This document shows, in pieces, positions 1 to 34,415 of a DNA stretch of 34,415 nucleotides (its first letter is position 1; every line of letters begins with the position of its first letter). Location: NCBI GenBank assembly GCA_949879765.1, contig CATLBQ010000016.1:1-34415 (forward strand). The letters run 5' to 3'. The notes beneath the pieces were generated by a model. It searched no databases. It was given only the letters and a program-made list of their open reading frames with translations, and was not told where the DNA came from. Source of the DNA: an uncultured Bacilli bacterium (GTDB lineage Bacteria > Bacillota_I > Bacilli_A > ML615J-28 > CAG-313). The position numbers and the translations under genes are program-made.

Positions 1-1685
1 TTATCATACTCAAATTTAACAACATCCTAAAACTATGAGCTGGACTGGTTGGTATTCAGAAGAGTTTTATCATACTCAAATTTAACAACATCCTAAAACC
101 CAAGATTACCGCAAATATATGGCATCATTGTTTTATCATACTCAAATTTAACAACATCCTAAAACATGATTGCTTATTTTTCAATGATTAAAATTGGTTT
201 TATCATACTCAAATTTAACAACATCCTAAAACTATTTAAAAGATAGAAACAGCGATATGATGGTTTTATCATACTCAAATTTAACAACATCCTAAAACGT
301 GTTGAACCTGATTCGCCTGTAGCGGATTGTTTTATCATACTCAAATTTAACAACATCCTAAAACTGAAAGATTTCATTCGTTTCTTTCCAAATTGTTTTA
401 TCATACTCAAATTTAACAACATCCTAAAACGTTCCATCAGAACCAATTACTGATTTAAATGTTTTATCATACTCAAATTTAACAACATCCTAAAACATAA
501 AGTAGACGCTTACTTCATAATAATGAGTTTTATCATACTCAAATTTAACAACATCCTAAAACTATGAATTTCAATGAAATAGAAAAAGCTATGTTTTATC
601 ATACTCAAATTTAACAACATCCTAAAACATTTTTTTTCATCGAAAACAAACCCCTCTCGTTTTATCATACTCAAATTTAACAACATCCTAAAACTATTTC
701 TGTCGACAATATTATCGGGGTAATGTTTTATCATACTCAAATTTAACAACATCCTAAAACTGCTTTATTATATCACACTTGTCAATTTTTGTTTTATCAT
801 ACTCAAATTTAACAACATCCTAAAACAGGAACACTATAAGACAATGAGTTTAGACGGTTTTATCATACTCAAATTTAACAACATCCTAAAACGTCAATAA
901 ATTGCTTATTGGCATTATTAACGTTTTATCATACTCAAATTTAACAACATCCTAAAACTGAAGAAGTACTAAGTATTTTGAATGGAAAGTTTTATCATAC
1001 TCAAATTTAACAACATCCTAAAACGCCCTAAAAAGCAAAATAAAAGGTAGCATTGTTTTATCATACTCAAATTTAACAACATCCTAAAACTAAAGAAAGG
1101 GAAAAAAACAAAATATGAAAGTTTTATCATACTCAAATTTAACAACATCCTAAAACGTTGATTACCAGACATTTAAAAAATGTTATGTTTTATCATACTC
1201 AAATTTAACAACATCCTAAAACCAAAAGGGGTCATTGTAATACATTTTTTTGGTTTTATCATACTCAAATTTAACAACATCCTAAAACCATTCACCTTCT
1301 CTTAATTCGTGTTTAAATGTTTTATCATACTCAAATTTAACAACATCCTAAAACGCAATATGTCAATGAATGCAATACGTTCAGGTTTTATCATACTCAA
1401 ATTTAACAACATCCTAAAACTATATTTGGTACGAATTAAATAAATAGCAATGTTTTATCATACTCAAATTTAACAACATCCTAAAACGATTAACATCTTC
1501 TATAGCTTTTTTTCGGCGTTTTATCATACTCAAATTTAACAACATCCTAAAACGTTGATTAATTTTAAAGGAAAAGCATTATGGTTTTATCATACTCAAA
1601 TTTAACAACATCCTAAAACCAAGGTGCTTCAGCAACTAGAGATACAATAGTTTTATCATACTCAAATTTAACAACATCCTAAAAC
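1..1685 (-). CRISPR. CRISPR array 1 (26 repeats, 25 spacers, continues off left edge)
   Basis: A 36 bp direct repeat recurs every 66-67 bp. Read on the minus strand it begins GTTTTAGGATG and ends GAGTATGATAAAAC. Plus-strand copies start at 64, 130, 197, 263, 329 and so on up to 1584 and 1650, and a copy lacking its first 3 bases opens the window at 1-33. I count 26 repeats and 25 unique spacers of 30-31 bp. All copies I read are identical, and no degenerate terminal repeat is seen, because the leader-distal end lies outside the window. The leader is at the high-coordinate end, next to csn2, so the newest spacers are near 1685 and transcription runs right to left. A 19 nt stretch of the repeat is matched perfectly by the tracrRNA anti-repeat at 4005-4023. 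Long open frames across this region are artefacts of the 66 bp period. Confidence 0.99.
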
Positions 1686-1692
1686 CTCAAAA
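1686..1692 (-). promoter_or_regulatory. Leader-anchoring sequence of array 1
   Basis: The 7 bases before the first repeat read TTTTGAG on the minus strand. Type II-A leaders end in a conserved ATTTGAG-like element that Cas1-Cas2 uses to place new spacers. One base differs from that form here, while system 2 has the exact ATTTGAG. This fixes the leader side and the array polarity. Confidence 0.75.
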
Positions 1693-1731
1693 TGAGATAT
1701 TAGATATTAAATTCTCGTATAAAAATTAATA

Positions 1732-1759
1732 TTTCATAAGCAGCGTCCCACTTATGAAA
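1732..1759 (-). other. Inverted repeat inside leader 1
   Basis: A perfect 9 bp inverted repeat, TTTCATAAG / CTTATGAAA, has a 10-base loop. It lies between the predicted pre-crRNA start (about 1779) and the first repeat, so it would be transcribed as a leader hairpin. On the minus strand it is followed by TATTAATTTTTATA, which is only a weak T-tract. It could be a protein-binding site, an attenuator or a weak terminator of the cas operon. A second 9 bp inverted repeat (1760-1768 / 1784-1792) lies just upstream. Confidence 0.5.
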
Positions 1760-1785
1760 ATAAAATAGTTTTAGAATCCATATCT

Positions 1786-1814
1786 ATTTTATCATATATA
1801 TTTAATTTTTACAA
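1786..1814 (-). promoter_or_regulatory. Predicted pre-crRNA promoter of array 1
   Basis: On the minus strand, TTGTAA (1814-1809) is followed by a 17-base spacer and TAAAAT (1791-1786). A TGn extended -10 directly precedes the hexamer. The -35 hexamer is the last Leu codon plus the stop codon of csn2. Transcription would start near 1779, about 94 bases before the first repeat. This is a match to the vegetative sigma-factor pattern; it has not been tested. Confidence 0.6.
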
Positions 1815-2687
1815 CGAATTTATAAATTTTATATAAGAATCTGGTATGGAATCTAGTGAAACGATTTCTAAATGACAATTGATTTGAATTTGTAGTGCCT
1901 TTGATATCAGAATATACGCTACATATTTTTGATAATTTTCTGTTGTAATGATTTGATTAGTTATATCTAAAACAAAACTTTGAATATATGTTCTTAATAA
2001 ATTATCACTTATTTCACAGGGCCAGTTGATTCTCAATTGATTAAGTAGTAATTCTTGATTAATGTTGACGATTTTACTACCAATATAAATATTAGGAAAA
2101 GCAGTATCATAAAATTTGAATATAGTTATATTTTCTAAATTGTCTAAACTATTACCAAATATATGACTGTTTACAAAAATTAGAATAGATTTTTTCATAT
2201 TTTTATTTTTTAAATTGGTAATTATTTTTTTTATAATTTTAATATAATTCTCTATGCTTAAATCTATTTTAAATTGTATATAGTTTGTGATTACTTTCAT
2301 AATGTCTATATCAAAATGGATATCATATTCAATAGTTTTATTTTCGATGGTTTTATTTACTAGGTTAAAAAGAATGGCCTCTAATTCTTCTTCTATTCCA
2401 AAATTTTCAACATTCTCGCATATTTCTTCCATTAAATAGTCATATAATAAAGTGCCTTTCTTTAATTGTAATTGATTAGATATACTCTCATAATCTAATA
2501 GATTAATAATATATGATGTTTTATTATCTATTTTACGATTGCCTAAAAATATAGCTGTATCATTTGTAAAAAAGGTATTGAGAAAACTATATAAAGAATA
2601 GTAGTTTGATACTAATATATGATTGATATTTTCTACATATAAGTTATCTATATGTAATTGTTCATCTAATATCCTTAACTCAATCAT
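1809..2687 (-). CDS. csn2: Csn2-like adaptation protein, long form (system 1)
   Basis: 292 aa from ATG at 2687, which has GAGGTGG just upstream and overlaps the cas2 stop by 8 bases; the frame stays open to 2711 but lacks a better start. Csn2 is a ring-forming DNA-end-binding protein needed for spacer acquisition in type II-A. The call rests on position (cas9-cas1-cas2-X-array), acidic and Asn/Ile-rich composition, and a C-terminal half with a beta-strand segment ILIFVNSHIF, resembling the LLIFVNSGAY strand of streptococcal Csn2. It is much longer than short Csn2 (about 220 aa) and closer to the long Csn2 of S. thermophilus CRISPR1-type loci. Sequence similarity to either is not obvious by eye, so the exact Csn2 family is uncertain. 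Confidence 0.72.
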   Translation of the reverse strand: MIELRILDEQLHIDNLYVENINHILVSNYYSLYSFLNTFFTNDTAIFLGNRKIDNKTSYIINLLDYESISNQLQLKKGTLLYDYLMEEICENVENFGIEEELEAILFNLVNKTIENKTIEYDIHFDIDIMKVITNYIQFKIDLSIENYIKIIKKIITNLKNKNMKKSILIFVNSHIFGNSLDNLENITIFKFYDTAFPNIYIGSKIVNINQELLLNQLRINWPCEISDNLLRTYIQSFVLDITNQIITTENYQKYVAYILISKALQIQINCHLEIVSLDSIPDSYIKFINSL

Positions 2688-3033
2688 TATTGCCACCTCT
2701 AAAATAAACAACGTTATTGGAACCTACTATATTATCATATTTATTTTTTTCACCATTTAAATAAATCATATCATTATATTGTTTATCTGTCATTTTCATT
2801 AAGATAATATTTCCTTTATCGGGTATAATCTGTTTTACTTTTTTGATAATTCGCTCATATTCTGATTGATTAATCATTGATTTTACATATACAGAAAATT
2901 GTAACATATAGAAACCTATTTTTTTAATTTTTTTCACAAACTTTTGATTATTAGATATATCATCTTTTTCGATACTTGGTAAATCAAATAATAATATGAT
3001 TCTCATTTTTCTATAATCACTAATTTTCATCAT
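2680..3033 (-). CDS. cas2: Cas2 (system 1)
   Basis: 117 aa from ATG at 3033 (a second ATG at 3030 and one at 3006 are alternatives). Cas2 forms the core of the Cas1-Cas2 integrase that inserts new spacers. The N-terminal strand MRIILLFDLPS carries the conserved Asp of the Cas2 ferredoxin-like fold. It is followed by KKIGFYMLQFSVYVKSM, typical of type II Cas2. There is no separate ribosome-binding site: the start overlaps the end of cas1 by 14 bases and the stop overlaps the start of csn2, which suggests translational coupling. The C-terminus after about residue 95 is a variable tail ending YFRGGNND. Confidence 0.95.
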   Translation of the reverse strand: MMKISDYRKMRIILLFDLPSIEKDDISNNQKFVKKIKKIGFYMLQFSVYVKSMINQSEYERIIKKVKQIIPDKGNIILMKMTDKQYNDMIYLNGEKNKYDNIVGSNNVVYFRGGNND

Positions 3034-3922
3034 CAAAATAGGGGAACGTTATATTTTCTATTGTTGAATTAGTTAAAGCATCCGTAATAGAAATTACATA
3101 CAATCTGATCGATTCGATTATTTTTTGTTTGGATTTACCAAAGTTTATATACTGATACATAATATTTAATAATTTTTCTTTGAACATAGATGTCATAAAT
3201 TCTACCTCCTCTTCTTCTATTAATTGAATTGTATAATAATCGATTATGGGTCTATACACCTCTATGATATCATCAGCTAACCCAAAATAATTATATTCAC
3301 TACAATGAAATATCCCTAGTGACGAAATATATCCATGTGCTACAATTTCTTGTGCAATTTTTGCTCTTGCTATTTGATAAATATAATTTAATGAACTATT
3401 GATGATGTCATCTGCATTTCTTTTTCGGACAAAGTCTAGACCAAACAATTCATGAAAATATACTTTTGCGGCTAGACCTTCTCTATTGGTTATATCCCCT
3501 TTTTCAACTTGGTCGATATATCCTTTTAGGATCTCTATTTTTTCTAGTTTTTTCATCTTATATAAAACAACCATTTGTAACAATATCTTTTGCTTCACAA
3601 TTTTTTGCCATACTACTTGCTTTACTGCTTTATCCCATTCAATTTGATAACGATTGTATTTTGCGGCACGTTGATTATCAGTAATTCCCTGTAATACGCC
3701 AAGTGGCATATGATTTTCACCACATATAACAAGTGATATTCCTTTTTTGGCAATCTCTGATAAAAGTTTAATAGATGTATTACACATTAATGTTTCTATA
3801 ATAATCATATCGATTTCATCTAAACATATCCATACAATCTCATCTTTTTGTAATACGCCTATACTATTTAGTTGATAATTGATTCTCATTGCTTCTTCAA
3901 TACAAACAATTCTCCATCCCAT
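3020..3922 (-). CDS. cas1: Cas1 integrase (system 1)
   Basis: 300 aa. I place the start at ATG 3922 (protein MGWRIVCIEE), because the upstream in-frame sequence belongs to the tracrRNA and its terminator and AAAGGTG sits 6-7 bases before this ATG. Streptococcal II-A Cas1 also begins with a GWR motif. Cas1 is the metal-dependent integrase of spacer acquisition. The family motifs are visible: NREGLAAKVYFHELFG with the first metal-binding Glu, then LGIFHCSEYNYFGLADDIIE with the His and the acidic ligand, then YRPIID. It is closer in arrangement than in sequence to the Cas1 of system 2 in this window. It follows the tracrRNA terminator by about 25 bases, so read-through or an independent start is needed for expression. 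Confidence 0.96.
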   Translation of the reverse strand: MGWRIVCIEEAMRINYQLNSIGVLQKDEIVWICLDEIDMIIIETLMCNTSIKLLSEIAKKGISLVICGENHMPLGVLQGITDNQRAAKYNRYQIEWDKAVKQVVWQKIVKQKILLQMVVLYKMKKLEKIEILKGYIDQVEKGDITNREGLAAKVYFHELFGLDFVRKRNADDIINSSLNYIYQIARAKIAQEIVAHGYISSLGIFHCSEYNYFGLADDIIEVYRPIIDYYTIQLIEEEEVEFMTSMFKEKLLNIMYQYINFGKSKQKIIESIRLYVISITDALTNSTIENITFPYFDDEN

Positions 3923-3945
3923 CCTTTTCACCTTTTCTAAATCAT

Positions 3946-3971
3946 AAAAAAAGAGAGGGATTAACCCTCTC
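3946..3971 (-). terminator. tracrRNA 1 intrinsic terminator
   Basis: On the minus strand, GAGAGGG-TTAAT-CCCTCTC is followed by seven T. It ends 23 bases before the cas1 start codon, so it may also reduce read-through from cas9 into the adaptation genes. Confidence 0.9.
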
Positions 3972-4040
3972 CTGGATTCCACATACGTGTAATAATAGGA
4001 ACCTTTGTTAAATTTGAGTATGAAGCACTACGTCTAGTGC
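3946..4040 (-). ncRNA. tracrRNA of CRISPR system 1
   Basis: Predicted RNA of about 95 nt between cas9 and cas1, read on the minus strand. From the 5' end: a 6 bp hairpin GCACTA-GACG-TAGTGC (4040-4025); an anti-repeat perfectly complementary to 19 nt of the array 1 repeat (4023-4005); a short bulge AGGT opposite UG in the crRNA; a lower stem TCCTA (4000-3996) pairing with UAGGA of the repeat; a small CAC-GTAT-GTG nexus-like hairpin; and a terminator with 7 bp stem and 7 T. It base-pairs with pre-crRNA for RNase III processing and Cas9 loading. Placement between cas9 and cas1 is known from S. thermophilus CRISPR1-type loci. Promoter, anti-repeat and terminator all agree, so the call is strong. 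Confidence 0.93.
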
Positions 4041-4046
4041 CTCTAT

Positions 4047-4075
4047 ATTATACTACAAAATTTTTCTACTGTCAA
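4047..4075 (-). promoter_or_regulatory. Consensus promoter of tracrRNA 1
   Basis: TTGACA (4075-4070), a 17-base spacer and TATAAT (4052-4047) on the minus strand: a perfect vegetative consensus. The -35 box lies in the last codons of cas9 (Leu-Asp-Ser) and the cas9 TAG stop (4055-4053) directly precedes the -10 box. The expected start is G at 4041 or 4040, the first base of the 5' hairpin. Confidence 0.92.
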
Positions 4076-7000
4076 GTCTTACATAACGATTACCCAAAAT
4101 ATCTGTTGTATAAATGATAATGGCTTGATCATTTGCTGTAATACCTGTTTCTGGAACACTCTTTAAACCATTTGTATCTAATATTAATTTATTATTAGCT
4201 TTATTATAAGTACTATATCTTCCCTCTTTATACTCACCATTCTTTTTAATCACACCAATCCATTCTCCACAATAAATAGAGGCAAATTCAATAACTTTTT
4301 TCTTTCCTACTAATCGATTATAAGTTTCAGTATAATAGGAATGATTTGTATTCAATTTACCATTTTGATAGCAAATAGATGGTATTGGTAAGAATATAAA
4401 CTTTTTATCTTCTATTGCGTATAATATTTGTGTAGATTGTTGGCTTAAAGAAGTAAGTCCTATATTGGTTTTCTCCTTCATTGGCATATTGATAAACTCA
4501 CCATATTGATTTTTCTTTTTAGGACCAACTTGTTGCTTTAAATACGGATAATTTACTTTTTGCATATATCTTAATTTTACAACAATTGAACTTTTTTTAT
4601 CATCACTTCTATGAATACCATGAAGTAGATACTCAAACTTTTCTGTCCCTTCTTCTAAACCATTTTTATAGATACATTCTTTTCTAAACGGATTCCCCTC
4701 TTCTGGATAAGAATCATAAATTTGTTTTAACTTGTGATAGAGTGTTTTATCTTTTTCGTAACATAACAATTCAACTGTATGGTCATCTGGATTGAATAAC
4801 CTATCCAAAAGTTTTTTATCCTTTTTTTCATCATAACTATAAATATTATCAATCTGACAAATTTGATAATATGTATCACCACGTTTAATGAACTTCGCAT
4901 AATTGGTATCAGAAAACTGTCTTATAGGGTTCTTTAATACTTCATATGATCTTTTTAGCAATCCTTCTTTGTCATCTAAAGGTTGATTATCACAAGCCTC
5001 ATTAAATGCCTTAATTTGCTTTCCACATAATAGATGTACTCCCGCAATCATTTGATATACACTTTCATAATGTTGTTTATCATTGACACTGAGCCAGTAT
5101 TTACTATCATTTTGCGATTGAATCAGTACTTGTCCTATTGGTGTATCACAAAGTCCTGCTAAAATCATTGCATCTATCGCATGATGATATAAATAATCCC
5201 TATTTTTTATAGATAATTCTAAATTTTTTCTGATTCTACTCGTCAATTGTCCTGGAGCACTAATGACATTGATTTGATAGCCAATCTTTCCTGCTAAATA
5301 CGTATTATATTTTTCAAGTTCTTCAATTAAAGCAACTGTACCATATGCCGTATCTCTTAAATTACGATTGATAAATTTAATCGAGTATTTATCAATACTA
5401 CCTTCAAATAGTAAATTATTCTTTTTTGGCTCAGGCATATTTGTAAACTCTTTTAAAACGCGATCTTTAAATTTTTGATATTTGTTTTGACTCAATAGGT
5501 ATTCATAAGGTGTTCGGTTTGATTTTTCTGTGTTACACTTTGGGCAAGAACAAGTCAAATTATTCGAAGAAGAATCCATTGTTTTTGACTTCGGTAAAAT
5601 ATGTTCAATATCTGTTTGTAATAGCATGGCAAGAGGAATATTTTCTCCACAATATGCACATTTGTGATTGGTTTCTTCCCAAAGAATCACTTTATCTATA
5701 TTCTTACTTTGCACAGGATATCCGTTTTCTATTAAAATCTTTTCCGCTTCTTCATTTAACTTTCTATAAATGGCTTGTTCCTTTTCAATTTTTTGCTTTG
5801 CTTCCTTACCATTCATTTCCTTGGCTGATTCTACGATAATAGTATCTGGATAGTCTTTTTGTTGTTGCATAATTGCATTGATGACTTTAATTGCCTTTCT
5901 CAATGTTTTTTTAACTTGAGGATTGGCAATAATGTCATCTATATACTTCTCTTCCATTAGAAATGGTGCTTTAGCTTTTGTTGAATAATGATTTTGAAAA
6001 TATTCTTTCATTTCTTTTTCATATTCTAAACGCTTCATAATTTGCATAAAGTTAAATTCACAATGATATTTTTTTATGTCATTTAAGGCTTTTTTTAGTA
6101 TAGATTCTGATAAGGCATGATATCTTAATTGATCATTTTTCTTTCTTTTAATTTCTTGCAATATTTCAATTTCTGCTTTTGAAAATGAAATATTGGATAT
6201 TCTATCTATAAGCATATCTTCTATGGCATAAGTAGATGGCGCAACCGTTAATACATATACTACCTTATTATAAGTAATTCTATCCTTTTCTTCTAACCAA
6301 TCAGGATGTAGACCTTTTTTTGTCATTTGTTCTTTTACATATTTATAAAATTCAAATTTAGTAAATTCTGGTTTCCTATTTTTATCTATTCGATATCCTT
6401 GGATATCCTCTTCTTTTAAACCAAGAACCTTTTGTATCATTTTATCAAAATTGACTGTTTTATTGCATAGAATATAGGTTTTAAATTCTTCAATAGTTTC
6501 TTCAGTAAATTTACCATTGTTTGTTTTGACTTTGTCTTGAAATGCCTCATCCATTTTAGATGGCTCTTTTACACTCATATTGATAAAGTCATTGTAAAAA
6601 TTAAATGCTTCGGCAAAATAATTGCACGCTGGTGCAACAGGATTCATATGTCCTGTTTTATCTATGGATAACTCACATTTTCCAATTAATACTTCATATA
6701 AATATTTGTGATATGTTGGATCTTTTGCCAATTCTTCCAAATCTTCTATGGTAGCATACCTACCATATGGAGTTAACTGATTGTCTTTAGATCCCCCTGG
6801 TCCTTCCCAAAATTGCCTTTTTGATTGAACAATATTCATGATGTTTTGAATAACTTCATCATTTATTTTAGAATGGTATTGCTTCTGAGTTTTCAATAAG
6901 GTTTCCAATTCTCTCATATTGTCTTTCATCAATATGAGTTCACATTGACCACGATACTTCTGATATTTTTCGTAGTATGACTGAATATAAAAACAAGGCA

Positions 7001-7397
7001 GTTCACCATCTATGCACTGATGAACTTCACGATCTAGCTTTTCTTCATCAAATGGAATATATCCTCTATGAATAGAAAAATAATATAAAATATTGGTAAT
7101 TTCTTGTTCTGTTAATTCCTCTTTCAAACCTTTTATTCTTTTTTGTAATAAATTAGGTTCATAACTTCTTTGGGTCCAAAAGCCAATTTGATATAAGTAT
7201 TGAGCTAATCGCTCTACACGATGACGTCTTCTTTTTGTAAGTCTTCTACTACCCCGAACTTTTCTTCTATCTTGTGCAGCTGATGCTTTTTCATAGCGAA
7301 CAACACCTTTATCGATAATTTGTTGTTCATCCAAATCATATATTGCCCAACCTACATTATTAATACCTAAGTCAAGACCAATTGAATATTTTCTCAT
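4053..7397 (-). CDS. cas9: Compact Cas9 with zinc-type HNH (system 1)
   Basis: 1114 aa, RNA-guided DNA endonuclease. Visible parts: RuvC-I with D9 (SIGLDLGINNVGWA); Arg-rich bridge helix at about 44-62; RuvC-II with E523 (IIVESAKEMNG); HNH at about 575-635 with H599 (DIEHILPKS) and N612/N613; RuvC-III with HHAIDAM, H738/H739 and D742. All catalytic positions are present, so it should cut both strands. The HNH carries two CxxC pairs (C580/C583 and C618/C621), a likely structural zinc site absent from streptococcal Cas9 and from S. aureus Cas9. The size resembles the S. thermophilus CRISPR1 and S. aureus Cas9 group. Start ATG 7397 has GGAGGG five bases upstream. The stop lies within the tracrRNA promoter. 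It is the first gene of the system 1 operon and lies 66 bp downstream of yabQ. Confidence 0.98.
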   Translation of the reverse strand: MRKYSIGLDLGINNVGWAIYDLDEQQIIDKGVVRYEKASAAQDRRKVRGSRRLTKRRRHRVERLAQYLYQIGFWTQRSYEPNLLQKRIKGLKEELTEQEITNILYYFSIHRGYIPFDEEKLDREVHQCIDGELPCFYIQSYYEKYQKYRGQCELILMKDNMRELETLLKTQKQYHSKINDEVIQNIMNIVQSKRQFWEGPGGSKDNQLTPYGRYATIEDLEELAKDPTYHKYLYEVLIGKCELSIDKTGHMNPVAPACNYFAEAFNFYNDFINMSVKEPSKMDEAFQDKVKTNNGKFTEETIEEFKTYILCNKTVNFDKMIQKVLGLKEEDIQGYRIDKNRKPEFTKFEFYKYVKEQMTKKGLHPDWLEEKDRITYNKVVYVLTVAPSTYAIEDMLIDRISNISFSKAEIEILQEIKRKKNDQLRYHALSESILKKALNDIKKYHCEFNFMQIMKRLEYEKEMKEYFQNHYSTKAKAPFLMEEKYIDDIIANPQVKKTLRKAIKVINAIMQQQKDYPDTIIVESAKEMNGKEAKQKIEKEQAIYRKLNEEAEKILIENGYPVQSKNIDKVILWEETNHKCAYCGENIPLAMLLQTDIEHILPKSKTMDSSSNNLTCSCPKCNTEKSNRTPYEYLLSQNKYQKFKDRVLKEFTNMPEPKKNNLLFEGSIDKYSIKFINRNLRDTAYGTVALIEELEKYNTYLAGKIGYQINVISAPGQLTSRIRKNLELSIKNRDYLYHHAIDAMILAGLCDTPIGQVLIQSQNDSKYWLSVNDKQHYESVYQMIAGVHLLCGKQIKAFNEACDNQPLDDKEGLLKRSYEVLKNPIRQFSDTNYAKFIKRGDTYYQICQIDNIYSYDEKKDKKLLDRLFNPDDHTVELLCYEKDKTLYHKLKQIYDSYPEEGNPFRKECIYKNGLEEGTEKFEYLLHGIHRSDDKKSSIVVKLRYMQKVNYPYLKQQVGPKKKNQYGEFINMPMKEKTNIGLTSLSQQSTQILYAIEDKKFIFLPIPSICYQNGKLNTNHSYYTETYNRLVGKKKVIEFASIYCGEWIGVIKKNGEYKEGRYSTYNKANNKLILDTNGLKSVPETGITANDQAIIIYTTDILGNRYVRLDSRKIL

Positions 7398-7427
7398 AAT
7401 GTCCCTCCATATGCTATATTTAACTAT

Positions 7428-7436
7428 ATTATAACA
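7428..7436 (-). promoter_or_regulatory. Extended -10 promoter of cas9 (system 1)
   Basis: TGT-TATAAT on the minus strand, about 30 bases before the cas9 start codon. No good -35 hexamer is seen at 16-18 bases, which is usual for extended -10 promoters. It allows cas9 to be expressed apart from the sporulation genes upstream. Confidence 0.55.
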
Positions 7437-7463
7437 TATATTGGCATTTTTTGGAAAGTATAT

Positions 7464-7952
7464 TTATAAAATTTCTTCTTTTTTCTCTTTTTTTTCTTTC
7501 TTTTTTCTTTTTGTTATACTTGAGCAAGTCTCTTTGATAATTTTCTTATAATGTCTATACCCTTTTTTCATTCCTTGTACAACTGGTTTCGAATAGATAA
7601 AAGGCTGTATGACTTTTTTGAGAAATGCACATATCTTCTTGATGACTCGGAATAAAACGCTTAAGGTTTTGACAAATACGCTTTTGAATACATACCGGTA
7701 AAGCATATATCCTGCTAGAATAAACAAAATAAAATAAATCGGTAAATATCCATCTAATAACCGATAACTAAATATATATGTAATATAACACTGTGCTACC
7801 CAATACACTACTTGAAGAATCACTTTTATCCACTTTTTGTGGATTCGTTTCACACATTCTTCTATCATATCAAGCGTAGCAAAAAGATATATCCCATATG
7901 CTATCAAATACAACATGAGATATACTTCTTCTTTTAGGGGATATAAATTCAT
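7464..7952 (-). CDS. yabQ: Spore cortex biosynthesis protein YabQ
   Basis: 162 aa. The N-terminal half has four hydrophobic segments (about 12-28, 43-60, 65-85 and 88-105), followed by a soluble, very basic C-terminus ending in repeated Lys-Lys-Glu. This matches YabQ, a membrane protein needed for spore cortex formation. It begins 3 bases after the yabP stop without its own clear ribosome-binding site, so it is probably translationally coupled. The yabP-yabQ pair is conserved in endospore formers. In Bacillus the next gene is divIC; here it is cas9. The long Lys tail may be partly low-complexity expansion. Confidence 0.85.
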   Translation of the reverse strand: MNLYPLKEEVYLMLYLIAYGIYLFATLDMIEECVKRIHKKWIKVILQVVYWVAQCYITYIFSYRLLDGYLPIYFILFILAGYMLYRYVFKSVFVKTLSVLFRVIKKICAFLKKVIQPFIYSKPVVQGMKKGYRHYKKIIKETCSSITKRKKKEKKEKKEEIL

Positions 7953-7955
7953 AGG

Positions 7956-8249
7956 CTATTTGAATACTTTACCAAAAAAGTTTGTCTTTTCCTTTTTTGT
8001 TGGTGCTTCTACATATTCAATAGCACTTACCAATCCAACAATCCAAAGGTTACCTTTATCCATATCTAACTGTTGCATTTCTAATTCTTGACCTTTTACT
8101 AGTAATAAACCCAATTTGGTATCAATGAGAAATTCTTCACTATTAAGACTTTCTACTTTTTTAATACCCGATATTTCTAATCGTTTCCGGTCTTTTAAAA
8201 TAATATTTTGACCGCTAATTGCCGTAGTTTGATCATAATTCACTTTCAT
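7956..8249 (-). CDS. yabP: Sporulation protein YabP
   Basis: 97 aa from ATG 8249. AGGAG sits only two bases before this ATG and eight bases before an in-frame GTG at 8243, so the GTG start is an equally good choice. The protein has the YabP pattern: a beta-rich domain with ILKDRKRLEISGIKKVESLNSEEFLIDTKLG in overlapping segments, then LDMDKGNLWIVG and a C-terminus ending FFGKVFK like Bacillus YabP (FFSKLFK). YabP is made in the mother cell and is needed for cortex assembly with YabQ. No convincing sigma-E promoter could be picked out in the 130 bp between it and lysS. Confidence 0.88.
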   Translation of the reverse strand: MKVNYDQTTAISGQNIILKDRKRLEISGIKKVESLNSEEFLIDTKLGLLLVKGQELEMQQLDMDKGNLWIVGLVSAIEYVEAPTKKEKTNFFGKVFK

Positions 8250-8258
8250 CACTCCTAA

Positions 8259-9875
<1,617 letters not shown>

Positions 9876-9888
9876 AATTTTTGCATTA

Positions 9889-9929
9889 AAAAATAGAAGT
9901 AAACTTATCTATAGTTTACTTCTATTTTT
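9889..9929 (+). terminator. lysS terminator
   Basis: A perfect 16 bp inverted repeat (9889-9904 / 9914-9929) has a 9-base loop and a T-rich right arm. Poly-A at the left arm means it may also work for the minus strand. From here to 10183 I see no gene, only AT-rich sequence with stops in every frame. Confidence 0.88.
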
Positions 9930-10182
9930 ATTATACTTACTATTTATAGCCAAATAATGAAATCTATATTCAATGTGCCTATCAATCAATAACATTCTTT
10001 CTCTCCTCTTTTTTATCTTTGTCTAGCATTGATTTTAAAAATATTTAATAATTGATTTTATACGTGTTCACTAAGGAATTAGATTGAATAAAGGACTCTA
10101 TAGTATGTCTATTGTCATTTAGAAAGCACGGATAAGCCAAAAAGGATACCTATTCGAAACAGTTTAATGTCGTGTTTAGGAC

Positions 10183-10214
10183 AAAAAGAAAAGAATGCTT
10201 ATTTTGCGTTCTTT
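10183..10214 (-). terminator. Terminator after the small ORF next to array 2
   Basis: On the minus strand, AAAGAACGC-AAAATAA-GCATTCTTT is a 9 bp stem with one G-U pair, followed by TCTTTTTGT. It overlaps the stop codon of the 83 aa ORF at 10213. Confidence 0.6.
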
Positions 10215-10464
10215 AATCCCATATTTTTGTTGTTGGATATTTTTCCAACACTTCTCTTAATTCTGTTTCGCTTAATTCAAGTTTTTCTAAAGTTATGTTT
10301 TCTTTAATACATTTTTCAAATGCATTAATTTTTTTGTCTAAATTTTTTTCACTTATCAAATCAAAAAAATCGATCAATCCTCCAAAAAAACCATATTTTT
10401 CAGTGTATGAGAGATATAAATTAAATAGTTTTTCAAGTAAATCAGCTAATTTTTCTTCATCCAT
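10213..10464 (-). CDS. Small acidic protein of unknown function (possible immunity protein)
   Basis: 83 aa, starting MDEEKLADLLEKLFNLYLSY and ending YPTTKIWD. It is mostly helical, acidic and Leu-rich, with no family I recognise. Its ATG overlaps the end of the interrupted gene upstream by 8 bases (ATGGATGA), so translation would be coupled to that gene. A small acidic ORF coupled to the C-terminal end of a larger protein is the usual layout of toxin-immunity pairs; that is an inference from layout only. It is closed by its own terminator. With its upstream partner broken, it may no longer be expressed. Confidence 0.55.
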   Translation of the reverse strand: MDEEKLADLLEKLFNLYLSYTEKYGFFGGLIDFFDLISEKNLDKKINAFEKCIKENITLEKLELSETELREVLEKYPTTKIWD

Positions 10465-10756
10465 TTTTTTCTTTTAGCATTTTTAATGCTTCTCCTTTCA
10501 ATCTTTCTAAAGAATCATAAGTGTGTGGAAATGCCTCTTTGAATGCCTGTAACTATTTATCAGCATTCATTAGTTTTAAAGTTAAATAATTTGCAAATAA
10601 TTCTTCTAGAATCATACTAATATTAGAGTAATAATATCCTCCACAATCTACTATTATAATTTTATTACTAAATGCACATTCTCTTGTCATAGAAGCAATT
10701 ATATTGTACAAATTAAATTTATTTTGATCTTCTTGATTATCCATATCTTTAACCAA
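10457..10756 (-). pseudogene. 5'-truncated, stop-interrupted gene remnant abutting array 2
   Basis: Reading from the array boundary (10756), the frame encodes about 67 aa, including IIIVDCGGYYYSNISMILEE and LFANYLTLKLMNADK. It then meets TAG at 10553-10555 and continues in the same frame as LQAFKEAFPHTYDSLERLKG plus a short Lys-rich tail, to TGA at 10459-10457. Joined across the stop it looks like the C-terminal end of a larger protein. The 5' part is missing, because the frame meets a stop inside the last CRISPR repeat. The ILEELFANYLTLK helix resembles the Glu-bearing helix near the C-terminus of some metallopeptidase-like and polymorphic-toxin domains, but I do not recognise the family. 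Confidence 0.6.
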
Positions 10757-11320
10757 GTATAGTAATTATCATATTTAGCATACCTAGCAAACGGTAAATC
10801 TAATCTCCCTTGATTTGTTAAAGTATAGTAATTATCATATTTAGCATACCTAGCAAACTAATTCGTATCCTACAAATTCAGAGTTACCGTATAGTAATTA
10901 TCATATTTAGCATACCTAGCAAACATATGTCTTGTGAGCGCATATTCTGTTGCGGTATAGTAATTATCATATTTAGCATACCTAGCAAACTGGCTCTTCC
11001 ATAATAAGATAACTTTCGTTGTATAGTAATTATCATATTTAGCATACCTAGCAAACTCCATTTTGTTAAAGTAAAATGGTGCAGTCGTATAGTAATTATC
11101 ATATTTAGCATACCTAGCAAACACAGTTGCAGCAAGCATGGTTTACATTCCTGTATAGTAATTATCATATTTAGCATACCTAGCAAACTACATGTTCAAC
11201 CAATCAGGTATTAATCTGTGTATAGTAATTATCATATTTAGCATACCTAGCAAACATGTATCTACTGATTATTTGTTAGGTCTAGTATAGTAATTATCAT
11301 ATTTAGCATACCTAGCAAAC
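10757..11320 (-). CRISPR. CRISPR array 2 (9 repeats, 8 spacers)
   Basis: 36 bp repeats start on the plus strand at 10757, 10823, 10889, 10955, 11021, 11087, 11153, 11220 and 11285. Read on the minus strand the repeat begins GTTTGCTAGGTATGC and ends GATAATTACTATAC. Spacers are 30 bp, with one of 31 and one of 29. All nine repeats read identical, including the leader-distal one at 10757, which is normally the one that decays. The leader is at 11321, next to csn2, so polarity is right to left. The repeat differs from array 1. A 13 nt segment (TATTTAGCATACC on the plus strand) is present in the tracrRNA at 17359-17371. Confidence 0.98.
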
Positions 11321-11366
11321 CTCAAATCCAATATTTGCGGTCTGCTAGTCCTATATGCTATATCAA
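11321..11366 (-). promoter_or_regulatory. Short leader of array 2 with leader-anchoring sequence
   Basis: Only 46 bases separate the csn2 stop from the first repeat. The leader ends on the minus strand with ATTTGAG (11327-11321), the known type II-A leader-anchoring element. No strong promoter is visible in it; a weak TGn-TATAGC could act from the end of csn2. The array may depend partly on read-through from the cas operon. Confidence 0.7.
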
Positions 11367-12014
11367 TCAAAATAAACACCAATCAGAATCTATCATTAAA
11401 TTTGTTCCCTTTTTTTCATTTTCTATACTATTTAATTCTAAGTCAATTATAGTAATTGATAATAATGATAATTCCTTTTTTAAAAGAGCTAATTCCTGAT
11501 TCGATAATATTTTGGTTAATCCATTTGATATTATTATACTATAATCATTAATTTCTAAATTTACTTTAATATATGTTACTAGATTTTCAAGATAATTCTT
11601 ACATTCAGTCTCACAAATTGAAACTCGGAAAATATTCAGTAGATTTATTATGCTAAAGTTGTTTTCATAAGTCATTTTCAATTCACTTTCTAGACAAATA
11701 TCTTCTAAAATATTTAAAATTTCTGATTCAATGAGTGCTATTTTTTGCCTTTGATTTTCATTTAAGGTATTATTAATTTTTTTATATAATAAATTTAATA
11801 CTTTTTTATCATTTAATTCTAAATGGAATGGATTCATAATTTTTAGAATATGTTTATTAAATTCTTTTACATCGTTGTCAATACTATATATTACATATTC
11901 TTCTAATGAAAAAATAAAACTTCTATAAACAATCACATCATCAAATAATAATTGAATGATTGGTTCATTTAATTCTATTAATTTATTTAGTGGTTTTATA
12001 AATATCTTCTTCAT
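11367..12014 (-). CDS. csn2: Csn2, short form (system 2)
   Basis: 215 aa, close to the usual 220 aa of streptococcal Csn2. Csn2 forms a tetrameric ring that binds DNA ends during spacer acquisition. Visible similarity to S. pyogenes Csn2 includes the N-terminal LNEPIIQLLFDDVIVYRSFI, the middle region ESEILNILEDICLESELKMTYE in two parts, and SIIISNGLTKILSNQELALL, which resembles LLIFVNSGAYLTKDEVASL. The start ATG shares a base with the cas2 stop (TAATG), so translation is coupled. It is the last gene before the array. Confidence 0.9.
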   Translation of the reverse strand: MKKIFIKPLNKLIELNEPIIQLLFDDVIVYRSFIFSLEEYVIYSIDNDVKEFNKHILKIMNPFHLELNDKKVLNLLYKKINNTLNENQRQKIALIESEILNILEDICLESELKMTYENNFSIINLLNIFRVSICETECKNYLENLVTYIKVNLEINDYSIIISNGLTKILSNQELALLKKELSLLSITIIDLELNSIENEKKGTNLMIDSDWCLF

Positions 12015-12334
12015 TATAAAACTAATGTCCTTTCATCCGTTGTAACAACATCGGTTTTGGTATCTCCCACTAAAATTTTTAATTGAGAAAATTGTTTTTC
12101 TGTAATATTAAGAACCATAACATTTCCTCTAGAAGGTACTATGCTTTTTAGTTTATTGACTATTGATTCCATCACTTGATAATCTATTGACATTTTAACA
12201 TAAACCGATTCTTGTATCATATAAAATCCCATTTTTTTTATTTCCTTTACAAATTTTCTATAATTTTTTTGGTCAATAGTTGTGATTGTTGGCAAATCAA
12301 AAAATAGTATGGAACGCATAAATCTATAACTCAT
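12014..12334 (-). CDS. cas2: Cas2 (system 2)
   Basis: 106 aa from ATG 12334 (protein MSYRFMRSILFFDLPT); a TTG at 12340 is in frame but less likely. It has the Cas2 ferredoxin-like fold with the conserved Asp in FFDLP, then KKMGFYMIQESVYVKMSID and VPSRGNVMVLNITEKQF, all typical of type II-A Cas2. It pairs with Cas1 to capture and integrate protospacers. It overlaps cas1 by 11 bases and shares one base with csn2, so the adaptation genes are tightly coupled. Confidence 0.96.
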   Translation of the reverse strand: MSYRFMRSILFFDLPTITTIDQKNYRKFVKEIKKMGFYMIQESVYVKMSIDYQVMESIVNKLKSIVPSRGNVMVLNITEKQFSQLKILVGDTKTDVVTTDERTLVL

Positions 12335-13196
12335 ACTCAATAAATTTTAAATCCAATTCATTATGCTCTTTCATATAATTAATTAAATCAATGACATATA
12401 AATGAATTGCATTGTCTAAAAATATTTTTTTTCCATTATATTGTACATAAGATGATAACATTTCTATAAAACGAAATTTGAAATTTTCTTCATTAATATA
12501 TCCTTTAATAATATAACTATCTATCAATGGTCGAATAGGTTCAATCAGATCACATGATAAATTAAACGGATTAGACTCACCTATATGGTGTATCCCTAAT
12601 TCAGTCAAATACCCCAATGCTCTAATTTCTCTATTAATGGCTGATAAAACAATTGAATAACCATAATTTAAATATTTATTAATCAAAATATCTTTATTTC
12701 TACTAAAATCTATCCCAAATAAAGTATTGAAATAAACTTTTGCACTATGTCCTTCTCGGTTTGTTTGATCAGCATCCTTTACTTCACCTTGATATTTTAT
12801 CAATAAATTATATTCTTCTTTATAGTTTTTATAAAGTAAGTTCTTTGCTTGATTTTCTATCTTTTTTTGTACAATTTTTTTCCAAAGATATCCTTTATTT
12901 TCTTGAACAAATCGAATTTGTTCTTTGATTTTTCTATAAGCATAATAGTTATTTTCATATGGCGTTAACTCACATTCTGGATTGTATTGTTCGTTACAAA
13001 AAATAAGCTTAATTTTACTTTGAGATAACATACACACTAGGCTTGTGGTAATAGAGACTTGAGTAGACAAAATAACTATTAGTTTTATTTCATCAAGAAG
13101 AACTCTTTTTTCTTCTGTTCCACGTCTACAAATGAGATAGTTTAATGAGTACTCTAATTTACATCTTTCATTAATTATAATATTTCTAAACCCCAC
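12324..13196 (-). CDS. cas1: Cas1 integrase (system 2)
   Basis: 290 aa with a GTG start at 13196, giving (M)GFRNIIINERCKLEYSLNY. This matches the length (289 aa) and start of S. pyogenes Cas1, and GAGGTG lies four bases upstream inside cas9. The longer in-frame extension to 13250 only reads through cas9 codons. Active-site motifs are DQTNREGHSAKVYFNTLFG with the catalytic Glu, LGIHHIGESNPFNLSCDLIE with the His and acidic residue, and PIRPLID. It overlaps the end of cas9 by 11 bases. It is clearly of the streptococcal II-A kind. Confidence 0.96.
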   Translation of the reverse strand: MGFRNIIINERCKLEYSLNYLICRRGTEEKRVLLDEIKLIVILSTQVSITTSLVCMLSQSKIKLIFCNEQYNPECELTPYENNYYAYRKIKEQIRFVQENKGYLWKKIVQKKIENQAKNLLYKNYKEEYNLLIKYQGEVKDADQTNREGHSAKVYFNTLFGIDFSRNKDILINKYLNYGYSIVLSAINREIRALGYLTELGIHHIGESNPFNLSCDLIEPIRPLIDSYIIKGYINEENFKFRFIEMLSSYVQYNGKKIFLDNAIHLYVIDLINYMKEHNELDLKFIEYEL

Positions 13197-16100
13197 TAGG
13201 CACCTCAAATAAAATTTTGCAATAATACCCAGTAATTGATTCACTAACAAATTTCATACCAGGTTTCAATGTCTTTCCCATAGTCAATAATCCCGTTTTT
13301 TCTTTCATATCAATTATTCTCAAGTCAGCTGTTTCCCTAGTATTCGTTTTCAAAAGTTTTAATAGTTCAGTGATTAGTTGAATATACTCTTTTATAGTTA
13401 ACTTTGTTATACTATTTAATTTATTCACTATTTTCTCAATTATTTTATAGGAGTATATGCTTTTTGAGTATGCTTTTTTTATTTCATCTAAAACATATAT
13501 ACAATCATCTGTTGATATCATTATATCCGCTTTTTTATTACTAGATGTAGAAACAATAATTTTATCTTCCATTTTTTCCATCGGTATTTCCATTTGGACT
13601 TGGTTATTATATTTATCTATATTTTTTATAATCTTTACAAAGCGGTAGGAAAAATTTCTATCCAACATATTTTTTATACCATAAACATTGTTACTTTTTC
13701 CAGTTATACAATATTTCTTTTTTTCATCCATTATAATAGCATTGGTTTTTATACAATTATGAACAATTTTGAATGATATATATTCTTCTGAATTTATAAT
13801 TTGATGAATATATTTTTCAATGGAATTTTCAAAAACTTTAGGAATGGCTTCTAATATATAACTCTTTTTTTGGTTTTTATCTATCAATTCCACAATACAA
13901 TATTTACTATATGCATATGATGTTATTCCACCATATTTTTCTAAATTGCATCGCTTATCCTTAGTTTTAATTGGAACTGTACCATTTTGAATAATTGAAG
14001 TCTTTGCAAACATTTTATTCGAACAATAAGAACGAATTGTTTCATGAATATCAAATCTTTGTTGCAAATTTTTTCTTATTAATTTTAATGTTTCTTCCTT
14101 TTTCCAAATAACTCTATCTTTAACAATGCGATCTTTTGATAGAATAATCTCTGGATTAATACTACAACTATTATTTTTCATTTTTTCTAAATCATATTGA
14201 TTATTAAAATGATATACTTTATAGTACTTATTTAAGGCCATCCCAATTACTGCATTTAAATATGCATCATGTGCATGATGATAATTGTTTACTGTACGAG
14301 ATTTTAGTAAATCATAATTTTGCCTAAAATCTGATATATTTTCTGCTTTTGAATAAATAATATGACTTTCATCAATTTGCTTGTATAACTTTAATGTCTC
14401 TATCAGTCCTTTAACCGCTTGATTAGTTACTACAAGTTGCCGATTTACAAAACCATTTAATTCTTCTGGTTTAATTTCTTTTTGAGTTAATCTTCTAAAT
14501 TTTTCTTTAGTGATTAATTTTAATTCTAATAATTTGGTATAAAATCTATCAGCATTTTTAGGTAAAAAATTAGGAATGTTACAAATGAATTCATCCTTTT
14601 TTATATATTGATTGATGTGCGATTCAACTAAAACTTTATTGCTCAATGAATCGTCTTTAATTAAAGATTGGGGATAAATATGATCTACATCATAAGTTTT
14701 TCCACTTAATTTCTCTAAATCAATATCCTCTAAAGTATATAGACTTTTACCTAATTGGGTAAAATATAGGTATACTTTTTCTTGGCGTAATCTATCTTTA
14801 TATTTTTCTAAAGATACACTTAATTTATTAACATTTATATGAAATTTATTTAAAAGGTCAGCTTGCTTCTGACATTCATTATAAAATTCTTTTAATTGTT
14901 TATATCTAGATGAAGTTGTTTTTTTAATAGCTTTGTTAGTACGTGTACACTCTATACAATAATAATCTATCTTTTGTTTTAAAATTGTTTCAATTTCATC
15001 AATTAATTTGTATGTTTGTATTAAAGGTCGTTTCATAATTGGCGAAACATAAATATGATTATCAATGAATTCACTTATCCCTTCCTCTTCACCCTTCATT
15101 TGATTTTTATTATATTCATCAATAATTTTTATAAAATTGTACTTATCATCAAAAAGAATTTGTTGTAAATTTAAATTGGTATCTCTCATAATTTGAATAA
15201 TAGGACCATAAACTTCTCCTGTACTCTCATTAATAGAGACTAATTCTGCTAATAATTTTTTACTGATGGTTGCATAACCTTTATAATTTAGTTGTTTTAT
15301 TTTTTCAACCTTTTCATTATCTAAATAGTATATCTCTCTTAATCTTTTTTCTAATATTTTTTTATCTTCAAATATAGTGATATCTTTTATTATTTCTTCA
15401 ATTGTATCTTTATTTTGGTAAAACTCATCTCCAAATATTTCCTTAAATTTTATATAAGAAGTCATATCGCATGTAATTTCTTCTATTTTGGAAGTAAAAC
15501 TAGTTGATTCGTAATTATAATTAGCTTTTAAATACTCTTCTATTTTTTTTCGCGTAGGTTTATTATATTTTAAGAAAATATTATTGTACAAATCTTCTTT
15601 TATTTTCTTATCAATCAATTGACCATTTATTCTCAAACGATTCAAGTACTGTAAACAATTATATTCAGAAAATAATAAAGATTTTTTAGGTAAACAATAA
15701 TCATTATCCCCATGTAGATAAGTACATTTGTTTTGCATTTTTTCAATAAACTGTTTTGCGGTAGTATCAAGATCAATAACCCTTTCATAATTCCAAGGAG
15801 TAATTTTTTCATTCGTTCTTTTTACCCAACTATATGGAGATTTATTATTTAATGGCCCCACATAATATGGTAAATGATATTTAAAAATAGAAACTATTCT
15901 TTCAATTCTAGTGTATTCGCCATCTTTAACCAATAAAAATGGATAGTATTTGGCTTGATTATTCAATATTTTTTTTAATTCTATTAAATTCAGTTGCATT
16001 GGAATAACTGTATTATGCCCAGAATTTTGTCTTAATAAATAGGTTCCCTGTTCTATACTTTTTAAAATTTCGTTCTTCAACTCCACTGCTTCTTCTTTAT

Positions 16101-17295
16101 CAACCTTTTTTAACTGTTTTTTTAAATAATCATAAAATTCGTCTCTTGCACAATGAGAAAATCTGACTAATTGTTTTTTAGTAGAATTCATACCAATATA
16201 ATGTGGATAATTATATAATTTTTTATCATACTTTCTAAAGCATTCATTATAAGATTGTGGTAGATAATTTTTAAAAAAGAATTTCAATTTTTTTAAATCT
16301 TCTTGATGTTTATCGTACTGCTTTACCATAGCCTCACTAAGATAGTTACTTTCACCAATAAGTTCTAATAAATAATATGTATCCCTAATTTCTTTTAAAA
16401 GTAATGCAGCATCTAGTAATTGTGCTAAATCTACTACCAATTTTTTTGAAGTTTCTATTTTTTCTAATAATTCTTCATTTTCTAAATCAATTTCACACTT
16501 TTCATAATGTTGTTCTTGTAAAAGCGTCAACTTACTTATATTTACAGAACTTCCCACTAACAGTTGTATTACAAATTCATTAACAAATGTCTTTTTTTCG
16601 ACTCCAAATAATTGCTTGAGTTTTAACTTTTGATCATTTTTAGTAGAGACTTTTAAAAATATATTTTCTAATTCATTTAAAAAATTATTATCCATTTGAA
16701 TTTCTTCAAAGTAATCCTCATTATCCTCAAATTTTACTCTTGCCTCTGCTAATAGTTCATTAATTGTATTAAAATTATTTTCTATTTGAAAATGATTTCC
16801 CTTATCATAATCTGTACCCTCATTTAGAAAATGCCCTCGATATTTAACAATATGATGTGCTGCAAGATATAACATCCTAAGATCAATTGGCTCATCAACT
16901 ATCAATAAATGCTTTCGCAAATGATAAATCGTCGGAAACGTATTAAAATACTCCTTATCTGTCAATACGTCATCAAAAAATGTATACTTATTATTATTCT
17001 GCTTATCTTCTATTTTATAGAATGAATCATTTAACCTTTGAAAAAATAATGGATCTATTCTTTGAATCTCATCAAAAAATTCATCTTGTAGCCATTTTAT
17101 TCTTTGCCCCCTTTTTGTTCCTCTTCTTCTAGAACATCTATGTTCACGACGATCTTTTGCATCCTCTGCTTCATCCATCATTCTTACTCCCCAAAGAGCA
17201 AAACCATTTTTCTTAACAATTTCATTGTTCTCATCTATTACTGCCCACCCAATAGAATTGGTACCAACATCTAATCCTAATGTATATTTTTTCAT
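13186..17295 (-). CDS. cas9: Large type II-A Cas9 (system 2)
   Basis: 1369 aa, about the length of S. pyogenes Cas9 (1368 aa). Catalytic residues are intact: RuvC-I D9 (GLDVGTNSIGWAV), RuvC-II E782 (YYCIECTRTNKA), HNH H872 (YDVDHIYPQS) and N886 (SNKVL), and RuvC-III H1007 and D1010 (NNYHHAHDAYLNAV). The Arg-rich bridge helix is at about 48-66 and the HNH has no zinc-binding cysteine pairs. The C-terminal end aligns by eye with the streptococcal PAM-interacting domain through ESITGYYCKILFEV. Counting back from that anchor, Gly and Leu replace the two arginines that read NGG in S. pyogenes. Start ATG 17295 has GGGGAGG upstream. A divergent tracrRNA lies immediately upstream, and cas1 overlaps the 3' end. 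Confidence 0.98.
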   Translation of the reverse strand: MKKYTLGLDVGTNSIGWAVIDENNEIVKKNGFALWGVRMMDEAEDAKDRREHRCSRRRGTKRGQRIKWLQDEFFDEIQRIDPLFFQRLNDSFYKIEDKQNNNKYTFFDDVLTDKEYFNTFPTIYHLRKHLLIVDEPIDLRMLYLAAHHIVKYRGHFLNEGTDYDKGNHFQIENNFNTINELLAEARVKFEDNEDYFEEIQMDNNFLNELENIFLKVSTKNDQKLKLKQLFGVEKKTFVNEFVIQLLVGSSVNISKLTLLQEQHYEKCEIDLENEELLEKIETSKKLVVDLAQLLDAALLLKEIRDTYYLLELIGESNYLSEAMVKQYDKHQEDLKKLKFFFKNYLPQSYNECFRKYDKKLYNYPHYIGMNSTKKQLVRFSHCARDEFYDYLKKQLKKVDKEEAVELKNEILKSIEQGTYLLRQNSGHNTVIPMQLNLIELKKILNNQAKYYPFLLVKDGEYTRIERIVSIFKYHLPYYVGPLNNKSPYSWVKRTNEKITPWNYERVIDLDTTAKQFIEKMQNKCTYLHGDNDYCLPKKSLLFSEYNCLQYLNRLRINGQLIDKKIKEDLYNNIFLKYNKPTRKKIEEYLKANYNYESTSFTSKIEEITCDMTSYIKFKEIFGDEFYQNKDTIEEIIKDITIFEDKKILEKRLREIYYLDNEKVEKIKQLNYKGYATISKKLLAELVSINESTGEVYGPIIQIMRDTNLNLQQILFDDKYNFIKIIDEYNKNQMKGEEEGISEFIDNHIYVSPIMKRPLIQTYKLIDEIETILKQKIDYYCIECTRTNKAIKKTTSSRYKQLKEFYNECQKQADLLNKFHINVNKLSVSLEKYKDRLRQEKVYLYFTQLGKSLYTLEDIDLEKLSGKTYDVDHIYPQSLIKDDSLSNKVLVESHINQYIKKDEFICNIPNFLPKNADRFYTKLLELKLITKEKFRRLTQKEIKPEELNGFVNRQLVVTNQAVKGLIETLKLYKQIDESHIIYSKAENISDFRQNYDLLKSRTVNNYHHAHDAYLNAVIGMALNKYYKVYHFNNQYDLEKMKNNSCSINPEIILSKDRIVKDRVIWKKEETLKLIRKNLQQRFDIHETIRSYCSNKMFAKTSIIQNGTVPIKTKDKRCNLEKYGGITSYAYSKYCIVELIDKNQKKSYILEAIPKVFENSIEKYIHQIINSEEYISFKIVHNCIKTNAIIMDEKKKYCITGKSNNVYGIKNMLDRNFSYRFVKIIKNIDKYNNQVQMEIPMEKMEDKIIVSTSSNKKADIMISTDDCIYVLDEIKKAYSKSIYSYKIIEKIVNKLNSITKLTIKEYIQLITELLKLLKTNTRETADLRIIDMKEKTGLLTMGKTLKPGMKFVSESITGYYCKILFEVPSGV

Positions 17296-17322
17296 ATATT
17301 TTCCTCCCCATATTTATTTTTC

Positions 17323-17351
17323 TTGACATTTTTTATTGATTTTGATATACT
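17323..17351 (+). promoter_or_regulatory. Promoter of tracrRNA 2
   Basis: TTGACA (17323-17328), a 17-base spacer and TATACT (17346-17351). The -35 box is only 28 bases from the divergent cas9 start codon, so RNA polymerase bound here would sit beside or over the cas9 leader. The expected start is near 17358. Confidence 0.88.
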
Positions 17352-17357
17352 ATTATT

Positions 17358-17429
17358 GTATTTAGCATACCGAGTGCAAATAAGCATTTATGCGAAATCT
17401 TTGAGCCCCATTGTGAGGGGCCATTTTTT
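17358..17429 (+). ncRNA. tracrRNA of CRISPR system 2
   Basis: A predicted RNA of about 72 nt, divergent from cas9. The 5' end is the anti-repeat: TATTTAGCATACC (17359-17371) is perfectly complementary to the array 2 crRNA repeat. Then come a bulge and a lower stem GCAAAT (17376-17381) that pairs with GUUUGC at the 5' end of the repeat. A small nexus hairpin GCAT-TT-ATGC (17384-17393) follows, then the terminator hairpin. This order (upper stem, bulge, lower stem, nexus, terminator) is that of streptococcal tracrRNA. It has one promoter close to the anti-repeat; I see no upstream promoter for a long form. Confidence 0.92.
17405..17429 (+). terminator. tracrRNA 2 intrinsic terminator
   Basis: GCCCC-ATTGTGA-GGGGC is followed by CATTTTTT. 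It is a GC-rich stem in an AT-rich background and closes the tracrRNA. Confidence 0.9.
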
Positions 17430-17495
17430 ATTTCTAAATATATATACTAAAAGATAATCCATTATTCTTTATACAATAGTTTTATTTTACTATAT

Positions 17496-17525
17496 ATGAC
17501 AATTTTTTTCAAGGAATTATATAAT
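17496..17525 (+). promoter_or_regulatory. Predicted promoter of the metallo-hydrolase gene
   Basis: ATGACA (17496-17501), an 18-base spacer and TATAAT (17520-17525). The start codon follows 35 bases later with AGAGGTG as the ribosome-binding site. Confidence 0.55.
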
Positions 17526-17559
17526 AATAAATAATGATATCGAGATAAGAGGTGACTTT

Positions 17560-18375
17560 ATGAATCAATATACTACTTTTTCAATTAACGATCATATTTA
17601 TCAAATCAAAGATCCAATGGGTGTACTCATGACGCTAGTAATTGGCAAAACCTATGCATTGCTAGTAGATACGGGATATGGCCTAGGCGATATTAAATCC
17701 TACATTTCCCAAATTACTCATCTTCCTTTAATTGTAGTGGCAAGCCATGGTCATATGGATCATACAGGAGGCAATTATTTATTTAGTCAAGTCTATATCC
17801 ATCCACTAGATATGGATTTGTGTAAATTACACAATAGCACTACTTGGAGACATCACGTTTATGATAATGCCTGTGCAATGCATCTCGTAGATGATACATT
17901 TGATGTGGATACATTTATAGAACAAAAAGAAGGACATCTTCTTCCTTTATCTGATAATCAAATTTTTGACTTAGGAGACATTCATGCAAAAGTCATTCCA
18001 ATGGAAGGACACACTAAAGGCAGTATTGGTATTTTACTTGAGGAAGATGAAATCTTAATTGTGACTGATGCCACATGTCCTTTTGTATGGTTATTCTTAC
18101 CTGAATCTACTTCAGTTGCTACTTATATCCAAATGCTCACTAGAACCCTAAATTTGCCGTTTCAACACATTTTACTAGGCCATGGTAGAGGCATAGCACT
18201 GCCTCGTTCAAAGGTAGAAGATTTTCTCTATACAGCTAAGACTATTGATTTGAAAAAGGCAGTGAAAGTCACATTTCATAATTTTGAGCAAGAAAATAGT
18301 TATTGCTATACCTTAGGAAAAATGTATGATCAAAATGATGTAGGGATTGTATTTGATCCACATAAATTAAAGTAA
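17560..18375 (+). CDS. Metallo-beta-lactamase-fold hydrolase
   Basis: 271 aa. The zinc-binding signature HGHMDH is at H63-x-H65-x-D67-H68. Further ligands are expected at His in MEGHTKGS, Asp in IVTDATC and His in LLGHGRG, so the full two-metal site of the family is present. No signal peptide, so cytosolic. The fold covers many hydrolases (thioesters, phosphodiesters, lactones) and the substrate cannot be told from sequence. The C-terminal 45 residues (KKAVKVTFHNFEQENSYCYT and on) are a small extra beta-rich piece. It is a single gene closed by a bidirectional terminator. Confidence 0.85.
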   Translation: MNQYTTFSINDHIYQIKDPMGVLMTLVIGKTYALLVDTGYGLGDIKSYISQITHLPLIVVASHGHMDHTGGNYLFSQVYIHPLDMDLCKLHNSTTWRHHVYDNACAMHLVDDTFDVDTFIEQKEGHLLPLSDNQIFDLGDIHAKVIPMEGHTKGSIGILLEEDEILIVTDATCPFVWLFLPESTSVATYIQMLTRTLNLPFQHILLGHGRGIALPRSKVEDFLYTAKTIDLKKAVKVTFHNFEQENSYCYTLGKMYDQNDVGIVFDPHKLK

Positions 18376-18407
18376 AAACAATATGCATAGATATGCATAT
18401 TGTTTTT
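18374..18407. terminator. Bidirectional terminator
   Basis: A 15 bp perfect stem (18374-18388 / 18393-18407) with loop AGAT, an A-run on the left and a T-run on the right. It serves the plus-strand hydrolase gene and the convergent minus-strand gene ending at 18407. Confidence 0.85.
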
Positions 18408-18946
18408 TAAGCTAATTCTAACTCTTCTGCAATCAGTTGGAATACTGCATACGCAGGTTGATAATCGTGTTGATGAATACCTAAATCTTCTAGTGTCGCA
18501 TCTAGTGAAAGGGTATATTCATGTTCTACTTCCTTTTGATGTGTAAAGATGCCATCTAGTTGTTCTAGCAGCCGGTTGAGTTCTTTTTCAGTTTCTTCTG
18601 TTAATAATTCTTCTGAAGAAAGAAAGGATTTATAATCTTCTATACAAATAGAATAAAGTAACAATTCGCTATAGTGCTCAAATGTTTCTTTGTTTTTATC
18701 AAAACAGTCTTCATAATATGTTTTCATGTCAGCTAACACATTGGATAAAAATCCATAACCGATATCAAAGATTTCTTCTAAATCTTCGTTTACCTTTTCC
18801 CCTGTTTCATATTGATGATAGATATACTCCGTAACCTTGAGTACATCCGCAATCGCATAGTATACATTAGCACCATGGGTTTTTAACATATCTAATAGTT
18901 CATCGCATTCCCCAATATATTTTTCATAATCTTCATAGATATTCAT
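18407..18946 (-). CDS. Acidic helical protein of unknown function
   Basis: 179 aa from ATG 18946, giving MNIYEDYEKYIGECDELLDM with AGAGG upstream. It is very acidic, almost all-helical and without membrane segments, signal peptide or Cys motifs. I do not recognise a family. The C-terminus contains LEDLGIHQHDYQPAYAVFQL. It is divergent from hslO across about 155 bp, and a TATAAT about 30 bases upstream of the start could be its promoter. It is probably a lineage-specific cytosolic protein. Confidence 0.75.
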   Translation of the reverse strand: MNIYEDYEKYIGECDELLDMLKTHGANVYYAIADVLKVTEYIYHQYETGEKVNEDLEEIFDIGYGFLSNVLADMKTYYEDCFDKNKETFEHYSELLLYSICIEDYKSFLSSEELLTEETEKELNRLLEQLDGIFTHQKEVEHEYTLSLDATLEDLGIHQHDYQPAYAVFQLIAEELELA

Positions 18947-19101
18947 AGGATTACCTCTTTTTCTTTTGTTCTTCAATTAATTATATTATATACCAAGAAT
19001 TGGGTTTTACGCAAATAGAATGCGAAAAGTATTTTTTTGTTTTTATTTTCCAAATTGTGGTATACTAAATATAAGAAAATAGAACATCAAGAGGTGAAAA
19101 G

Positions 19102-19980
19102 ATGAAAGATGAAATTGTAAAAGCACTCGCCTATCAAAAGTCAGTTCGTGTATATGCGGTATCGACAAAAGACGTATTGAATGAAATTGGAGATCGTTTT
19201 CAGTTTTATCCTAGTGCACTAGATGTACTGGGTAGATCACTGAGTATGGGGGCAATGATGGGTTCTATGTTGAAACTAAATGAAACCTTGACCCTTAAAA
19301 TTGAAGGAGATGGACCAATTGGAAAAATCATCATTGATAGTGATGCCCATGGTCATATTCGAGGTTACGCCGAAAACCCCCATTGTCATTTTGAATATGT
19401 CGATGGAAGATTAAATGCCAAACAAACCGTTGGTACAACTGGTTTTATTAGTGTCATTAAAGATTTAAAATTAAAAGAGCCCTTTATTGGTTCTACTCCT
19501 TTGATTAGTGGAGAGATTGCTGAAGACTTTGCTTATTATTTTCAAGTCAGTGAACAAGTTCCATCTGCGGTAGGGCTTGGTGTACTTGTCAATGAAGATA
19601 CCCACGCTGCAGCAAGTGGCGGCTTCATTATTCAGTTGCTCCCCAATACACCTGAAGAAGTCATTCAAAAGTTAGAACAAAAATTATCCATGATTCCTAG
19701 TGTATCAGAAATGTTATCTTCTGGATATACACCAACCGATATCATTTATAATATTGTAGATGACGTGGAAATCATTGAAACCATACCTGTTACTTTTCAA
19801 TGTAGTTGTAGTAAAGAACGATTCGCTAGAGGAATTTTATCGCTTGGTCAAGCCGAAATTCAAGATATGATAGATGAAAATAAGCCCCAAGAAACCATTT
19901 GTCATTTTTGTGCCAAAACATATCTGTTTACTACAGATGAATTAAAAGAATTATATACAGTTGCAAAACAGAAGGAGTAA
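19102..19980 (+). CDS. hslO: Redox-regulated chaperone Hsp33
   Basis: 292 aa. Hsp33 is a cytosolic holdase switched on by oxidation. The N-terminal core has MGAMMGSMLKLNETLTLKIE, and DAHGHIRGYAENP is typical of the family. The C-terminal zinc switch is complete: CSCS near residue 235 (Cys-x-Cys) and CHFC near 271 (Cys-x-x-Cys). A TGG-TATACT extended -10 at 19058-19066 lies upstream, and AGAGGTG precedes the start. The next gene starts two bases after its stop, so they form an operon. Confidence 0.96.
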   Translation: MKDEIVKALAYQKSVRVYAVSTKDVLNEIGDRFQFYPSALDVLGRSLSMGAMMGSMLKLNETLTLKIEGDGPIGKIIIDSDAHGHIRGYAENPHCHFEYVDGRLNAKQTVGTTGFISVIKDLKLKEPFIGSTPLISGEIAEDFAYYFQVSEQVPSAVGLGVLVNEDTHAAASGGFIIQLLPNTPEEVIQKLEQKLSMIPSVSEMLSSGYTPTDIIYNIVDDVEIIETIPVTFQCSCSKERFARGILSLGQAEIQDMIDENKPQETICHFCAKTYLFTTDELKELYTVAKQKE

Positions 19981-19981
19981 A

Positions 19982-20998
19982 ATGATGTTAAATATTCAAT
20001 TATTAAAACAATTAACTTCGATACCCAGTCCATCTGGATATACGATGCATCAAGTAGAATTTATCAAGCAATATGTCCAGTCTCTTGGTTATACCCCTTT
20101 TCAAAATCAAAAGGGCAATGTATTTGTTGAAATCAAAGGAAAATTGGCCTATACAACTGCTCTTTGTGCCCATATCGATACCCTTGGTTTAATGGTTCGA
20201 AGTATTGATGCCAAAGGTCAAATCCTCTTTACCACTATTGGTGGACCACTCCTTCAAACATACGATGGTGTATATTGCAAAATCCATACTAGAAATGGAA
20301 GTATCTATACAGGAACAGTCCTTTCTACTTCCCCTAGTGTCCATGTCTTTCCCGATGCCAAATCCAAAGCTAGAGATATTGAACATATGTATATCCGTTT
20401 GGATGAACTTGTATATAGCAAACAAGATGTACTTGATTTAGGTATTGAAGTAGGTGATTTCATCTCCATTGACCCTCAGTTTGAATATACCGAAAAAGGC
20501 TTTATTAAAACGAGATTTTTAGATGATTTAGCAAGTGCCTTTTTGTTACTTGAATTATTAAAAGCCATTCAAGAACAACATTTTGTGCCTGTTCATAACC
20601 TATTATTTGCTTTTACCACCTATGAAGAAGTAGGTCATGGTTGTGCCCATATTCCACCTGTTGATGAAATGTTAGTTGTGGATATGGGATGTGTGGGAGC
20701 TGATTTAACTTGCACGGAAGAAATGGTTTCTATTTGTGCCAAAGATGCATCTGGCCCTTATGATTATCAAATGACATCTACTTTGATTCAATTGGCCAAA
20801 GACAATGGTTTACATTATGCAATAGATGTGTATCCTATGTATTCTTCTGATGGCTCTAGTGCATTACGAGGCGGAAATGATGTAAAATGTGCTTTGATTG
20901 GATCAGGTATTCAAGCGTCCCATGGAATGGAACGAACACATATTCATGGCCTAATGCAAACCTATCGGTTGATTCTGCTTTATATTGGGATGAAATAG
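19982..20998 (+). CDS. M42-family metallo-aminopeptidase
   Basis: 338 aa from ATG 19982, with an adjacent ATG at 19985 equally possible; GAAGGAG lies 4-7 bases upstream inside the end of hslO. M42 enzymes are cytosolic dodecameric aminopeptidases with two metals. Visible ligands are the His in LCAHIDTLGL, Asp in LDDLASAF, the Glu pair in TYEEVGHG, Asp in VVDMGCVGAD and His in ERTHIHG. SSDGSSALRGG and ASHGMERTHIHG are family signatures. It is co-transcribed with hslO and closed by a terminator at 21025. Confidence 0.92.
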   Translation: MMLNIQLLKQLTSIPSPSGYTMHQVEFIKQYVQSLGYTPFQNQKGNVFVEIKGKLAYTTALCAHIDTLGLMVRSIDAKGQILFTTIGGPLLQTYDGVYCKIHTRNGSIYTGTVLSTSPSVHVFPDAKSKARDIEHMYIRLDELVYSKQDVLDLGIEVGDFISIDPQFEYTEKGFIKTRFLDDLASAFLLLELLKAIQEQHFVPVHNLLFAFTTYEEVGHGCAHIPPVDEMLVVDMGCVGADLTCTEEMVSICAKDASGPYDYQMTSTLIQLAKDNGLHYAIDVYPMYSSDGSSALRGGNDVKCALIGSGIQASHGMERTHIHGLMQTYRLILLYIGMK

Positions 20999-21024
20999 CC
21001 TTGTAAAACGGGTAGTGATGTGCT

Positions 21025-21057
21025 AAAAATACGATATCTTTACGATATCGTATTTTT
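21025..21057. terminator. Bidirectional terminator between M42 peptidase and membrane protein genes
   Basis: AAAAATACGATATC-TTTAC-GATATCGTATTTTT is a 14 bp perfect stem followed by more T. The stop codon of the convergent membrane protein gene (21040-21042) lies inside the loop. Confidence 0.88.
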
Positions 21058-21720
21058 TTTCCTATTCTTTTTATTTTTACTAGAACCACCTAAATCTAAG
21101 TCTACATCAAAATCAAAGTCACCACCTAATACGATGAGGGCAATAATAATGGCTACAATGATAACCGAATAAGAGCAAAGCAATAGTGATTTCATCAATT
21201 GAGGTAAATCATCACTATGAATGTATACCGCAATCATCAAAGCCAATTGAACAATCATATGATATCCAAAGGTAGAAAGCCAAGTTGTTTTGACAAATAT
21301 AATCAAAAAGATATAGGCAACAATAGATACAATCACCAAAATGATAACAACTCGTTTAATCACCAAAGGGTTTTGTTCGATGATTGGAATTTTAGTAATC
21401 AGATAAACCATCCATAAAAAGGCAAGACAAAGGCCATTGATACCAAGTAGTTGTATAAAAGATAACTGATAGCCTTTATAAATAATCCAAGTATGAATGG
21501 CAAATCCTAAAGCAACACCATTTAAAAACAAACAAAAGATATGAACGGGTGTACTATTTCGACATATTATAGCAAACAAAACACTAATGACTAAAATGAT
21601 AGCCGTAATAATCAAAAGTGTTTTGGGCATTAGTTTCGTATCGATTAACAACACATGCGTTAGTGATGAAACTAGAAAAAAGAGTGCAGAGCAGCTAGAA
21701 ACTATTATAATTTTAGACAT
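21040..21720 (-). CDS. Multi-pass membrane protein with acidic/basic tail, unknown function
   Basis: 226 aa from ATG 21720 (MSKIIIVSSCSALFFLVSSL), with AAGGAAGGG upstream. About seven transmembrane helices span residues 4-195. They are followed by a short, strikingly acidic stretch, GGDFDFDVDLDLGG, and a basic end, SSKNKKNRKKNTIS. The alternating Asp/hydrophobic segment could bind cations or a partner protein; that is a guess. No family is recognised. It has no close partner and lies between convergent genes. Confidence 0.75.
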   Translation of the reverse strand: MSKIIIVSSCSALFFLVSSLTHVLLIDTKLMPKTLLIITAIILVISVLFAIICRNSTPVHIFCLFLNGVALGFAIHTWIIYKGYQLSFIQLLGINGLCLAFLWMVYLITKIPIIEQNPLVIKRVVIILVIVSIVAYIFLIIFVKTTWLSTFGYHMIVQLALMIAVYIHSDDLPQLMKSLLLCSYSVIIVAIIIALIVLGGDFDFDVDLDLGGSSKNKKNRKKNTIS

Positions 21721-21787
21721 AGATATCCCTTCCTTTTTCTTATTATACCCAAACATCCCTCTATTTGTCAATAGTTTTTATATTTAC

Positions 21788-22321
21788 TTATTTCTCTAGA
21801 TGCGTTTGAATATATGGATATAATTCATTAAAATACACACTTAGAACTTCTTTTTCAACGCGCTCAAAACTGTCTTGTTCTGGCATCAAAGTAAGGGTCA
21901 ATGCAATCATTGCTTCTAATAATTGATAAGAAAGTTCGGTTGTTTTTGATTGCACGTCTAACTTTATCGTTAATTCAATCAACGTAGGGATTTGTGATAA
22001 TGTAGTATCTATTTTTTGAGTAATTTCATTCAATACTTTTTCTTTGTTATTCAACCAGTCATCTAGATGAATCCCTTGATAAAAACTCGTATAGGCATTC
22101 AATTTTTTTAACATGTTGAAGAGTGCAGGATTTTTAGGGTTATCTTTAATAATGACTTTGGCTAAAATGGCTTGTGTATAAAAATCCATATTCGCTAATA
22201 CGTCATATCTTGAAAATGTTTCTGTTTGTTCTATGGCATTGTCAATGATAAACTCAGCTAAGTGCATCACTTCTAGATATTGTGTATGAATTAAATCAAA
22301 TAATTGTTTATTGTATTTCAT
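21788..22321 (-). CDS. Unknown helical protein translationally coupled to maf
   Basis: 177 aa from ATG 22321 (MKYNKQLFDLIHTQYLEVMH), with AAGGAG seven bases upstream. The gene overlaps the end of maf by 14 bases. It is helical and cytosolic, with no motif I recognise. Overlap with maf suggests co-expression, not a shared function. Confidence 0.8.
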   Translation of the reverse strand: MKYNKQLFDLIHTQYLEVMHLAEFIIDNAIEQTETFSRYDVLANMDFYTQAILAKVIIKDNPKNPALFNMLKKLNAYTSFYQGIHLDDWLNNKEKVLNEITQKIDTTLSQIPTLIELTIKLDVQSKTTELSYQLLEAMIALTLTLMPEQDSFERVEKEVLSVYFNELYPYIQTHLEK

Positions 22322-22874
22322 CTTCAAACTCCTTTAATTCTTGATAAACACGGCAAATTGGTAAACCCACTACATTATAATAATCGCCAACAATCTTAGA
22401 TATATATCTACAAAAACTCCCTTGAATGGCATAAGATCCAGCTTTATCATATATATATTCTTTTTGAGCATAGTCAAGAATTTGTTCTATAGATAAAGCC
22501 ATGACCTCTACTTCTGTTATTTCATGAAAAGTTTTAATTTGTCCTTGATGAATGATAGTAATACCCGTTACGACTTGATGTGTTTTTCCACTTAAACTTT
22601 GTAACATCCAAATTGCTTCTTTTTCATCATGGGGTTTGCCCAAAATCTTGCCCTCTATGGCCACTACTGTATCTGCGCCAAGAACCACTTCGTTAGGATA
22701 GTGCTTGGCCACATCTAGTGCCTTTTGATAAGACAAGTGTTCTACTACCTCAAATAATGTCAATCCATCAGGAATAGTTTCTTGACAAGTAGAGGGTATG
22801 ACTTTGTGTTTGATATGAGCAAGTGTTAGAATTTCCGTTCTTCTTGGTGAATTAGAAGCAAGAATAAGCGCCAT
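22308..22874 (-). CDS. maf: Maf-family nucleotide pyrophosphatase
   Basis: 188 aa. Maf proteins hydrolyse non-canonical nucleoside triphosphates (dTTP/UTP or modified bases) and were first described as septum-formation inhibitors. The signature ILASNSPRRTEIL is at the N-terminus, followed by the active-site segment VVLGADTVV, GKILGKPHDEKEA and LSGKTHQVVTGI. DKAGSYAIQGSF is also conserved. GAGGAG lies upstream, and a TGG-TATAAT extended -10 sits about 40 bases before the start. It overlaps the unknown gene downstream. Confidence 0.95.
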   Translation of the reverse strand: MALILASNSPRRTEILTLAHIKHKVIPSTCQETIPDGLTLFEVVEHLSYQKALDVAKHYPNEVVLGADTVVAIEGKILGKPHDEKEAIWMLQSLSGKTHQVVTGITIIHQGQIKTFHEITEVEVMALSIEQILDYAQKEYIYDKAGSYAIQGSFCRYISKIVGDYYNVVGLPICRVYQELKEFEDEIQ

Positions 22875-22947
22875 AATGTTTATCTCCTCTTATAATATTT
22901 GATTTATTATACCATATTTGTGCTTCTTATGGTCTTTTTTGGCAATA

Positions 22948-22975
22948 AAAAATAGCAAGAAATCTTGCTATTTTT
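22948..22975 (-). terminator. Terminator of the lipoprotein gene
   Basis: AAAAATAGCAAGA-AA-TCTTGCTATTTTT, a 13 bp perfect stem just after the lipoprotein stop codon on the minus strand. It is symmetrical, so it may work both ways. Confidence 0.85.
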
Positions 22976-22977
22976 GA

Positions 22978-23463
22978 TTAAGCTACTTTGGCAGACTTTG
23001 CCCATTCGATAAATTGATCTTTTGAAGCCTCAAAATTCTTTTCAAAACACCAAAAGTTAAGAGTATAATATTTGTCTTTTCCTTCTTTAGAAACCGTCAT
23101 ATACCCATAGGTTTTTCCTTCTACTTCTGCGGTATAACATACATATTCAAAAGTTTGTTGATCATCTTTATATTCTTGAATGGTTAAACCATCACGTTGT
23201 GCATTGGATAAAACCAATTCTGTATATGCATGTAAACTACTAACATTGAGTGTTGATTTTGCATTTCCAATTGCACTAAACCCATATTTATTAGATGCAT
23301 ACGCCATTTCAAAGTCACCACCATCAATTTCTTTAAATTGATTGGTGAGTGTAATGCTTATATCTCCTTTAGTAAATGTTTTTTCTTTTGCAAAACAAGA
23401 AGTAAGTAAAACCGCAAGTAATACTAAACCACTTATTTTTAAACTTTTCATGATTTTATTCAT
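22978..23463 (-). CDS. Small predicted lipoprotein
   Basis: 161 aa. The N-terminus has Lys residues, a hydrophobic core (ISGLVLLAVLL) and the lipobox LTSC with Cys23, so it should be lipidated and anchored on the outer face of the membrane. The mature part is a small alpha/beta domain with no family I recognise. It is flanked by its own promoter (23491-23519) and terminator and stands alone between maf and rqcP. Confidence 0.82.
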   Translation of the reverse strand: MNKIMKSLKISGLVLLAVLLTSCFAKEKTFTKGDISITLTNQFKEIDGGDFEMAYASNKYGFSAIGNAKSTLNVSSLHAYTELVLSNAQRDGLTIQEYKDDQQTFEYVCYTAEVEGKTYGYMTVSKEGKDKYYTLNFWCFEKNFEASKDQFIEWAKSAKVA

Positions 23464-23490
23464 ATTTTTCCTTCTTCCTTTCTCTTTTAT

Positions 23491-23519
23491 ATTGTACCAA
23501 AAAATGGAGATTTATACAA
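23491..23519 (-). promoter_or_regulatory. Promoter of the lipoprotein gene
   Basis: TTGTAT (23519-23514), a 17-base spacer and TACAAT (23496-23491) on the minus strand, with a TGG extended -10. Confidence 0.7.
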
Positions 23520-23569
23520 GAAAATAAACTTTTTTCATGTTGATATTCTTATCTATGGAAGAAAATTTA

Positions 23570-23603
23570 AAAAGGTTGTAAGCACGATGACTTACAACCT
23601 TTT
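23570..23603 (-). terminator. Terminator after rqcP
   Basis: AAAAGGTTGTAAG-loop-CTTACAACCTTTT, a 13 bp perfect stem with an 8-base loop, directly after the rqcP stop. It ends the tilS-ftsH-rqcP operon. Confidence 0.85.
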
Positions 23604-23608
23604 GTATA

Positions 23609-23866
23609 TTAATCTTTAAATGTTTCGTTCACTAATTCATACATCAAACTCGCATCTGCTTTTTTCGTAGAATCAAGTAGTGATGTAATCTCAACTTCAA
23701 CAATTCGCCTTCCATATGCAATCGTAAGATGATCGCCTATTTTCACTTCTTTAGAAGGTTTGGCAACTACACCATTGACTAAAATGCGATCTGCTTCACT
23801 TGCTTCTTTGGCAAGTGTTCTTCTTTTGATGAGCCTAGATACTTTTAAATATTTGTCTAGTCGCAT
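23609..23866 (-). CDS. rqcP: S4-domain ribosome quality-control factor RqcP
   Basis: 85 aa. The S4 RNA-binding signature MRLDKYLKVSRLIKRRTLAK is followed by ADRILVNGVVAKPSKEVKIGD. RqcP (YabO) acts with RqcH on stalled 50S subunits to add Ala tails to unfinished chains. In Bacillus it precedes yabP and yabQ; here it follows ftsH by 10 bases and yabPQ are about 15 kb away. AAGGAAATCAAT lies before the start. Length and content match the family. Confidence 0.93.
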   Translation of the reverse strand: MRLDKYLKVSRLIKRRTLAKEASEADRILVNGVVAKPSKEVKIGDHLTIAYGRRIVEVEITSLLDSTKKADASLMYELVNETFKD

Positions 23867-23876
23867 ATTGATTTCC

Positions 23877-26033
23877 TTATTCTTCTTTGGTATCAGTTTC
23901 GTCTTTTTGTTCAGATGGTGTTACATCAGCAGTTGAGTTTTCATTTTCTACATTTACTCTTTCGACTGGGGTATCGTCAATCATCGCATCTTGAGCCATT
24001 TTGGCTTTTTTCTTTTCCCACCAGTTGAGTTTTCCTGTATTCACCAGTTCATCAATATCTTCTTTGGTAAGGGTTTCTACTTCAACTAAATGTTTGGCAA
24101 TTAAATCCAAAAGTGCCCTATTTTCTTTGATAATTTCAACACCTTGTTGATAGCATTCATCAATAATCTTTCTTACTTCTAAGTCGATTTCATGAGCCAC
24201 TTTATCTGAGAAGTTTTTATCACTCATATAATCACGACCTAAGAATACATTATGTGAACCACTTTCATATTGAACAGGCCCAAGTGAACTCATACCATAT
24301 TCCGTAACCATCGAACGAGCAATAATAGTTGCGCGTTCAAAGTCATTGTGTGCACCTGTTGTCATTTGACCAAAGACAAGTTCTTCTGCAATTCTACCTG
24401 CAAGATAACTGGTAATATTAGCAGTTAAAGATTGTTTCGTTTCTAAGAAAGTTTCTTCCTCTGGTGTCATTAAGTTATATCCTCCTGCATGACCCCGTGG
24501 TACAATGGTTACTTTTTGAACAACTACCGCATGTTTTAATTTTAATCCAATGACCGCATGACCTGCTTCATGGTATGCTACTAGTGCTTTTTCCGTATCT
24601 GTATATTTTTTACTTCTCTTAGCAGGACCCATCATGACTCTATCAATCGCTTCATCTACATGATAAATTTTAATTTCACGGCAATTTTCTCTTGCGGCAA
24701 GTAAAGCGGCTTCATTGAGTAAATTTTCCAAATCGGCACCACTAAATCCTGGTGTACGTCTTGCTACATCAGCAAGATTCACTCTAGGAGATAAATGTTT
24801 ATTTCTAGCATGTACTTTTAAAATGGCTTCGCGTGATAATAAATCAGGATTGCTAATTGTGATTTGTCTATCGAATCTACCTGGTCTAAGTAGCGCTGGG
24901 TCTAAGATATCTGCTCTATTGGTTGCAGCAATGACAATGACACCTGAGTTTGGTGCAAAACCATCCATTTCAACAAGCAACTGGTTGAGTGTTTGTTCTC
25001 TTTCATCATGGCCACCACCAAGACCAGCACCACGTTGACGTCCTACTGCATCAATTTCATCGATAAATAATATACATGGTGCATTTTGTTTTGCGGTCTT
25101 AAACATATCTCTAACACGGCTTGCCCCTACACCTACATATAACTCAACAAAATCAGAACCAGAAATAGTATAAAATGGTACGCCTGCTTCTCCCGCAACT
25201 GCTCTTGCCATTAAGGTTTTACCTGTACCAGGACTACCTAGCAACAAGACACCCTTTGGAATTCTAGCACCCATATCATAATATTTCTTAGGATTCTTTA
25301 AGAAATCCACTAGTTCTACCATTTCTTCTTTTTCTTCTTCAAGTCCTGCTACATCTTTAAAGGTTACACCTGAACGCTTGGCAAGTTTCGCACGACTTCT
25401 TCCAAAATCAAACGCTTGGTTATTGGATTTGGCATTTCTAAGCAAAGAGAAAGCAACAATACCTACTACAAGTACTGTAGCAACAATCATAACAATGCTA
25501 AAGACATCCACCGTTTTATTGGCTTTCGGATTTACTTGAATCGTTGTATATAGTGGATTGGTTAATCCTAATTCTGCGTTATTTGCTTTAATTTCATCGT
25601 TCTTAATCGTAATTTGATTGACAATTTCTAAAATTAAATCTCTATCACGTTCTGTACCTTGGAATGCATAGGCTTTTCCTTCTGATGCGATTCCCATACA
25701 ATTAGAGGTTGATTTTTCATATAATGTAAAGATATAGAAATCATTCCCATCACCTGTTGCACCACGCCATATGATTTTACTAATGTTGATTTTATCTGGT
25801 GCTAAAATGGCTTCCCTTAGCTCTTCATCTTTTAATTCACCTTCATAAGCCTTGGCACCATCAGATGCACTATTGAAGAATTTTTCGTAGAATTCTTCTC
25901 GTTTTTTAATTTCAGTAGCTCTTGTTCCTACGCATGACCCCGCAAATACTGTAGCGATAATTGCAAGAATAATACCAAAAATAATGATGTCTCCAATGAG
26001 ACGTCTTTTAGGCGTTTTTTTCATGTCTGCCAT
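23877..26033 (-). CDS. ftsH: ATP-dependent membrane metalloprotease FtsH
   Basis: 718 aa. Two membrane helices (about 12-30 and 176-198) flank an extracytoplasmic domain. The AAA+ domain has Walker A GSPGTGKT at 266-273, Walker B ILFIDEID at 321-328 and the SRH region with RPGRFDR. The zinc protease site HEAGH is at 488-492. FtsH forms a membrane-bound hexamer that degrades membrane and regulatory proteins. The C-terminal 40 residues are a low-complexity acidic tail. AAGGAGG precedes the start, and the gene follows tilS by 14 bases, as in many Bacillota. Confidence 0.98.
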
Positions 26034-26047
26034 AATTTTCCTCCTTG

Positions 26048-27340
26048 TTACTTTTTAGTGTAGCCAAGTACTGCTACAACACAATTGTTTTGATCACATA
26101 ATAATAATATGTTTTGTCTTTCTAAATATGGTACTTTTAAATCTGTCAAATAATCACTTATGCTTTTTGTACCTGATTTCAATTTGATTTTATCGCCGTT
26201 TTCTCTTGTACGAATCACAAACGGATAACCAGGGTTATTATACCACAACTGTTGTGTAGATGTAATAAAAGTACAAATATTTTTGCCTACTTCTATCTTA
26301 CGATTTTCTGGTAAAATATATGTCCCCTCTTTTTCTATTGTCTGATAAAACGCTGTTTTTTCGATACTTCTTGTGGTAAAAATAACATATCCATATTCTT
26401 TGATAAAATTTAATTGTAAATTGACTGGATAGACAATTTTTGATTTTGGTGAAGCTATTTGTTTTTGAATATTGTGCATAGCCTCTTTTGATAAATCAAA
26501 TGATTTAAGTAATCTAAATAGAACTTGTTCTTGTAAAAAAGCATCTAGTTGTTCAAAATCAACTCTATTGATTTTTACAAAATAATCATTATTAGTATGA
26601 ACCAAATTCAATGTTTTAATAAAATTTATTTCCAATTTTTCGAAATAATCCGATGCATGAAAAAGCGTTGTACTATAATTGACAATGGCTTTGGCTAGAT
26701 TGGGATTTTCTTGTTTGAGCATAGGCATTACGTGATGCCTAATTCTATTTCTCATATAGTCATCTGTATCATTGGATGCATCTTCATAATAAGTAATATG
26801 GTTATCTTTTGCATATGTATAAATTTCATCTTTTGTAATACCCAAAAGTGGTCGATACAATATACAATCTTGATAATGAGATAATGTTCTAATGCCTGCG
26901 TATCCTTCTAGTGAAGCAGAGCGAATCAAACGCATCAAAATAGTTTCTAGGTTGTCATCCGCATGATGTGCAAGTAAAATTATCTCTATTTGTTCTTGTT
27001 TGGCAATGGTATAAAAATACTGATATCGTAATGTTCTTGCCCATTCTTGAAAGTTACTACCTTCATAATGTGGGAGTTTGTGCGTATAACAGCGAATCCC
27101 CAATTTCTGAGTATAGTATTGAATAAATGCTTCTTCTTCTATAGAGGCAAGACGTTTTTGATGATTGATGTGTACAACCACGATATCTTCTTTGGCTTTG
27201 ATCAAACCAAGAAGATGTAATAGCACCATTGAATCAACACCAGTTGAACAAGCCAAAAGCACTTTTTTGCCTTGCAACTTCTCCTTCATTTGATGAAGTA
27301 CATTACTTATATTTTGATTTTCAGTCCCTTGCTTTTCCAT
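26048..27340 (-). CDS. tilS: tRNA(Ile)-lysidine synthase
   Basis: 430 aa. TilS converts C34 of tRNA-Ile(CAU) to lysidine using ATP and lysine. The N-terminal PP-loop reads [17 protein letters not shown] (SxGxDS pattern). [19 protein letters not shown] and the linker [12 protein letters not shown]-like segment ([14 protein letters not shown]) are typical. The C-terminal tRNA-binding domain ends [21 protein letters not shown] lies before the start. It leads the tilS-ftsH-rqcP operon; hprT, usually between tilS and ftsH, is missing. Confidence 0.96.
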
Positions 27341-27367
27341 GTTTCACCCATTATTACTCCATGATGT

Positions 27368-27396
27368 ATTATACTATAATTTCCAAATTTTGTAAA
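27368..27396 (-). promoter_or_regulatory. Promoter of the tilS-ftsH-rqcP operon
   Basis: TTTACA (27396-27391), a 17-base spacer and TATAAT (27373-27368) on the minus strand, about 28 bases before the tilS start. Confidence 0.78.
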
Positions 27397-27501
27397 ACAA
27401 ATGATGTTAAAGTGAGATTTATTTTTAAATCTTTTAGAATAACTTCACATTTGTATTTTGTTTTTTCTATTATTGTTTATCTATTTTTTCCTATTTATAC
27501 T

Positions 27502-27532
27502 AAAAACACTTTACTAATAGTAAAGTGTTTTT
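27502..27532 (-). terminator. Terminator after clpP
   Basis: AAAAACACTTTAC-loop-GTAAAGTGTTTTT, a 13 bp perfect stem with a 5-base loop, directly after the clpP stop on the minus strand. It separates the AAA+/clpP operon from tilS. Confidence 0.85.
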
Positions 27533-27539
27533 TAAAGAA

Positions 27540-28124
27540 TCATAAAGCTTTTCTTTTGGATAAAATGACCTTATCAATGAGTCCATATTGATGGGCCTCT
27601 ACCGCATTCATAATGTAATCCCGGTCCGTATCTTTTTGAATGGTTTGAACCGATTGTCCAGTATTTTCTGATAAAATATAATTCAACCGATCTCTTGTTT
27701 TTTTCAAATGATCCGCAACAAGAATAATATCTGAGGCTTGGCCTTGTGCTCCTCCTAGTGGTTGATGAATCAATATTTCGCAATTTTCAGTTGCCATTCG
27801 CATACCTTTTGTTCCTGCGGATAATAGAAATGCCCCCATGCTTGCCGCAAGACCTAATCCAACCGTTGCAATTTTGGCATCAATATAATTCATTGTATCA
27901 TAAATTGCGAGTCCGTCTGATATACTTCCACCAGGACTATTGATTTGGATAGTGATGATTCGATCTTCTAAAGGGATATCTTTGATTTTAAATTTATTAT
28001 CCAAATACTGTAACTGACTAATGACCATTTCTGCCATAGCTGTATCAATTGGACCAAAGATATTTACTGTATTCCTATCTAAGGCATACATAGGGCTAAA
28101 TTTTTCATCATATGTTCTTGCCAT
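27540..28124 (-). CDS. clpP: Divergent ClpP-family serine protease
   Basis: 194 aa. ClpP forms a barrel protease that needs an AAA+ partner. The catalytic triad is visible: Ser in LAASMGAFLL, His in LIHQPLGGAQGQA and Asp in KDTDRDYIM; the oxyanion segment INSPGGSISDG is intact. The N-terminal region is unlike housekeeping ClpP. It lacks the usual LxxRIIxLG start, has RNTVNIFGPIDTAMAEMVIS instead, and carries extra residues KIKDIPLEDR before the INSPGG strand. It is the last gene of an operon with an AAA+ ATPase and two YbjN-like genes, with AAGGAG upstream and only an 18 bp gap, so it is probably a second, dedicated ClpP. Whether a housekeeping copy exists elsewhere cannot be seen. Confidence 0.93.
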   Translation of the reverse strand: MARTYDEKFSPMYALDRNTVNIFGPIDTAMAEMVISQLQYLDNKFKIKDIPLEDRIITIQINSPGGSISDGLAIYDTMNYIDAKIATVGLGLAASMGAFLLSAGTKGMRMATENCEILIHQPLGGAQGQASDIILVADHLKKTRDRLNYILSENTGQSVQTIQKDTDRDYIMNAVEAHQYGLIDKVILSKRKAL

Positions 28125-28142
28125 CGTCTTTCTCCTTAATGA

Positions 28143-28625
28143 TTAATTTTGATGAATGAAGGTAATGAGATCATCTACTGTGATTGTCCCTTCACTCATT
28201 TGCAACAACAACGGGTGATACCTATTAACTGTGCTACAAGCACAATCTATCATATATTGAATGACATCTTTTGAAAGAATACTCCCATCAAAAATACTAG
28301 TCATTCTAAATAATACTCTTCCTTCATTCAAATCCATATCAAAATGGCCATTGATTAAGGAATAATTGATATAAGATGTTGCTAGTGCTACTTCAACTTT
28401 TTGATGTTCACCAATACAAAACGGCAAAAAAGAAAGCAGTGAGATATATTGCCCTTCGGTTTCTACACTCATCAAAAATTGCATTTGTATTTGGTGACTA
28501 CTTACCGAAAAAGCTACCCTTTGATTTTCCTCATCCGCATGATATCGCCAACTTCTATCCTCTAGTGATTCTAACATCATTTGATACATGGCTTTTGCTT
28601 GTTTCAATTGCTTACCTAAATCCAT
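28143..28625 (-). CDS. YbjN-like protein, paralogue B
   Basis: 160 aa, beginning MDLGKQLKQAKAMYQMMLES. It shares with the upstream gene the same layout: an N-terminal helix with KQAKA/RQAKA, a beta-sheet core, NYSLINGHFDMDLNEGRVLF and a C-terminal helical part. This is the pattern of the YbjN/secretion-chaperone-like fold, for which no firm activity is known. It starts directly after the stop of paralogue A with no gap. Sequence identity to paralogue A is low, so the duplication is old or the two have separate roles. Confidence 0.7.
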   Translation of the reverse strand: MDLGKQLKQAKAMYQMMLESLEDRSWRYHADEENQRVAFSVSSHQIQMQFLMSVETEGQYISLLSFLPFCIGEHQKVEVALATSYINYSLINGHFDMDLNEGRVLFRMTSIFDGSILSKDVIQYMIDCACSTVNRYHPLLLQMSEGTITVDDLITFIHQN

Positions 28626-29114
28626 CTATATCTCCCCCTGTTCTAATTGCATCATCAACTCTTGTAAAGACATTTCCCCATCCACCAATTGTATGATTTG
28701 AGGCTGATACTTTTCTACTGTATTGACTACAGTGGCGAGTAAATCTTGAATTGTTTCAAGAGCAATAATACTATTTTGAAAAGGTGTTACTGCGCGAAAA
28801 TACATTTTACCTGTTGTAAAGTCATAATCAAATCCACCAATATTGAGTGTATAATTGATGGCGGTAATGGCCCCTGCCATCATTTTTCGTTTTTCAAAAG
28901 GCACAAATAGGTTTTGAGGAGAATGAATTAAAATCAGACTTCGGTGAGTATCCATTTGGATTTGTACATCAAAGGTAGTTCGTTCTGTTTCGTAACGAAA
29001 TACGGCTTTTAATGTATCCTCATGATGCTGATAATCAAGTTCAAATATATCTAGCGCTTGACATACAGTAGTAAAAATTGCCTTCGCTTGGCGCAGTTTA
29101 TGTTCGTCCACCAT
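28626..29114 (-). CDS. YbjN-like protein, paralogue A
   Basis: 162 aa, beginning MVDEHKLRQAKAIFTTVCQA. Its core segment AINYTLNIGGFDYDFTTGKM followed by YFRAVTPF matches the YbjN family pattern (a one-domain alpha/beta chaperone-like fold). No catalytic residues are apparent. It lies 13 bp after the AAA+ ATPase gene and abuts paralogue B. In this operon it could be an adaptor or substrate-binding partner of the ATPase; that is inference from position only. Confidence 0.72.
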   Translation of the reverse strand: MVDEHKLRQAKAIFTTVCQALDIFELDYQHHEDTLKAVFRYETERTTFDVQIQMDTHRSLILIHSPQNLFVPFEKRKMMAGAITAINYTLNIGGFDYDFTTGKMYFRAVTPFQNSIIALETIQDLLATVVNTVEKYQPQIIQLVDGEMSLQELMMQLEQGEI

Positions 29115-29127
29115 AGTTTTCTCCTAT

Positions 29128-31128
29128 TTAATAAAACCCATATCGTTCTTTTTTGGCCATCATTGTTTTAAATTCACTTTCTGAAGTAGAACGAATAAAG
29201 TCATCTTTTTCCAATATAAGGGTATCTTTTTTTTCTAATTGACAGCGCATTGCGGCCTTCGCCCATGTTCTTTCAAATAAATTGCGTACAAACCGGCCAT
29301 TACTAAATTCTTTAGACTGAAGCATTTCATCAGATAATCCGTCAAAATAAGCTTTAGAAGCTTGGAATAAAGATTCATGATAAGTAAATTTTTTTTTCAC
29401 CATAGACATAAAAATGGCTTGTAAATCGTCTTTTGTAAAATTAGGAAAATCAATTTGATAAGGCATTCGACTAGCAAGCCCTACATTGGCTTTCATCAAT
29501 TGATCCATATTCTCTGTATACCCAGCCATAATGACCAATAAATCAGAACGATGATTTTCCATTTCCGCAATCAGTGTATCTAGTGCTTCCCTACCATAAT
29601 CTTTGTCATTTTCTGTACTTCGGTATAATGCATAAGCTTCATCAATAAATAAAACAGATCCATAAGCATCTCTACACATACTAGCTGTTTTAGGCGCAGT
29701 TTCTCCGACATATCTACCACAAAAATCTCTTCCTGAATATTCATAGAAATTGCCTACACGAAGAATCCCTTTTTCTTTTAAAATTTGACCAATCAGTCTT
29801 GCAACAGTGGTTTTCCCTGTTCCCGGGTTGCCTAAAAAGCGCATATGAATGCAAGGCATATCAACAGATTTATTTTGTTTGGCAAATTCAATTTGCGTAA
29901 TGATTTCTTCAATGCTTGCTTTGATTTGTTTTCCACCAATCAATTCATCTAATAACTCCATCGCTGATACGCCTCCCATTTTCAAATCATTACATAGTAG
30001 TTGCGTATCCGTTGCTTCAATAATCAAATGATTCTCATTTTGATTGGCATTCGATAGTTGTTTTTTATATAGTAGTTCTCGAACCACCTTTTGAACAGTA
30101 TTTAAACCGTAAAATTTACCATCACTTTTTTCTTCTGTAATTCGTTCATGAAAATAGGACCATGCTTGTTCTTGTACTGTAAACCCATATTTTTGAATTT
30201 CTGCTAATGCAAAAATTTGTAATTCTTCATTGGTAAAGGGTTGAAAAGATATATCTCGAACAAATAATAAATCATTCAAACTATAGCGGATTTTGGCTAA
30301 AATTTCTTTATCAATAAAAGGGATTCTAAAAATCACAATATATGACTTGAGTTCATTTTCTAGTGTTTGTAAAAAATATTTAAATGCCCGGTGATTGGTT
30401 TCATTCATCCACTCACTCATATCAATACAAAGAATTCGTCCCTTTCCTCTTTTGCTTTTGGCAATTTGTTCCATCGCATATGCAAAAGGCTCTAGTGTTT
30501 CTCCTTTGGGTGCTTCTAATTTGACCTCTAAAATAGGATCATGGGTAAACATAGGTTGTAGGCCTAATGCATCTACTAGTTGTGCAAAAAGAGACAAATA
30601 GGAAGTTAAACCATATCCATCATTGATGGAAAAGATATAGCTTTGATAAAGAAAAGTATCAAAGGTTTGATTGTGAATGATTTGAGGTGCCACTTTAGCA
30701 ATTTCATGCATCAATGCCTTGTATTCTTCTGCTCCAATTAAACCATCTATTGTAGCAAGAATTTCATCTACTGGTTGAACCACTTTCGTTATTTCTTGTT
30801 CTTCTTCAAACAATTGAGCTACTTTTTCAAGATGGTCTTGAGACTTTGCCCCATCCAATGCACCATTCGTATACTCTATGGTATAGATAGACTCTTTTAC
30901 ACCATACCTTTCTTGCAAAAGGTGCTGAATCAATGTTTCTAATTGAAATCCCGTTTCTTCTGTTTCAACAATAAAATCCATAGAGATGAGATCTGTTTTC
31001 TCTATTTTTACTGCTAAAGAACACTTTTGTTGTATATTTTGCTTCAGCCATGCAATAGGCAAGATATCGTCATCACGGTGTGATAGTATCCATTCATTAG
31101 AAAATACGATTGTCATCTTGATGTTCAT
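29128..31128 (-). CDS. Double AAA+ ATPase, CbxX/SpoVK-like
   Basis: 666 aa from ATG 31128, with AAGGAG six bases upstream (an in-frame ATG at 31143 lacks a good site). The C-terminal AAA+ domain is of the CbxX/CfqX/SpoVK type: Walker A GNPGTGKTT at about 433-441, Walker B VLFIDEAYAL at about 492-501, and SRMPYQIDFPNF with the Arg-finger region at about 553-565. Before it is an N-terminal region (about 120-365) that looks like a degenerate AAA+ domain: NDGYGLTSYL sits where a P-loop would be but lacks the Lys, ILCIDMSEW resembles Walker B, and a lid-like helical part follows. The first 110 residues are an unknown beta-rich domain. The protein ends in ERYGFY. It leads the operon with two YbjN-like genes and clpP. 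Confidence 0.88.
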   Translation of the reverse strand: MNIKMTIVFSNEWILSHRDDDILPIAWLKQNIQQKCSLAVKIEKTDLISMDFIVETEETGFQLETLIQHLLQERYGVKESIYTIEYTNGALDGAKSQDHLEKVAQLFEEEQEITKVVQPVDEILATIDGLIGAEEYKALMHEIAKVAPQIIHNQTFDTFLYQSYIFSINDGYGLTSYLSLFAQLVDALGLQPMFTHDPILEVKLEAPKGETLEPFAYAMEQIAKSKRGKGRILCIDMSEWMNETNHRAFKYFLQTLENELKSYIVIFRIPFIDKEILAKIRYSLNDLLFVRDISFQPFTNEELQIFALAEIQKYGFTVQEQAWSYFHERITEEKSDGKFYGLNTVQKVVRELLYKKQLSNANQNENHLIIEATDTQLLCNDLKMGGVSAMELLDELIGGKQIKASIEEIITQIEFAKQNKSVDMPCIHMRFLGNPGTGKTTVARLIGQILKEKGILRVGNFYEYSGRDFCGRYVGETAPKTASMCRDAYGSVLFIDEAYALYRSTENDKDYGREALDTLIAEMENHRSDLLVIMAGYTENMDQLMKANVGLASRMPYQIDFPNFTKDDLQAIFMSMVKKKFTYHESLFQASKAYFDGLSDEMLQSKEFSNGRFVRNLFERTWAKAAMRCQLEKKDTLILEKDDFIRSTSESEFKTMMAKKERYGFY

Positions 31129-31180
31129 ATATTTCTCCTTCATTTTGACATTTTTCTACAAATCATTCTATTATTTTTTT

Positions 31181-31209
31181 ATTATACTACAAATAAAAAC
31201 AATAGTCAA
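31181..31209 (-). promoter_or_regulatory. Promoter of the AAA+/YbjN/ClpP operon
   Basis: TTGACT (31209-31204), a 17-base spacer and TATAAT (31186-31181) on the minus strand: a strong vegetative match about 50 bases before the start codon. No operator-like repeat is evident. Confidence 0.85.
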
Positions 31210-31268
31210 ACCATATAAAGTGTAAAATGATTGCAGATTCCTTTCCTATTTTACTTTTAAAATAAACC

Positions 31269-31297
31269 AAAAGTCTACACGTTAGGTGTAGACTTTT
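31269..31297 (-). terminator. Terminator after the nitroreductase gene
   Basis: AAAAGTCTACAC-loop-GTGTAGACTTTT, a 12 bp perfect stem just after the nitroreductase stop on the minus strand. The T-run on that strand is short. Confidence 0.75.
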
Positions 31298-31301
31298 TCT
31301 T

Positions 31302-31811
31302 TTATCGTATATGATGTACAAAAGAAGTAGCATACTGTGTTCTAGCTAACTTCACTTCATCTGGATATCCAATATAGATTAGCCCAAGAGGAATCATTTC
31401 TTTTGGTAAACCAAGGATTATTTTGGTTCTTTGGATAGAACTTTTAACTGGATATATACCACACCAAAGACTTCCTAGTCCTAAGGCAGTACTTGCAAGC
31501 AATATATTCTCAGTAGCAGCCGAGCAATCTTGTATCCAAAAATCATTTGCTTTTGTTGAAAGTGAGCGTTTGGTATTTCCACAAACCACAATGGCAAGAG
31601 GAGCTTGATGGTTAGAATATTTTGAAACTTTTCTCAGTGCTTCTCTTTTTTCCTGATTATAAACGACATAAAACGCCCAAGGTTGTTTATTACAAGCACT
31701 AGGAGCAGCCATTGCGGCTTGTAGTAGTTGATCTATAAGTCCTTCATCAATTGGGTCTTCTTTAAATTTACGAATACTTCTTCGTTGATATATACATTCT
31801 ATGGTATCCAT
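31302..31811 (-). CDS. Nitroreductase-family flavoprotein
   Basis: 169 aa, the short form of the family. It is an FMN-dependent NAD(P)H oxidoreductase, cytosolic and usually dimeric; the substrate is not predictable. The N-terminal FMN-phosphate motif RRSIRKFKEDPI is followed by AAMAAPSACNKQPWAFYVV (FMN-binding Ser-Asn region) and TALGLGSLWCGIYP near the C-terminus. AAGGAG lies inside the end of the GH9 gene upstream, and only two bases separate the genes, so they are co-transcribed. The two products have no obvious biochemical link. Confidence 0.9.
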   Translation of the reverse strand: MDTIECIYQRRSIRKFKEDPIDEGLIDQLLQAAMAAPSACNKQPWAFYVVYNQEKREALRKVSKYSNHQAPLAIVVCGNTKRSLSTKANDFWIQDCSAATENILLASTALGLGSLWCGIYPVKSSIQRTKIILGLPKEMIPLGLIYIGYPDEVKLARTQYATSFVHHIR

Positions 31812-31813
31812 AT

Positions 31814-34135
31814 TTATCTCCTTTTTAAATCAGCCAATACCCATAAAAATTTGCCCGTCGTATGACCCCATATTTCTTTGAATACAGCATTGGTTATCGT
31901 TGGCCAGTATGGCTCATCATCATATCCTTTGGTTTGTATACCAACTGGTAAAGCGCCTACGATTTGCTTTGAGAATGCGACATATAATGGATGACAGTGA
32001 TGCCCTTCTCCATACATTGTAGAAGCAGCAAAAGGATTTTTGCCTAATATCCACTCTAGTTGATTGATGACAATTTGTTCTAATGTTTCATCGGCTAATA
32101 CTTTGGCTATCATACTGACTGCCTTAGTCTTACTAAGAAGTGTAGCATGGAATCCTCTTCTTTGTACCGCTATTGGAAATATTCTAAGGTATACATCTTG
32201 GTCTAATGCTATTCCGTGTCTTGCTTGTTCTTTTAAGTTTTCCATCCCTTCTTCTTTTGTACCGTGACTAGCGGGGATAGTAAAACGTTCCACATTTAAT
32301 TGGTGAATAGGATATATATGAGCAGGTAGTAGTCCATAAGGGGCTGTAATATCTATGGTTGATAGAATATATTCTTTGTATAAAAGAAGTCCTTCTTTCC
32401 ACTTTTGGGCATTAATGTGTGAAGGAGCCACCTCATATAACCTTGCCAATCCTTGTACTGGTGTTTGCTCATGTCCTCTATGTTCATAGGTTAATATCTT
32501 GGTATGGTTTTTGTCCTCATAGAAAAATCCCCTAATCGGTGTTTTCCAATTTGGATAGTCACTTTGTTGACAAGCCAATACAATATCACCATATTGACTG
32601 GCTAGATGAATATATTTTTCATCCTGTGTCACCATATATAACTCTGCTGCAGCAAGCATGGCTTCACCACAAACTTGTGCATCAATATTGCTTCCCCAGC
32701 GTTTCGTATATATTCCTTGTTCATAGCCTATTTTTGCAAATTCAAAATCTGCTTTGGCTGCTCTTAAGCACCAATTGGCAAAGATAGGATCTTCTTTTTG
32801 AAATAGTCTTGCGGCAACCGCCTCTGCAGCTGCTGCACAAAAGTTTTCAAATGGTCCGTTTTCTGCAATATTGTTTTCAACCGCTTTATTATCTTTTGTT
32901 AGAATGTTTGATCTCCAAATGACATATCCAACAGCCATTGCACGCATGCCATCACCAAATCGAGTTCGAAGTAACCAGTTTATACCTACTTTACCTTCTT
33001 CTAACAGACGGTTACTCAATACAGGATCACTTTCTTGATAGGTTTCAGCTAAATCCAACAGCGCATGTGCCATTTCAGCAGTACAAATTTCAAACTGAGA
33101 TACATCTCCAGCATCATGCCATCCCCCATGGTTAGGTACCATTCTTCCATCTGGATGTACAGTCTTACAGTGCAAATGACAAGCACTATGCACCCCAGCA
33201 ACATCTTCACCACATCTAAGCATTCGTAGAAACTGAATACTTTTCCATATCGCATTAGCATACGGAGTTTCACTGATTTCAAATGGTTCTGTTTTTCTAT
33301 CTTCTACTTGTAAATAATAATAACCTTCTTGCTGAAAGGATGAAAAATCAAGTTGGTTATATGTCCCCCAGTCTACTTGAATATTTTGGACAGGTCCTTC
33401 CCACACTTTTTGATGGTATTTGTTCCATATTGAAAATGTATTAGACTGGATACCTTGTGTTAAGGCTATTTTTTTTGATTGTAGGTAATACCCACTATGG
33501 CTATATGCAATTCGGTTTTCCAACTGCCATCCTTTTTCGTATTCTTTATCTACTGCTTCTACAATTATTCGATCTAGATATATCCGAAGTATAGGTTCTG
33601 CTTCTGGTGGACACCCCATTAAAAAAGGCGTAATTCTAATTTGTTCTACGCAATCACGATCTACATCATTGATTTCCCACATCACTCTATTCCACTCATT
33701 GGCTACTAGGCTTGGCGCATGAGAACATTCTTTACCTTTATTGCCAATAGAAAGATGAAAATAAAAATTTTGAAATCCTACTGCTTCTGGATATATCCAA
33801 ACCGAAATTCGGTTATATGTGGATAAATCTAATTGGGGAAGTTTCACTTGCATAGAGCAAGTAGGTCTAGAAAAGGAGCTTTGACATGTATTTTCAATAT
33901 CTGTATTGGTGGTTAATACTATACTTCCTTCTTGAAAATACCCTTTATTTGGATTATATTCTACAGTACATGGACCATAAAATTGAAGATTTTCTCTCTC
34001 ACTAGGTGTAAATAATACCTTCTCTTGATATACTTTCTTATTCAACCAATCCTTTATCGCATCATCTTTAGGATCGATTTTTACTTCTTTATGTGCATAC
34101 TGACTTTGTTCAATAAAACTTTTTGCATTGATCAT
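31814..34135 (-). CDS. Glycoside hydrolase family 9 enzyme without signal peptide
   Basis: 773 aa from ATG 34135 (MINAKSFIEQ), with TAGGAG eight bases upstream; an in-frame ATG at 34165 lacks a site. Domains in order: a beta-sandwich carbohydrate-binding-like region (about 40-195), an Ig-like CelD_N domain (about 205-290) and the (alpha/alpha)6 GH9 catalytic domain (about 295-773). The GH9 signature GGWHDAGDVSQFEI places the catalytic Asp pair at D341/D344. The C-terminal block has GKNPFAASTMYG and the acid region TNAVFKEIWGH. GH9 enzymes act on beta-1,4-glucans or related oligosaccharides. There is no signal peptide, so it probably works in the cytosol on imported oligosaccharides. It leads an operon with the nitroreductase gene. 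Confidence 0.9.
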   Translation of the reverse strand: MINAKSFIEQSQYAHKEVKIDPKDDAIKDWLNKKVYQEKVLFTPSERENLQFYGPCTVEYNPNKGYFQEGSIVLTTNTDIENTCQSSFSRPTCSMQVKLPQLDLSTYNRISVWIYPEAVGFQNFYFHLSIGNKGKECSHAPSLVANEWNRVMWEINDVDRDCVEQIRITPFLMGCPPEAEPILRIYLDRIIVEAVDKEYEKGWQLENRIAYSHSGYYLQSKKIALTQGIQSNTFSIWNKYHQKVWEGPVQNIQVDWGTYNQLDFSSFQQEGYYYLQVEDRKTEPFEISETPYANAIWKSIQFLRMLRCGEDVAGVHSACHLHCKTVHPDGRMVPNHGGWHDAGDVSQFEICTAEMAHALLDLAETYQESDPVLSNRLLEEGKVGINWLLRTRFGDGMRAMAVGYVIWRSNILTKDNKAVENNIAENGPFENFCAAAAEAVAARLFQKEDPIFANWCLRAAKADFEFAKIGYEQGIYTKRWGSNIDAQVCGEAMLAAAELYMVTQDEKYIHLASQYGDIVLACQQSDYPNWKTPIRGFFYEDKNHTKILTYEHRGHEQTPVQGLARLYEVAPSHINAQKWKEGLLLYKEYILSTIDITAPYGLLPAHIYPIHQLNVERFTIPASHGTKEEGMENLKEQARHGIALDQDVYLRIFPIAVQRRGFHATLLSKTKAVSMIAKVLADETLEQIVINQLEWILGKNPFAASTMYGEGHHCHPLYVAFSKQIVGALPVGIQTKGYDDEPYWPTITNAVFKEIWGHTTGKFLWVLADLKRR

Positions 34136-34169
34136 ATTGATTTCTCCTACTCTGCTTATTTTCATTTGT

Positions 34170-34197
34170 ATTATAACACTTCTTTTCTTTCTGTCAA
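34170..34197 (-). promoter_or_regulatory. Promoter of the GH9-nitroreductase operon
   Basis: TTGACA (34197-34192), a 16-base spacer and TATAAT (34175-34170) with a TGT extended -10, on the minus strand. No catabolite-response-like palindrome is clear. Confidence 0.85.
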
Positions 34198-34218
34198 GAA
34201 TTTTGGTGAATTGAAGTA

Positions 34219-34415
34219 TTAAATTTTCACTTTGATATATGTATATTCAACAATATCAATCGCTTTAATCCATCCTTTTTTCTCAATGTAAATACGATAA
34301 CTAGGTGTACTAATGCTTTCTTCAATTGTCTTAGTAATAAGATTTTCTATAAATAAGTACATCCACTCTTTTGCTTTTTCGTCATATGCTTATCTCTTAC
34401 TTTAATGTCTTCTAT
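34219..34415 (-). pseudogene. 3' end of an unknown gene, apparently frameshifted (partial)
   Basis: The minus strand is open from 34389 to the stop at 34219, giving a 56-residue C-terminal piece that starts AYDEKAKEWMYLFIENLITK and ends VEYTYIKVKI. It has protein-like composition and no local ribosome-binding site. Directly upstream in the same frame is TAA (34392-34390), while another frame is open to the window edge and reads IEDIKVRDKH, so a frameshift near 34385-34395 would join them. It may be a decayed gene, a sequencing slip, or a chance open frame. Confidence 0.4.

What the first reader, a model, noticed from the sequence alone, without database searches (positions are those of the whole stretch)
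4053..7397. Compact Cas9 with a Cys4 zinc-type HNH in a csn2-bearing operon
The HNH contains CAYCG and CPKC pairs around DIEHILPKS, a likely zinc ribbon. This is known from IscB-like and some actinobacterial II-C Cas9 proteins, but not from the streptococcal or staphylococcal II-A enzymes I can recall. Here it occurs with an adaptation module that has a long csn2-like gene and a cas9-cas1 tracrRNA. The combination suggests a little-studied branch of type II systems, and the 1114 aa size makes it a compact nuclease.
Basis: partly seen in the sequence, partly recalled or inferred. Interest (0 to 1): 0.62.

Follow-up and report, generated by a model that had tools for sequence, protein, structure and literature searches.

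The report
Zinc-HNH Cas9 in type II-A CRISPR
This is a complete type II-A CRISPR-Cas9 immune system from an uncultured bacterium whose Cas9 carries four invariant cysteines, a probable zinc clip in one of its two DNA-cutting domains, and which belongs to a small, deep branch found here in nine genomes; the rest of its design is ordinary for its group.

Summary
Cas9 at 4053-7397(-) is 1114 aa, with C580/C583/C618/C621 around the HNH motif. The operon cas9-tracrRNA-cas1-cas2-X-array is intact except that the contig end cuts the array.

Remote comparison shows a very divergent long Csn2: the top eight Foldseek hits in the PDB are all Csn2; hhalign against recognised long Csn2s gives P=4.5e-7 (score 56; at most 21 in 100 shuffles); one homologue hits a PADLOC Csn2 profile.

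Nine genomes in two orders carry this Cas9 (down to 37% identity). All keep all four cysteines. None of 40 other Cas9s aligned has the full set.

In trees made without the HNH columns the clade is a 100%-supported long branch beside the SaCas9/St1Cas9-type (long-Csn2) II-A group. The exact attachment is unsettled (II-C not excluded, p=0.06), but Cas1, Csn2, leader and architecture say II-A.

Size, long csn2 and cas9-cas1 tracrRNA are standard for that group. Unusual are the zinc-type HNH and the divergent Csn2. New variant of a known kind; zinc binding is inferred, not shown.

The parts
1..1685 (-). CRISPR array A: 26 repeats of 36 nt (GTTTTAGGATGTTGTTAAATTTGAGTATGATAAAAC), 30-31 nt spacers; the copy at the window start is cut by the contig end
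   Evidence: window = whole contig C16
1686..1808 (-). Leader; 3' end ...CATTTTGAG|GTTTT, close to the ATTTGAG motif of group-1 II-A leaders
   Evidence: motif from PMC5382924
1809..2711 (-). Divergent long Csn2 (ORF 300 aa; exact start uncertain)
   Evidence: no profile hit; Foldseek top 8 all Csn2; hhalign vs long Csn2 P=2e-5 and 4.5e-7 with shuffle controls; homologues in 5 relatives, after cas2
2680..3036 (-). cas2
   Evidence: Pfam CRISPR_Cas2 5e-15, PADLOC Cas2_II 1e-32
3020..3922 (-). cas1 (ORF runs to 3982; ATG at 3922 more likely because the tracrRNA terminator lies upstream of it)
   Evidence: TIGR03639 type II Cas1 6e-78; tree
3946..4040 (-). tracrRNA: anti-repeat ~4000-4024, hairpin, terminator stem 3953-3971 and T-run 3946-3952; -10-like TATAAT at 4047-4052 (5' end inferred)
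   Evidence: best duplex in 18 kb, -30.2 kcal/mol; conserved in relatives with matching repeats
4053..7397 (-). cas9, 1114 aa, RuvC (D9, E523, H739/D742) and HNH (H599, N622) residues present
   Evidence: fold like SaCas9/St1Cas9
5502..5684 (-). HNH core (residues 572-632) with Cys pairs C580/C583 and C618/C621
   Evidence: pLDDT about 85-92 there except 68 at residues 601-610

Best explanation
A type II-A CRISPR-Cas system of the long-Csn2 (SaCas9/St1Cas9-like) kind. Cas1-Cas2, aided by a divergent Csn2 and Cas9, add spacers at the leader end. The pre-crRNA pairs with a tracrRNA encoded between cas9 and cas1, and the dual RNA guides Cas9 to cut invading DNA with RuvC and HNH. What differs is that the HNH carries a C-x2-C ... 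C-x2-C site that most likely binds one structural zinc and pins the beta-beta-alpha catalytic core, as in IscB and type II-D Cas9. Shown: genes, RNA pairing, conserved residues, Csn2 homology, clade. Inferred: expression, activity, zinc binding and its role.
For: Cas9/Cas1/Cas2 families. The tracrRNA pairs best with its own repeat, and anti-repeats change together with repeats across relatives: matched pairs -29 to -45 kcal/mol, pairs from different genera -13 to -25. Spacers differ completely between the window and its sister genome (Cas9 87% identical) while leader, repeat and genes are conserved, so acquisition is or was active. X is a Csn2 relative. Cys4 kept in 9/9. Predicted Cas9 fold best matches SaCas9 and St1Cas9, TM 0.63-0.70 for the best entries. 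Cas1 groups with csn2-bearing systems, 100/98. C4 HNH in IscB and Zn-finger HNH in Cas9d are documented (PMC13180657, PMC9755519); zinc bound by two C-x2-C pairs in a phage HNH (PMC5304195).
Against: No structure shows zinc here, and coordinates of the model could not be inspected. The X model is low-confidence (pLDDT 56). Cas9 trunk placement is not decisive: grouping with csn2-less (II-C-like) Cas9s is not rejected (p-AU 0.060). No protospacers or PAM found. No expression data.
Confidence: 0.82

Rival explanations
1. The HNH was captured from an IscB-like or free-standing HNH endonuclease by recombination into an ordinary II-A Cas9, instead of being retained from the ancestor.
For: The Cys-flanking stretches are strikingly IscB-like (NLT.SC.KCN; 48% identity over about 60 aa to Trichormus IscB), and the other long-Csn2 Cas9s lack the site.
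Against: The HNH best matches Cas9 HNH domains (58 bits to ThermoCas9 against 35 bits for the best IscB-like chain), keeps Cas9-type spacing (34 residues between the pairs) and the Cas9-like continuation RTPYEYL. The first cysteine survives in 23/40 other Cas9s, as expected of a decayed ancestral site.
Confidence: 0.15
2. The four cysteines are conserved for a reason other than zinc (disulphides, redox switch, another metal).
For: No metal evidence in hand.
Against: Two C-x2-C pairs in the position used for zinc in HNH nucleases (PMC5304195) and IscB (PMC13180657); cytoplasmic enzyme.
Confidence: 0.06
3. It is a II-C-like Cas9 that picked up a II-A adaptation module.
For: AU test does not reject the Cys4 clade together with csn2-less Cas9s (p=0.060).
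Against: Free trees put it with long-Csn2 Cas9s (91/87 to 97/92); whole-length fold nearest SaCas9/St1Cas9; tracrRNA position and array orientation as in II-A.
Confidence: 0.1

Closest known systems
Type II-A, long-Csn2 group (S. thermophilus CRISPR1 / S. aureus Cas9)
   Same: Gene order, Cas9 size and overall fold, tracrRNA between cas9 and cas1, 36-nt repeats and 30-nt spacers, leader end near ATTTGAG, ~300-aa Csn2
   Different: Cas9 only 25-28% identical to sampled members; HNH has Cys4, those have CxYS/T and no second pair; Csn2 not recognised by profiles
Type II-D Cas9 (Cas9d) and IscB
   Same: C-x2-C ... C-x2-C zinc finger inside the HNH (PMC9755519, PMC13180657)
   Different: Those are shorter and differ in REC and adaptation module; Cas9d profile only 117 bits, far under its cut-off of 375
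Actinobacterial II-C Cas9 (AnaCas9)
   Same: Zn-finger-type HNH; mentioned in that context in PMC5304195, cysteine details from my own knowledge
   Different: II-C, no csn2; not sampled here

Membership tests
Type II-A CRISPR-Cas | Cas9 with RuvC and HNH | tested here: met
Type II-A CRISPR-Cas | csn2 in the operon | tested here: met
   Not by profile for the window protein but by fold search and profile-profile comparison with controls
Type II-A CRISPR-Cas | Cas1 grouping with other csn2-bearing systems | tested here: met
   100/98 split from csn2-less systems
Type II-A CRISPR-Cas | Array transcribed in the direction of the cas operon, leader after csn2 | tested here: met
   (orientation from leader and anti-repeat, not from RNA data)
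Type II-A CRISPR-Cas | Cas9 tree position within II-A | tested here: inconclusive
   91/87 to 97/92 with the long-Csn2 group; II-C-like not rejected, p-AU 0.060
Described St1/Sa II-A clade | Nested inside that clade | tested here: inconclusive
   Outside in the widest free tree (93/92); join with Sa rejected p=0.022, join with St1 not, p=0.12
Type II-D (Cas9d) | NCBIfam Cas9d score over cut-off | tested here: not met
   117.5 bits against 375
Zinc-finger HNH | C-x2-C / C-x2-C pairs around the HNH motif | tested here: met
   9/9 relatives
Zinc-finger HNH | Bound zinc | not testable with these tools
   needs metal analysis or a structure

The most novel reading that the evidence does not exclude
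The clade is the surviving sister branch of all SaCas9/St1Cas9-type II-A systems. It has kept the ancestral IscB/II-D zinc HNH and an early form of long Csn2, so II-A arose while the HNH still had its zinc, and the site was lost later and more than once.
Probability: 0.4. Interest if true: 0.6.

Novelty: new variant of a known kind. Interest (0 to 1): 0.5.

Why it matters
Recent papers describe an HNH C4 zinc finger as a feature of IscB 'not observed in Cas9' (PMC13180657) or of Cas9d and absent from known Cas9s (PMC9755519). A csn2-bearing, full-size Cas9 clade with it narrows when the zinc site was lost and gives a natural series (IscB, II-D, this clade, SaCas9) for testing what the zinc does for HNH folding and docking. 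It also adds a Csn2 family that current profile libraries miss, so such loci may be mistyped as II-C. At 1114 aa the nuclease is about the size of SaCas9 and St1Cas9, not exceptionally small.

Tried and rejected
Csn2 by Pfam, NCBIfam, PADLOC, PHROGs and PDB sequence search: nothing for the window protein. Viral contigs, plasmids and phages hold no close relative. Spacer searches for a PAM: all 24 full spacers against phage records and three against viral contigs, none found. Rfam and tRNA scans: nothing. 'Compact' and 'cas9-cas1 tracrRNA' as signs of novelty: rejected, common in the group. Cas9d membership: rejected.

Full report
WHAT IS THERE. The window is a whole 34,415-base contig of a 1.48-Mb draft genome. 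On the minus strand, reading from 7397 down, lie cas9 (1114 aa), a tracrRNA, cas1, cas2, a 300-aa gene X, a leader and a 36/30-nt CRISPR array cut by the contig end. Cas9, Cas1 and Cas2 are recognised by Pfam, NCBIfam and PADLOC. Catalytic residues of RuvC (D9, E523, H739, D742) and HNH (H599, N622) are present; the acidic residue before the HNH histidine is Glu where most Cas9s have Asp.

THE CYSTEINES. Same-family relatives G001 (87%), G009 (50%) and G005 (46%) all keep them. Other Cas9s of the same class, about 25-30% identical over the whole length, do not. A search of a neighbouring order found five more members (about 37-40% identical; G854, G810, G966, G834 and a frameshifted G917), all with all four. 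Across the eight intact clade members C580/C583/C618/C621 are 8/8; across 40 other Cas9s they are 23, 1, 0 and 2. Two IscBs sampled from plasmids have CCCC in the same columns. The commonest state in other Cas9s is C-x-Y-S/T with no second pair, which looks like a decayed zinc site (inference). The literature reports a C4 or Zn-finger HNH in IscB and Cas9d and its absence in other Cas9s (PMC13180657; PMC9755519), and zinc bound by such pairs in a phage HNH nuclease (PMC5304195).

X IS A DIVERGENT LONG CSN2. No profile library sees it. Where its homologues were found they lie after cas2 in the operon of this Cas9 clade or at a contig end with the expected array (G001), and no others turned up in 395 genomes of the class. 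An AlphaFold model (pLDDT only 56) searched against 350,542 PDB chains returns Csn2 structures as its first eight hits (best E=2.3e-3). Profile-profile comparison with 17 long Csn2s from related loci, those tested being recognised by PADLOC, gives P=2e-5 with three X sequences and P=4.5e-7 with six, collinear over 195 and 253 columns; 100 column shuffles score at most 22 against 43 and 56, and a Cas1 family scores 20. One homologue (G854) hits a Csn2 profile directly, E=1.4e-4. I take X as Csn2 with about 95% confidence.

PLACE IN TYPE II. With HNH columns left out, the Cas9 clade has 100/100 support and a long stem. It sits beside the long-Csn2 II-A group that holds SaCas9 and St1Cas9; in the widest tree it is outside that group (93/92). 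The SaCas9 and St1Cas9 rows are the stretches printed. AU tests temper this: joining the clade to csn2-less, II-C-like Cas9s gives p=0.060, to St1 0.12, to Sa 0.022. Cas1 separates csn2-bearing from csn2-less systems at 100/98 and puts Cas1-A among the former. The whole-length model (mean pLDDT 76) is closest to SaCas9 and St1Cas9 (best TM 0.63-0.70). Size, ~300-aa Csn2 and tracrRNA in the cas9-cas1 gap are shared by most sampled long-Csn2 loci, so these traits are ordinary.

FUNCTION. The anti-repeat at about 4000-4024(-) is the best partner of repeat A in 18 kb (-30.2 kcal/mol); relatives with different repeats have correspondingly different anti-repeats in the same gap. The second system's repeat does not pair well with it (-10.5). 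The sister genome G001 has a nearly identical leader and a one-base-different repeat but no shared spacer, which indicates acquisition since divergence. The leader end CATTTTGAG|GTTT resembles the ATTTGAG motif of group-1 II-A leaders (PMC5382924). No protospacer was found, so the PAM is unknown.

VERDICT. A real, conserved and so far little-noticed trait in a small II-A branch, with an additional Csn2 family missed by profile libraries. New variant of a known kind. The search reached one bacterial class in depth plus plasmids and phages; other phyla could hold more members, and I cannot exclude that such Cas9s sit unremarked in published catalogues.

Noticed in passing
10739-17410: A second complete type II-A system: 9-repeat array, Csn2 of 215 aa, cas2, cas1, cas9 of 1369 aa, and a tracrRNA-like anti-repeat divergently placed upstream of cas9 (17326-17410, +). 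Its Cas9 groups with short-Csn2 II-A systems.
   Followed up: partly
9876-17559: In sister genome G001 (L065) lysS and the following MBL-fold gene lie about 85 nt apart, so the second CRISPR system was gained or lost as a block of about 7.6 kb.
   Followed up: partly
L099:1538-5665: A 1376-aa csn2-less Cas9 has C, C, H, C in the four HNH columns: a possible variant zinc site in another Cas9 branch.
   Followed up: no
L124:3701-6915: Cas9 of genome G917 is split into two frames inside the HNH between the two Cys pairs; decay or assembly error.
   Followed up: no
L125:2481-9295: A long-Csn2 II-A locus with two arrays of the same repeat flanking the cas operon.
   Followed up: no
L120:95-6474: The array of genome G854 contains several degenerate repeats, and its locus is flanked by an 89%-identical 79-nt direct repeat (95-173 and 6396-6474), perhaps a sign of block movement.
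   Followed up: no
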